Shown one piece after another: positions 1 to 45,760 of a DNA stretch of 45,760 nucleotides. The translations under genes were made by a program, and so were the position numbers. This DNA is from Candidatus Hydrogenedentota bacterium (GTDB lineage Bacteria; Hydrogenedentota; Hydrogenedentia; Hydrogenedentales; CAITNO01): contig JAAYBR010000069.1 in assembly GCA_012730045.1 (NCBI GenBank), forward strand, positions 1 to 45,760, read 5' to 3'. The notes beneath the pieces are model-generated. The model was not told where the DNA came from and searched no databases. It was given only the letters and a program-made list of their open reading frames with translations. Position 1 is the first letter of the stretch. Every line of letters starts with the position of its first letter.

Positions 1-13
1 AAAATGGCACGGG

Positions 14-79
14 GACATTGCGGACTCCTTCGGTGATGGTTGCGGAACAACTCATTCTACCGAACGGAACCGCAATGTC
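14..79. repeat. Short inverted repeat near the left edge
   Basis: Two perfect 10-bp inverted arms, GACATTGCGG at 14-23 and CCGCAATGTC at 70-79, enclose 46 bases. The flanks (GGG before, TCC after) extend the pairing with mismatches. It may be a dispersed palindromic repeat or a long hairpin in an untranslated region. No gene is convincing in 1-216. Confidence 0.45.
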
Positions 80-133
80 TCCTCTCCTTTTCTGCCCGTG
101 TTGCGTTTCGCGCTTGAATCCGCCCGGTGAATT

Positions 134-210
134 CGCACGGACCCGCACGAACCCGCACGGACAGAACATCCCGTCCCCCCTAGACCCTAAACCCCAGACC
201 CTAGACCCTA
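134..210. repeat. Tandem 10-bp repeat and C-rich TAGACCC tract
   Basis: Positions 134-162 hold three head-to-tail copies of a 10-bp unit, CGCACGGACC, the middle one with one change. Positions 181-210 hold an irregular run of TAGACCC/AACCCC units. The complementary strand has at least four short G runs, so a G-quadruplex is possible just upstream of the first gene. Confidence 0.5.
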
Positions 211-240
211 TCCCCCGTGCCGTGCCATACTGCCTCCACC

Positions 241-1320
241 ATGGTACCCTCCAACACCGCCCTCCCCCCGGCCCTCGCCGTTGCGGGGGGATGGGGACAC
301 ATCGGCGGCTGCTTTGCCCGCGCCGCACTCGGCGCGGGGGTGCGGGTCTTCGTCCACGACCCCGGGCCGCGTCCGCAGGACGAAGCCCTTGCGGACGCCG
401 TGGAGGTGCGTGCGGCAGAGGAGTTCTACGCCCTGCCTGTCCCCTTCTATCATCTGGCCCTCCAGCCCGCGCACCGGGACACGGCGTTTTCCCTGCTCGC
501 CGCCCGTCCGGAAGAGGCCGGAAATCCGCTGGTGCTGGTGGAGAAGCCCCTCGCCCCGCCCTTTGACAGGGAACGCGCGCTTCGTGCCCGCGACACGGCC
601 GCCAGCCTGCCGGGCACCGTCCTCTTCGACTTCATTGAACTCTACCGGCCCCTGACGCGCACTGTCTTTGAATATCTCTCCTCCTTCCAGCACTGCCGCA
701 TCCATGAAATCGCCCTGACACGGACCAAGGACCGCGAGGACCCCGCCGTCCCCCGCAACCACATCGTCACCCTGCCCGTCCAGTACCAGGAGACCGTGCA
801 CTGCGCCGCCTGGGCGCTGGCCTGCCTGGAGCATGTCTCCGCGGGGCTTCCGGAGAACGGCGCCGTGGAGGCGTGGGGAACATCCGCCCCCCACTCCCCG
901 CCCAACCCGGAGCGCTATCCCGAACCGGTGGACGGGTTCTTCGAGGGGGGAATCGCCCTCGGGGAAACGCGGGTCACCTTCCTCACCGATTTCCGGCGGG
1001 GCACGCCGCGCAGCCAGTACCGGCGCGTGGTGGGCGAGGGCGACGGCCGCCGCTTTGTCCTCGAGACCGAGTACCTCCCCGGCGCGGCCTGGCTGAAGAT
1101 CAACGGGGAGTCCGTGCCTCTTCCCCGGGAGGACTCCCCGCATCTGGAGGCCCTGCGCGGGGCCTGGCGGTGCCACCTCGACCGGATGAACGGTACCCCC
1201 CGGCACATGCCCCTCCCCGGTCCGGCCTTCGCCCACCGCACCTGGCTCGTGTCCACCCTGCTCTGGAACGCCGCCCACGGAAAGCCGGCGACGGGGACCT
1301 TTCCCGAAGACAACGGGTAG
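241..1320 (+). CDS. Gfo/Idh/MocA-like NAD(P)-dependent oxidoreductase
   Basis: This 359-residue protein looks like a member of the Gfo/Idh/MocA dehydrogenase family. A Rossmann-type glycine-rich turn (AVAGGWGHIGG, residues 13-23) follows a first beta strand, an acidic residue ends the next strand (VFVHDPG), and the VEKPLA motif near residue 103 is the EKP signature of the family. The C-terminal half would be the alpha/beta substrate domain. The substrate is unknown; these enzymes usually act on sugars or cyclitols. I chose ATG 241; an in-frame GTG at 217 would add 8 residues, and neither start has a clear Shine-Dalgarno. The glycine-rich loop is imperfect, so cofactor binding is inferred. Confidence 0.7.
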   Translation: MVPSNTALPPALAVAGGWGHIGGCFARAALGAGVRVFVHDPGPRPQDEALADAVEVRAAEEFYALPVPFYHLALQPAHRDTAFSLLAARPEEAGNPLVLVEKPLAPPFDRERALRARDTAASLPGTVLFDFIELYRPLTRTVFEYLSSFQHCRIHEIALTRTKDREDPAVPRNHIVTLPVQYQETVHCAAWALACLEHVSAGLPENGAVEAWGTSAPHSPPNPERYPEPVDGFFEGGIALGETRVTFLTDFRRGTPRSQYRRVVGEGDGRRFVLETEYLPGAAWLKINGESVPLPREDSPHLEALRGAWRCHLDRMNGTPRHMPLPGPAFAHRTWLVSTLLWNAAHGKPATGTFPEDNG

Positions 1321-1502
1321 GAAGGAGTGCGAGGCGGCTCCGGATTCACTCCGCGACTGACAATTATGAAAAAGCCCCCCGCTGTCTCTCAAAGTCCAGA
1401 AAGTTGCTCGGGCCTGCGATCCGACTGCGGGAACGGATGAGAATTGCCCTCTGACAGGCCCGCGCTAGAACTCTTCCCCGTTTCGCATCAAGATCATGAA
1501 AG

Positions 1503-1549
1503 ACCAAACATAATGTGTTTGCAGAAATACCGAGCACAATATATTGTGG
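1503..1549. promoter_or_regulatory. Paired NrdR-box-like sites (distal pair)
   Basis: Two sites resembling the NrdR box consensus ACACWATATATWGTGT start at 1503 (12 of 16 matches) and 1534. The second contains a perfect 14-bp palindrome, CACAATATATTGTG, at 1535-1548. Their starts are 31 bp apart, about three helical turns, the spacing known for NrdR box pairs. NrdR represses ribonucleotide reductase genes when (d)ATP signals enough precursor. The next genes downstream are thyX and nrdJ, which fits. Confidence 0.65.
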
Positions 1550-1770
1550 TTTAGGTGTCAAGAATCCGTCTCATTTCCCTGGGGTATCCAAGGGCACAGC
1601 CCGCGCCGGAGGGCATTGCCTGTAGGGAAAGCGGGGGGCATCCTCCCCTGTTCTCCGGGGAGCCTTCTCCGCAGATTCCCGCAACAAGAAGCCGGTTCCC
1701 GGGGAGTGTTCCGGCTGGCAGACTGCCCTTTTCCCTCCTGCGGTCTCAGTCCAGCGCTTCGCCCAATTAA
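1550..1770 (+). other. GC-rich region between the NrdR box pairs; possible structured leader
   Basis: The 1321-1990 gap has no convincing gene. Between the two box pairs the DNA is GC-rich and can form hairpins, for example CTCCCC pairing with GGGGAG and GCCGG with CCGGC (about 1650-1715). If transcription starts near the distal boxes this would be a structured 5' leader of the thyX-nrdJ mRNA. I found no full cobalamin-riboswitch signature. Short open frames here look like chance in GC-rich DNA. Confidence 0.3.
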
Positions 1771-1817
1771 GCGCAATATATTGAATCGTTTGCCAATGCA
1801 GACACAATATATTGAAT
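1771..1817. promoter_or_regulatory. Paired NrdR boxes upstream of thyX-nrdJ
   Basis: Two copies of CAATATATTG at 1774-1783 and 1805-1814 lie exactly 31 bp apart. As 16-bp boxes, 1771-1786 matches the NrdR consensus at 12 of 16 positions and 1802-1817 at 14 of 16. Both are followed by AATC. Tandem boxes at this spacing before a ribonucleotide reductase operon are the hallmark of NrdR control. They end about 70 bp upstream of the -35 element of the likely thyX promoter. Confidence 0.75.
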
Positions 1818-1885
1818 CATCCCTCCCTGTCTTGTGGTAAGAAAAGGAAGAATTCTGGCCGGTGGCTGGGGCGCGGAGAGGGGGG

Positions 1886-1914
1886 TTTACAGCCGGGGAA
1901 AAGATAGGTATAAT
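1886..1914 (+). promoter_or_regulatory. Sigma70-type promoter for thyX-nrdJ
   Basis: A -35 element TTTACA (1886-1891, 5 of 6) and a perfect -10 TATAAT (1909-1914) are separated by 17 bp. Transcription should start near 1921, giving a leader of about 70 nucleotides before the thyX start codon. Confidence 0.7.
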
Positions 1915-1990
1915 TCGGTCCCCTGCGGCGGGGTTCCCCGCCGTCTGCACGGAGAGAGAACAGATTTTCGACCAGTTCTTGGGGTTCTTC

Positions 1991-2773
1991 ATGAAGATTG
2001 TCGAGCCGAGCGTATTTTTGGTGGGGGAGACCCGGGTGCATGAACCCGGGTTGCAGGCCTACCTGGAGCATGTCGGGGCGGCGGGCTGGCAGACGGACGC
2101 GCCCAGCGACTCCGAGCGGCTGTCGGAGGTGATGGGGCGCCTGTGCTACCGGTCCTTCGAGCCGGGGATGAACCCGAACGTGACCCGGGTGCGCCAGGGC
2201 AACGCGCCGTATCTGGAGAACATTTTGAAGGTGGGGCACGGCAGCGTGCTGGAGCACGCCTCGCTGAACTTCATCTTTGCGGACGTGAGCCGGGTGGTCA
2301 CGCACGAGCTGGTGCGCCACCGGGCGGGCACGGCGGTGTCCCAGGAGTCGCTGCGCTTCGTGCGGCTGGACACGCTTTCGGCCTATGTGCCCATGCACAT
2401 CCGCGAGAGCGAGGAGGGCATGGAGGTTTTCGTGCGGACGGTGGAGCAGCTGGAGGAGGTGCAGCGGAGCCTGGCGAACCTTTTCGCCATCGGCGACGAG
2501 GAGCGCTTCTCGGAGAAGAAGAAGCTGACGTCGGCGTTCCGGCGGGTCGCGCCCATCGGCGTGGCCACGACCATCGGCTGGTCGTGCAATTTCCGGGCGC
2601 TGCGCCATGTGATCGAGAGCCGGACGGACCCCCACGCGGAGGAGGAGATCCGGCTGCTGTTTGGCAGGGTTTTCGGGCTGGTCCGGGAGCGGTACCCGAA
2701 CCTGTTTTCCGACTATGTGGCGGAGGAGGTGGACGGGCTGCCCTGGGTTCACACAGGGTGCCGGAAAGTATGA
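1991..2773 (+). CDS. thyX: Flavin-dependent thymidylate synthase ThyX
   Basis: ThyX methylates dUMP to dTMP using FAD, NADPH and methylene-tetrahydrofolate. The 260-residue protein carries the family signature as RHR-x8-S-x-R (RHR at residues 109-111, S120, R122), preceded by HGSVLEH near 83-89, and a C-terminal segment with NFRALRH like the NxRxLRH region of the family. I start it at ATG 1991 because homology begins there; the frame is open 43 codons further upstream but that part is not ThyX-like. The Shine-Dalgarno is weak. It is the first gene of an operon with nrdJ, 70 bp downstream, so dTTP and dNTP synthesis are made together. Confidence 0.93.
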   Translation: MKIVEPSVFLVGETRVHEPGLQAYLEHVGAAGWQTDAPSDSERLSEVMGRLCYRSFEPGMNPNVTRVRQGNAPYLENILKVGHGSVLEHASLNFIFADVSRVVTHELVRHRAGTAVSQESLRFVRLDTLSAYVPMHIRESEEGMEVFVRTVEQLEEVQRSLANLFAIGDEERFSEKKKLTSAFRRVAPIGVATTIGWSCNFRALRHVIESRTDPHAEEEIRLLFGRVFGLVRERYPNLFSDYVAEEVDGLPWVHTGCRKV

Positions 2774-2843
2774 CGGCGGGCGCCCTGCGGAAGGGGCACC
2801 CGGGTTGCGGGAATGTTTCGCTGGCAGTAAAGGAGAGACGGCC

Positions 2844-4913
2844 ATGTTCACAGTGAGGGAGCGGTTCCGGTTGTCGGAGAGTTTTCTGGACCAGTTCAAG
2901 GGGCGGCAGCCGGACTGGGGTCCCCTGGGGTACATCACCTTCAAGCGCACCTACGCGCGCACGGTCAACGACGGCACCGGGCGGACGGAGGAGTTCTGGG
3001 AGACCCTGCGCCGGGTGATCGAGGGGTGCTACACGATCCAGCTGAACCACTGCGCGAGCCTCAAGCTGCCGTGGAAACCGGAGAAGGCCCAGCGCTCCGC
3101 CCAGGAGATGTTCCGCCTGATGTGGGACTTCCGCTTCCTCCCGCCGGGCCGCGGCCTGTGGATGATGGGGTCGGACTACATCTACCAGCGCGGCTCCGCC
3201 GCCCTGAACAACTGCGCCTTCGTCTCCACCGACGAGATCGACACGGACTTCGCCGAGCCCTTCTGCTTCCTCATGGACCTGTCCATGCTGGGCACGGGCG
3301 TGGCCTTCGACACGAAGGGCGCGGGGCTGGTCACGATCCAGGCGCCCCAGCAGGGCGAGTACACGCATGTGGTCGAGGACTCCAAGGAGGGGTGGACGGA
3401 CCTCGTGCGCGTGGTGCTCAACGCCTACGTGGGCAAGGCGCGCCGTCCCGCGCACATAGACTACGGCAAGATCCGCCCCCTGGGCGCGCCCATCACCACC
3501 TTCGGCGGCATCGCGCCGGGGCCGGGCCCGCTGATGGAGTGCGTGAAGAACATAGACCTGATCCTGGCGCCCCGGGCGGGGAACATCATCTCCTCCACGG
3601 ACATCACGGACCTGATGAACGTGATCGGGAAGTGCGTGGTCTCCGGCGGCGTGCGGCGCACGGCGGAGCTCGCGCTGGGCGACCCGGACGACACGGAGTA
3701 CCTCCAGCTCAAGGACCCCACCCTGCACAAGGACGCGATGATGGCCTGGCGGTGGGCGTCCAACAACAGCGTCATCGCCAAAGTCGGCATGAACTACTGC
3801 GCCACGGGCACGCAGACGGCGAAGAACGGCGAGCCGGGCTATTTCTGGCTGGAGAACGCGCGGGCCTACGGCCGCCTGAAGGACGGGGCGAACTATGTGG
3901 ACGCGAAGGTGGCGGGGACCAACCCCTGCGCCGAGCAGAGCCTGGAGTCCTACGAGATCTGCAACCTTGTGGAGACCTTCCCGTCGCGCCACGCGACCCT
4001 GGACGAGTACAAGCGCACGCTGAAGTTCGCCTATCTCTACGCGAAGACCGTCACCCTGATCCCCACGCACAACGAGCGCACGAACGCCATCATGCTGCGC
4101 AACCGGCGCATCGGCCTGTCGCAGTCCGGCATCGTGGAGAGCTTCCAGCGCCACGGCCGCCGCGAGCACTTCCGCTGGTGCGACGAGGGCTACCAGTACA
4201 TCGGCAAGCTGGACCGCATCTACTCCCAGTGGCTGTGCGTGCCCGAAAGCATCAAGAAGACCAGCATCAAGCCCAGCGGCACCGTGTCGCTCCTGCCGGG
4301 CGTCACGCCGGGCATCCACTACGCCCACTCGGAGTACTACTACCGGACCATCCGCATTGACAAGACCAGCCCGCTCGTCGAGCCCCTGAAGCGCGCGGGA
4401 TACCGCATCGAGGACTCGGCCTACGGGGACAACACCCACGTCGTCTACTTCCCCGTCCACGAGAAGTTCTTCGACCGGAGCAAGACGGGCGTCTCCGTGT
4501 GGGAGCAGGTGGAGAACGTGGCGCAGATGCAGTTCTACTGGGCGGACAACCAGGTGAGCGCCACCATCACCTTCACGCCCGACGAGGCGGAGGACATCCC
4601 GGAGATCCTGGAGCTGAACGAGACGCGCCTGAAGTCCATCAGCTTCCTCCCCCTCGTGGAGCACAACTACGTGCAGGCGCCCTACCAGGAGATCTCGAAG
4701 GAGGTCTACGAGCAGGCCAAGGCGAAGCTCGGCCCCCTCAACTTCGAGATGGTCAACACGGACGAGGCGCAGGACCTCTACTGCGACGGCGACAAATGCA
4801 TGGTGGACCTCCAGCCGCGCCTGCCGGAGCAGCAGGAGGTGCCGTTCCCCGAGGAGCAGCCGGAGGAGTCGCCCGCCGCTCAGGGCGACGAGGTCGGCGC
4901 GCCCGCAAACTAA
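2844..4913 (+). CDS. nrdJ: Adenosylcobalamin-dependent (class II) ribonucleoside-triphosphate reductase
   Basis: A class II reductase, which makes deoxynucleotides with a radical generated from adenosylcobalamin and so works with or without oxygen. The 689-residue length and sequence resemble the monomeric Lactobacillus-type enzyme (about 740). Visible landmarks are NNCAF (C124, first redox cysteine), NPCAE (C362, the thiyl-radical cysteine, with E364), C373 in the following YEIC (second redox cysteine), and a C-terminal CDGDKC pair (647-652) that relays electrons from thioredoxin. No intein is present. Start ATG 2844 has AGGAGA at 2831-2836. The last 35 residues are an acidic, proline-rich tail. 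Upstream NrdR boxes suggest repression when dNTPs are sufficient. Confidence 0.93.
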   Translation: MFTVRERFRLSESFLDQFKGRQPDWGPLGYITFKRTYARTVNDGTGRTEEFWETLRRVIEGCYTIQLNHCASLKLPWKPEKAQRSAQEMFRLMWDFRFLPPGRGLWMMGSDYIYQRGSAALNNCAFVSTDEIDTDFAEPFCFLMDLSMLGTGVAFDTKGAGLVTIQAPQQGEYTHVVEDSKEGWTDLVRVVLNAYVGKARRPAHIDYGKIRPLGAPITTFGGIAPGPGPLMECVKNIDLILAPRAGNIISSTDITDLMNVIGKCVVSGGVRRTAELALGDPDDTEYLQLKDPTLHKDAMMAWRWASNNSVIAKVGMNYCATGTQTAKNGEPGYFWLENARAYGRLKDGANYVDAKVAGTNPCAEQSLESYEICNLVETFPSRHATLDEYKRTLKFAYLYAKTVTLIPTHNERTNAIMLRNRRIGLSQSGIVESFQRHGRREHFRWCDEGYQYIGKLDRIYSQWLCVPESIKKTSIKPSGTVSLLPGVTPGIHYAHSEYYYRTIRIDKTSPLVEPLKRAGYRIEDSAYGDNTHVVYFPVHEKFFDRSKTGVSVWEQVENVAQMQFYWADNQVSATITFTPDEAEDIPEILELNETRLKSISFLPLVEHNYVQAPYQEISKEVYEQAKAKLGPLNFEMVNTDEAQDLYCDGDKCMVDLQPRLPEQQEVPFPEEQPEESPAAQGDEVGAPAN

Positions 4914-4941
4914 ACCGCTCATACGCCCACATCCATACCAC

Positions 4942-4980
4942 GGGTCTCCGGAGTTCCTCTCTCCGGGGGCCCACATTTTT
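4942..4980 (+). terminator. Rho-independent terminator after nrdJ
   Basis: A 12-bp stem (4942-4953 with 4961-4972, two G-U pairs in RNA) with a 7-base loop is followed by ACA and five Ts at 4976-4980. It begins 28 bp after the nrdJ stop codon. Confidence 0.65.
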
Positions 4981-5053
4981 CAGGGGAGGCGGGAAGGAAG
5001 GCGCGTCAACGGCCCGCAGGGGCTTCGCTGGGGAACTTCAACGGTGGCACGCC

Positions 5054-6058
5054 CTACCCGTACCACGGGCGCTGGCGCTCCCTGGCGGCGGCCAGCGCGT
5101 CAATGGCAATGTTGACGTCCTCCACGATCTGGAAGTCGAAGATGCCGACGCACAGGAAATCGGCGCCGTTCTGGAAGGCGAAGTTGAAGCCGTCGCGCGG
5201 ATGGATCGCCCCGGCGGCCAGCACCTTGAAGGCGATCCACGGCGCCTTCACCTTTCCCATGACCTCCTGCGTCTGGTCGGGGAAAAGGTCAAACATGTTG
5301 TCGTGCCAGTCGTTGTGCCCCGGCTGGGGGTGCCCGTCCACGGTGAACTCGCGCCGGTTCTCGCGCGGGGTGGCGGACCAGTAGTTCTCGTGGTGGAAGG
5401 TCTTGACGTAGTAGTCCGGCACGATGCCCGCCGCCTCGCAGGCCATGGGCACCTGCACGGAGTGCGCGCCAATCCCCGCCGGGTACCCCTGCTTTCGGAT
5501 GTGCTCAATGGCCGCCGCGATCACGTCCAGCCGGTTCGTCCGGGTCAGCCGGTCGCCCACGGCGCCGTTGATGTACATGGTGGTGAACCCGTTGTCTATG
5601 GCGAGGTCAATGTCCCCCGTGACGTCGTCGGGCTTCGGATAGGTCTGGCAGATGGTCTGGATCTTCCCGCCGTTCTCGCGGTACTTCCGGTAGAGGTCCG
5701 CCTGCGCGTTGATGACGCACATGGTGTCAATGCCCGCGGCCTCGGCCATGTGCAGCGTCTCGAACACCTTCGGGTCCGTGTGGTAGGCCTTCAGCAGGTC
5801 GGGCACGTAGATCAGGTCGCGCGAATGCGCCCACCCGCCGATCAGGTTGTTCCCGATGATGATCCGGCTCAGGGTCATGGAGCCGATCTTCCCCTTCGGC
5901 AGCTCCCCCTTCAATTTGTCCAGCCCCGCCGCCTCCCGGTACTTCTGGGTCGCCCCCGACACCCCGTCCACCTTCGCCTCCTCCCCGTACGCCCCCGCAG
6001 CCGCCGCCACCGGCCCCGCCGCCGCGATTTTCAGAAAGTCCCGACGTGATGATTCCAT
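5054..6058 (-). CDS. Tat-exported protein, probable TIM-barrel fold, function unknown
   Basis: The 334-residue product starts with a twin-arginine signal, MESSRRDFLKIAAAG, followed by an Ala-rich hydrophobic stretch, so it is probably exported folded, perhaps with a cofactor. The rest alternates beta-like segments (SRIIIGNN, IDTMCVIN, FTTMYING, WIAFKVLAAGAI) with helices, as in a TIM barrel of the aldo/keto-reductase or xylose-isomerase-like type. Such proteins are frequent in planctomycete-like genomes. The start is ATG at 6058 with AAGGAAAGG upstream; a 44-codon longer frame begins inside a repeat and lacks sense. It is transcribed towards the nrdJ terminator and stands alone. Confidence 0.7.
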   Translation of the reverse strand: MESSRRDFLKIAAAGPVAAAAGAYGEEAKVDGVSGATQKYREAAGLDKLKGELPKGKIGSMTLSRIIIGNNLIGGWAHSRDLIYVPDLLKAYHTDPKVFETLHMAEAAGIDTMCVINAQADLYRKYRENGGKIQTICQTYPKPDDVTGDIDLAIDNGFTTMYINGAVGDRLTRTNRLDVIAAAIEHIRKQGYPAGIGAHSVQVPMACEAAGIVPDYYVKTFHHENYWSATPRENRREFTVDGHPQPGHNDWHDNMFDLFPDQTQEVMGKVKAPWIAFKVLAAGAIHPRDGFNFAFQNGADFLCVGIFDFQIVEDVNIAIDALAAARERQRPWYG

Positions 6059-6102
6059 GCAGCGCGCCTTTCCTTGGGCCGTGTCCGGCCGACGGCATTG
6101 TG

Positions 6103-6462
6103 CGGCAATCCCCGCGCGGCGGTCAACTTGGGCGGGGCACTGCCCCGCGCTGCTTGATCGCACAGGTGCGGACCGGAGCATTGGTGGCACGAGGTTGCTT
6201 CAGTCGCTGGCGCTCCTTCGCAATGACCGGGGAGGCGGCAGCCTTGTAGTGAGACGCCGTCCCCCACGTCATGACGAGCAACGCGAAGCCATCTCGCGCC
6301 CGCCACACCTTCACCCCACCCCGTCATGGCGAGCGAAGCGAAGCCATCTCGTTCCCGCCGCACCTTTGCCCACCCCGTCATGGCGAGCGAAGCGAAGCCA
6401 TATAGTGCCCGCCAAATCTCTGGGTGACGCGGCAATCCCCGCGCGGCGGTCAACTTGGGCGG
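6103..6462. repeat. Nest of dispersed repeats bounded by a 33-bp direct repeat
   Basis: The gap 6059-6530 holds no gene but several repeats. A perfect 33-bp direct repeat lies at 6103-6135 and 6430-6462. Between them are three tandem 38-bp units at 6267-6304, 6322-6359 and 6376-6413 (period 54-55 bp, core GGCGAGCGAAGCGAAGCCAT) and a related, diverged unit in the opposite direction at about 6183-6230. Such units are known as multi-copy intergenic repeats in many genomes and are often mistranslated as protein. Copies a to c differ at only a few positions, so the expansion looks recent. Confidence 0.75.
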
Positions 6463-6530
6463 CCGCGCCTTCATGGCAACCACCCCGCGGCTTGGGGTAC
6501 CATGCCGCAGGCCAGAGAGGGTCCGGCGCC

Positions 6531-9044
6531 ATGAAACGGTGGGCAAAGCGTCTTCTTGTGCTTGGGGTGTGCGCGGCCGTGCTGCTGGCCGCGCTGGGCG
6601 GGGGCGCGGCCCTGTGGGTGAACCGCGCGGCGGAGCGGGACCTTCCCCCGGTGGACGGGGAAGTGCGCGCGGCGGTGGCCGCGCCGGTGGAGATCGTCCG
6701 CGACGAGTGGGGGGTGCCGCACATCCGCGCGGAGAGCGAGGCAGACGCCCATTTCGCCCTGGGCTACGCCATGGCGCAGGACCGCCTCTTCCAGATGGAA
6801 CTGATGCGCCGGGCGGCCTCGGGCGAGCTTGCGGCGCTGCTGGGCCCCCCGCTCGTGAAGATAGACAGGCTGGCGCGCATGTTCCTCCTGCGCGACCGTG
6901 CGGAGGAGACCGCCCGCCGCATCCATGACGAAAGTCCCGAAGTCGCGGCCGTGGCCGACGCCTTCTGCGCGGGGGTCAACGCCTTCCAGGAGGACGGGCC
7001 CCTCCCCTTCGAGTTTTCCGTCCTCGGCATTGCGCCGCGCCCCTTCACCCTCGCGGACAGCCTGACCGTCGCCGCCATCCTGCCCATCACCTTCGCGGAC
7101 GCCCTGCGCGTGGACGTGTTCTCCTCGATCCTGCGCGAGCGCCATCCGGGCCTGCCGGTGGAGCTGCTCTTCCCGGGCTACGCCCTGGAGGAGGCGCCGG
7201 AGACGATCATGGAGACGCCGGAGGAGGCCGCCGCCTGGGTGCGGGAGCATCCCCTGCCCCTGCCGGAGCGGGAGCGCGCCGGGGCAACGGCATCCCCCGC
7301 GCCGCAGGACACGGCCCGGGCGATGTTGAACGCGCTGTTCGCCGTGAACGCCCTGTGGGGCGGCGCGCTGGGAAGCAACTCGTGGGTCCTCGGCCCGTCG
7401 CGCACCACGACGGGGAAACCGCTGCTGGCGAACGACCCGCACATCGGCTTCACCAACCCCAGCATCTGGTACGAGGCGCACCTCACCTTCGGGGACGTGG
7501 ACAACTACGGGCTGTACCTCCCCCCGATCCCGCTGGCCCTGATCGGACACACCCCCCGCCTCGCCTGGGGCCTGACCATGTTCTGCAACGACGACATAGA
7601 CCTCTTCCGCGAGCGGTTCGACCCGGCGGACCCCGGCCGCGTCATGCATCAGGGCGAATGGACGGAGGCGAAAACGGTCCCGCAGACTATCCCTGTGCGT
7701 CTCGGCCCCGACGTCCATTTCGACGTGCGCGTCACGCCGCACGGCCCGGTGGTGACGGATCTCTTCCGCCTGGCAAACGGATACACCGGCCCGGACATCA
7801 GCATGAGCTGGGTCTGGCAGCGGGTGCCCTACACGGACATGGAGGCGCTGTACGCGCTGAACCGCGCGAAAACCCTGGACGAGTTCGAGCGGGGCGTGGC
7901 CCTGGTCACCTCGCCCGGCCTGAACATCTCCTACGCCGACACGGAGGGGAACATCGCCTGGTGGGCGGCGGGGAAGATCGTGGTCCGGCCGGAACATGTG
8001 AACCACAAGTCCCTGCTCGACGGCGCGTCGGGCCGCGACGAGCCGCAGGGCTTCCTGCCCTTTGCGCAGAACCCCCAGCTCAAGAACCCCGCCTGCGGCT
8101 TCATCGTCACGGCGAACAACCTGGGCACTGTCAGGCCCGTCGGTCCGCTGCCGCACCTCCAGGGCAACTGGGAGCCGCCGGACCGCGCCGCCCTCATCCG
8201 GGAGGAACTCCAGAAGCGGGAGAAGTGGGACGCCGCGGGCGCGCTCGCCCTCCAGATGGACGACCGGAGTCACACCGCGCCGCGGGTGCTGGCCGCCGTG
8301 CTGCCGGTGCTGCGGGAGCGGCGGGAAACCCTGGGACGCGTGGAGGCGGAGGCGCTGGCACTGCTGGAGGCGTGGGACCTGCGGCACGGCACCGCGTCGC
8401 CGGGCGCGGCGGTCTTCGCGTATCTCTGCGAGCACATCGTCCGGGAGGCGCTGGCGGACGAGTTTGGCGACGGGAAGGCGCTGGACTACTACATCGCCCT
8501 GCCCGAGTGCTGGATGTTCCTGCGGTATCTGGTCACCCGGGAGGACGCGCCCTTCTGGGACGACCGCCGGACGGCGGCGGGGGAGACGCGGGGGGACATG
8601 ATGCACCGGGCTTTCCGCGCCGCCGTGTCCGCCCTGGAACGGCGGCTCGGCGCGAATCCCCGGGACTGGAAATGGGGCGACATCCACACCATGACCTTCC
8701 GCCACCCCTTCGGGTATGTGCCCGTCCTGGGAGCACCCTTCAACATCGGCCCCTTCCCCGCCTCCGGCGCGCGCAACACGATCAACAACATGGCCAGCCT
8801 CGGCTCCGGCGGCAACTATGAGGTGATCGGCGGCCCCTCCACCCGGCGCGTGGTGGATTTCGCGGGGGACGGCGCGCCCGTGGTGGACCTTGTGCTGCCC
8901 ACGGGCAACTCCGGCCACTGGAAGAGCCCCCACTACGGCGACCAGGCCCCGCTGTTCATGGCGGGGGAGACCCGGCGGGCGCGCTTTGCGCGCGAGGAGG
9001 TGGACGCGGGACGTCGGCACATTCTGCGCCTGCTGCCGGAATAG
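6531..9044 (+). CDS. Penicillin acylase family N-terminal-nucleophile hydrolase
   Basis: An 837-residue Ntn hydrolase precursor that would be exported and cut itself into alpha and beta chains; family members hydrolyse amide bonds in beta-lactams, acyl-homoserine lactones or related amides. An N-terminal hydrophobic segment (residues 7-30) is a signal or anchor. The alpha-chain hallmark RDEWGVPHIRAES (57-69) and ALGYAMAQDRLFQMELMRR (76-94) are clear. The beta chain begins at S282 in LGSNSWVL, the catalytic serine, followed by NDPHIG at 301-306. Start ATG 6531 has AGAGAGG at 6514-6520; the frame is open further upstream through the repeat nest but is not coding there. The substrate cannot be told from sequence. 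Confidence 0.88.
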   Translation: MKRWAKRLLVLGVCAAVLLAALGGGAALWVNRAAERDLPPVDGEVRAAVAAPVEIVRDEWGVPHIRAESEADAHFALGYAMAQDRLFQMELMRRAASGELAALLGPPLVKIDRLARMFLLRDRAEETARRIHDESPEVAAVADAFCAGVNAFQEDGPLPFEFSVLGIAPRPFTLADSLTVAAILPITFADALRVDVFSSILRERHPGLPVELLFPGYALEEAPETIMETPEEAAAWVREHPLPLPERERAGATASPAPQDTARAMLNALFAVNALWGGALGSNSWVLGPSRTTTGKPLLANDPHIGFTNPSIWYEAHLTFGDVDNYGLYLPPIPLALIGHTPRLAWGLTMFCNDDIDLFRERFDPADPGRVMHQGEWTEAKTVPQTIPVRLGPDVHFDVRVTPHGPVVTDLFRLANGYTGPDISMSWVWQRVPYTDMEALYALNRAKTLDEFERGVALVTSPGLNISYADTEGNIAWWAAGKIVVRPEHVNHKSLLDGASGRDEPQGFLPFAQNPQLKNPACGFIVTANNLGTVRPVGPLPHLQGNWEPPDRAALIREELQKREKWDAAGALALQMDDRSHTAPRVLAAVLPVLRERRETLGRVEAEALALLEAWDLRHGTASPGAAVFAYLCEHIVREALADEFGDGKALDYYIALPECWMFLRYLVTREDAPFWDDRRTAAGETRGDMMHRAFRAAVSALERRLGANPRDWKWGDIHTMTFRHPFGYVPVLGAPFNIGPFPASGARNTINNMASLGSGGNYEVIGGPSTRRVVDFAGDGAPVVDLVLPTGNSGHWKSPHYGDQAPLFMAGETRRARFAREEVDAGRRHILRLLPE

Positions 9045-9095
9045 GCGCGGGCGGAGCGGGAGTTTTTCAAAGCCAAGATGCCGGGAGTACCTGCC

Positions 9096-9174
9096 GAGGT
9101 GGCACGGGCTTCCAGCCCGTGTTTTGGATCATGAGTGGAGCCCAAGAACACGGGCTGGAAGCCCGTGCCACCTC
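9096..9174. repeat. Perfect 28-bp inverted repeat between convergent genes
   Basis: Arms 9096-9123 and 9147-9174 are perfect reverse complements with a 23-bp spacer. Each arm contains a smaller imperfect palindrome around GGGCTTCCAGCCC. It lies between the ends of the acylase gene and murG and could act as a two-way terminator, though neither side has a proper T run. The sequence looks like a member of a dispersed palindromic repeat family. Confidence 0.8.
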
Positions 9175-9228
9175 AATGCCCGCGCGCAAAACCCCCTTGA
9201 AAATGCGGCATCACAGCCATAAGATGCA

Positions 9229-10335
9229 CTATTCCTCCGCGCCGCCGCCGTAGACGTCGGCGATGATCTGCTCGACGATGGTCTCCGCCGCGAGGGGGTG
9301 CGCCAGGGAAACGGCGGCCGCGCCCATGGTTGCGCGGCGGGCCGGGTCGGCCAGCAGCTCCCGAAGCAGCGCCTCCAGCCGGTCAGGCGTGCAGTCGGCG
9401 TCCCTCACCAGCACCGCAGCCCCGGCCTCCTCGAAGGCCCGGGCGTTGTGCTCCTGGTGGTTGTCCGTGGCGAAGGGGTAGGGCACGAGGATGGACGGCT
9501 TGCCCAAGACGGCGATCTCCGCGGTGCTCGACGCGCCGGCCCTGCTCACGATGAGGTCCGAAGCGGCGCAGGCCGCCGGCATGTCCTCGATAAACGGAAA
9601 CACGTGGACGTGCGGCCCCGCCTTGGCCGCCGTCTCCCGCGCCGCCGGCGCGTCCGACTTGCCGGTCATCCACAGGAACTGCAGCTCGTCCGGCGCGAAG
9701 CGCCCGGCCACCTCCGACAGGGCGCGGTTGAGCGTGCGCGCGCCCTGGCTCCCGCCGCAGGAAAGCACCACGGGCACCCCCGGCGCGAGGCCGAAACGCG
9801 CCAGCGCCTCGCCGCGCGGCGGCACGTTGATGAACCCCGAGCGGACGGGGTTGCCCACGACCCGCGCGCGGTCGGCGGGGAAGTTCCCGATGGTGTCGGG
9901 GTAGCTCAGGAACAGGCGCGTGGCGCGGGCGGCGCAGAGCCGGTTGGCCATGCCGAGCCGCTTGTTCTGCTCGTGGAGAAAGGTGGGGATGCCCATGCGC
10001 TGGGCCGCCCACACGAGGGGCAGGGAGACATAGCCCCCCACGCCGACGACGGCCCGGGGCCGGAAGGCGCGCAGCAGGAGGGCGCAGCGGAACACGCACC
10101 AGGCGAGCTTCGCCAGCGTCCACGCCATGCGCGGCGTTTTCCGCCGGGACCACCCCTCCACGGGCACGCCGCGGAACGGCACGTCGGCGTTGCGGCTGAC
10201 GGTCTCCTCCATGCCCCCGGAACGGCCCACCCACCGGATGAGCAGCCGGGGGTCGCGGCGGCGCAGCTCCTCCACAATGGCCACGGCGGGCGAGGTGTGG
10301 CCCCCCGTGCCCCCGCCGGTGATCATCACGCGCAT
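9229..10335 (-). CDS. murG: UDP-GlcNAc:undecaprenyl-PP-MurNAc-pentapeptide GlcNAc transferase MurG
   Basis: MurG adds GlcNAc to lipid I on the inner face of the membrane, giving lipid II. The 368-residue protein has the GT28 N-terminal loop GGGTGGHTSPA (7-17), HEQNKRLGMANR, GGSQGA, and the C-terminal donor site SRAGASSTAEIAVLGKP followed by DNHQEHNA. Start ATG 10335 has a strong AAGGAGG; the frame is open upstream but that part lies in the ftsW region. It is the last gene of the dcw operon, 25 bp after ftsW. No murC, ddl, ftsQ, ftsA or ftsZ follows, so these are elsewhere. Confidence 0.95.
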   Translation of the reverse strand: MRVMITGGGTGGHTSPAVAIVEELRRRDPRLLIRWVGRSGGMEETVSRNADVPFRGVPVEGWSRRKTPRMAWTLAKLAWCVFRCALLLRAFRPRAVVGVGGYVSLPLVWAAQRMGIPTFLHEQNKRLGMANRLCAARATRLFLSYPDTIGNFPADRARVVGNPVRSGFINVPPRGEALARFGLAPGVPVVLSCGGSQGARTLNRALSEVAGRFAPDELQFLWMTGKSDAPAARETAAKAGPHVHVFPFIEDMPAACAASDLIVSRAGASSTAEIAVLGKPSILVPYPFATDNHQEHNARAFEEAGAAVLVRDADCTPDRLEALLRELLADPARRATMGAAAVSLAHPLAAETIVEQIIADVYGGGAEE

Positions 10336-10360
10336 GGGCGCGCCTCCTTTCCGGGCGCGC

Positions 10361-11506
10361 TCACGCGCCCGCCTGCACCGGCCCGCCCCCGGCCACGTGC
10401 GCGGGGTGCCGGTGCTGGACCGGGGCGCGCTGTTCCGCGGCGGCCTGGGACCCGATGTTCGCCACCACCCCCGCGGCGGCGAGGCACACCATGATCGAGG
10501 TGCCGCCGTAGCTGACAAAGGGAAGCGGAAGGCCCTTGGTCGGCAGCAGGCAGAGGTTGACCGCGATGATGAAGAAGGCCTGCGCGCAGATCATGGCGCA
10601 GAAGCCCGTCGCCAGCAGGGTGCCGAACATGTCGGGGGCGTTCATCGCAATCCGCAGCATCACCCAGGCGAGCAGGAGAAAGGCCAGCACGGTCAGCAGG
10701 GTGCCCACAAACCCGAGTTCCTCCCCGACCATGGCAAAGATGAAGTCCGTGTGCGCCGCGGGCAGGTAGCCGAGCTTCTGCTCGCCCGCCCCGGGTCCCT
10801 TCCCAAAAAGGCCCCCCTGCGCGAAGGCGGACATGGACTGGATGAGCTGCCACCCCCCGTCCTCCCGGTAGGACCAGGGGTCCAGGAAAACCAGCACCCG
10901 CTCCAGACGGTGGGGGGCAAATTTGACCAGCGCAAAGCCAAGCCCCGCCACGAACGCCCCCGCCCCCGCCAGGTACCCCCGGTGCGCCCCCGCCACAAAA
11001 ACCATGACGCCCGCCGCCAAAACCATCATGAACGGGATGCCCGCGTCCCGCTGGGCCACCACGGGCAGGGAATAGACAATGGCGGTGAGCATGGGAAAGG
11101 CGCAGCCGACCCAGAAGCGCTTGATCTTCGCCTGGTGCTGGGTGAGTTTCACGGCGAGCAGGACAATCAGGGCAAACCGGGCGAGTTCGGAGGGCTGAAG
11201 GCTGAAGCCGGCGACCTTAATCCAGCGCGTGGCCCCCCCGGTGACCCGGCCCACGAGCAGCACAAGCACCAGCAGCACCACGGAGACCCAGATCATGCTG
11301 CGAAACACCCGCTCCTCGCCGAGCTTGTGATAGTCCAGGTGCAGGGTGAACAGGAAAAGCATGAGTCCGATTGCCAGGGCGACCAGGTGCTTGCTGAAAG
11401 TCCGCAGCCCCCCTGTCTGCACAACGCTCACGCTGAACACCATGAGCATCCCCAGGGCGCACAGGCTGAGGACGGTCAGGATCAGGATGGTCGTGTCGCG
11501 CTTCAT
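10361..11506 (-). CDS. ftsW: SEDS-family peptidoglycan glycosyltransferase FtsW
   Basis: FtsW is the septal SEDS polymerase that works with the FtsI transpeptidase. The 381-residue protein has about ten hydrophobic segments, QPSELARFALI after a charged loop, EELGFVGTL, and SYGGTSIMVCLAAAGVVANI near the C-terminus, all typical of FtsW/RodA. Placement between murD and murG favours FtsW over RodA. The start ATG overlaps the murD stop in an ATGA, so translation is probably coupled. The last 35 residues are hydrophilic with His, Gln and Pro. A longer frame to 11545 runs into murD and lacks support. Confidence 0.94.
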   Translation of the reverse strand: MKRDTTILILTVLSLCALGMLMVFSVSVVQTGGLRTFSKHLVALAIGLMLFLFTLHLDYHKLGEERVFRSMIWVSVVLLVLVLLVGRVTGGATRWIKVAGFSLQPSELARFALIVLLAVKLTQHQAKIKRFWVGCAFPMLTAIVYSLPVVAQRDAGIPFMMVLAAGVMVFVAGAHRGYLAGAGAFVAGLGFALVKFAPHRLERVLVFLDPWSYREDGGWQLIQSMSAFAQGGLFGKGPGAGEQKLGYLPAAHTDFIFAMVGEELGFVGTLLTVLAFLLLAWVMLRIAMNAPDMFGTLLATGFCAMICAQAFFIIAVNLCLLPTKGLPLPFVSYGGTSIMVCLAAAGVVANIGSQAAAEQRAPVQHRHPAHVAGGGPVQAGA

Positions 11507-12897
11507 GGAATGTTCTCCAGAGTCTCTTCCGGGGGAAGGCCGCACACCGCGCGCACCGCGCGCTTGAAGTCCCGGCCCCGCTCCTCAAAGTTGTTGTACA
11601 GGTCAAAACTGGCGCAGGCGGGCGAAAGCAGCACCGCCCACCCCGGCTCGGCCAGCGCGCGGGCGCGCGCCACCGCGTCGTCCATGCCGTCCGCGCGCTC
11701 CGCGGGGACCACGTCGCCAAAGGCCGCCTCGAGGAGCGGGGCGTCCTCGCCCATCGTCACCAGCCGGACCGCATGGCGGCGCACGGCTTCCCGCAGGGGC
11801 CGGTAGTCGTCGCCCTTGCCCCGTCCGCCCGCGATCAGCACCACGGGCCGGTCGAAACTCTCCAGGGCCACGCGCAGGCTGTCCACATTGGTGGACTTAG
11901 AGTCGTTGTAGTAGTCGCAGCCGCGCACGGGGTCGCGCAGCACGAACTCGATCCGGTGCTCCACCCCCCGGAACGCGCGCAGGGCCGCCACGGCGCGGTC
12001 CAGCGGCAGGCCCGCCCCCGCCATCACCGCCAGCGCCGCCATCACATTCTCCAGGTTGTGCGCCCCGGGCAGGGGGTTGTCGCCGGGGTCCATGATCTTG
12101 TCCGCCCCCAGGAACACCGCGCCGCCCTCCGTCCACACGCCGTCCGCAAGCCGGCCCGCCGCGCTGAAGGGCACCCGCCGCACCCCCTCCGGCACGGGCA
12201 GGACTGCCACGCGCGGGTCGGCGGCGTTGAGCACCGCCGCGTCGCCCGCGCACTGGCGCGCGAAGACGCGCGCCTTCATGGCCGCGTAGGCCTCCAGGGT
12301 GCCGTGGCGCCTGAGATGGTCCGGCGTGACATTAAGCACCGCCGCGACGCACGGGCGAAAGCGGTCCGCCGTCTCCATCTGGTAGCTGCTGACCTCGACC
12401 ACCGCCCAGTCGGGCGTTTCGGGCAGCAGCACAGCCTCCGAGAGGGGCGTGTCGTTGTTGCCCGCGAGGGCCGCCGTCTTCCCGCAGGCCTCCACCATGG
12501 ACCGGAGCAGTTCCGTCACCGTCGTCTTGCCGTTGGTGCCGGTGACGGCGAGCATCGGCGCGGCGCAGAAGCGCGACGCCAGCTCCAGTTCTCCCGCCAC
12601 GGGCACGCCGCGGCGGCGCGCCGCCTCCAGCGGGGGCAGGGCCGCGGGCACGCCGGGACTCGGCACGATCAGGTCGGCGGACTCGAAGACGCCGTCGCCG
12701 TGGCCGCCCGTCTCATAGGGCACGCCGAGCGCGTCACAGGCCTGTTTGAACGGCGCGAAGCGGCCGCCGTCGGCGCTCTCGGTGATGAAGGGCGCCGCGC
12801 CCTCGCGCAGCAGCAGGCGCGCCGCGGCGGCCGAGGAGCGCCCCAGGCCCACCAGCACGGCGCGTTTGCCCTTCAATCCTTTCTCCAGCCAGTCCAC
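11503..12897 (-). CDS. murD: UDP-MurNAc-L-alanine:D-glutamate ligase MurD
   Basis: MurD adds D-glutamate to UDP-MurNAc-L-Ala in the cytoplasm. The 464-residue protein shows the N-terminal nucleotide-binding turn VLVGLGRSS (14-22), the ATP loop AVTGTNGKTT (117-126), GNNDTPLSEA, EVSSYQ, and the NDSKSTN motif of the C-terminal part. It starts with GTG at 12897, 13 bp after mraY, with only a weak Shine-Dalgarno (AAGGCGG). Confidence 0.95.
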   Translation of the reverse strand: MDWLEKGLKGKRAVLVGLGRSSAAAARLLLREGAAPFITESADGGRFAPFKQACDALGVPYETGGHGDGVFESADLIVPSPGVPAALPPLEAARRRGVPVAGELELASRFCAAPMLAVTGTNGKTTVTELLRSMVEACGKTAALAGNNDTPLSEAVLLPETPDWAVVEVSSYQMETADRFRPCVAAVLNVTPDHLRRHGTLEAYAAMKARVFARQCAGDAAVLNAADPRVAVLPVPEGVRRVPFSAAGRLADGVWTEGGAVFLGADKIMDPGDNPLPGAHNLENVMAALAVMAGAGLPLDRAVAALRAFRGVEHRIEFVLRDPVRGCDYYNDSKSTNVDSLRVALESFDRPVVLIAGGRGKGDDYRPLREAVRRHAVRLVTMGEDAPLLEAAFGDVVPAERADGMDDAVARARALAEPGWAVLLSPACASFDLYNNFEERGRDFKRAVRAVCGLPPEETLENIP

Positions 12898-12910
12898 GTG
12901 TCGCCGCCTT

Positions 12911-14392
12911 TCACCGAAGTTTCAGGGTTCCGAGGCTCATCAGCGCGAACAGCAGCGCGATGATCCAAAAGCGCATGGTCACCTTCGTCTCCACCCAGCC
13001 CAGCAGCTCGAAATGGTGGTGCAGCGGGGCCATCCGGAACACCCGCCTCCCCGTCGTCTTGAAGGAGGCCACCTGGATCACCACGCTCAGGGCCTCCAGC
13101 GTGAACATGCCGGCCACGATGGGCAGCAGCAGCTCCTGCTTGGTCAGCAGCGCCAGGGCGGCGATGGCCCCGCCCAGGGACAGCGAGCCCGTGTCGCCCA
13201 TGAACACCTCGGCGGGGTGGCTGTTGAACCAGAGGAACCCCAGCCCCGCGCCCAGCAGCGCGCCGCCGAACACAAACAGCTCGCTCGCCTCGGGCACATA
13301 GGTCAGGAACAGGTAGTGCGACCAGTCGGCCCGGCTGACGATGTACGCGATGGCGGCGTAGGTGATGATGGAGATCACCGAGACCCCCGCCGCCAGGCCG
13401 TCCAGCCCGTCCGTCAGGTTGACCCCGTTGGACATGCTGACCACGACCAGCACCACGAAGAGGACGTAGAGGAAACCCAGGGGAATGAACAGGTCTTTGA
13501 ACCCCGGCACGCCCAGTTTGGTGTGCAGATCGGGGCTGCTCTGGGCCACGGCGTCGGGGAACGCCGCCTCCAGCAGGAGCCGGTTCGCCCGCACCACCTC
13601 CTTCTCCGACAGCGCGGGGAATCCCCGCGCCAGCAGGTCTTCCAGCTCCCGCGCGGGGGTCCCGGGCGTCCACGCCGCCGCGTCATAAAGGCCCCGGTCG
13701 CGCAGCACGCCGTTCAGCCCGAGCAGCACCGCGCGGCGGTCCTCCTCGTCAAGCGCGGCGTGCCCGCAGGCGGCGAGCAGCCGCTCCCGCACCTTTTCGG
13801 GGAAGCGCCCCCACATCCGGGCGGCCAGGCCGTCGCCCCCGTCGGCGGCGCCGGTCAAGGCCGTCTCCAGCCGCTCCCAGCCGATGATGTCGCGCGGGTA
13901 CACGGCGGAGGCGCTCACGGTGAGGGGGTTGAAGTACAGGTACGTTCCCAGCAGCAGGCCGACAAGAATCTGGCCCGCGAACTTCGCGCGCGCGCTCAGT
14001 CCGTCGTTGTGCTTCCGTTTCAGCTTGATGAAGTCGTCCAGGAACCCGACCACGCCCAGCGCGAGAAACACCAGCGTGGCGGCGAGCAGCAGCCGGTTGG
14101 TCAGCCGCCCCCAGAGCACCAGGGCAAACACGGTCGCCAGAATGACCATGATGCCGCCCATGGTGGGGGTGCCGCCCTTGCCCTTGTGGAGGGCGTGCAG
14201 GTCGGCCACGTGGTCCTTCTTGATGATCTGGCCGATCTTCATCTCGCGCAGGCGGCGGATGATCGCCGGGCCAAACAGCAGCGTGAGGGCGAACGCGGTG
14301 AACGCGGCCCCGCCCGCGCGCACCGTGTGGTAGGTGAGCACGTTCAGCACGCTGAAGCGGGACATCAGCATGTCCGCCAGATAATAGAACAC
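12911..14392 (-). CDS. mraY: Phospho-MurNAc-pentapeptide translocase MraY with a large extracytoplasmic insertion
   Basis: MraY moves phospho-MurNAc-pentapeptide onto undecaprenyl phosphate, giving lipid I. At 493 residues it is about 130 longer than the usual 360. The catalytic landmarks are intact: GFLDDFIK (D119, D120), NLTDGLDGLA (325-334), WFNSHPAEVFMGDTGS (388-403) and HHHFE (458-462). The extra length sits as one block at about residues 158-298, in the loop after a membrane segment ending YLYFNPL and before the segment starting LFIPLG. In known MraY topology this loop faces the periplasm. The block is soluble-looking, rich in Arg, Glu, Asp and Leu and predicted helical. Start is GTG 14392 with AAGGA upstream. 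A sequencing artefact is unlikely because the frame is continuous. Confidence 0.94.
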   Translation of the reverse strand: MFYYLADMLMSRFSVLNVLTYHTVRAGGAAFTAFALTLLFGPAIIRRLREMKIGQIIKKDHVADLHALHKGKGGTPTMGGIMVILATVFALVLWGRLTNRLLLAATLVFLALGVVGFLDDFIKLKRKHNDGLSARAKFAGQILVGLLLGTYLYFNPLTVSASAVYPRDIIGWERLETALTGAADGGDGLAARMWGRFPEKVRERLLAACGHAALDEEDRRAVLLGLNGVLRDRGLYDAAAWTPGTPARELEDLLARGFPALSEKEVVRANRLLLEAAFPDAVAQSSPDLHTKLGVPGFKDLFIPLGFLYVLFVVLVVVSMSNGVNLTDGLDGLAAGVSVISIITYAAIAYIVSRADWSHYLFLTYVPEASELFVFGGALLGAGLGFLWFNSHPAEVFMGDTGSLSLGGAIAALALLTKQELLLPIVAGMFTLEALSVVIQVASFKTTGRRVFRMAPLHHHFELLGWVETKVTMRFWIIALLFALMSLGTLKLR

Positions 14393-14425
14393 CGCGCCGT
14401 CCTTTCCAGCCCGCCGGGGCGGGCG

Positions 14426-15781
14426 TCACTCCACGCCGTAAAGCCTTTTCAACGCCTCCGTGAACAGCTCCATGCGGATGCCGCGCGATCCCTTCACCAG
14501 CACCACGTCGCCGGGGGCCGCGGCGCCGAACACCGCCGCCGCCGCCGCCGCATGGTCCGCGAACGTCTCCGCCAGGGGGATCCCCGCCGCGCGCGCGCCG
14601 TCCACAATGTCCGCCGCGTGCTCGCCCAGGGCCAGCACCCGGTCCGCGCCCCGCGCCGCCGCCGCCGCGCCGAGTTCCTGGTGTAATGCCGCGGAGGCCT
14701 TCCCCAGTTCCCGCATTTCTCCCAGCACCGCAATCCGCGCGCCGCCGCCGGGATGGTCGCGCAATGCCTCCAGCGCGGCGGCCATGCTGGCGGGGTTCGC
14801 GTTGTACACGTCGCTGAGCACTGTCAACGGCCCCATCTGAAGCTCCTGAAACCGGCCCAGCCGCGCGCAGGCCGCGCGCAGGGGCGTCTCGATGTCCGTC
14901 ACACCGTGGCGCAGGGCGACCGCCACCGCCAGCAGCACGTTGGTCGCGTAGGCGCGCACGCGCAGCGGCAGGACCAGCCGGCCCACGGGGTCCACTTCAA
15001 GCACCAGCTCGCCGGAGGCGTCGAAAGCCGCCGAAAGGAGCCGCACGTCGCCGCGGCGGCCATAAACCACCTTGGGCCCCCGGTGCCGGTCGCCCATGGC
15101 CGTGCAGTGCGGGTCGTCCGCGTTCACGTAGAAGACGCCGTCCGGCGGCAGCTCCTCCATGATCTCCGCCTTCGCGCGGGCCACGTTCTCAATGGTCCCG
15201 AATCCCTCCAGATGCGCCGGGGCCACCAGGGTCACGGCGGCCTCTTCGGGCCGTGCGATCCGGCAGAGCTGCGCGATTTCTCCCGGGTGGTTCGCCCCCA
15301 TCTCGATGACGGCGAAGTCCGTGTCCGGCCCGATTTCCAGCAGCGAGAGGGGGCAGCCGATGTCGTTGTTCAGGTTGCCCCGCGTGCGCGTCACGCGGAG
15401 GCGCGTCTCCAGCAGCCCCGCGATGAGCTCCTTGGTCGTTGTCTTGCCGCAGGAGCCCGTGAGGGCGAACACCCGCGCGCGGGCCCGGCCCCGGTGCCAC
15501 GAGGCGTACTGCTGGAGCGCCGCCAGCGGCGACGCGACGGTCAGGCAGGGGCCGCCCTCCGAGGGGACGGAGCACACGGCGGCGGCGGCCCCGGCGGCGA
15601 AGGCCGCGGGCACGAAGCGGTTGCCGTCGAAGTTCTCCCCGCTCAGGGCGAAGAAGACCTGGCCCGGCGCGAGGGCCCGTGTGTCGGTGGACACGCCGGA
15701 CAGGGCGACGGCTCCCGCGCCTTCGGGCGCGGGAACTCCCAGCGCGCCCGCCAGGTCCGCCAGTGTCCTCCGGTCATCCAT
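14426..15781 (-). CDS. murF: UDP-MurNAc-tripeptide:D-Ala-D-Ala ligase MurF
   Basis: MurF adds D-Ala-D-Ala to the UDP-MurNAc tripeptide, finishing the cytoplasmic pentapeptide precursor. The 451-residue protein has the N-terminal substrate segment GVSTDTRAL (29-37), ATP loop TGSCGKTTTKE (108-118), NLNNDIG (136-142), EMGANHPGEI (160-169) and a C-terminal Mur-ligase domain with DVYNANPASM. The start ATG lies 8 bp inside the end of murE, so translation is probably coupled. Confidence 0.95.
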   Translation of the reverse strand: MDDRRTLADLAGALGVPAPEGAGAVALSGVSTDTRALAPGQVFFALSGENFDGNRFVPAAFAAGAAAAVCSVPSEGGPCLTVASPLAALQQYASWHRGRARARVFALTGSCGKTTTKELIAGLLETRLRVTRTRGNLNNDIGCPLSLLEIGPDTDFAVIEMGANHPGEIAQLCRIARPEEAAVTLVAPAHLEGFGTIENVARAKAEIMEELPPDGVFYVNADDPHCTAMGDRHRGPKVVYGRRGDVRLLSAAFDASGELVLEVDPVGRLVLPLRVRAYATNVLLAVAVALRHGVTDIETPLRAACARLGRFQELQMGPLTVLSDVYNANPASMAAALEALRDHPGGGARIAVLGEMRELGKASAALHQELGAAAAARGADRVLALGEHAADIVDGARAAGIPLAETFADHAAAAAAVFGAAAPGDVVLVKGSRGIRMELFTEALKRLYGVE

Positions 15782-17261
15782 GGCCGAGCGCCTTCAGCGC
15801 CGCCAGGGCGCATTCGCGGTCGTCGAAGTGACGCCGTTCGGTTCCGATGATCTGGTAGTTCTCGTGGCCCTTTCCCGCGATCATGACGAGGTCGCCGGGG
15901 CCGGCCATCGAGACGGCCGTGCGGATGGCCTCCTCGCGGGACTCGATGACCAGATAATCACCGCCCTTGGTTTTTCCCGCGCGCTGAAGCCCCACCTCCA
16001 CGTCGAGGAGAATGCGGTGCGGGTCCTCGGTGCGCGGGTTGTCCGAGGTGAGCACACAGAAGTCGGACATCTGCGCGGCCACGGCGCCCATCTTCGGGCG
16101 TTTGCCCCGGTCGCGGTCGCCGCCGCATCCGAACACGGTGAGGACGCGCTTCCCGCACAGCGCCCGCGCGGCCCGCAGCACGTTGGCCAGGCCGTCGTCG
16201 GTGTGCGCGTAGTCCACAATCACATGAAACGGCTGCCCCGCGTGGACGGCCTCAAAGCGCCCGTCCACCTTGTCCAGAGACTCCAGCCCCGCCGCCACCT
16301 CCGCCACGTCCAGCCCCAGTCCCAGGCACAGCGCGGCGGCGCACAGGGCGTTGGACACGTTGTGCATGCCCGCGAGGCGGATGGACAGGTCCGCCGCCCC
16401 CCAGGGGGAAACCAGCCGGAACGCGGTGCCGGAGAACAGCATGCGCACCCCCTCGGCGCGCACCTCGCCGCCCGCGCCGTAGCCGTGGCAGGGGACGGCG
16501 CTGAGCCCGCGGAAATACGGGGCCGCCGGGTCCTCCGCATTCACCACGGTGAAGCGGGGCCATTCGGCGGCCGGGTCCGGCGTGATCGCGGAGAAAAGGC
16601 GGCCCTTCGCCGCCCGGTAGCGGTCCATGTCGCCGTGGTAGTCGAGGTGGTCCTGGGTAAGGTTGGTGAAGGCCGCCGCCGTAAAGCTCACTCCGGCGAC
16701 CCGGTCCTGGTCGAGGGCGTGGGAGCTGACCTCCATGACCACGTGGCGGTCGCCGGCGTCCAGCGCGCGGGCAAACATGGCCGCCAGATCCTCGGGAAAG
16801 GGCGTGGTGTGCGGGGCGTTCAGGGTCTCCCCGCCGACATGATAGGCGATGGTGCCGAAGTTTGCGCAGGGGCGGCCGGCGCGGGCCAGCACGGCCCGCA
16901 CCAGGTGCGCCGTGCTGGTCTTTCCGTTGGTGCCCGTGACGCCGAGCACGCACTGGCGCCGGGTCGGGTTGCCCGCGAGGGCCTGGGCCAGCAGCGCGGC
17001 CGCGCGGCGCGGCTCCGGCGCGCGCAGGTAGGGGATCCCGTGGAACTCCCGAATGCCCTCGCGCCCGCCGAGGACGGCGACCGCCCCGGCCTCCGCCGCG
17101 CGCGCGGCATACTCATGGCCGTCCGCATGGACGCCCGCGAGGGCGGCGAAGACAAAGCCGGGCCCCACCCTGCGGGAGTCCTCCGTGACGCCCGTGGCGA
17201 TGAAGTCCGGCCCTTCCTGAAAGGGAATGCCGGCCGCCTCACATAGCTGGCTGCGGTTCAT
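15774..17261 (-). CDS. murE: UDP-MurNAc-dipeptide:meso-diaminopimelate ligase MurE
   Basis: MurE adds the third amino acid of the stem peptide. The 495-residue protein carries TEDSRRV (26-32), the ATP loop GVTGTNGKTST (107-117), the conserved MEVSSHALDQDRV segment and DNPR at 407-410. DNPR is the specificity motif of meso-diaminopimelate-adding enzymes, so the wall is of the DAP type. The start ATG lies 23 bp inside the 3' end of ftsI. It matches the Mpl recycling ligase at 37633, which handles the tripeptide with the same residue. Confidence 0.95.
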   Translation of the reverse strand: MNRSQLCEAAGIPFQEGPDFIATGVTEDSRRVGPGFVFAALAGVHADGHEYAARAAEAGAVAVLGGREGIREFHGIPYLRAPEPRRAAALLAQALAGNPTRRQCVLGVTGTNGKTSTAHLVRAVLARAGRPCANFGTIAYHVGGETLNAPHTTPFPEDLAAMFARALDAGDRHVVMEVSSHALDQDRVAGVSFTAAAFTNLTQDHLDYHGDMDRYRAAKGRLFSAITPDPAAEWPRFTVVNAEDPAAPYFRGLSAVPCHGYGAGGEVRAEGVRMLFSGTAFRLVSPWGAADLSIRLAGMHNVSNALCAAALCLGLGLDVAEVAAGLESLDKVDGRFEAVHAGQPFHVIVDYAHTDDGLANVLRAARALCGKRVLTVFGCGGDRDRGKRPKMGAVAAQMSDFCVLTSDNPRTEDPHRILLDVEVGLQRAGKTKGGDYLVIESREEAIRTAVSMAGPGDLVMIAGKGHENYQIIGTERRHFDDRECALAALKALGHG

Positions 17262-19488
17262 TTTCCTGCTTTACCGTGTCCTCCGCCGGAAGGGGGGCGC
17301 CCCTCCGTGCGAATTCAAGCCTGCACACCAGGTCCTCGCCGAGCGCGGTGCCCGGCGGGGGGTTCTGGGCCACCACCCACCCCTCGCCCTGGGCGTCCAT
17401 GGGCACGCCCAGCCGCTGCAGCCGCTCGCGCGCCTGCCGCTTGGTCATGCCTTCCAGGTCGGGCAGCGAGGTTTCCAGCCGGTCGCCCATGTTCCGGGCG
17501 ACCAGTTCCAGCCCGTCCAGCGGGGTGATCATGGCGGAGAGGGACTCGTCAATCGGGACAAAGGCGGCCGTGTCGGGATCCGCGTCCTCCACCGGCTCCG
17601 GCTCCGCGGCGGCCTTGGCGGGCGCGGGCTTCTCCTTCGGATTCTTCGCCAGCTTCTCCTTTTCCGCCTTCGCCTTCTCCTTCATGTGCTTGGCGACGAG
17701 TTCCGGGTCCGTGACCGGGTCGCCGGGAACGTTCATGGAGGCCAGCGCCTCGCCGACCACCTTCTTGAAGACCGGCCCGCACACATACCCTCCATACCTC
17801 AGGCGGATTTTGGGTTCCTGGATGACGATGGCGGCCACAATTTGGGGATCCTTGACCGGGGCGAAGCCCGCGAAGACCGCCGTGTAGCGGCTGGCGTCGT
17901 AGCCGCCGCCGCCGGCCCTGGCCATCTGCGCCGTGCCGGTCTTGCCGCCGGCGCGGTACTCCATCATGTTCGCCGGCTGGCCGGTGCCGTGCAGCACCGC
18001 CTGGTGGCACAGCATGCGCATGGTCTCCACGGTGCGCGGGGAGAGGATGCGCTCGGAAACCGCCGACTCGTGCTGGTAGGTGACCCGGCCGTCCCGCGCC
18101 ACGGCGCGCTCCACGAAGTAGGGCTCCACCACGCGCCCGTCGTTGGCCAGCACCGCAAAGGCGCGGGCAAGCTGCAGCGTGGTGACGGAGATCTCCTGCC
18201 CCATGGGCAGGGCGCCCATGCTCAGTTTGGACCATTTGCTCCGGGGACGGAAGAGGCCGACGCTCTCCCCGGGGAAGTCGCGGGACGTGGGGGCGGCGAA
18301 CCCGAAGCGCCGGATCCACTCCTCCATGCGCGCCTCGCCGAGCATGGCGGCCACCTTGATGATGGCGATGTTGCTCGACTCCTCGAAGCACTTCCAGAAG
18401 GGCTCCACCCCGAGCTTGTGAAAGTCGCCGATGGAGTGCCCGTAGGGGTTGAAGCGCCCCCCCTCGCAGTTGATCATGGTGTTGGGTGTGATCAGGCCGT
18501 GCTCAAGCGCCGCGGCGGCCGCCACGATCTTGAAGGCGGAGCCGGGCTCGAACACGTCCACCAGCGCGCGGTTCTTGCGCAGTTCGGCGGGAAATTTGTC
18601 GTAGTCGTTCGGGTTGAACGCGGGGCGGCTGGCCAGCGCGTAGATTTCGCCCGTCTTCGGGTTCATCACGACGCCCATCGCCTCCTTCGCCTCCGTCTCC
18701 GCCATGCGCGCGTCGAGGGCCGACTCCAGATTGTGCTGGATGTTCAGGTCTATGGTGAGCTGAAGCAGTTCCCCCCCCTCGGCCTCCCGGTAGTCCAGGG
18801 TCTCCGAGGACAGCGGCCGGCGGCGCGTGTCCGCCCGCGCGCGCAGCATGCCGGCGCGGCTTTTCAGGTGGGCGTTGTAGGCCTTTTCCACCCCCTCGCA
18901 CAGCTCCCCCGACCGGTTGACGTAGCCCAGCAGGTGCGCCGCAGCGTCCTTGTGGGGGTAGTGCCGGACAGTCTCCTTCACCACCTGCACCGCGCCGCCG
19001 GTCTCGTCCTGCAGGCGTTTTGCCTCCTCGTCGGGCAGGTCCGTCATCCAGCGTTTAAGCATGGCGAACTTCCGGTCCTTGCCGTCTTTACCGGTCCTGA
19101 CCAGCGCGGCCCGGGCATCCTCGGGGGACAGGCCGACCCGCTCGGAAATCAGGGCGGCCACCGCGTCCCGCCGGTCGTCCGGAACCTTTCGCGGGTCCAC
19201 CCACAGCGAGGAGGCCTCCCGGTTGGTGGCGAGGATCACGCCGTTCCGGTCGAATATCTCCCCGCGCGGCTCCGTGATCGGAATTTCCACCACATGAAAC
19301 TCCTGCTCCTCCATCAGCTTCTCCCCGGGGGTGAAGTGAAGCAGGTGAAGCCGAAGCACCAGCACAAAGGCCACGGCGGCGAAGATGACGAACACCGTCC
19401 AGGCGGCATGCCGCTGGGGGGCTCCCGGGCGCTCACCGTCCAGCCTCAGCAGCATCGGCGTTTTGAAGGAGAATTTGCGGTAGCCCAT
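17239..19488 (-). CDS. ftsI: Septal transpeptidase FtsI (PBP2x-like) with C-terminal PASTA domain
   Basis: FtsI cross-links septal peptidoglycan with FtsW. The 749-residue protein has one N-terminal membrane segment (29-51), a PBP dimerisation domain from about residue 66, and a transpeptidase domain with SAFK (317-320, catalytic S317), SSN (371-373) and KTG (516-518). A 60-residue Lys/Ala/Pro/Glu-rich linker (about 600-660) leads to one PASTA-like domain (about 675-727, DLEGMTKRQARERL). PASTA domains on this enzyme are more usual in Gram-positive PBP2x/SpoVD. Start ATG 19488 has GGAGG 7 bases upstream; a longer frame to 19566 crosses into the ftsL end. Confidence 0.94.
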   Translation of the reverse strand: MGYRKFSFKTPMLLRLDGERPGAPQRHAAWTVFVIFAAVAFVLVLRLHLLHFTPGEKLMEEQEFHVVEIPITEPRGEIFDRNGVILATNREASSLWVDPRKVPDDRRDAVAALISERVGLSPEDARAALVRTGKDGKDRKFAMLKRWMTDLPDEEAKRLQDETGGAVQVVKETVRHYPHKDAAAHLLGYVNRSGELCEGVEKAYNAHLKSRAGMLRARADTRRRPLSSETLDYREAEGGELLQLTIDLNIQHNLESALDARMAETEAKEAMGVVMNPKTGEIYALASRPAFNPNDYDKFPAELRKNRALVDVFEPGSAFKIVAAAAALEHGLITPNTMINCEGGRFNPYGHSIGDFHKLGVEPFWKCFEESSNIAIIKVAAMLGEARMEEWIRRFGFAAPTSRDFPGESVGLFRPRSKWSKLSMGALPMGQEISVTTLQLARAFAVLANDGRVVEPYFVERAVARDGRVTYQHESAVSERILSPRTVETMRMLCHQAVLHGTGQPANMMEYRAGGKTGTAQMARAGGGGYDASRYTAVFAGFAPVKDPQIVAAIVIQEPKIRLRYGGYVCGPVFKKVVGEALASMNVPGDPVTDPELVAKHMKEKAKAEKEKLAKNPKEKPAPAKAAAEPEPVEDADPDTAAFVPIDESLSAMITPLDGLELVARNMGDRLETSLPDLEGMTKRQARERLQRLGVPMDAQGEGWVVAQNPPPGTALGEDLVCRLEFARRGAPLPAEDTVKQENEPQPAM

Positions 19489-19516
19489 TTTCAGGCCTCC
19501 CCCGGGTGGTTGCCGG

Positions 19517-20062
19517 TTACAGCGGCGCCATGAGCGCCTCCAGAGACTTGTCCAGCGAAGAGTCATCCGCCGCCAGCGCCGGGACGGCGGCCGCCGGCGC
19601 GGGGCCGGCCTGCGGCGCCGACCCGGCCGGACTGGGCGCCGCGGCCAACAGGGCCCCGCGGATCCCCCCGGCGTCCCGCGGGGCGGCCGGGGCGGGCGGC
19701 ACGGCGAGGGGCGGGAGAACCTCCGGGGCGTCCAGCAGCAGGGGAAGCTCGAACAGGGTGTCCATCCGGACCACCTCGACCTGCTCCAGCGCGGGCATGC
19801 GGAGCCCGAGCGCCTCGGCCTGGGCGGTCAGCCATTCCATGCTTTTCATCTGCGCCTCGAGCGCGAGGGTCTCGTCCAGCCGGCGCACGGTGTTTCTTCG
19901 CTCCGTGTCGGCCTTGTGGAACTGGTAGTCCGTCTGGCGCAGCTGGATGTTCAGGGCCGCGTCCCAGGTGAGCGCGCCGAACAGGACGGCCACCAGAGGC
20001 GCCCAGACAATCCACCCGTAGCGCGCCTGCCGCACCAGCATTCTGCTGCATCCCTTGTACAT
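19517..20062 (-). CDS. ftsL: FtsL-like bitopic division protein
   Basis: This 181-residue protein is called FtsL-like from its shape and place between rsmH and ftsI, as sequence conservation in FtsL is low. It has a short basic cytoplasmic N-terminus, one membrane segment (about 17-36), a helical coiled-coil-like stretch rich in Arg, Glu and Leu (40-80), and the LTAQAEALGLRMP segment typical of the FtsL end. An Ala/Pro-rich tail of about 70 residues, unusual for FtsL, follows. Start ATG 20062 has AAGGAGG. The stop is 28 bp before ftsI. It should hold FtsI/FtsW together through FtsB-like pairing. Confidence 0.78.
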   Translation of the reverse strand: MYKGCSRMLVRQARYGWIVWAPLVAVLFGALTWDAALNIQLRQTDYQFHKADTERRNTVRRLDETLALEAQMKSMEWLTAQAEALGLRMPALEQVEVVRMDTLFELPLLLDAPEVLPPLAVPPAPAAPRDAGGIRGALLAAAPSPAGSAPQAGPAPAAAVPALAADDSSLDKSLEALMAPL

Positions 20063-20066
20063 CCGC

Positions 20067-21032
20067 TCACGCCTCCTTTCCGTCGCCGCCGGCGAGCCGC
20101 TCCGCCACGCGCAGCCGCGCACTCTTCGCGCGGGGATTTTCCCGCGCCTCTTCGGGCCCCGGAACCACGGGCCGCGCAACCGGCAAACGGAACCGCGCCG
20201 GAAACGACGCCCCCCGGCGCCCGTCGCGCAGCAGCTCCACCACCGGCCTCGAGGCCTCCCGAAACAGGGTCTTCACAATCCGGTCCTCGCCCGAGTGGAA
20301 GGTGATGGCCACCACCCGCCCTCCGGGCGCCACCGCCTCCAGCGCCTGCCCCACGCCCGCGCGCAGGGCCGAAAGCTCGTCGTTCACCGCGATGCGCACC
20401 GCCTGAAACACCGTGCGCGTCTCGGCGGGCTCGCCCTTCACAAAGGGCAGCGCCTCGCGCACCGCCGCCGCCAGGTCCTCCGTCGTCTCCATGCGCCCCG
20501 CGCGCGCGCGCGCCAGCACGGCCCGCGCGATCCGGCCGGCGGGCCCGATGTCGCCGTATTCGCGGAGCACCCGGGCCAGTTCCGCCTCCGTGGTCCCCGC
20601 CAGCCAGGACGCCGCGGTGACCGGGGCGGTCGTGTCCATGCGCATGTCCAGCGGCCCCGGCGCCTGAAAGGAGAATCCGCGCCCCGGCGTGTCTATCTGC
20701 ATGCTGGAAACCCCCGCATCAATGAGCACACCGTCCACAGGACCCCAGCCCAGGCCGGACAGCACCTCTTTCAACTCTCCGTAGTTGGCGCGCACCACCC
20801 CGGCGGACCCATGGGGCGCCAGCCGCCGACGCGCCGTCTCCACTGCGGCCGGGTCGCGGTCCAGCGCCAGCAGACGGCCCGTGGTGAGCCGCTCCGCAAT
20901 GGCCGCGGAATGCCCCCCGGCCCCCGCCGTGCAGTCCACATACCGGCCGTCCGGCCGCACCGCCAGCCACTCCAGCGCCTCCCGCAGCATCACGGGGACA
21001 TGAAGCGCGGCGCCGCCGTTCGTGTCGGCCAT
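20067..21032 (-). CDS. rsmH: 16S rRNA m4C1402 methyltransferase RsmH (MraW)
   Basis: RsmH methylates N4 of C1402 in the 16S rRNA P site using SAM, and is a standard dcw-cluster gene. The 321-residue protein has HVPVMLREAL at the N-terminus, the SAM loop DCTAGAGGHSAAI, LIDAGVSSMQIDTPGRGFSF and the closing ITFHSGEDRIVK motif, all typical. Start ATG 21032 has GGAGGGACC just upstream, 20 bp after the STAS gene. Four bases separate its stop from the ftsL start. Confidence 0.95.
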   Translation of the reverse strand: MADTNGGAALHVPVMLREALEWLAVRPDGRYVDCTAGAGGHSAAIAERLTTGRLLALDRDPAAVETARRRLAPHGSAGVVRANYGELKEVLSGLGWGPVDGVLIDAGVSSMQIDTPGRGFSFQAPGPLDMRMDTTAPVTAASWLAGTTEAELARVLREYGDIGPAGRIARAVLARARAGRMETTEDLAAAVREALPFVKGEPAETRTVFQAVRIAVNDELSALRAGVGQALEAVAPGGRVVAITFHSGEDRIVKTLFREASRPVVELLRDGRRGASFPARFRLPVARPVVPGPEEARENPRAKSARLRVAERLAGGDGKEA

Positions 21033-21052
21033 GGTCCCTCCGGAACGGGTGC

Positions 21053-21406
21053 TCAGGCCGCCACGGGGGCGGAAAACCCGGTGACCGCCTGCACCTCGGT
21101 CTCGTGGCAGTCAAACTGGTGCGTCAGCGCCATCTGCCGGAGCAGCATGCGCATGTACAGGCTCAGGCAGGCCAGCTTAAGGTCGCCCTTCGCCGCCCGG
21201 AACTGGCCAAGCCGCTCCAGAATCACCGCCATGCTCAGATAACTCACAAACCCCACCCCCGCCAGATTCAGCACCACCTTGTGGCGCCCGTCGCGCAGGC
21301 ACCCGGAAAGCGCCAGCCGCAGCACGGCAACGCCCTCCTCGTCAATCACGCCGCGAAGACGCAGCACCGTCACAGCCCCGTTCTCCAGCCGCTCCACGTT
21401 CAGCAT
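21053..21406 (-). CDS. STAS-domain protein (anti-sigma-antagonist-like) inside the dcw operon
   Basis: A 117-residue protein made of a single STAS domain, the fold of SpoIIAA/RsbV anti-sigma-factor antagonists and the MlaB lipid-transport subunit. Features are VTVLRLRGVIDEEGV (first strands), VVLNLAGVGFVSYLSMAVI (the central strand and loop), then two helices. In classical antagonists the loop has DSSG or SSAG with a phosphorylated serine; here the loop reads SYLSMAV and the phospho-acceptor position seems to be Met, so control by a kinase of the usual kind is doubtful. Its start overlaps the end of mraZ by 7 bp with AAGGGAG upstream, so it is co-translated with the dcw genes. No anti-sigma kinase is nearby. 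Confidence 0.82.
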   Translation of the reverse strand: MLNVERLENGAVTVLRLRGVIDEEGVAVLRLALSGCLRDGRHKVVLNLAGVGFVSYLSMAVILERLGQFRAAKGDLKLACLSLYMRMLLRQMALTHQFDCHETEVQAVTGFSAPVAA

Positions 21407-21885
21407 CCCGTGCTCCCTTCATCCGTTGTCAGCCCGCAGTCCCTCATCCGGCGGCCGAACAGCCCGGCCGCCACAGCCTTGTAGGTGTCTTTCTGGCCCT
21501 GCTGGTATGCCTTCCATCCCGCCACGCTCCACAGTTCGAGCGTCTCGCCGACTCCGATCAGGATCGCCTCGCGCAGGAAGCCCGCGTAGTCCTTCAGCGG
21601 CGCGCCGACCAGCAACCGGCCCTGGGCGTCAAGCTGCGTGAACGACGCGGCCCCAAAGTGGCGCAGGAACGCCAGCACCTCGGGGTCCATGCCCCCGTCC
21701 TTCAGGCGGCCCATCACCTCGCGGTACTTTGGCTCGGGATAGACAAAGAGCGCATCGTCAAATCCGCGGGTGACCGCCCAGGACAAATCCCCCCGGTCCT
21801 GCATGAGCTTGCGGATGTCCATGGGCACGGGAAACCTTCCGCGCTCGTCCAAAGACACGTGATATTCGCCGAAGTAGGTGCTCAT
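21400..21885 (-). CDS. mraZ: Transcriptional regulator MraZ
   Basis: MraZ is the AbrB-like ring-forming regulator at the head of most dcw operons. The 161-residue protein has the two SpoVT/AbrB-type repeats: GEYHVSLDERGRFPVP (6-21) and FTQLDAQGRLLVGAPLKDYAG in the second half, both with the D-x-x-GR signature. It is slightly longer than the usual 140-150 residues, with a C-terminal Cys/Gly/Thr-rich tail. Start ATG 21885 is preceded by a poor Shine-Dalgarno and a leader of about 47 nucleotides. It probably represses its own operon. Confidence 0.93.
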   Translation of the reverse strand: MSTYFGEYHVSLDERGRFPVPMDIRKLMQDRGDLSWAVTRGFDDALFVYPEPKYREVMGRLKDGGMDPEVLAFLRHFGAASFTQLDAQGRLLVGAPLKDYAGFLREAILIGVGETLELWSVAGWKAYQQGQKDTYKAVAAGLFGRRMRDCGLTTDEGSTGC

Positions 21886-21938
21886 GACTCAACCCGTTGG
21901 TTCCGCAAAAACTCCCAAATAAGCCACGGAACACCCCC

Positions 21939-21967
21939 AATCTATCACGTTCACGCCCAAATGTCAA
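21939..21967 (-). promoter_or_regulatory. Promoter of the dcw operon
   Basis: On the minus strand a perfect -35 TTGACA (21962-21967) and -10 TAGATT (21939-21944) are 17 bp apart. TGA before the -10 makes it an extended -10. Transcription should start near 21932. TGGG triplet-plus motifs occur around the promoter but not at the regular 10-bp spacing expected of MraZ boxes. Confidence 0.75.
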
Positions 21968-22029
21968 CTCTTATTCTTGCGTAACCAGCATTGTATGAAG
22001 AGGATAGGAAAGAATCCAAACCCGCAAAA

Positions 22030-22075
22030 GCGCGATATGTTGTGGTTCTTTCAGAGAGCATAGCACATATTGTGT
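22030..22075. promoter_or_regulatory. Degenerate NrdR-like box pair upstream of mraZ
   Basis: Two sites matching the NrdR consensus at 11 (22030-22045) and 12 (22060-22075) of 16 positions are 30 bp apart. The second shares ACACAATAT with the box at 1802 when read on the minus strand. They lie about 100-145 bp upstream of the mraZ transcription start, the same place as the 1771-1817 pair relative to thyX. This is weaker than the thyX pairs. Confidence 0.4.
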
Positions 22076-22100
22076 TTTGCGCGCATAAGGACGGGGGAAC

Positions 22101-22140
22101 AAAAAAAGCCGGACCGGTCAGACGGGTCTGACTGGTCCGA
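22101..22140 (-). terminator. Rho-independent terminator after the DUF3299 gene
   Basis: On the minus strand a 14-bp stem with one mismatch (arms around 22126-22139 and 22110-22123) is followed by GC and seven Ts (22101-22107). It ends the ABC-DUF3299 operon and separates it from the dcw operon. Confidence 0.8.
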
Positions 22141-22174
22141 CGAGGTCGGCACTCAGGGCATGAAGGGGTGACGG

Positions 22175-22858
22175 TTACTGTGCGGGCGGTGTGTCCGTTG
22201 GCGCGGGGGCCTCCGCGCCGGGAGTCTCCGGCGGCGTGTAGCCGGGCAGGAGTTCCTCCTCATCGCCGTCGCGGAGCTTGCGGAAACCCTCCTGGAGGTG
22301 CACCCGGTGGTCTTCGCCGACCACCTTGTCCGTCTGCTCCTCGTCCTTGACGGCCTCGTTCCAGCGGGCTTCCTCGATGGTGTAGAAGAACATCTGCTTG
22401 GGCCCCTCGTGCAGGCGGAGGCGGCCGCCGATGAGCACGGGCTCGTTGACCATGTCGGCCGGCTTGGCGAGCTTGACCTCGATGATGTCGCGCATGGGGG
22501 GCGCCTCGCAGAAATAGCAGGTCATGGGCACGGGCAGGAGCATGAACTCGGTGACGTTCTTGAACTGGTCAATGGGGCTCATGAACCCGCAGATGTTGAC
22601 GAGGCGGCCGTCCTTTTTCTTGAGGGTCTCGGGGAAACCCGCGCCGGTGCTGCGCTTTCCCGTGACGCTGCGCAGCTCCTCCCAGTCCACAACCTCCACG
22701 CCGTCGCTGCGGTGCTTCTCCTCGAAGGCCGCGCGCATCTGCTCGTAGCGCTCGCGCAGGGCGTCGCGGCGGGTGTAGCCGTTGACCAGGACGATGCCCG
22801 CGAGCACGGCGATCACGCCGACCAGGGTCAGGAGGTCGCGTTTGGCTTTGCGTCTCAT
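22175..22858 (-). CDS. DUF3299-like membrane-anchored protein
   Basis: A 227-residue protein with one N-terminal membrane segment (9-27) and an exported domain that resembles DUF3299: WEELRS, LVNICGFMSPID, then EFMLLPVPMTCYFCEAPPMRDIIEV with a CYFC cysteine pair (114-117). The C-terminus is acidic and Pro-rich. DUF3299 proteins are found beside MacB-like ABC genes; as I recall, one belongs to the zinc-regulated Zrg system of Vibrio cholerae. Here it is the last gene of a three-gene operon, 30 bp after the permease, with AGGAAG upstream of its ATG. A metal-binding role for CYFC is inference. Confidence 0.68.
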   Translation of the reverse strand: MRRKAKRDLLTLVGVIAVLAGIVLVNGYTRRDALRERYEQMRAAFEEKHRSDGVEVVDWEELRSVTGKRSTGAGFPETLKKKDGRLVNICGFMSPIDQFKNVTEFMLLPVPMTCYFCEAPPMRDIIEVKLAKPADMVNEPVLIGGRLRLHEGPKQMFFYTIEEARWNEAVKDEEQTDKVVGEDHRVHLQEGFRKLRDGDEEELLPGYTPPETPGAEAPAPTDTPPAQ

Positions 22859-22888
22859 GCGCTTCCTTTCTTGTGCGGGGCGCGCGGC

Positions 22889-24163
22889 CTAGAGTTCCGC
22901 GAGGTCGCGCGCGATGTCGGTCCGGTAGGCCTGCCACGCGGGGAGGATGCCCGCCACCAGGCCCATGAGCAGGACGGCGGAGTAGGCGGTGATGATATCC
23001 GGCCCCAGGGCCACGGCGGAGACGTGGAACCCGAGCTTCGCCACCAGGTACATGCCCAGCCCGTAGCATACCACGGCGCCGAGGAGCCATCCCACCCCGA
23101 TGCCCAGCACGGTGACCCAGAAGGCCTCGATGAGGACGGCGCCGAAGATCTCGCCGCGCGTGGCGCCCAGGGCGCGCATGACGGCCAGGTCGCGCCTGCG
23201 CTGCAGGATCGCCATGTACAGGCCAATGAGGATGGACATGGAGGAGATGACGACCACCAGGTAGCCGATGGCCAGCAACACCGCCTTTGCCGTGCCCAGA
23301 AGCTGCTCGTACAGCTTCTGAATCTCGTTCACCGGCACCGCCGCCATAACGTTGTACTGCTTGTTGATCCTGTCCTTGTACTCGAAGCGCAGGGCGGGCG
23401 ACGCCAGCTTGACCAGGCCCGCGGTGATCTCCGCATCCGCCCCCCCATGATCATGGGCATGGTCATGGTCATGGTCGCCCTCCCCGTCGTGCTCGTGCCC
23501 GTGCTCTTCCTCCGCCTCCGCGTCGCCGTGGTCGTGGGCGTCCCACACGGACTCCATGCTGCAGAAAATGGCCCGGTCATTGGGGGTACCGGAGCGGCGC
23601 ATCACGCCGACCACGGTGTAGGGCTTGTCCTCATGGGCGTGCGCCCCCGGCATGTCCACAAACCCGTGGGTGCTGATGAACGACGACCCGACCCGGAGCC
23701 CCGTGTCCTGCGCCACCGCCGCGCCGATGACCGCCTCGTAGGCCTTGCCGAAATACACGCCCTCCTCCAGCTCGTAGGGACGCCGGTCGCCCCAGGTGAA
23801 GTCCATCAGCGCGCGGTCCGTGCCGATGATCCGGTATCCCTTGAACGTGTCGCCCATGCCCAGGGGGAACGCGGCCTCCACGTCCTCCAGCTTCGCGATC
23901 TCCTCGAAGTCCGCGCGGCTCATGTTGCCCGTGGGCGCGTCGAGAAAGTACACCGTGCTGAGCACGAGCTGCAGGGGGTTGCCCTTGGCCCCGACGACCA
24001 GGTCGAAGGCCTGCCCCTCCTCCTCGAAGCGCTTCTGCGTCTGCTCGCGCAGCGTCAGCACCGCGGAGATCAGGGCCACGCCGAGGGCCACCGAAATGAT
24101 GGTCATGGCCGTGGTCAGTTTCCGGTTCCACAGGTAGTTCCACGCGACATGCCACAGGCTCAT
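22889..24163 (-). CDS. FtsX/MacB-type ABC permease with histidine-rich extracytoplasmic segment
   Basis: A 424-residue permease with one N-terminal membrane segment (about 18-38), a large extracytoplasmic MacB-like domain (about 40-285) and three C-terminal segments (about 293-320, 342-375, 390-412). ALGATRGEIF at 331-340 is the coupling-helix region of the FtsX family. Residues 210-239 contain ten histidines alternating with Asp, Glu and Gly, as in zinc- or nickel-binding stretches; this lies outside the membrane. It overlaps the ATPase gene by 4 bp (ATGA). A longer frame upstream to 24271 lies in the ATPase gene and is not used. Metal import or handling is the best guess. Confidence 0.85.
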   Translation of the reverse strand: MSLWHVAWNYLWNRKLTTAMTIISVALGVALISAVLTLREQTQKRFEEEGQAFDLVVGAKGNPLQLVLSTVYFLDAPTGNMSRADFEEIAKLEDVEAAFPLGMGDTFKGYRIIGTDRALMDFTWGDRRPYELEEGVYFGKAYEAVIGAAVAQDTGLRVGSSFISTHGFVDMPGAHAHEDKPYTVVGVMRRSGTPNDRAIFCSMESVWDAHDHGDAEAEEEHGHEHDGEGDHDHDHAHDHGGADAEITAGLVKLASPALRFEYKDRINKQYNVMAAVPVNEIQKLYEQLLGTAKAVLLAIGYLVVVISSMSILIGLYMAILQRRRDLAVMRALGATRGEIFGAVLIEAFWVTVLGIGVGWLLGAVVCYGLGMYLVAKLGFHVSAVALGPDIITAYSAVLLMGLVAGILPAWQAYRTDIARDLAEL

Positions 24164-24822
24164 GACACCGTCTCCTTCACGAGGTCCGTGCAGTCGTGCA
24201 TCTGCGGGAGCCGCTCGGCGATGGCGCGGTCGTGCGTCACCAGCAGCAGGGTCACGCCCTCCTCTGCGCACAGCTCAAGCAGCAGCGCCATGACCGACTC
24301 CGCCGTCTTCGGGTCCAGGCTGCCCGTCGGCTCATCCGCAACAATCAGCTTCGGCCGGTTCACCAGCGCCCGCGCGATGGCCACCCGCTGCCGCTCGCCC
24401 ACGCTGAGCGTGCCCGGGCGGCTGTGAAGCCTGTGCCCCAGGCGCACGCGCTCCAGCATGGCCGTCGCCCGCGTCTTCCACTCCTTCTCCGGCACCACAT
24501 CGGCGAAACGCATGCCCAGCACCACGTTCTGCAGCGTCGTGAACGGCGCCAGCAGGTTGAAGGTCTGAAAAATGAACCCGTACCGCTCCCCGCGGAACGC
24601 GTCCAGCCGGCTGCCCGACAGCCCCGTGATGTCCACCCCGTCCACCCGTATCTGCCCCCCGTGCGGGCGCAACAGCCCCGAAATCAGGTTGAGCATCGTG
24701 GATTTGCCGCAGCCGCTCGGGCCCCACAGGGCCACCCGGTCGCCGGGCGCCGCGTGGAACGCGTCGCACTGGAACGCAACGCCCGGCCCCAGCGTCCGCC
24801 GCACGCCTTCCATTGTCACCAT
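24160..24822 (-). CDS. ABC transporter ATP-binding protein, LolD/MacB type
   Basis: A 220-residue ATPase with Walker A GPSGCGKST (34-42), Q-loop IFQTFNLL, signature LSVGERQRVAIARAL (LSVGE in place of LSGGQ), Walker B LIVADEPTGSLD and the switch histidine in LLVTHD. Sequence type and pairing with a FtsX-like permease place it in the LolD/MacB group, whose members couple ATP use to work in the periplasm. ATG 24822 has GGAGAT upstream. It is the first gene of the operon, controlled from the dyad-bearing promoter at 24919-24940. Confidence 0.9.
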   Translation of the reverse strand: MVTMEGVRRTLGPGVAFQCDAFHAAPGDRVALWGPSGCGKSTMLNLISGLLRPHGGQIRVDGVDITGLSGSRLDAFRGERYGFIFQTFNLLAPFTTLQNVVLGMRFADVVPEKEWKTRATAMLERVRLGHRLHSRPGTLSVGERQRVAIARALVNRPKLIVADEPTGSLDPKTAESVMALLLELCAEEGVTLLLVTHDRAIAERLPQMHDCTDLVKETVS

Positions 24823-24918
24823 GTGCTGATCTCCAGCGTTGCCTCCCCCCAGACAACGCCTTCATGCTACCACGTCATTTCCCCGCCGCGCCCTCTTCGG
24901 GTGGCAGCGGGCCTCTCC

Positions 24919-24940
24919 ACATGATAACCCATTATCATGT
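24919..24940. promoter_or_regulatory. Perfect dyad operator overlapping the promoter of the ABC operon
   Basis: Half-sites ACATGATAA (24919-24927) and TTATCATGT (24932-24940) are perfect reverse complements around CCCA. The core TGATAA/TTATCA resembles Fur-family (Fur, Zur) operators, though the spacing is 4 rather than 3 bases. On the minus strand a -10 TATCAT falls within the dyad, 18 bp after a fair -35 TTGCCT, so a bound repressor would block the ABC operon. The site lies in the divergent gap before 25037 and may also affect that gene. Confidence 0.6.
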
Positions 24941-25036
24941 AGAAAGGCAAAACCGGCCGCGGCGCATTTCCTTTGGACGCCCGGGCCGGATATGATAGGG
25001 GCGTTGGCGGACGGGCGTGGCAGGAGCGCGGGACGC

Positions 25037-26122
25037 ATGCGGGACATGTCGAGAAGAACGGCCCTTGGCGTGATGGCGGGGGGCGCGCTGGCGCTGGGCG
25101 GGCGCGCGCGGGCCGCAGCGGACGCCCCCGCGTTTCAGACGCGGGGGGTGGTGCTATACCCCTTTGACCTGTCCCTGGAGGACTGGCCCGACCGCGCCGC
25201 CGCGGCGGGCCTTACCACCATCGGTCTGCACGCGGGACGGCGGTTGGACGTGCTCGCGGAGTTCGTGCGTTCGGCCCGGGGGGAGCGCTTCCTGTCCCGT
25301 TGCGCCGCTCTCGGGCTGGGGGTGGAGTACGAGGTGCACGCTTTCGGCGACCTGCTGTCCCGCGAATGGTTCGCCTCACCGGACATGGACATGTTCCGCA
25401 TGGACGCCTCGGGGGCGCGCACGCCGGACTTCAACTGCTGCCCCTCCTCGCCCCGGGCGCTGGAGATCATCGCGGAGAAGGCGGTGGCCTTTGGCCGGGT
25501 GCTGAACCCCACGACGGGGCGGTACTACTACTGGCCCGACGACGGGCGGGAGTGGTGCCACTGCCCGAAGTGCGCCGGCCTTTCGGCCACGGACCAGGCG
25601 GTGACGGTGGAGAACGCGATCGCGGCGGCCCTGCGGCGGGAGCTGGACCCCGCGGCCACCCTGAGCCACATTTCCTACAACATGACCCTGCCGCCGCCGA
25701 AAACGGTGCGGCCGCATGAGGGGCTCTTTCTTGAGTTCGCGCCCATCGCCCGCGCCTACGACCACCCCATAGACGACCCGGACGCCCCCCTGTCCGCGAC
25801 CCCGCCGGAACCCTCCTCGCACGCCGGGTATTTGGAGATTTTGGACGCCAACCTGGCGGTGTTCCCCCGCGCCACGGCGCAGGTGCTGGAATACTGGCTG
25901 GACGTTTCCCGCTTCTCCGGCTGGAAGCGCCCCTCCGTGAAAATCCCCTGGAACCCGGAAGTGATGCGCGCCGACGCGGCGGCCTACGCGAAGCGGGGCA
26001 TCCGCCACGTCACCACCTTCGCCACCTGGATAGACGCGGACTATGTGGGCCGTTTCGGCGACCCGCCCCTCGCGGAGTACGCCGCGGCCCTAGGAGGACA
26101 GCCTCATGCCGTGGAAAAGTAA
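25037..26122 (+). CDS. Tat-exported glycoside-hydrolase-like protein (DUF4838-like)
   Basis: A 361-residue protein with a signal that resembles a Tat leader (MSRRTALGVMAGGALALGG). The body looks like a TIM-barrel glycoside-hydrolase-like domain of the DUF4838 kind: TTIGLHAG, LGVEYEVHAFG, FNCCPSSPRALEI, then YYYWPDDGREWCHCPKCAG with a Cys-His-Cys-Cys cluster, SHISYN, LFLEFAPIARAY and the closing FATWIDADY. DUF4838 proteins share the W-x-DxG and CxC-type features. I start it at ATG 25037 because AGGAG stands 10 bases upstream. It overlaps the next gene by 17 bp, forming an operon of three exported proteins. Confidence 0.68.
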   Translation: MRDMSRRTALGVMAGGALALGGRARAAADAPAFQTRGVVLYPFDLSLEDWPDRAAAAGLTTIGLHAGRRLDVLAEFVRSARGERFLSRCAALGLGVEYEVHAFGDLLSREWFASPDMDMFRMDASGARTPDFNCCPSSPRALEIIAEKAVAFGRVLNPTTGRYYYWPDDGREWCHCPKCAGLSATDQAVTVENAIAAALRRELDPAATLSHISYNMTLPPPKTVRPHEGLFLEFAPIARAYDHPIDDPDAPLSATPPEPSSHAGYLEILDANLAVFPRATAQVLEYWLDVSRFSGWKRPSVKIPWNPEVMRADAAAYAKRGIRHVTTFATWIDADYVGRFGDPPLAEYAAALGGQPHAVEK

Positions 26123-26822
26123 CCTCTTGTTTCTGGCGGCTGCGGCCGCCCTCCTCGTGCCGGCCGGGTGCGCCACCACCGCGCCCCCAGGCGCGGCGCC
26201 GCTTGCCGTGCCCCGAATGACGGAGCCCGTGACGGCCGACGGCAGTCTGGACGAGCCCTGCTACCGCGCCCACGCCCCCCTGAACGTCTTCGTGCGCGCG
26301 GGGGACGGCGGCCTTGCGGAAACCGGCACCCGGGCATGGCTCTTCTGGAGCGGCGACCGGCTGGTCTGCGCCTTTGCCTGCGCCGACGACACCCCGGCGG
26401 CCGCGCCCCCGACGGCGCGCGAACTGGACGTGGACGGCCAGGACCGCTGCGAGCTGTTCCTCTGGAACGGGGACCCCCGGGCGGTCTACCACTGCATCGA
26501 GGCGGCCCCGCTGGGCGCGGTGCACGACTACTCGGGCCAGTTCTACCGGAAGTTCGACGACGCCTGGACGCCCGGCGCGGAGGGGGTGGTGGCCGCCCGG
26601 TCCTGCCGGGGCGCGTATGCCGTGGAGATGGTGCTTTCGCGCCGCGCGGTCGAGGCCATGGGCCTGCGCCTCGCGCCGGGCGGGCGTTTCCGCGCGGGGC
26701 TTTTCCGCGCCGATTTTGACCGGCTGAACGGCGAGCCCCGCTGGATCACCTGGAAAAACCACCCCGGCAAGCCCGACTTCCACACCCCCGACTCCTTTGG
26801 GGAGGTCGTGCTGGCCGAATGA
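26106..26822 (+). CDS. Lipoprotein with CBM9-like domain
   Basis: A 238-residue lipoprotein: signal peptide with lipobox VPAGC, so the mature protein starts at the Cys near residue 22. The rest resembles a carbohydrate-binding module of family 9 (DOMON-like): TADGSLDEPCYRAHAPL, then TRAWLFWSGDRLVCAFACAD, ELDVDGQDRCELFLW and a C-terminal AVEMVLSRRAVE...FRAGLFRADF. Such modules bind sugar ends. AGGAGG at 26092-26097 and the overlap with the upstream gene point to coupled translation. It may present glycan to the neighbouring hydrolase-like protein. Confidence 0.72.
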   Translation: MPWKSNLLFLAAAAALLVPAGCATTAPPGAAPLAVPRMTEPVTADGSLDEPCYRAHAPLNVFVRAGDGGLAETGTRAWLFWSGDRLVCAFACADDTPAAAPPTARELDVDGQDRCELFLWNGDPRAVYHCIEAAPLGAVHDYSGQFYRKFDDAWTPGAEGVVAARSCRGAYAVEMVLSRRAVEAMGLRLAPGGRFRAGLFRADFDRLNGEPRWITWKNHPGKPDFHTPDSFGEVVLAE

Positions 26823-26853
26823 CCCGCGGGCATTCCCGCCGGAGGTTCCCGTC

Positions 26854-27744
26854 ATGCTCATCTGGGTCGCCCCGCTCCTGCTCACCGCCCATCTCTCCGC
26901 GGGCCAGAATCTGGCGGAAGCCATTCAGACCCTGGGGAAGGACGCCGTCTGGACGGAGCTTTCGTCTTGCGCGCTGGACTTCCCCTCCTTCCATCCGCAG
27001 GGGATGACCGCAGTGGGCGACCGCCTGTTTCTGTCCTCGGTCGAGGTGCTCGACCGGGAGGCGGGCAAGGGAACCGGCCACCTGTTCGAAATGGACCGGG
27101 ACGGAAAAAAGCTCCGGGAAATCACCCTGGGCGAGGGGGCCCTGTACCACCCCGGCGGCATTGACCACGACGGCGCGCGCCTCTGGGTGTCCGTGGGGGA
27201 GTACCGCCCTGACAGCCACTCCATTGTCTACACGGTGGACCCGGAGACGCTGGAGGCGCGGGAGCAGTTCCGCTTTGCCGACCACCTGGGAGCGGTGGCC
27301 CACCTGCCGGAGGAGGGGGTGCTGGTGGGGGTGAGCTGGGGGGCGCGCCGCTGGTATTCGTGGAAGACCGAGACCCGGGACGGCGCCGTCACGGTGCCGG
27401 ACCCGGACCATCCCGAATCGCGCCCCAACGGCAACCATTACATAGACTATCAGGACATGCAGCGTGTTCCCGGCACCCGGCTGCTGCTCTGCGCGGGACT
27501 CCAGCAGTACACGCTGCCGGGGAGCCGTCTGCCCGCGCTGCGGCTGGGGGGCATTGATCTTGTGGACACCGCAGGTCCCGTCGCCGTCCACCAGATCCCC
27601 GTGCCCGTGAGAAACGCCGGCGCCCCCGCGTGGACCCAGAACCCCTTTCTGGCGGAGGCGATGGAAGGCGGGGTCCGCTTCCTCTTCATCAGCGGCGACG
27701 ACCGCTCCACCCTGCATGTTTTCGAGGCGAAGCCGCGCCCATAA
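26854..27744 (+). CDS. Exported beta-propeller-like protein (possibly DUF6454)
   Basis: A 296-residue protein with a short signal peptide (MLIWVAPLLLTAHLSAGQ). Repeated strand-turn units such as PQGMTAVGDRLFLSSVEV, GHLFEMDRDGKKLREITLG, YHPGGIDHDGARLWVSVGEY and YTVDPETLEA suggest a beta-propeller or similar all-beta fold. It resembles the family I know as DUF6454, but I cannot confirm this. ATG 26854 has GGAGG at 26841-26845. It is the third gene of the operon begun at 25037. No catalytic residues can be named. Confidence 0.6.
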   Translation: MLIWVAPLLLTAHLSAGQNLAEAIQTLGKDAVWTELSSCALDFPSFHPQGMTAVGDRLFLSSVEVLDREAGKGTGHLFEMDRDGKKLREITLGEGALYHPGGIDHDGARLWVSVGEYRPDSHSIVYTVDPETLEAREQFRFADHLGAVAHLPEEGVLVGVSWGARRWYSWKTETRDGAVTVPDPDHPESRPNGNHYIDYQDMQRVPGTRLLLCAGLQQYTLPGSRLPALRLGGIDLVDTAGPVAVHQIPVPVRNAGAPAWTQNPFLAEAMEGGVRFLFISGDDRSTLHVFEAKPRP

Positions 27745-27765
27745 ACCCCATGCGCGAAAAACCGC

Positions 27766-27794
27766 TTGACATTCTTCACGTTTTTCACCAAAAT
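27766..27794 (+). promoter_or_regulatory. Promoter and hairpin leader of the prepilin gene
   Basis: A perfect -35 TTGACA (27766-27771), 17-bp spacer and -10 CAAAAT (27789-27794, 4 of 6) lie 160 bp upstream of the prepilin start. The leader contains two GC hairpins at about 27898-27936 (CCGGCCG/CGGCCGG and GGCCC/GGGCC) just before the Shine-Dalgarno, which could modulate translation. Confidence 0.5.
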
Positions 27795-27953
27795 AGGGGT
27801 GGGCGGACAGGACTTGTTCGCGCGGGACTTTTCTTGGGAATGCGGGCTTTCCCAGCCTTCCTTGATTTTGTGAGGGGAAGGTGAGGGTAAAGTGCGCCCC
27901 GGCCGGATTTCGGCCGGAAAAAAGGGCCCCTCGGGCCTAAGGAGATCATTCCT

Positions 27954-28976
27954 ATGAGACGCAAAGGATTTACCCTGATTGAGCTGTTGGTAGTCATTGC
28001 CATCATCGGCATTCTGGCGGCGATTCTGCTGCCGGCGCTGGCGCGGGCGCGCGAGGCGGCCCGCCGCTCCTCCTGCCAGAACAACCTGAAGCAGATGGGC
28101 GTGGTGTTGAAGATGTATGCCAACGAGGCGAAGGGCAGCTTCCCGACCATTCAGGGCGGCTATTTCCCCTGGCGCAGCGCGACGGGCCGCGCGGCTTCCG
28201 TTGACCTTTCGCCGAACATCTTCGCAATCTACCCGGAGTACCTGGCAGACGCGAACGTGCTGGTGTGCCCGTCCGACCCCGAGGCGGGCGAGGCGGCGGA
28301 CCTGTTCACGAACCCGAACAACGGCGAGTTGTGCGTGGGCAGCTACCTGTGGCCGGCCACGGGGACGGGCGCGGGCAAGCAGCGCTGCGCGAGCGCCACG
28401 GACATCAGTTACTCCTACATCGGCTGGACGCTGGACTGCTACACGGACCGGTGCGGCACGGAGCAGTTCACAGCGGTGCAGCCCATCCTTGCCCTGCTGA
28501 GCACCCCGCCCCCCATCCCCACCGACTCACCCGGCCCCGCCCAGCTGGTGGCCGCAGTGACCAAACTCTTCAGCACCGAGGTGCTCCAGGCGATGATGGC
28601 CGGGGCGAACAATGTGTCCCCCGCCCAGGCGGCCCAGCTGGCGGCGGTATTTGACAGCGACATTGAGGGCCTGCTCCCGGGCGTGGGCAACGGCATGGGA
28701 ACCACCATCTACCGCCTGCGCGAGGGCATCGAGCGCTTCCTGATCACAGACATCAACAACCCCGGCGCATCCGCGCTGGCCCAGAGCGGCCTGCCGGTCA
28801 TGTTCGACCAGGTGGCCCGCGTCGCCGAGGCGTACAACCACGTGCCCGGCGGCTCCAACATCCTGTTCATGGACGGCCATGTGGAGTTCCAGCGGTATGA
28901 GCGGCTCGGCGACGGGCTGCCCAACGAGCTCGTGGCGAACTCCCTGGCCATGATGTCCGGCATATTCACGGAGTAA
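27954..28976 (+). CDS. DUF1559-type prepilin (type II secretion pseudopilin-like)
   Basis: A 340-residue protein that begins MRRKG followed by [13 protein letters not shown], the type IV prepilin leader cut after the Gly and methylated on the new Phe; E5 of the mature protein is present. The hydrophobic helix leads to an Arg-rich [21 protein letters not shown] segment and a globular domain. The end has [19 protein letters not shown], the H-x9-10-DG motif of DUF1559 and related pseudopilins, which are abundant in planctomycete- and Lentisphaera-like genomes. ATG 27954 follows AAGGAGATC. It is a single-gene unit with its own promoter and terminator, so it is a free-standing pseudopilin gene and not part of a secretion operon. 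Confidence 0.9.
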
Positions 28977-29001
28977 CCCCCGCCCCGTTTCAGTGGATGC
29001 C

Positions 29002-29040
29002 AGGGCGGCGGCACATCCCGTGCCGCCGCCCTTTCTGTCT
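29002..29040 (+). terminator. Rho-independent terminator after the prepilin gene
   Basis: A perfect 13-bp GC-rich stem (29002-29014 with 29020-29032), a 5-base loop and a T-rich stretch (29032-29040) follow the prepilin stop by 25 bp. Confidence 0.8.
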
Positions 29041-29060
29041 CCCCGGCCGGGGGGACAGGC

Positions 29061-29088
29061 TTGTTTCTCCGCCGGCTTCTGCTACAAT
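29061..29088 (+). promoter_or_regulatory. Promoter with extended -10, possibly leaderless transcript
   Basis: TTGTTT (29061-29066), a 16-bp spacer and TACAAT (29083-29088) preceded by TGC form an extended -10 promoter. A start 7 bases after the -10 would fall at or next to ATG 29096, so the mRNA may be leaderless. No Shine-Dalgarno is seen. Confidence 0.5.
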
Positions 29089-29095
29089 GGCCTCC

Positions 29096-29578
29096 ATGAA
29101 AGCACAGGAGTTTTGGGACATCTATCTCGGGGCCATGACGCCCGCGGAGTTCATGGCCGCCTTTGACGACCCGGAACCGGAGCACTGCGTGGCCGTGTAT
29201 GTGCGCCAGCGCCCGGCCTTCTTCGGCATCGTTCGCCGCACGAGTTGGCGGGAAACCTTCCGAGCGGAGCGCCAGTTCAATCGTGCCGAGGTCGCCGCAG
29301 GACTCACCGCCTGGCTCGAGGAGACCCGGGAGCAGTGGGAGGAGCCCGCCGCCGCCGCCCGCACGGAGCGCGCCGCGCGCCGCGCCGCGCTGGAGGCCCG
29401 GATGGCCGCAGAGGCCGCCGCACCGCAGGCCCCGCAGGACACACCCCCTCCCGTGACCGGAGATGCCGCTGAACCGGCGCAGCTTCCGCCTTCCGGGGAG
29501 GCGGTTGAGGCCGCCCCCCCCTCCCCCGCTCCCGCGCCCCCTCCGGGCTTGCCTGACCCCGCGCCGGGACAGGCCTGA
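29096..29578 (+). CDS. Hypothetical protein with Ala/Pro/Glu-rich tail
   Basis: I do not recognise this 160-residue protein. Residues 1-80 look folded (MKAQEFWDIYLGAM, EHCVAVYVRQRPAFFGIVRR); the middle is a charged helix rich in Ala, Arg and Glu and the last 60 residues are low-complexity Pro/Ala. I prefer ATG 29096 (MKAQEF) over ATG 29087 (three residues longer) since the -10 element overlaps the latter. It is 9 bp before the heptosyltransferase gene and probably co-transcribed with it. Confidence 0.6.
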   Translation: MKAQEFWDIYLGAMTPAEFMAAFDDPEPEHCVAVYVRQRPAFFGIVRRTSWRETFRAERQFNRAEVAAGLTAWLEETREQWEEPAAAARTERAARRAALEARMAAEAAAPQAPQDTPPPVTGDAAEPAQLPPSGEAVEAAPPSPAPAPPPGLPDPAPGQA

Positions 29579-29587
29579 CCCGCCGCC

Positions 29588-30649
29588 ATGCGGTGCGCCG
29601 ACGTCCCGGAACACCTCCTTGCCCTCGCCCCCAACTGGGTGGGCGACGCCGTCATGTGCACCCCCGCGCTGCGCGCGCTCAAGAACGCCTTTCCCCAGGC
29701 CCGGCTCACCGTCGCGGGGCGCGCCGCCGTCTGCGCTCTGCTGGAGGGGCTCCCCTGGGTGGACGCCCTGCATCCCCTGCCCGCCCGGCCCGGGACGGCG
29801 GAGCTGTTCCGCCACGCCCGCGCGCTGGCCCCCGCCGCGTGCGACCTGGCCGTGGTCTTCCCCCATTCCTTCCGCGCCGCCCTGCTGGCGCGGCTGGCCG
29901 GGGCCCGCCACCGTATCGGACACGACCGCAACGGGCGGGGATTCCTGCTCACAGAGCGCGTGGCCCCGCACCGGGTGGACGGACGCATCACCCCGGTCTA
30001 CATGGCCTTCGAGTATCTGGACGTGGCGGAGGCGGCCGGAGGGAAACGCGACGGCCTCGGCCCGGAGCTTGCGGCCCCGGAGGCCCTGCGCGCGGAGCTC
30101 GCGGAACGGTTCGCCGGAGAGGGCCCCCTGGTGGCGCTCGCGCCCGGCGCGGCCTTCGGCCCGAGCAAGCAGTGGCCCGCTGAGCGGTTCGCCGCCCTGG
30201 CGGACCATCTGCATGAGCGCCGCGGCGCGCGCTGCGTCCTCCTGACCGGGCCCGGCGAGGAGGACACGCGCCGGGCGGTGCTGGCCGCCGCGCGGCATCC
30301 CCTGCTCGAATGCCCCCGGCAGGGCCTCGACATGCTCAAGGCCGCCGTGTCGCTCGCGGACCTGCTGGCCGGCAACGACAGTGGGCCGCGCCATGTCGCC
30401 GTGGCCTTCGGGAAGCCCGTGGTGTGCGTCATGGGCCCCACCTCCCCCGCCTACACGGACGGCCCCTGGGAGCGGGGCCGCGTGCTGCGGATTGATGTGG
30501 ACTGCGGCCCCTGCCAGCAGCCCGTCTGCGCCACGGACCACCGCTGCATGACGGGCATCTCCGTGGACGCGGTGGCGGAGGCCGCGCTGGCGGCCCTGGA
30601 CCTTCAACCCCCGCGCGGCCCGGCCCCGCGCGATGAGGAGCCCGCATGA
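29588..30649 (+). CDS. waaF: ADP-heptose:LPS heptosyltransferase (GT9, WaaF-like)
   Basis: A glycosyltransferase family 9 enzyme that adds heptose to the lipopolysaccharide inner core at the inner membrane. The 353-residue protein has APNWVGDAVMCTPALRALK (N-terminal acceptor domain), ARHRIGHDRNGRG, VALAPGAAFGPSKQWPAERFAALAD, and the donor-binding GNDSGPRHVAVAFGKPVVCVMGPT. GPCQQ and CATDHRCM near the end are typical of the heptosyltransferase II group. It supports a lipopolysaccharide-bearing outer membrane. It overlaps the next gene by ATGA. The exact transfer step (I versus II) is less sure. Confidence 0.85.
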   Translation: MRCADVPEHLLALAPNWVGDAVMCTPALRALKNAFPQARLTVAGRAAVCALLEGLPWVDALHPLPARPGTAELFRHARALAPAACDLAVVFPHSFRAALLARLAGARHRIGHDRNGRGFLLTERVAPHRVDGRITPVYMAFEYLDVAEAAGGKRDGLGPELAAPEALRAELAERFAGEGPLVALAPGAAFGPSKQWPAERFAALADHLHERRGARCVLLTGPGEEDTRRAVLAAARHPLLECPRQGLDMLKAAVSLADLLAGNDSGPRHVAVAFGKPVVCVMGPTSPAYTDGPWERGRVLRIDVDCGPCQQPVCATDHRCMTGISVDAVAEAALAALDLQPPRGPAPRDEEPA

Positions 30650-30903
30650 AAGGCATCTATGTCATCACCATGTGGTCCGGCGGCAAGCCCGCCAAGAAGT
30701 GGCAGAGCGAGGGCACCCCGGAGAGACTGCCCACGGGCACCGGCGTGAGTTTCGTGAGCCTGGACACCAAACTCCGCGTGGAGGTCATCGGGAGCATCTC
30801 CGTGGAGGAATACGAGTCCGGCCGCGCCGAACTGGAAATGGCGCTGCGAAACGGGGACGCCCCCGGCCCCGGCCCCGGCGCGGAATCGGAGCGGCTCTAC
30901 TGA
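30646..30903 (+). CDS. Small hypothetical protein
   Basis: An unrecognised 85-residue protein with an alternating beta-like first half (GIYVITMWSGG, VSFVSLDTKLRVEVIGSISVEEYE) and a Gly/Pro-rich end. The start overlaps the stop of the heptosyltransferase gene (ATGA) and GAGGAG stands at 30635-30640, so it is a real translated gene of the same operon. No function can be given. Confidence 0.6.
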   Translation: MKGIYVITMWSGGKPAKKWQSEGTPERLPTGTGVSFVSLDTKLRVEVIGSISVEEYESGRAELEMALRNGDAPGPGPGAESERLY

Positions 30904-30951
30904 CGCGGCAGCCGGTGACCGGGCAGGGTAGGGAAGTGGGGGCGGCCCGGA

Positions 30952-30960
30952 TGGTACACT
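30952..30960 (+). promoter_or_regulatory. Extended -10 promoter element
   Basis: TGG followed by TACACT (30955-30960) forms an extended -10 without a clear -35. Transcription would start near 30967, about 50 bases before the next gene. Confidence 0.35.
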
Positions 30961-31019
30961 ACGCGCACCAAAACTGAAACCGTATCATGATCCGGCGGTG
31001 CCGGACGGAAGGCGTGCGC

Positions 31020-32366
31020 ATGGCCAGAAATGTTCGATCGGAGAAATCCCCGAGGCAGGGCAAACCGGCGGCCCCCCGCAGGCCGGGCCGGTCCGCCGCC
31101 CCCCGCCCGAAAACCGCGGACGCCAAGCCCTTCCGCGCTGACAAACCCGCCCGGTCCGGCGCACCGGACCGGCCTTCCCCCCGCCCGAAAGCCTCCGCCT
31201 CCAAGCCCTTCCGCGCGGGCAGGCCCTCCCGGCCCGGCGCACCGGACCGGCCCAGCCCGCGCGCCGAAGGCGGTGATGCCGTCCCGCGTCCCCCCCGTCC
31301 CGCGCACGCCCCGCGTCCGCTGCGTCCGGGACGCCCCCCGCGTCCGGCGGTGAAGGCCGCGCGCGCCGCGGCGGCGGACCGCGGCCCCGCGGCGAACATC
31401 GTCCATGTGAAATGGACGAAGACCCGGGGTCTCCAGCTTCCCGGCATCGCCGAGGCGAAGGAGTTTTTCCGCCACGAGACGCTGGAGCACGCCGTGGAAA
31501 AGCTGCTGGTCAGCCGCGACCCGCTCCTGCAGCCCGCCCTGCGGAAACTGCTGGGGGACGCGCCGCTGTTCTCGCTCACCTTCGACCTGGCCTGGGAGGA
31601 GGCGCACCGCTTCTGCTACCTTGTGACGGCGTCGAACCGGAACCGGGACAAGGGGACGGCGGTCCTGATGCTGGCGCGCAACCACCAGGAGTACGGGGTC
31701 GCCCTGCGCGCGGAGTGCGAGAACGCGCGGGCGCTGTACGAGGCGGACCCGAGGCACGTGGCCCCCTTTCTCGGGGCGGGCTTTGTCTATCTGCCCGACC
31801 GGTACAAGCGGGCGGAGATGGGGCGCGAACTGCCCGCATGGCTGGCCGCGTGGCCGGCCGACGCCGCGCCCATGGCTGTCGGCAACCCGGCCCAGCTCGC
31901 GGCGGGCGGCGCGGGCGGCGTCCGCCTCCTCACGCGGCGGGACACGGACAAGCTCCGCGCGGGAATCGTCACCCTGCTGTTCCGCGTGTGGCGGGCGCAG
32001 GCGGGGCGGTCGCTGAATTTCTCCGCCCTGCGGCCGCAGGATTTCCTGGTGGCGCGGGAGGGGAACTCGGGGCTGCGGCCCGTCCTGCTGGGCACGCGCG
32101 CCCGGCTGATGTCGCTGCCGGCCGAGAAGTTTGTTCGGCGGGTGCTTGCCGCCGCGTGGGACACGCCGTCGGGGTCCTTTTCCCTGGCGCCTTCAGACCC
32201 GGCCCTGTTCCTGGAGGCCGTCACGGACGCCTGCGGGGAGGAGGGGCGCGCGCTGGTCGCCGGCGCCCTTGCGCCGCCGGCCGGCGGGGGCGCGCCGCGC
32301 CAGGTGAAAAACACCGCGCTTCCGCGCGACTACGTTGACAATCTGCGCCAACTCATGCTGAAATGA
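31020..32366 (+). CDS. Hypothetical protein with basic, repeat-containing N-terminus
   Basis: An unrecognised 448-residue protein. Residues 1-125 are a Lys/Arg/Pro/Ala-rich disordered tail containing two tandem 26-residue units (29-54 and 55-80), which by composition could bind nucleic acid or acidic surfaces. From about residue 128 a folded domain follows (IVHVKWTKTRGLQLPGIAEAKEFF, SLTFDLAWEEAHRFCYLVTASNRNRDKGTAV, PFLGAGFVYLPDRYKRAEMG, then mainly helical). The last part resembles no family I can name. I prefer ATG 31020, which has GGAAGG upstream, over ATG 30987, which has none. It is probably transcribed from 30952. Confidence 0.6.
   Translation: MARNVRSEKSPRQGKPAAPRRPGRSAAPRPKTADAKPFRADKPARSGAPDRPSPRPKASASKPFRAGRPSRPGAPDRPSPRAEGGDAVPRPPRPAHAPRPLRPGRPPRPAVKAARAAAADRGPAANIVHVKWTKTRGLQLPGIAEAKEFFRHETLEHAVEKLLVSRDPLLQPALRKLLGDAPLFSLTFDLAWEEAHRFCYLVTASNRNRDKGTAVLMLARNHQEYGVALRAECENARALYEADPRHVAPFLGAGFVYLPDRYKRAEMGRELPAWLAAWPADAAPMAVGNPAQLAAGGAGGVRLLTRRDTDKLRAGIVTLLFRVWRAQAGRSLNFSALRPQDFLVAREGNSGLRPVLLGTRARLMSLPAEKFVRRVLAAAWDTPSGSFSLAPSDPALFLEAVTDACGEEGRALVAGALAPPAGGGAPRQVKNTALPRDYVDNLRQLMLK
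31104..31259 (+). repeat. Tandem 78-bp coding repeat
   Basis: Two in-frame 78-bp units, 31104-31181 and 31182-31259, encode the 26-residue repeats of the basic tail. They share long identical blocks such as AAGCCCTTCCGCGC and GGCGCACCGGACCGGCC, a sign of a recent duplication. Confidence 0.65.
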
Positions 32367-32412
32367 CCCTCAAATCCCCGCCCCCAGGGCGCGCTGTTGG
32401 AAGGAAACCCGG

Positions 32413-34620
32413 ATGAGCGCCAGACTTCTCTTTGCAGCCGTTCTGCTGTGCGCGGGCCTCTGCGCCGCCGCGCCGATGCCCGTGTTCCATGTCGCCGTGC
32501 ACGGCAACGACGCATGGTCCGGCACCCTGCCCGAACCGAACGCGGAGGGGACCGACGGCCCCTTCCTGACCCTGGGCCGGGCGCGGGAAGCCCTGCGCGC
32601 GGCGGGCACGTCGGAGGGCGGCATGGTTTACGTCCACGCGGGCGCGTATTACCTGACGGAGCCCCTCGTGCTGGAGAAGGAGGATTCGGGCTCCGAAACC
32701 TTCCCCGTGGTGTGGCAGGCCGTGCCGGGGGAGACGGTGCGCATTGTCGGCGGCCGGCCCGTCACAGAGTTCACCCCGCACGCGGGCGAAATCCTCAAGG
32801 CGGACATGACGCCCTTCGCCCTGCCCAAGGGCGCGCCGCGCCAGCTCTTCTTCAACGGCGAGCGCCAGATCCCCGCGCGCTGGCCGAACAAGGGGGAGGA
32901 CGACATGCCCGGCGGCAAGTGGGCTTTCGTCCAGACCCGGGTGGACGCCGCCCCCGAGACCTCCTTCGTGACCGCTTCGGACCGGCCCGCGGGCTGGAAG
33001 AGCCTCGCGGGCGTCGAAGTCTCGATCTGGCCGAACTACAACTGGTGGCAGACCATCACCCCGCTGAAGGCCTTCGACGCGGCGACGCGCACGGTGGAGC
33101 TGGGCGAGAAGCTGCCCTACACCATCGAGCCGGGCCGCCGCTTCTTCTTCCAAAACGTGCTGGAAGAGCTGGACGCCCCCGGCGAGTTCTGCCTGAACGA
33201 CGCGTCGAACACGCTGTACTTCCTGCCCCCGGCGTCCATGGAGGCCGCCGAGGTGATCGTGCCCGCCGTGGAGACCCTCGTGCGCATGAAGGGCGCCGCC
33301 CATGTCGCGTGGATGGGCTTCACGATGGAGGCCTGCACCGCCGAGGCGGTCCGCATCGAGGACTGCGTGTCCGTGCTCGCCGCGCGCTGCGTGATCCGCA
33401 ACACGGGCGGCTACGGCGCCGTGGTCAGCGGCGGCAAACAGTGCAAGGTCGCGGGCTGCGACATTTACGCCACGGGCCGCGGCGGCGTCTCCCTCGACGG
33501 CGGCGACCGCAAGACCCTCACCCCGGCGTCGCACGAGGCGGTGAACAACCACATCCACCATTTCGGCGCGATCTTCCAGACCTACCAGACCGGCGTGACC
33601 GTCGCGGGCGTGGGCAGCCGCGTCGCCAACAACCTCATCCACGACGCGCCGCACATCGGCATCCTGCTCAACGGCAACGACCACATCATCGAGTACAACG
33701 ACATCCACCACGTGTGCCTGGAGGGCAGCGACAACGGCGGGTTCTACATGGGCCGCGACTGGACCCAGCGCGGAAACGTGCTCCGGTTCAACAAGTTCCA
33801 CGACATTTACGGTTTCGGCCTGGCCGGGCTCGCTGCGGGCACCGACGGCAAGTACCACTACGACGCCCCGCACCAGGCCTGGGGCGTGTACCTCGACGAC
33901 TGCTCCAGCGGCGTGACGGTGCAGGCGAACATCTTCTACCGCGTGCCCCTGTGCGGCGTCATGATCGGCGGCGGGCGCGACAACCTCGTGGACAACAACG
34001 TCTTCGTGGACTGCGTGCCCGCGCTCCACATTGACGACCGGTGGGACGCCTACTGCTGGGACATCATGCAGGAGCGGCTGGAGGCCATGGACTACAAGAA
34101 CCCGCCGTTCAGCACGCGCTACCCCGAGCTGCTGAAGATGGGCGACGACCCGCGCAAACCGGCGAACAACACCTTCACGAACAATGTGGTGGCCTACACC
34201 CGAGACGACTACCGCGGACTCAGCACGGCGAAGCCGGGCTCGTCCACGGCGGTCGCCTACACTCTCAGCCCCTACGACCCCGAAACCACGACCTTCGACA
34301 ACAACCTCATCTTCCACACCGCAACCCCGCAGGTGGCCGCGCGGTCCTACAAGAAGGACGACGCGGCGGACGTTCCGTGGACGGAGTGGCAGGCGCGCGG
34401 GCATGACAAGAACAGCCGCCTCGCGGACCCGAAGTTCTTCCGGCCGGAGGAGGACAACTACATGATGCGCCACGATTCCCCGGCCTTCGAGATGGGGATC
34501 AAGGACATTCCGGACTACCGGATCGGCCTGTACAAGGACGAGTTCCGCGCGTCGTGGCCGCCGCCCGCCCAGGAGCGGCGCGACGGCGGCGACCACCGCG
34601 AGTGGGTTGTGGAGCCGTAA
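32413..34620 (+). CDS. Secreted right-handed parallel beta-helix protein
   Basis: A 735-residue exported protein with a signal peptide (residues 1-20). HVAVHGNDAWSGTLPEPNAEGTDGPF near the start is the opening seen in many secreted beta-helix polysaccharide-acting enzymes. From about residue 290 short repeats such as GYGAVVSGGKQCKVAGCDIYATG, NNHIHHFG, RVANNLIHDAPHIGILLNGNDHIIEYNDIHH and NGGFYMGRDWTQRGNVLRFNKFHDI show the stacked rungs of a parallel beta helix, with Asn ladders. Family members are lyases or hydrolases of acidic glycans, but no catalytic residues can be named. AAGGAAA precedes ATG 32413. The next gene, xylulokinase, is 20 bp downstream, so it may feed pentose breakdown. Confidence 0.8.
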   Translation: MSARLLFAAVLLCAGLCAAAPMPVFHVAVHGNDAWSGTLPEPNAEGTDGPFLTLGRAREALRAAGTSEGGMVYVHAGAYYLTEPLVLEKEDSGSETFPVVWQAVPGETVRIVGGRPVTEFTPHAGEILKADMTPFALPKGAPRQLFFNGERQIPARWPNKGEDDMPGGKWAFVQTRVDAAPETSFVTASDRPAGWKSLAGVEVSIWPNYNWWQTITPLKAFDAATRTVELGEKLPYTIEPGRRFFFQNVLEELDAPGEFCLNDASNTLYFLPPASMEAAEVIVPAVETLVRMKGAAHVAWMGFTMEACTAEAVRIEDCVSVLAARCVIRNTGGYGAVVSGGKQCKVAGCDIYATGRGGVSLDGGDRKTLTPASHEAVNNHIHHFGAIFQTYQTGVTVAGVGSRVANNLIHDAPHIGILLNGNDHIIEYNDIHHVCLEGSDNGGFYMGRDWTQRGNVLRFNKFHDIYGFGLAGLAAGTDGKYHYDAPHQAWGVYLDDCSSGVTVQANIFYRVPLCGVMIGGGRDNLVDNNVFVDCVPALHIDDRWDAYCWDIMQERLEAMDYKNPPFSTRYPELLKMGDDPRKPANNTFTNNVVAYTRDDYRGLSTAKPGSSTAVAYTLSPYDPETTTFDNNLIFHTATPQVAARSYKKDDAADVPWTEWQARGHDKNSRLADPKFFRPEEDNYMMRHDSPAFEMGIKDIPDYRIGLYKDEFRASWPPPAQERRDGGDHREWVVEP

Positions 34621-34640
34621 CCAAAGAGGGAGAGCGGAAA

Positions 34641-36164
34641 ATGGGCATCGTCATCGGACTCGACGTCGGCACCAGCGGGACCAAGGCCGTCGCCATGGAT
34701 GAAACCGGGCGCCTGATGGCGTCCGCGCTCGTGGAATACCCCCTGCACAGCCCCAAGCCGGGCTGGGCGGAGCAGGACCCCGCGGACTGGCGCGCCGCCG
34801 CGCTGTCGGCGCTGTCGCAGCTCGCCGCGCAGGTGAACCCCGCCGACGTGAAGGGCATCGGCCTCACGGGCCAGATGCACGGGTCCGTGTTCCTCGACGC
34901 GGAGAACAACGTGCTGCGCAACGCCCTGCTGTGGTGCGACCAGCGCACGGCCGCCCAGTGCGACGCCATCACGGAGAAGGTCGGCGCGGCGCGGCTCATC
35001 GAGATGGTGTCGAACCCCGCGCTCACGGGCTTCACGGCCCCGAAGATTCTCTGGCTGCGGGACAACGAGCCGCACCTGTACGAGAAGGTGCGCCGGGTGC
35101 TCCTGCCCAAGGACTACATCCGCTGGGTTCTCACGGGCGAGTACGCCACCGACGTGGCCGACGCCTCGGGCACCCTGCTCTTCGACGTGAAAAACCGGTG
35201 CTGGCACCGCGAGCTGCTGTCCCTGCTGGACATTGACCCCGCGCTGCTGCCCGCCTCCTTCGAGGGGCCGGAGGTCACCGGCACCCTCACCGCCGGTGCG
35301 GCCGCGCAGACCGGCCTGCCCGCGGGCATCCCCGTCGTGGCGGGCGGCGGCGACCAGGCCGCCAACGGCGTCGGCTGCGGCATCGTGCGCCGGGGCGTGG
35401 TCTCCGCATCCCTCGGCACGAGCGGCGTCCTGTTCGCCTTCGCGGACACCGTCAGCACGGACCCGGAGGGCCGCGTGCACACCTTCTGCCACTCCGTGCC
35501 GGGCTGCTGGCACACCATGGGCGTTGTCCTCAGCGCGGCGGGGTCGCTCCAGTGGTTCCGCAACCAGCTCTGGACCGGGGAGTGGGTGCGCGCGAAGGCC
35601 GAGGGCCGCGAGGTCTACGAGGACATCACCGCGGCGGCGGGCACGGCCCCGGCGGGCAGCGAGGGGCTCCTCTTCCTGCCCTATCTCACGGGCGAGCGCA
35701 CGCCCCACAAGGACCCCTTCGCCCGCGCGGCGTTCATCGGCCTGTCCCTGCGGCACACGCGGGCGCACATGGCCCGCGCCGTCCTCGAGGGCGTGGCCTA
35801 CGCCATGAACGACAGCACGGAGATCATGCGCGGCATGGGCGTCGCGGTGGACGAGGTGCGCTGCTCCGGCGGCGGCGCGCGCAGCGCCCTGTGGCGCCAG
35901 ATCATGGCGGACGTCAACAGCGCCCCCATGGTCACCATCAACGTGGACGAGGGCCCGGCCTACGGCGCGGCGATCCTCGCCTCCGTCGCCACGGGCATGC
36001 ACGCCCGCGTGGACGCGGCCTGCGACGCCATCATCCGCGAGGTGGACCGCGTGTCCCCCGACCCGGCGGCGGCGGCCGGCTACGGCCGGTGGTTCCGCGA
36101 GTACCAGGCGGCCTACCGCGCCCTCGCCCCCGGCTTCCGGCGCGCCGCCGAAATCCTCGGGTGA
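34641..36164 (+). CDS. xylB: Xylulokinase (FGGY family)
   Basis: Phosphorylates D-xylulose to xylulose 5-phosphate, the entry to the pentose phosphate pathway. The 507-residue FGGY kinase has IGLDVGTSGTKAVAMD (5-20), ITGQMHG-type GLTGQMHGSVFLD, LLWCDQRT, PKDYIRWVLTG, GGGDQAANGVG, SLGTSGV and the C-terminal CSGGGARSALWRQIMADV. Order and wording fit xylulokinase, but related FGGY kinases for other pentuloses cannot be excluded. GGGAGAG precedes ATG 34641; the in-frame extension to 34554 lies inside the previous gene. Confidence 0.88.
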   Translation: MGIVIGLDVGTSGTKAVAMDETGRLMASALVEYPLHSPKPGWAEQDPADWRAAALSALSQLAAQVNPADVKGIGLTGQMHGSVFLDAENNVLRNALLWCDQRTAAQCDAITEKVGAARLIEMVSNPALTGFTAPKILWLRDNEPHLYEKVRRVLLPKDYIRWVLTGEYATDVADASGTLLFDVKNRCWHRELLSLLDIDPALLPASFEGPEVTGTLTAGAAAQTGLPAGIPVVAGGGDQAANGVGCGIVRRGVVSASLGTSGVLFAFADTVSTDPEGRVHTFCHSVPGCWHTMGVVLSAAGSLQWFRNQLWTGEWVRAKAEGREVYEDITAAAGTAPAGSEGLLFLPYLTGERTPHKDPFARAAFIGLSLRHTRAHMARAVLEGVAYAMNDSTEIMRGMGVAVDEVRCSGGGARSALWRQIMADVNSAPMVTINVDEGPAYGAAILASVATGMHARVDAACDAIIREVDRVSPDPAAAAGYGRWFREYQAAYRALAPGFRRAAEILG

Positions 36165-36169
36165 CCGCC

Positions 36170-36643
36170 ATGCCCTTCGAGCATGACGTGGACCTGCGCC
36201 GCACGCTGCCGGAACTGGACCCCGCCTGCTTCGACGGCGCGGACGCCAGCGACGACGTCGCCGCCGTCGCGCGGCGCGTCGGGCATCGGCCCCTGCGCAA
36301 GTACAGCCCGGCGGACCTGCTGGCCGTCGTGCGGCTGGGCGTGGCCCCGGCGCACACCGTGCCGCCCGCCGTCGCGCTGCTCGACGCCGACCCCCTGCTG
36401 GAGGCGGCGGAGCATCCCGGCGACCTGCTCACCGCCGTGCTGGAGCTGGACTCCCGGTTCTGGCTGGAGCGCCACGAGCTGTGGACGGCCATGGCGGGGG
36501 TGCTGGAGCGCGCGCTGGGCGAGATCACCGCGCGCGCGGAGAAAATGCAGGAGGAAGATGCCGGGGAGTGCTGGCTCCCGGCGCTGCTCGGAGACGACTT
36601 CATGGGCGCGGTGCTGCATTTTCGCGGCATGTTCCGCGAATAA
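36170..36643 (+). CDS. CdiI-like immunity protein (contact-dependent inhibition), orphan
   Basis: A 157-residue protein with the look of the CdiI_2-type immunity family of contact-dependent growth inhibition: RPLRKYSPADLLAVVRLGVA, then VPPAVALLDADPLLEAAEHPGDLLTAVLEL and SRFWLERHEL. The PGDLL-x-AVL block followed by FW is the feature I rely on. Such proteins neutralise the toxin end of a CdiA effector; no CdiA or toxin gene lies in the window, so it would be an orphan. It starts 5 bp after xylB with no good Shine-Dalgarno, so it is probably translationally coupled. The family call is tentative. Confidence 0.6.
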   Translation: MPFEHDVDLRRTLPELDPACFDGADASDDVAAVARRVGHRPLRKYSPADLLAVVRLGVAPAHTVPPAVALLDADPLLEAAEHPGDLLTAVLELDSRFWLERHELWTAMAGVLERALGEITARAEKMQEEDAGECWLPALLGDDFMGAVLHFRGMFRE

Positions 36644-36664
36644 CCCCGCACCCCGGAGAAAAAC

Positions 36665-37636
36665 ATGTCGGAATCCTTTGAAATGACGGTGGACGAGGCG
36701 CAGGCCGGCCTGCGCATGGACGTCTTCCTCGCGGGAATGGTGGAGGACGCCACGCGCTCCTTCCTGAAGAAGGTGGTCCAGGACGGGCGGGTCACGGTCA
36801 ACAGCCACGTCTGCAAGAAGCCCTCGCGGATGATGGCCGCCGGCGAGACGGTGGTCGTGGACCTGCCCGACCCGCCCCCGGCGGAGCCCCAGCCCGAGGA
36901 CATCCCCCTCGACATCCTGTTCCAGGACGACGATGTGGTCGTGGTGAACAAGCCCGCCGGGCTGGTGGTGCATCCCGCGCCCGGCCACGACCACGGCACG
37001 CTGGTGAACGCCCTGCTCTTCCACTGCCCCGGGTTCCAGCGCGCCGGGGCCGACCAGAACCGCCCCGGCATCGTCCACCGCCTCGACCGCGACACCTCCG
37101 GCGTCATGATCGCCGCGAAGACACGGCGGGCCTTCGCCTCCCTCGCGGAGCAGGCCGCCTCCCACACCTTCGACCGGCGCTATCTCGCCCTTGTGCGGGG
37201 CGAGTTCCCCGAGGACCGCGCGCGCATAGACGCGCCCCTCGGCCGCAGCCTGGCCGACCCGTCGAAGATGGCCGTCACGGGGCTTTACGCCCGCGAGGCG
37301 GTCACCCATGTCGAGGTGCTGGAGCGCTTCGGCGCGGCCTCCCTCGTGCGGCTGCGGCTTGAGACGGGCCGCACCCACCAGATCCGCGTCCACATGCGCT
37401 TCGCCGGCCGCCCCATCCTCGGCGACCCCGTCTATGGCGTGTCCGACTTCCGGGGCATGGACCTGCCGGAGGACACCACGGCCGCCCTCAACGGCCTGCG
37501 CGGCCAGGCCCTCCACGCGGGACTCCTCGGCTTCACCCACCCCGCCACCGGCGAGCGTCTCCAGTTCGAGGCCGGCCCGCCGGAGGACTTCACCCGCGCG
37601 CTGAACGCCCTGCGCGCCCTGGCAGGAACAAAATGA
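36665..37636 (+). CDS. rluD: 23S rRNA pseudouridine synthase RluD-like
   Basis: Converts uridines of 23S rRNA (helix 69 in E. coli RluD) to pseudouridine. The 323-residue protein has an S4 RNA-binding domain (about 15-65, RMDVFLAGMVEDATRSFLKKVVQDGRVTVN), then the RluA-type catalytic domain with VVNKPAGLVVHPAPGH, HRLDRDTSGVMI (D141 is the catalytic Asp), and RLETGRTHQIRVHM. GGAG lies 7 bases before ATG 36665. It overlaps mpl by ATGA. Other RluA-family members (RluC) cannot be excluded. Confidence 0.88.
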   Translation: MSESFEMTVDEAQAGLRMDVFLAGMVEDATRSFLKKVVQDGRVTVNSHVCKKPSRMMAAGETVVVDLPDPPPAEPQPEDIPLDILFQDDDVVVVNKPAGLVVHPAPGHDHGTLVNALLFHCPGFQRAGADQNRPGIVHRLDRDTSGVMIAAKTRRAFASLAEQAASHTFDRRYLALVRGEFPEDRARIDAPLGRSLADPSKMAVTGLYAREAVTHVEVLERFGAASLVRLRLETGRTHQIRVHMRFAGRPILGDPVYGVSDFRGMDLPEDTTAALNGLRGQALHAGLLGFTHPATGERLQFEAGPPEDFTRALNALRALAGTK

Positions 37637-39030
37637 CCCCCCGCGGCAAGATCCACTTCAGCGGCATCGGCGGCACCGCCATGGTCGGCGGGGCGCGCCT
37701 CGCCCTCGAGGCGGGCTGGGAGGTGCGCGGCAGCGACAACCCGCTCTACCCGCCCACCTCCGACATGGTCGCCGCCCTCGGCGTGCCCGTCTACACCGGC
37801 TACGACGCCGCCAACCTCGACTGGAACCCCGACCTCGTGCTGCCCGGCAACGCCCTGAGCCGGGGCAACCCCGAGGTGGAGGCCGTCCTCTCGCGGCGCA
37901 TGCGCTTCCTCAGCCTGCCCGAATGGCTCAAGGAGGAGGTGCTGCGGCCCCGGCGGCCCGTGGTCATCGCGGGCACCCACGGCAAGACCACCACCACGGC
38001 GCTCGCGGCCCACGTCCTCGAACGCTGCGGCCTCGCCCCCGGCTACCTCATCGGCGGCCAGCCCCTCGGCTTCGAGCATCCCGCGCGACTCGGCGCCCCC
38101 GGCGCGCCCTTTGTCATCGAGGGCGACGAGTACGACACCGCCTTCTTCGACAAGCGCGCCAAGTTCCTGCACTACCTCCCCGAGATCGCCGTCGTCACCT
38201 CCCTCGAGTTTGACCATGGCGACATCTACGCCGACCTCGCCGAGATCGAGACGGCCTTCCAGCGCATGCTGCGCCAGATTCCGAAGGAGGGCTGGCTCAT
38301 CGCCTGCGCGGACAACCGTGCCGCGTCCCTCGTCCCCCACGCCTACTGCCAAACCGCCACCTACGGCTTCAGCGAGGGCGCGGACTGGCGGGGCGTCCCC
38401 GTCGAGCGCGGCGGGCGCCGCCTCCTCGCCGTGCTGCGGAACGGCGAGCCCTTCCTCGAAACCGAGCCCGCCCTCGCCGGGCGCCACAACGGGCAGAACG
38501 CCCTCGCCGCCGTCGCCGCCGCCGCCCTCCTCGGCGCGGACCCGGCGCGCATCGCCGCCGCGATCGCCGACTTCCCCGGCGTCAAGCGCCGCATGGAGGT
38601 CTTCCTGCGGCACCACGGCGCGGTCTTCGTCAACGACTTCGCCCACCACCCCACGGCCATCCGCGAGACCATCGCCGCCACCCGCGAGAAATGGCCCGGC
38701 GCCCGCATCCTCGCCCTCTTCGAGCCCCGCTCCAACACCACCGTCACCAACCGCTTCCAGGGCGAGCTCACCGACGCCTTCGCCGGCGCCGACCGCCTCT
38801 GGCTCGGCCCCGTCCACCGCGCCGAAAGTCTCCCCGAAAACGAGCGCCTCGACCGCGCCCAAATGACCGCCGACCTCGCCGCCCGAGGCGTCCCCGCCGA
38901 CGCCTGCGACGACGTCCCCGCCCTCGCCCGCGCCGTCTGGGAAGAATCCCGCGACGGCGACGTCGTCCTCATCATGAGCAACGGCGCCTTCGGCGGCATC
39001 TACCGGATGTTCGGGGAAATGGCGGGGTAG
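37633..39030 (+). CDS. mpl: UDP-MurNAc:L-Ala-gamma-D-Glu-meso-DAP ligase Mpl
   Basis: Mpl re-attaches recycled wall tripeptide to UDP-MurNAc. The 465-residue Mur-ligase has HFSGIGGTAMVGGA (8-21), the ATP loop GTHGKTTT (114-121) and the Mpl-specific EGDEYDTAFFDKRAKFLHYLP segment, distinguishing it from MurC. NDFAHHPTAIRET and PRSNT lie in the C-terminal domain. It fits the DAP-type MurE of the dcw operon. Third codon positions are strongly C-biased. The start overlaps rluD by 4 bp with AGGA upstream. MurC itself is not in the window. Confidence 0.9.
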   Translation: MTPRGKIHFSGIGGTAMVGGARLALEAGWEVRGSDNPLYPPTSDMVAALGVPVYTGYDAANLDWNPDLVLPGNALSRGNPEVEAVLSRRMRFLSLPEWLKEEVLRPRRPVVIAGTHGKTTTTALAAHVLERCGLAPGYLIGGQPLGFEHPARLGAPGAPFVIEGDEYDTAFFDKRAKFLHYLPEIAVVTSLEFDHGDIYADLAEIETAFQRMLRQIPKEGWLIACADNRAASLVPHAYCQTATYGFSEGADWRGVPVERGGRRLLAVLRNGEPFLETEPALAGRHNGQNALAAVAAAALLGADPARIAAAIADFPGVKRRMEVFLRHHGAVFVNDFAHHPTAIRETIAATREKWPGARILALFEPRSNTTVTNRFQGELTDAFAGADRLWLGPVHRAESLPENERLDRAQMTADLAARGVPADACDDVPALARAVWEESRDGDVVLIMSNGAFGGIYRMFGEMAG

Positions 39031-39175
39031 GGATTGAAATTGCCCGTTTAGGGTGACACTTCGATCGTCAATGCCGACTCTTTCCTGTTTGTCACTCTCC
39101 ATGCAGTGCATCCCGTGGAGCATCCCTCCGCCCCGTTCGCATCGCAGCCGCCCCCGCTGTCACCCCGATCCCCCT

Positions 39176-39266
39176 CCGTCACCCCCGCGAAAGCGGGGGC
39201 CCATGCCCAGGCGCGCGGGACAACCCGCTGACCCAAGATGGATTCCCGCATGCGCGGGAATGACGG
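39176..39266. repeat. MITE-like 91-bp repeat, copy 1
   Basis: A 91-bp unit with 6-bp inverted ends (CCGTCA/TGACGG) holding two hairpins: a 7-bp stem with GAAA loop at 39182-39199 and a 20-bp palindrome-like ATTCCC-N8-GGGAAT at 39242-39261. The latter fits the dRS3-type repeat of Neisseria. The region 39151-39265 is repeated 185 bp further on with 4 changes in 115 bp. The 39031-39675 gap has no other gene. Confidence 0.85.
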
Positions 39267-39360
39267 CAAGGGTGCGTGTCTTCGCTAACGCTGCGCCCCA
39301 TCCCTCTCCCCTGCGCCCCTCACATCGCCCAAGCTCCCCCGCTGTCATCCCGATCCCCCT

Positions 39361-39451
39361 CCGTCACCCCCGCGAAAGCGGGGGCCCATGCCCTGGCGCG
39401 CGGGGCAACCCGCTGACCCAAGATGGATTCCCGCGTGCGCGGGAATGACGG
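39361..39451. repeat. MITE-like 91-bp repeat, copy 2
   Basis: Direct copy of the unit at 39176-39266, same orientation, with the same hairpins at 39367-39384 and 39427-39446. It lies 225 bp upstream of a GIY-YIG nuclease gene. Confidence 0.85.
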
Positions 39452-39571
39452 GGGTGCTGGATGTCTTTGTTTGACACCGTGTTCTTCCCAAAACGCGGGC
39501 TCCCCCAAGCCCCCCGGCCGACGCGGCCATAGCACTGCCCACCCTTCTTTCCTTGGGCTGGAGCCCCATTA

Positions 39572-39600
39572 TTGCACGCATCCATCCCCATGAATATGAT
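39572..39600 (+). promoter_or_regulatory. Possible promoter of the GIY-YIG gene
   Basis: TTGCAC (39572-39577), 17-bp spacer and TATGAT (39595-39600, 5 of 6) lie about 75 bp before the start codon. The -35 is poor. Confidence 0.35.
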
Positions 39601-39675
39601 AAGCACTGCCATGCGCGGGTATCGCCCCTTCTGGGGGCTGCTCTCCCGTTTTCAAAAAATGTGGGGACTGTGGAA

Positions 39676-39963
39676 ATGCGACAACCTGCCGTCTACATAC
39701 TGGCCAGCCGAAGGAACGGAACGCTTTACACGGGGGTTACAAGCAACCTCCCGCGCCGGGTGTGGGAACACAGGAATGACCTCGTCGAGGGGTTTACCCG
39801 CCGGTATGGAGTGCACATGCTCGTCTATTACGAATGGCATGACGACATGTATGCCGCGATCCGGCGGGAGAAACAAATCAAGAAATGGCGCCGTGTATGG
39901 AAAATCCAACTTATTGAGTCGCTCAACCCAGACTGGAAGGACTTGTCGGAGGGGCCGTTGTAG
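39676..39963 (+). CDS. Stand-alone GIY-YIG nuclease domain protein
   Basis: A 95-residue GIY-YIG endonuclease domain protein, like the YhbQ/UPF0213 family. It shows AVYILASRRNGTLYTGVTSNLPRRVWEHRN, where the YIL and YTG segments are the two halves of GIY-YIG and the Arg of NLPRRVWEH follows; then the conserved Tyr-Gly-Val, YYEWHDDMYAAIRREKQIKKW with the catalytic Glu/Lys region, and NPDWKDL near the end. Start ATG 39676 gives the usual size; the frame is open 41 codons upstream without homology. It sits next to two MITE-like repeats, which is interesting. Base composition is less GC-rich than its neighbours, suggesting transfer. Confidence 0.85.
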   Translation: MRQPAVYILASRRNGTLYTGVTSNLPRRVWEHRNDLVEGFTRRYGVHMLVYYEWHDDMYAAIRREKQIKKWRRVWKIQLIESLNPDWKDLSEGPL

Positions 39964-40041
39964 CTTCCGACTTGGGAAGGACGGCGACGATATCTCGAGG
40001 CACTTCCGCGCTTCCACTGCTTGGTCAACTGCTTCTTCTTG

Positions 40042-41829
40042 TCACCCCTTCGCCACGACCACCAGCGCGCCGGTGTCTAGTCGGGGGAGGGTGAAGGACA
40101 CGCGCATTCCGCCTTCGGGGGTGGGCTCTGCGGTGTGGGGGAGGGTGCCGTTGAACGCGCCGGGGTCGGGGGAGGATGCCGTGACGGCACCAACGGCGTT
40201 GAAGGGAACGGTGACGGTCACGCGGAGGTTTTCGGCGGGGGTGACGCGGTCCTCGAAGGAGGAGAGACGCTCGATGTGGAGGTTGTAGAGGAAGACGAGG
40301 GTTTCGGCGGGCGTGTCGCGGAGGACGATGCGGACGGTGTCGGGGGCCTCCAGGACAACGGCGGGCGGGTTCAGGGCGGCGCGGACGCGGTCGGCCCAGT
40401 CGCTTTTGTCGCCGAGGATGAGGGTGCCGCCGCGGTGGGCTAACATGCGAAGGGTGTCTTTCATGCGCGACGGGACGGCTTCCGCGTCTTCCACCACGAG
40501 GACGCGCGCGCCGGCCAGGACCGAGCCGATTCCCCTCTCCTCCGCAACCTCAAACTGGAGGTTGCGTTTGCGCAGTTCCCGCGCGAGAAAGGTGGCGCGG
40601 CACTCCTTCGTGTTCACCCAGTTCTGGAAGGGGAGAAAAAGCACAACGTCGCGGCGCGGCTGCGAGACGGCGAGCCGGTCGGCGTGGCCGCGCAGCCAGT
40701 CGGCGCAGGGGCGCACGGCGGCGGCCATGCGGGCGCGCTGGTCTTCGGGCCAGGCGGCCCAGAGGAGGTAGCCCGTGTTGTGGGCGGCGGCCTCGGTCAT
40801 GGCGAGGCGGACGAGGGACGGCGGCGTGTGGTAGTCCGTCTCGGCGATGGTGGAGGCGACGACGGGCCTGCCGCGGGCGACGGCTTGGAGCTGGGCGTAG
40901 GTCGGGCCGCCCTCCAGGGTGGTGCCGTCGGCCAGCCGCCGGGGCTGGGTGCCCATGTCCTCGATGACGACGAAGTCCTCCGCCGGGCTCATCTCGAAAA
41001 TATTGTACGCGAAGAGGTGGCACTGGGCGAAGAGGGCGTCGGGCTGGTTGAGGCTGTTGTTCGCCGTGACGAGGGCGTCGGGGTGGATTAGCTGGGCCGC
41101 CATGCGCATCTCGAGGAGGAAGTCGCGGGCCGTGGTGCAGCGAAAGCGGAGAAAGTCCTCCTTTTGCGCGAGGGCGGCGCGGCGAAGTCCGGCAAGGCTG
41201 CCGTCCTCCCCGGGCTGCCGCTTCCCTTCCAGATACGCCGCGAACTTCTCCATGCAGTGCGGGCAGTAGCAGCCCTTGTTGTGGACCGTCGGATTGTCGA
41301 AGAAGATGCCGTCGTGGCCCGTCTCGATCTGGCTGCGGACCATGAAGCGCTGGTAGGCGCGCCAGCCGGGGTGGTTCATGCAGGCGGGGCGGTAGTCACC
41401 GCCGTACCACGAGGGCAGCGGTTTCCCCTCCGCGTCCTGCTGGAGCCAGTCGGCGGGGGCCGAGCCGAACTCCGCGCGCATGTCGTCGGTCCAGTTTGCG
41501 TCGAAGGTGTCGAGGCCGACGATGGACGTGGCGCAGAGGTAGCCGAGAATCCCCTGGATGCCCGCGACATGGGCCTTCTTGTTGTAATTGCGGCACTGCG
41601 CCCGGTGGGCCTCCCACGTCTCCGCCGCCGGAATGCCCGTGTAGCCGTCCATGCCGAGGCCCGTGGCGTAGATAATCGTCGCGCCGCAGGCCGCCGCGGT
41701 CTCCGCCTGCTCCGCGAAACCGTTCAGATGGTCAAAGGCATGGAACGCCGCGCCCGTTCGCAGGTCGGGGGGGGCGGCAAACGCGGCGGCAGCGGCCAGC
41801 GCGAAGGCGCCAAGAAGAGCTCGGTTCAT
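40042..41829 (-). CDS. Secreted glycoside-hydrolase-like protein
   Basis: A 595-residue exported protein with a signal peptide (residues 1-20). The first domain looks like a TIM barrel of the GH42/GH29-like or alpha-amylase-like putative hydrolase type: ATIIYATGLGMDGY, GIQGILGYLCATSIVGLDTFD, RPACMNHPGWRAYQRFMVRSQIETGHDGIFFDNP, then CYCPHCMEKF with a Cys cluster, and LVTANNSLNQ. The second half has a Rossmann-like trimerisation-type domain (VLVVEDAEAVPSRMKDTLRMLAHRGGTLILG) and a C-terminal beta domain, as in GH42-like enzymes. Exact family is unsure. ATG 41829 has AGGAGA upstream. It is divergent from the alpha-galactosidase gene. Confidence 0.72.
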   Translation of the reverse strand: MNRALLGAFALAAAAAFAAPPDLRTGAAFHAFDHLNGFAEQAETAAACGATIIYATGLGMDGYTGIPAAETWEAHRAQCRNYNKKAHVAGIQGILGYLCATSIVGLDTFDANWTDDMRAEFGSAPADWLQQDAEGKPLPSWYGGDYRPACMNHPGWRAYQRFMVRSQIETGHDGIFFDNPTVHNKGCYCPHCMEKFAAYLEGKRQPGEDGSLAGLRRAALAQKEDFLRFRCTTARDFLLEMRMAAQLIHPDALVTANNSLNQPDALFAQCHLFAYNIFEMSPAEDFVVIEDMGTQPRRLADGTTLEGGPTYAQLQAVARGRPVVASTIAETDYHTPPSLVRLAMTEAAAHNTGYLLWAAWPEDQRARMAAAVRPCADWLRGHADRLAVSQPRRDVVLFLPFQNWVNTKECRATFLARELRKRNLQFEVAEERGIGSVLAGARVLVVEDAEAVPSRMKDTLRMLAHRGGTLILGDKSDWADRVRAALNPPAVVLEAPDTVRIVLRDTPAETLVFLYNLHIERLSSFEDRVTPAENLRVTVTVPFNAVGAVTASSPDPGAFNGTLPHTAEPTPEGGMRVSFTLPRLDTGALVVVAKG

Positions 41830-41860
41830 AGCACGGTCTCCTGCGTGGGGGGGCGGGGGC

Positions 41861-41866
41861 ATTATA
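41861..41866 (-). promoter_or_regulatory. -10 element of the leftward hydrolase gene
   Basis: A perfect TATAAT on the minus strand lies 32 bp before ATG 41829. No -35 is seen; its place is taken by the 9-bp repeat array. Confidence 0.5.
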
Positions 41867-41873
41867 CAGGGGG

Positions 41874-41985
41874 ATGGACGATATGGACTTTATGGACGAC
41901 ACGGACGGGCAAACAGCCAGCCCACCGGCAAAACGCTTGTCCGGGCCTTCTTGTCCATGTCGTCCATACAGTCCATTCCGTCCAT
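41874..41985. repeat. Iterated 9-bp ATGGACNNN array in inverted arms
   Basis: The left arm has ATGGAC at 41874, 41883 and 41892 (period 9) and a changed copy at 41901. The right arm has the complement GTCCAT at 41953, 41962, 41971 and 41980, also period 9. The two arms can pair across a 45-bp spacer. The array fills the gap between divergent promoters, so it may be an operator or a dispersed repeat. Confidence 0.75.
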
Positions 41986-42018
41986 TCTGTTGTCCTGCCC
42001 TCCCCCCGGGCGATTCTG

Positions 42019-42024
42019 TACAAT
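42019..42024 (+). promoter_or_regulatory. -10 element of the alpha-galactosidase gene
   Basis: TACAAT at 42019-42024 (5 of 6) lies 50 bp before ATG 42074. No convincing -35 is visible; the right arm of the 9-bp array ends 33 bp upstream. Confidence 0.4.
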
Positions 42025-42073
42025 GCGGGGAGCACGGGCCGGACGGCTGAACCTGCATGAGGAGATTTCAGGA

Positions 42074-43882
42074 ATGACCCGCTTGACGACGTTGTCCCTG
42101 GCTGTGTGCGTGTTCCTGGTTTGTTCCGCCGCCGGGGCGGAGGCCGGGTTCGGCGTCACGGCGGAAGCCTTTTCGTCCGCCGCGTGGGAGGTGCCGGGGG
42201 TGGACGCCGCGCAGATCGCGCTGTCCCGCGAATGGCAGGGGAACGCCTGCACCCTCCGCCTGAAGAATGTCTCCAATGCCCCGGTCTCGCCGCGCGAGGC
42301 GGTGCTGTTCCGCCTGCCGCACGCGCTGCCGCCGGAGACGGGCCTCTACGGCGAGGGCTTCTCCATGCTCTCCCAGACCGGCGGCACGCTGGGGAAGCCG
42401 GAGAACATCGGCGGCTACACGGACCGCGACCATTACCGCATCCCCCAGGCGGCCGACGCGACCACGGTGTACAACCTGCTGCTGCTGTCTCCGCCGGAGG
42501 GCGGGCATCTGCTGATGGGCTTCACCTCGTGCCGGCGCTTCGCGGGGTGTTTCCGGCTGCGTCCTGACTCGCTCGAGGTGGTGCTGGATTTGGAGGGGCT
42601 GCCGCTGGCCCCCGGCGCGGCGCTGGACCTGGAGGGCTTCTGGTTCGCCGCGGGCCCCGACCGCGAGGCGCTGCTGGCGGCCTTCGCGGAAAAGCTGTCG
42701 GAGAGCCACCCGCGCCTTCCCTTCCCCGCGCCGCCCACGGGCTGGTGCTCGTGGTACTGCTTCGGCCCGGGCGTGACCTCGCGGCAGGTCATGCGCAACC
42801 TGGAGTTCATCAAGACGGAGCTGCCCCAGCTCCGCTACGTCCAGATTGACGACGGCTACCAGGCCGCCATGGGCGACTGGCTGGAGACGGGCAAGGCGTT
42901 CAAGGGCGGGATCAAGGACCTGCTGGCGGAAATCCGGAAGGCGGGCTTTGAGCCGGCCATCTGGGTCGCCCCGTTCATCGCCGAGGAGAACTCCCGCGTC
43001 TTCCGCGAGCATCCCGAATGGTTCATGAAGGACGAGACGGGACAGCCCCTGCGCTCGGACAAGGTCACCTTCGGCGGCTGGCGCAACGGCCCGTGGTACG
43101 CCCTGGACGGCACGCACCCCGGCGCGCGGGAGCATCTGGAGTCCGTTTTCCGCATCCTGCGCGAGGAGTGGGGCTGCACCTACTTCAAGCTCGACGCGAA
43201 CTTCTGGGGGGCCATGCACGGCGGGAAACTGCACGACCCCGCCGCCACCCGAGTGGAGGCCTACCGGCGCGGCATGGAGGCCGTGCTGCGCGGCGCGGGC
43301 GACGCCTTCATCCTCGGGTGCAACCACCCGCTGTGGCCGTCCCTCGGCGTGGTCCACGGCGCGCGGTCGTCCGGCGACATCACGCGGTCGTGGGACGTCT
43401 ACCGGGGCATCGCGCGGGAGAACTTCCACCGGAACTGGCAGAACGGGCGGCTCTGGTGGAACGACCCGGACTGCGTGCTCCTGTCGGGAAAGCTGCCCGA
43501 GAACGAGTACTTCTTCCATGCGTCCGTCGCCCTGGCCTCCGGCGGGATGCTGCTCTCGGGCGACAACCTGCCCGCCCTCTCGGCGGAACGGCTCGCCATG
43601 CTCAAGAAACTGCTGCCGCCGTCGGGCGTCGCCGCCCGCTTCGATGGAAGCGCCTTCGACACGGGCCGGATCGCGCTGCCCGACAAGACGCTGGTCTGCG
43701 TGTTTAACTGGTCCGATGAGGCAAAGACCGCGCAGGTCACCCTGGAGGCGCCGGGGCCGGTCACCGACTTCTGGACCGGAAAGGAAGTGGAGGTAAAGGA
43801 CGCCGCCGTGACGCTGCCCGACATGCCCCCCCACTCCGCGCGCGTCCTCGTGTGCCCGCCCGGCAACGACGGGCGCAACTGA
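42074..43882 (+). CDS. Secreted alpha-galactosidase-like glycoside hydrolase (GH36 type)
   Basis: A 602-residue exported enzyme of the GH36 (melibiase) type, releasing alpha-galactosides or related alpha-linked sugars. Signal peptide residues 1-22, an N-terminal beta domain to about 215, a TIM barrel with GWCSWY (223-228), QIDDGYQ (257-263), WVAPF (297-301), KLDAN (D374, predicted nucleophile) and SSGDITRSW (D435, predicted acid/base), then a C-terminal beta domain with CVFNWSD. GH27/GH31 relatives are less likely. AGGAG stands about 10 bases before ATG 42074. Its end meets the next gene tail to tail with three bases between. Confidence 0.82.
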   Translation: MTRLTTLSLAVCVFLVCSAAGAEAGFGVTAEAFSSAAWEVPGVDAAQIALSREWQGNACTLRLKNVSNAPVSPREAVLFRLPHALPPETGLYGEGFSMLSQTGGTLGKPENIGGYTDRDHYRIPQAADATTVYNLLLLSPPEGGHLLMGFTSCRRFAGCFRLRPDSLEVVLDLEGLPLAPGAALDLEGFWFAAGPDREALLAAFAEKLSESHPRLPFPAPPTGWCSWYCFGPGVTSRQVMRNLEFIKTELPQLRYVQIDDGYQAAMGDWLETGKAFKGGIKDLLAEIRKAGFEPAIWVAPFIAEENSRVFREHPEWFMKDETGQPLRSDKVTFGGWRNGPWYALDGTHPGAREHLESVFRILREEWGCTYFKLDANFWGAMHGGKLHDPAATRVEAYRRGMEAVLRGAGDAFILGCNHPLWPSLGVVHGARSSGDITRSWDVYRGIARENFHRNWQNGRLWWNDPDCVLLSGKLPENEYFFHASVALASGGMLLSGDNLPALSAERLAMLKKLLPPSGVAARFDGSAFDTGRIALPDKTLVCVFNWSDEAKTAQVTLEAPGPVTDFWTGKEVEVKDAAVTLPDMPPHSARVLVCPPGNDGRN

Positions 43883-43885
43883 CGC

Positions 43886-44896
43886 CTATTCCGGCTTGGG
43901 CGCGTCAGGCATGGCAACATCCTGGAAGACTTCGTGCATGCGGCGGTTGCGCTCAACGAAACGTTCGAGAATCCGCAGGTCGCTTTCCGACAAGTCTTCC
44001 CGCAGCCTTTCCAGGGCGCGGCCGTAGGTCCCGGCGTAGTCCCCCATAAACGCATCGGCATCCCCGCCCCCCTGGAGGGCGGCGGCCGGATTGCCCGGCT
44101 GGAATGCAAGCTGCTCCTCGACCAACACGGCCTTGAACAGCTCGCGCCCCTCGGGGGACAGGCCGCGGGCCTGGGTGAGCAGTTGCATGTCCACGGCCTC
44201 CTCGGCCATGCGTTCCGGAAGGTCCGCCATGTACGTGTCATAGGCGGCCATCGCCTCCGGAGTCAGCATTCCCGCAAGCTGGTTCCGCAGGGTGTCGTCC
44301 GTCGGCAGCTCCGTCACGCCGGAGAAGTCACCGCCGAGAAAGTGCTGCCCGGACCGCATTAGGGTCTTCTGGTGCTCAAGGAACACCGCGCGCACCTGCG
44401 CTTCCACCTCCGGGGGAAATGCCATCTCATCCATCCAGGGCTCATACATCTGCGCCATGGTCATCTCGGCGACTTCCGCAATCATCGCCTCGCCGCCTTC
44501 CCCCTCGAACATCTTCATGAAGGACAGGGGCGAGAAGCCCTCCTCTTTCTTTTCCCCTTCGTCCTTCTCCTGCCCCAGCATGGAGAAGAGCTTGGCGATG
44601 CTCGGCTTGTCATCCGGGTCGGGTGCGTCTGCCGGGCCCGTGGCGGCTTCCGCGGGGGCCGGAGCCGGGGCTGCGGCTCCCGTCGGCGGGACGGCCTGTT
44701 TCTGGATCTGGTCCACGGCGGCGCGGAGGGATTCGAGGGACTGGGCGGTCTCCTGGGCGGTGGCCTGGAGACGGCCCATTTCGGCGCGCAGGTTGGCCAA
44801 TTCCCCGGTCCGCTCCTGAAGCCGGATCAGCAGGAACCCGGACAGCAGGGCCAGCAGCAGCGCCGCGGCCCATCCGGTGAAGCCTCCATTTCGCAT
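43886..44896 (-). CDS. Membrane-anchored coiled-coil protein, function unknown
   Basis: A 336-residue protein with one N-terminal membrane segment (about 9-24), a coiled coil (about 28-67, LQERTGELANLRAEMGRLQATAQETAQSLESLRAAVDQI), an Ala/Pro-rich linker and a mainly helical acidic domain rich in Met, Glu and Leu. I do not recognise a family. No catalytic motif is seen. A strong AGGGAGGG precedes ATG 44896. It is the last of three minus-strand genes that may form a unit, 33 bp after the regulator. It may act as a membrane-bound scaffold. Confidence 0.6.
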   Translation of the reverse strand: MRNGGFTGWAAALLLALLSGFLLIRLQERTGELANLRAEMGRLQATAQETAQSLESLRAAVDQIQKQAVPPTGAAAPAPAPAEAATGPADAPDPDDKPSIAKLFSMLGQEKDEGEKKEEGFSPLSFMKMFEGEGGEAMIAEVAEMTMAQMYEPWMDEMAFPPEVEAQVRAVFLEHQKTLMRSGQHFLGGDFSGVTELPTDDTLRNQLAGMLTPEAMAAYDTYMADLPERMAEEAVDMQLLTQARGLSPEGRELFKAVLVEEQLAFQPGNPAAALQGGGDADAFMGDYAGTYGRALERLREDLSESDLRILERFVERNRRMHEVFQDVAMPDAPKPE

Positions 44897-44929
44897 TGGC
44901 CGTACCCTCCCTGGCGGCGGCGCGCCGCG

Positions 44930-45244
44930 CTATTTCCGGTCCGGGTCCGTTTCCGGGGCCTCCCGCAGCGAGCGGATGGTGTCGAGGGCGTCCCAGTACT
45001 CCTTCAGGGCCCGCGCGCCGTCCGCCGTGATGCGGAAGTCCGTGTGGGGCACGCGCCCGTTGAAGGACTTGAGCACCTCCACGTACCCGGCCTTCTCCAG
45101 CTTGTCCATGTGGCTGGACAGGTTGCCCTTGGTCAGCCCCACGGTGTTGAGCAGGAAAGTGAAGTCCGCCACATCCAGCCCGGAAAGCAGGGTCAGGATG
45201 CGCAGGCGCGCCGGTTCGTGGATGAGCCGGTCCAGTTCACTCAT
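44930..45244 (-). CDS. Winged-helix transcriptional regulator (ArsR/MarR-like)
   Basis: A 104-residue DNA-binding protein with a single winged-helix domain: HEPARLRILTLLSGLDVADFTFLLNTVGLTKGNLSSHMDKLEKAGYVEV gives helices 2-4 and the recognition helix (TKGNLSSHMDKLEKAG), followed by a wing with Gly-Arg-Val. It belongs to the group in which a small regulator is paired with a membrane protein gene. No ligand-binding motif is seen. It overlaps the upstream gene by 8 bp with AAGGGGG before ATG 45244; a longer frame to 45301 lies in that gene. Confidence 0.82.
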   Translation of the reverse strand: MSELDRLIHEPARLRILTLLSGLDVADFTFLLNTVGLTKGNLSSHMDKLEKAGYVEVLKSFNGRVPHTDFRITADGARALKEYWDALDTIRSLREAPETDPDRK

Positions 45245-45760
45245 TCGCGCCGCCCCCTTCCGTGTCCGGGTCGTCCTGCCCCTCGGGCACGTCCGACGCA
45301 ATGGAGCGCGTGAGCTTTTTCAGGTTCCACAGGGCGTAGCGGCTGTAGGCGTGGCCGAGGAGAATGGCGATGAGGCCGTAGCCGAAGACGGGCACAATCA
45401 TGTCCAGCAGCGGAAAATGGCCGGGAAACCGGATGGGCGCGCCGCACAGCAGCAGCGCGGCGTGGGCCGCGTAGAGGCCCGGCCAGACCCAGGCCCAGAC
45501 ACCCAGCCCCTGGTACAGGATCAGCGCGCAGAGGTAGGGGGCCATGTACAGGGCCGAGAAGGGCTGCATGTTGCGCAGGGAGACATACCCGAAACTGACG
45601 AGCACGGCGATGACGAGGTGGTAGACCACGAGCCCGCCGCCCGCCGCCGTGAGCCAGCGCGGCAGGCCGCGCCCCGCCCCGGGGTCAAAGGAGGCGTAGC
45701 CCTCGCCGCCGTAAAGCCACTGGGTCACGTTCCAGATGAACTCGCCCCCCCACCGGGACA
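45237..45760 (-). CDS. Multi-spanning membrane protein, cut by the window edge
   Basis: At least three or four hydrophobic segments are seen (GGGLVVYHLVIAVLVSFGYVSL, ALYMAPYLCALILYQGLGVW, VWPGLYAAHAALLLC, IVPVFGYGLIAILLGHAY). The frame stays open to the end of the window (SRWGGEFIWNVTQWLYGG), so the gene probably begins outside; the GTG at 45728 is then internal. It ends 8 bp inside the regulator gene, pairing the two functionally. No family can be named. Confidence 0.6.
   Translation of the reverse strand, partial: SRWGGEFIWNVTQWLYGGEGYASFDPGAGRGLPRWLTAAGGGLVVYHLVIAVLVSFGYVSLRNMQPFSALYMAPYLCALILYQGLGVWAWVWPGLYAAHAALLLCGAPIRFPGHFPLLDMIVPVFGYGLIAILLGHAYSRYALWNLKKLTRSIASDVPEGQDDPDTEGGGANE

Follow-up and report, generated by a model that had tools for sequence, protein, structure and literature searches.

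The window, meaning the whole stretch of 45,760 nucleotides analysed here, comes from a Candidatus Hydrogenedentota genome of 4.46 Mb (155 contigs, 97.5% complete) and carries a dcw cluster in which mraZ, rsmH, an ftsL-like gene, a division PBP gene, murE, murF, a mraY-type gene, murD, ftsW and murG follow one another in the usual order (Table 1). The names of the genes from murE to murG were inferred from their domains and order. Where the window differs from the common cluster is in one additional gene, located between mraZ and rsmH and encoding a short single-domain protein that scores 43.3 bits against the STAS profile PF01740 (cut-off 22.6), which places it in the STAS superfamily. Its stop codon is followed by rsmH after 20 nt, and a sequence scan of mraZ, the STAS gene and rsmH revealed no terminator-like site among them; an Rfam search of positions 19000–22500 returned no match. 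The mraZ product, clearly recognized by Pfam, scored 75.8 bits against TIGR00242, under that model's cut-off of 98.35. The ORFs and Pfam matches thus bear out the original prediction of a STAS gene lying between mraZ and rsmH and overlapping the former. The division PBP of this genome carries a C-terminal PASTA domain (PF03793).

Table 1 Features of the dcw locus, in window positions
Feature	Position	Strand	Evidence and remarks
Sigma-70-like promoter TTGACA-17-TAGATT, upstream of mraZ	21939..21967	-	1 found vs 0.2 expected in shuffles
Degenerate TGG repeats resembling MraZ boxes, across the -10 region	21914..21949	-	Sequence reading
mraZ, 161 aa	21400..21885	-	PF02381, 68 bits; 7-nt overlap with STAS start
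dcw-linked STAS protein, 117 aa	21053..21406	-	ATG start; PF01740 match
rsmH (mraW), 321 aa	20067..21032	-	PF01795, 289.4 bits; TIGR00006, 277 bits
ftsL-like gene, true start uncertain	19517..20179	-	NF053549 FtsL_Actino, E 0.0033 (below cut-off); between rsmH and PBP
Division PBP (ftsI-like)	17239..19566	-	PF00905, PF03717, PF03793
Remaining dcw genes: murE, murF, mraY-type, murD, ftsW, murG	9229..17261	-	Pfam domains; usual order

In the order, 58 of 61 loci have TTGAC at a distance of no more than about 105 nt ahead of mraZ. The TGG repeats that overlap the predicted promoter are imperfectly spaced in the window itself. Across the 61 upstream regions of the order, TGG pairs spaced by 10 nt occurred 77 times against 6.5 in shuffles (z 28.7), and pairs spaced by 11 nt 44 times against 6.3. 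As MraZ sites are described as direct repeats in the accessible part of PMC8475190, these MraZ-box-like repeats ahead of the operon make it probable that MraZ controls the STAS gene. The arrangement recalls the MraZ autoregulatory loop of E. coli and Mycoplasma in having operator-like direct repeats upstream of mraZ, but differs from it in that the next gene of the operon is the STAS gene. The proposal that the STAS protein is made together with the division genes is supported by the overlap with mraZ, the single predicted promoter and the phylum-wide gene order, and co-production therefore appears likely from sequence.

Gene order in relatives and in other lineages

Conservation was assessed in 68 genomes of the order, comprising the window's own and 67 relatives from 11 families. 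A dcw-type STAS gene was present in 64 of these, the opposite of the absence from relatives that had been named as grounds for refutation. The order mraZ-STAS-rsmH could be read directly in 62 of 63 loci (L003-L065), one of these 62 (L024) having a partial mraZ at a contig end; in two loci (L044, L067) the contig end falls within the STAS gene, which rsmH then follows. In the four genomes lacking a dcw-type STAS gene (G037, G043, G064, G065), the assemblies do not cover the stretch between mraZ and rsmH: three (G037, G064, G065) have neither a mraZ nor a rsmH match, and in G043 the contig ends 54 nt upstream of rsmH. Two of them, G064 and G065, encode canonical STAS proteins only, at another place. 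No genome among the 68 was seen to have adjacent mraZ and rsmH genes without the STAS gene. Chance insertion or an assembly artefact is ruled out by this phylum-wide gene order, and the word "inserted", used of the gene in the original prediction, is misleading. With start codons picked by rule, 44 of 61 loci in the order show an overlap between the reading frames of mraZ and the STAS gene. Some lineages (L265, L206) instead show a tight junction between the STAS gene and rsmH (a gap of 1–5 nt or an overlap), with 195–375 nt between mraZ and the STAS gene. When a profile built from 16 relatives was searched against named genomes, 30 loci were recovered, 27 of them titled Candidatus Hydrogenedentes or Hydrogenedentota and the remaining three uncultured bacterium, Gammaproteobacteria and Rhodothermaeota.

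To cover other lineages, a profile of 26 dcw-linked STAS sequences (A1) was searched over 386 genomes. Matches of at least 117 bits came only from the order and from G091, G100 and G101, with the next match at 98 bits; a partial gene in G049 scored below the group at or above 117 bits. The three additional genomes are all those of another phylum in the sample, and each has mraZ-STAS-rsmH. A further screen covered the 141 other genomes beyond the order whose STAS match reached 1e-12; mraZ was found in 115 of these, and 119 mraZ places were scanned. The STAS gene lay between mraZ and rsmH in 19 of the 115 mraZ-bearing genomes, from 15 families, one of the 19 being a short or weak STAS-like ORF (L196); in the other 96, no STAS gene was detected adjoining mraZ. 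The 1e-12 screen misses divergent cases, as shown by G097, which has the same gene order and was found among 12 genomes without a STAS match at that threshold. In total, 23 genomes from 17 families outside the order (3, 19 and G097) have mraZ-STAS-rsmH, and no additional strong case was recognized among the matches listed for a second profile (A3) in the same 386 genomes. Ten of the more divergent STAS sequences from outside the order were compared with Pfam, and all ten scored above the cut-off of PF01740 or PF13466. The premise that mraZ and rsmH are almost always adjacent consequently needs qualifying: outside the order, a STAS gene separates the two in 19 of the 115 genomes that have both a STAS match and mraZ.

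Fold, switch site and family

An AlphaFold2 model of the STAS protein (pLDDT 94.6) adopts a predicted STAS fold. In comparisons with solved structures it comes closest to SpoIIAA as bound to SpoIIAB (Foldseek E 3.8e-9; Z 19.6 and rmsd 1.5, with 113 residues aligned), with 22% identity to chain B of 1thn, and chains of SLC26, MlaB and stressosome proteins were also among the structure matches. The modelled fold is informative of family, not of function. Like SpoIIAA and RsbV (PF01740, TIGR00377), the window protein is a single-domain STAS protein of the same length and fold, but it sits in the dcw cluster, scores 42.3 bits against TIGR00377, under the cut-off of 53.45 for this antagonist family, and has S-Y-L-S in place of their D-S-[ST]-G loop. 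MlaB, which acts without being a sigma regulator, shares the STAS fold. The window protein differs from it in scoring 27.8 bits against the MlaB-type STAS_2 profile PF13466 (cut-off 29.2) and in having no transporter genes nearby. The second STAS match of the genome is part of a separate STAS_2-MlaE permease fusion encoded elsewhere.

At the loop where SpoIIAA has FMDSSGLG, the window protein reads FVSYLSMA, with Tyr56 aligned to the phospho-serine of SpoIIAA, which we take to be Ser58. The suggestion that the usual phospho-serine is lacking is supported: in an alignment with SpoIIAA, only one of 85 dcw-linked STAS proteins (L057) has Ser or Thr at this position, and 62 of 85 have Tyr (48 of 63 in the order, 0.76; 14 of 22 outside, 0.64). 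In contrast, all 38 non-dcw STAS proteins have Ser or Thr (Tyr fraction 0.00); their selection rested on similarity to A1 or on genome and took no account of the loop. The two groups are also separated by Val59, Glu64, Arg65, Tyr84 and Gly93 (window numbering), in the order as well as in other lineages. E64, R65 and Y84 are present in the window protein, which deviates at positions 59 and 93 (M59, A93). In the predicted model, the signature positions sit on helix 56–71 and on or beside helix 83–91, and this helix 2/helix 3 face is presumably the one that SpoIIAA presents to its partner in the SpoIIAB complex.

A maximum-likelihood tree split 42 dcw rows from 36 non-dcw rows by one branch (SH-aLRT 78, not starred), several rows being long branches. 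With the loop columns left out, this modestly supported split becomes weaker and the free tree needs three changes, but a tree holding the dcw rows together was 13.9 lnL better (p-AU 0.82). A control grouping of the order's dcw rows with its non-dcw STAS proteins was 21.6 lnL worse, though unrejected at 0.05 (p-AU 0.09). A single origin of the dcw-linked STAS proteins is favoured rather than shown.

Possible partners and role

We propose that the dcw-linked STAS protein is a phosphorylation-independent adaptor made with MraZ and most likely acting on MraZ, a putative role to which we assign a probability of roughly 0.4. By its sequence context, the STAS gene comes second in a transcription unit whose predicted promoter carries MraZ-box-like repeats, and translational coupling may set its product in a fixed ratio to MraZ. 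The helix 2/helix 3 face would then bind a product of the dcw cluster, MraZ being the most likely one, and binding would change how strongly MraZ holds its operator. The STAS protein would accordingly take part in MraZ autoregulation as a co-regulator rather than act as a sigma-factor switch. Against this, MraZ is, to our knowledge, functional in E. coli and Mycoplasma with no STAS protein as partner. As far as the accessible part of PMC8475190 goes, MraZ represses dcw and MraW antagonizes MraZ, and a four-gene cluster is spoken of for Mycoplasma; the STAS protein could possibly relay this reported antagonism. The earlier idea of a constitutive partner survives in part, since a phosphorylation-independent partner is the best remaining reading.

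The place of the gene bears on whether MraZ or RsmH is the more plausible partner. Outside the order, 26 genomes had a STAS match and no TIGR00242 match; rsmH was present in 24 of these, and one (G179) was set aside for a weak MraZ on the spot. A STAS gene lay upstream of rsmH in none of the remaining 23 genomes without mraZ, compared to 19 of 115 with mraZ, a difference at p 0.024 (one-sided Fisher test) in a small set uncorrected for relatedness. This argues against the STAS protein working with RsmH or in translation, for instance by regulating the 16S rRNA methyltransferase as one of its subunits, and we know of no such partner being needed by RsmH in well-studied bacteria. In favour of RsmH are the STAS-rsmH gaps of only 1–5 nt, or overlaps, in many loci, and a mirror-tree analysis in which the partial correlation of distances was 0.55 with RsmH against 0.45 with MraZ. 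The mirror-tree comparison is not decisive as a means of choosing between the two, and the rates do not single out MraZ. On balance we consider a function with RsmH rather unlikely, with MraZ the leading candidate for the putative binding partner.

A link to sigma factors was part of the original prediction, and the loss of the phospho-serine together with the close fit to the SpoIIAB-bound form of SpoIIAA (Z 19.6) could indicate a constitutively active anti-anti-sigma factor that, being unphosphorylatable, always binds its anti-sigma factor and so ties division to a sigma regulon. The S56A form of SypA, which remains active despite its kinase according to the available part of PMC10120452, counts for this possibility, as do PF13581 matches in 63 of the 68 genomes of the order. 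However, no RsbW/SpoIIAB-type kinase, and thus no cognate kinase as known for SpoIIAA and RsbV, was found in the window's genome, where at 97.5% completeness a missed gene is possible; the lone PF13581 match above cut-off is a hybrid histidine kinase with Response_reg, HisKA and HATPase_c domains. At 1e-6, PF13581 had no match in five of the 68 genomes (G000, which is the window's own, G001, G008, G011 and G013), all of which keep the dcw-linked STAS gene. The matches in the other 63 make this argument weaker outside the five. In addition, the gene keeps its place with mraZ rather than with genes for sigma factors or kinases. Canonical partner switching is rejected for the window's genome, given the missing kinase and the loss of Ser/Thr at the phospho position, the sigma-factor link by a standard partner switch is left unsupported, and the always-active variant appears quite improbable. 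Tyr56 could itself be the switch, phosphorylated by a tyrosine kinase in the lost serine's stead; Tyr occupies the exact phospho-acceptor position in most dcw-linked STAS proteins, but the different residue in 23 of 85 makes such a role very doubtful. PF07228 gave two matches above cut-off in the window's genome, one better matched by PP2C_2, with no link to the dcw-linked STAS gene. The clearest SpoIIE-type phosphatase domain of the genome (L078, G000:C41:54801) lies on a different contig from the dcw cluster.

As STAS is a general adaptor fold, as the SLC26, MlaB and stressosome matches illustrate, the protein might alternatively bind a dcw-encoded membrane or cell-wall protein, a lipid or a nucleotide, in the manner of transporter STAS domains and MlaB, and the likely co-transcription with division genes is in keeping with this. 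The score below the PF13466 cut-off, the absence of mla genes among the scanned dcw neighbours, and the fact that the genome's MlaE has its own STAS domain speak against such a divisome or envelope adaptor, which we judge unlikely; no evidence was found for the lipid- or nucleotide-sensing module suggested earlier. Operons can hold unrelated genes, and some genomes have other, unknown short ORFs between mraZ and rsmH, so that the operon might merely supply steady expression to a protein of unrelated purpose. That 11 families of the order and 17 others have kept the gene in one place, with signature residues in common, renders this highly improbable. The adaptor acting on MraZ remains our preferred reading, and a broader evolutionary account is possible, though held more tentatively: the dcw-linked STAS proteins may form an old, unrecognized division-cluster family of one origin, located beside mraZ in many lineages, in which Ser gave way to Tyr as the protein left sigma switching and became a MraZ cofactor.

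The STAS gene is a real and conserved member of the dcw cluster that has apparently not been described; its domain family is known already, and its place, spread and signature appear to be new. No description of the mraZ-STAS-rsmH arrangement was found in the open-licence literature, the field of this search, and the gene may be present without comment in genome annotations. In their accessible parts, PMC12283558, PMC8871954 and PMC7688217 make no mention of a STAS gene between mraZ and rsmH, nor does the 17-gene dcw account in that part of PMC8871954 list one. Few bacterial gene orders are as conserved as that of the dcw cluster and the control of MraZ is little known, and a widespread gene directly after mraZ, encoding a signalling fold without the kinase site, is a concrete candidate for such control. 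The conversion of a phosphorylation switch into a fixed adaptor could also be tested on it.

Other ORFs were seen between mraZ and rsmH in a few genomes outside the order. Three of these (L177, L178 and L205, in G241, G157 and G352) are 69–119 aa long, have no Pfam match and seem by eye to have a common motif, R-x-R-x-x-N...G-x-D. Another short ORF, found in two genomes (L180 and L181, in G082 and G231), has a common C-terminal stretch, the L181 copy being without a Pfam match. A 76-aa ORF in G224 (L263), left out of the 19 above, matched STAS weakly (E 6.7e-5, the set searched being small) and is perhaps a decayed dcw-linked STAS gene.

Follow-up and report, generated by a model that had tools for sequence, protein, structure and literature searches.

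Genes and features of the locus

The window analysed here, a stretch of 45,760 nucleotides, comes from the 4.46-Mb genome of a Candidatus Hydrogenedentota bacterium (GCA_012730045.1 JAAYBR010000069.1:1-45760), and the closest relatives of its DNA are Candidatus Hydrogenedentota. On its minus strand, reading from 24822 to 22175, lies a three-gene operon encoding an ABC ATPase, an FtsX/MacB-type permease and a DUF3299 protein, as an earlier note on this DNA had proposed (PF00005, FtsX/MacB_PCD and PF11736, respectively). That note had also stated that the Zrg system of Vibrio cholerae combines ABC subunits with DUF3299, which agrees with the published description (PMC9820375). The Zur-regulated zrgABCDE operons of V. 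cholerae and V. parahaemolyticus encode ZrgA (DUF2796), the MacB-like permease ZrgB, the ATPase ZrgC, ZrgD and the DUF3299 protein ZrgE (PMC9820375, PMC9817125). The features of the locus are as follows.

24160..24822, minus strand: ABC ATPase, ZrgC-like, of the LolD/MacB type, 220 aa (PF00005, 110.7 bits)
22889..24163, minus strand: FtsX/MacB-type permease, ZrgB-like, 424 aa (FtsX 51.9 bits, MacB_PCD 52.4 bits)
23633..23668, minus strand: permease H166 and H177, outside the His-rich loop, whose segment H210 starts (from alignment)
23447..23536, minus strand: His-rich periplasmic loop, permease residues 210-239, with ten His (counted)
22175..22858, minus strand: DUF3299 protein, ZrgE-like, 227 aa (PF11736, 32.3 bits, cut-off 22)
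22508..22519, minus strand: CYFC motif of the DUF3299 protein, residues 114-117, with both Cys (C114 and C117) conserved
24919..24940, no strand: operator dyad ACATGATAAcccaTTATCATGT, a putative Zur box with the conserved core TGATAATnnATTATCA (perfect arms; recurrence of the core)
24921..24950, minus strand: sigma-70-like promoter TTGCCT-18-TATCAT, overlapping the dyad (consensus match only)

The ATPase and permease genes overlap by 4 bp (ATGA), and the DUF3299 gene, whose assignment was borne out by the profile search that the earlier note had suggested, starts 30 bp past the permease gene. With few exceptions, Hydrogenedentota contigs that extend far enough keep the three genes together, and the permease is present in 55 of 68 genomes of the phylum (E<=1e-40). 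LolD is the best named family for the ATPase, which scores 189.9 bits with the LolD model (cut-off 307.75); the permease scores 47 bits with the LolCE equivalog model (cut-off 362). An AlphaFold model of the permease (pLDDT 81.6) matches LolCDE (E=3e-15) and MacB (E=2e-13) in Foldseek. Structure prediction gives the ATPase-permease pair the fold of LolCDE/MacB machines. Neither a MacA-like nor a TolC-like gene was found in the operon or its conserved neighbourhood.

Many Hydrogenedentota carry a second permease copy, a divergent paralogue with approximately 33-40% identity (for example L021:2978-4246). Downstream of the operon, window positions 20067-21885 hold mraZ (21400-21885), a short ORF (21053-21406) and an rsmH-like ORF (20067-21032; family assigned by eye), apparently the start of a cell-wall and division cluster that is unrelated to the operon.

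An operator shared with znuABC

The perfect dyad that had been reported over the promoter is present and is longer than claimed, with perfect arms of 9 bp around a 4-bp centre. The promoter that it overlaps (24950-24921) is the sole promoter-like site in 24700-25200, where shuffled sequences lead one to expect 0.0. In relatives, most of the znu and zrg sites have a TTG at the same spacing, 18 nt away from the TATCA half-site, so the operator would cover the spacer and the -10 element. Taken alone, a perfect dyad of this length is no rarity in 45 kb of sequence; it stands above chance because it recurs, both in its own genome and among 17 genomes of the family.

The recurrence was sought by pattern searches and in targeted genome stretches. 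The full 22-base dyad, with up to 3 mismatches allowed, found only itself, and the shorter core TGATAATnnATTATCA, visible in the promoters of close relatives, was needed. In the window's own genome this core occurs at 3 places with up to 2 mismatches, compared with 0 for the reversed pattern. These places precede the operon described here, a znuA-znuC-znuB operon (G000:C1; ZnuA 193 bits, ABC-3 223 bits) and a gene for a small membrane protein (G000:C62), so that the recurrence before other zinc genes for which the earlier note had asked was found at znuABC. Across the 17 family genomes, where up to 1 mismatch was allowed, there are 19 places for the core and 3 for the reversed pattern. Sixteen of the 19 precede znuA (7), the ATPase gene of this operon (6) or the gene for the small His/Cys membrane protein (3); the other three (G007, G010 and G016:C158) adjoin no zinc-related gene and were counted as chance or unexplained.

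The dyad is present in about half of the family's genomes. None was found upstream of the Bacteroidota operons, and in other Hydrogenedentota families it is absent from most zur-znuA intergenic regions; thus the operator is family-specific. The dyad was also considered as the operator of a divergent DUF4838 gene, an assignment that was rejected since in relatives it accompanies the ATPase gene even where the divergent neighbour is a different one.

A candidate Zur

The genome encodes three Fur-family proteins, and the search for a Zur gene, another check proposed in the earlier note, led to the third of them (G000:C87:12599-13024; PF01475 over cut-off). Its best matches in the PDB are to Streptomyces Zur (3mwm/7vo0), with Fur chains scoring nearly as high; it does not reach the cut-off of the Zur equivalog PRK11639, and the scores of NCBIfam Fur-family models do not distinguish it as Zur. 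In seven other Hydrogenedentota genomes its orthologue lies next to znuABC in divergent orientation, and it shares with these orthologues a GC...GF...H (GCP...H) pattern that its two paralogues do not have. Because of this adjacency and this pattern, the protein is most likely Zur, a judgement drawn from gene neighbourhood and sequence. Clear orthologues occur in 7 of 8 family genomes that have dyad sites and in 3 of 9 that do not (one-sided p=0.036). A PerR or Fur role for this protein was considered and judged unlikely, as it is the other two Fur-family proteins that have peroxide-defence genes beside them. Of these two (G000:C121, on L058, and G000:C143, on L059), one lies by a catalase gene and one by genes for a peroxiredoxin and a ferritin-like protein, and both are likely PerR-type.

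A zinc gene cluster in a relative and a small His/Cys membrane protein

The kinds of genes that lie apart, each under a dyad, in the family of the window's genome stand side by side in another genome, G033, where a single cluster holds zur, znuA-znuC-znuB, the gene for the small His/Cys protein, a gene for a DUF1559 protein, and genes for the ATPase, permease and DUF3299 protein. The permease copy in this zur-znuABC cluster is the divergent paralogue. A gene for a P-type (E1-E2) ATPase with a weak heavy-metal-associated domain directly follows the zur-like gene in G033 (L133:8281-10485).

In the window's own genome, the small membrane protein (G000:C62; L057 about 5800-6350) contains HHHSPCCGDDEEHCP and lies under the same dyad. 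It has a His/Cys motif of the form HHHxxxxC...CP, and orthologues were seen at L063:5906-6214, L070:1157-1480, L075 about 4900-5200 and perhaps L133:4852-5247. Searches of the L063 and L133 copies against Pfam and NCBIfam gave zero matches. The protein is possibly a new member of the zinc regulon and perhaps an analogue of ZrgD. In several genomes, including the G033 cluster, its gene is followed by a DUF1559 prepilin-like gene (PF07596, SBP_bac_10), located as follows.

L133:3793-4710: DUF1559 prepilin-like gene
L057:4863-5801: DUF1559 prepilin-like gene
L063:4853-5872: DUF1559 prepilin-like gene

Histidines of the permease

The earlier note had counted ten permease histidines within residues 210-239, outside the membrane, and there are exactly ten (at 210, 212, 221, 223, 225, 231, 233, 235, 237 and 239), all in the predicted periplasmic domain. 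Given how frequent His is in this protein, at least ten would occur in a given stretch of 30 residues with a chance of 5e-8. Residues 212-241 are predicted to be disordered (pLDDT below 50 in the AlphaFold model). Across Hydrogenedentota relatives with 54-94% identity the loop remains His-rich, with wide variation in length and composition, and it probably binds zinc. One gammaproteobacterial contig (L038:1-200) begins within the repeat that encodes HDHDHDH of a permease loop; His-repeat loops may break assemblies and so hide such operons.

Three histidines, H166 (in an HG pair), H177 and H210, are invariant or nearly so in permeases with and without ZrgA, and are absent from E. coli LolC, LolE and MacB. 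All three fall within the predicted periplasmic domain, where we infer a metal site.

The DUF3299 protein

The DUF3299 protein has a predicted N-terminal membrane anchor. Its AlphaFold model finds 4hsp, which is PA4066, as best PDB match (E=3.1e-5), and profile-profile comparison with proteobacterial ZrgE gives E=4e-8. It carries, as previously noted, a CYFC pair at residues 114-117, and both Cys are invariant in 23 of 23 aligned proteins from Hydrogenedentota and Bacteroidota. DUF3299 proteins linked to ZrgA have GACIHxPPPP, with small variations, at this position. The third gene of Bacteroidota operons (L022:6277-6729 and other loci) encodes a protein with CFFC that matches DUF3299 by profile-profile comparison only (E=2e-9) and not by Pfam; this protein also has a weak match, under the cut-off, to TIGR03943/DUF1980_C.

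ZrgA and the permease loop

No ZrgA (DUF2796, PF10986) was found in the window's own genome, nor any over the cut-off in 68 genomes of the phylum, and none in eleven Bacteroidota and Rhodothermota genomes with a related permease; weak matches under the cut-off in G004 and G005 were not counted. As a positive control, the same profile found ZrgA in G079 at 57 bits. An apparent match in L105 was rejected, as the profile had matched the permease's own His-rich loop.

We compared these permeases with a set of ZrgA-bearing operons (L076, L077, L079 and others from a sample of gammaproteobacterial genomes). Wherever ZrgA lies nearby, in 17 of 17 permeases, the loop segment contains 0-1 His. The 17 Hydrogenedentota permeases, a count that leaves out the divergent second copy in L021, have 2-14, with a CYFC-type DUF3299 wherever this was legible. 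In three gammaproteobacterial systems that have no ZrgA nearby, the loop contains 15-23 His, with a CFFH motif where read, and a Rhizobium system (L080) has 7 and CPFC. The Bacteroidota permeases have 0-16 and CFFC, and some of these systems have neither ZrgA nor a His-rich loop; in a few PPPP-type systems there is no ZrgA in the fetched stretch and the loop is likewise missing. Among the systems examined, loop His and ZrgA are mutually exclusive, and the trend is clear.

In a tree of the permeases, all ZrgA-bearing members form one clade (100/100), so the contrast between ZrgA and loop represents a single evolutionary change, and since the tree shows one split we give it no p-value. When the tree is rooted with LolC/LolE, on long outgroup branches, the ZrgA-bearing clade falls inside lineages that have no ZrgA, tentatively suggesting that ZrgA was added rather than lost. 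The earlier note had supposed that the separate metal-binding protein may be replaced here by the His-rich segment of the permease. A ZrgA-less, His-rich variant is indeed real and systematic, given that ZrgA went undetected in the 68 phylum genomes and that ZrgA-bearing permeases are without the loop whereas ZrgA-less ones mostly have it; the replacement, however, may have run the opposite way. Moreover, the loop need not replace ZrgA at all, if the V. cholerae case is a guide, because that system requires ZrgA but not ZrgA's own His-rich loop (PMC9820375). We found no description of a ZrgA-less Zrg form in the literature, within incomplete coverage.

We tentatively propose, as a history that could well be wrong, that the ZrgA-less form is older and broader, its permease binding zinc through the universal three-His site and a variable loop, together with a Cys-pair DUF3299. 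ZrgA would then have arisen in one proteobacterial clade and assumed the role of the loop; later the permease would have lost the loop and the Cys pair of DUF3299 would have become CIHxPPPP. If this is true, the Vibrio and Pseudomonas systems that have been studied are the derived case.

A probable zinc-starvation system and its alternatives

The earlier note's candidate zinc system is supported by the comparative evidence, which makes the case stronger than first stated. Because its operator is common to znuABC, orthologues of a likely Zur lie by znuABC in related genomes, the G033 cluster unites these genes, and its proteins have Zrg homology and the Zrg-specific His, the operon is read as a zinc-starvation system. 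That it belongs to a zinc-starvation regulon is, from this genomic evidence, very probable, and with equally high confidence it encodes a Zrg-type machine; the reading in full, that Zur represses a Zrg-type zinc-starvation system which has no ZrgA, is probable. With zinc bound, Zur would occupy the TGATAATnnATTATCA dyad that overlaps the promoter and repress the operon, and falling zinc would derepress znuABC, this operon and the small His/Cys membrane protein together; we regard both steps as strong inferences. Relatives of the LolCDE/MacB fold work by mechanotransmission. In the ZrgA-less operon, the disordered His-rich loop, in a periplasmic domain that also has H166/H177/H210, may gather Zn(II) where other systems use ZrgA, and the Cys-x-x-Cys of the membrane-anchored DUF3299 protein may take or give metal beside the permease. 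The most likely net result would be better zinc acquisition in starvation, with zinc moved across the membrane or handed on in the periplasm, and acquisition rather than export is the effect that we somewhat favour.

The LolCDE/MacB fold does not settle the direction of transport, and importer and exporter readings of such systems have both been published. Zrg systems have been read as zinc importers (PMC9820375, PMC9817125), and PA4063-PA4066 of Pseudomonas aeruginosa has been proposed to be a pyochelin-cobalt exporter (PMC11481552). The operon might encode a pump of the MacB type that is induced when zinc is scarce and exports a metallophore or some unwanted metal, for instance cobalt, with the His loop sensing or buffering metal. 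Extruders have this fold, the Pseudomonas homologue has genetic and ICP-MS data that point this way (PMC11481552), and zinc-starvation regulation is equally compatible with it. Nevertheless, genes resembling MacA or TolC are missing from the operon and its surroundings, and the V. cholerae and V. parahaemolyticus mutants indicate zinc acquisition (PMC9820375, PMC9817125), so that we consider an exporter unlikely, albeit the most serious of the alternatives.

Far less probable is a response to iron or to general metal stress through a Fur box. In its favour, the sequence TGATAATnATTATCA is a common Fur box, several papers containing that string concern Fur, and NCBIfam scores, as above, do not mark the regulator as Zur; yet the centre of the dyad is 2 bp and not 1, the dyad precedes znuA in 7 family genomes, and it is the candidate Zur whose orthologues lie by znuABC, whereas the other two Fur-family proteins keep company with catalase or with peroxiredoxin and ferritin-like genes. 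We give even less credence to an ordinary lipoprotein-release or MacB-like transporter. The permease and ATPase do score with the LolCE and LolD models, and the loop's length and composition vary widely, but these scores are far under the Lol cut-offs, the loop stays His-rich at 54-94% identity, H166/H177/H210 are conserved, and the operator is common to the operon and znuABC.

How Zrg works is disputed: it has been viewed as an importer of zinc that uses a novel type of binding protein, or as a MacB-type exporter. The ZrgA-less form cannot rely on zinc delivery by ZrgA and directs attention to the permease (H166, H177 and H210) and DUF3299 as the likely constant core, and the operon offers a way to test how this transporter family operates. 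For an uncultured phylum, the analysis also yields a putative Zur regulon with an unusual 7-2-7 operator, whose third putative member is the small His/Cys membrane protein without a Pfam match.

Comparison with known systems

Like ZrgABCDE, the operon unites a MacB-like permease, an adjacent separate ATPase and DUF3299, and in tblastn its permease aligns with ZrgB-like permeases over 98-100% of the query at approximately 28-30% identity. In V. parahaemolyticus, expression of the zrg operon rises 75- to 206-fold when zinc is deficient (PMC9817125), and in V. cholerae ZrgA is essential while its His-rich loop is not (PMC9820375). Zur-type control appears to be common to both, here suggested by the operator shared with znuABC and the syntenic putative Zur. 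Unlike ZrgABCDE, the window's operon has no detected ZrgA, and ZrgD was not seen in it; its permease has the His-rich loop, and its DUF3299 protein has CYFC in place of the CIHxPPPP of Zrg. It is Zrg-like without one defining feature, ZrgA, and we do not file it as a complete member.

With PA4063-PA4066 the operon shares a homologous permease (L076, 30% identity) and DUF3299 (4hsp being PA4066), whereas the Pseudomonas system has ZrgA (DUF2796) beside the ATPase and one His in the permease loop. The permease fold and ATPase family are also those of LolCDE and MacB, but the window's proteins score far under the Lol/MacB equivalog cut-offs, and LolC, LolE and MacB do not have H166, H177 and H210; in contrast to MacAB-TolC, no MacA-type adaptor accompanies the operon. 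With ZnuABC it shares the operator and presumably the regulator within its own genome, whereas the permease of ZnuABC belongs to a family unrelated to the window's (PF00950), and its binding protein is of cluster A-I (PF01297).
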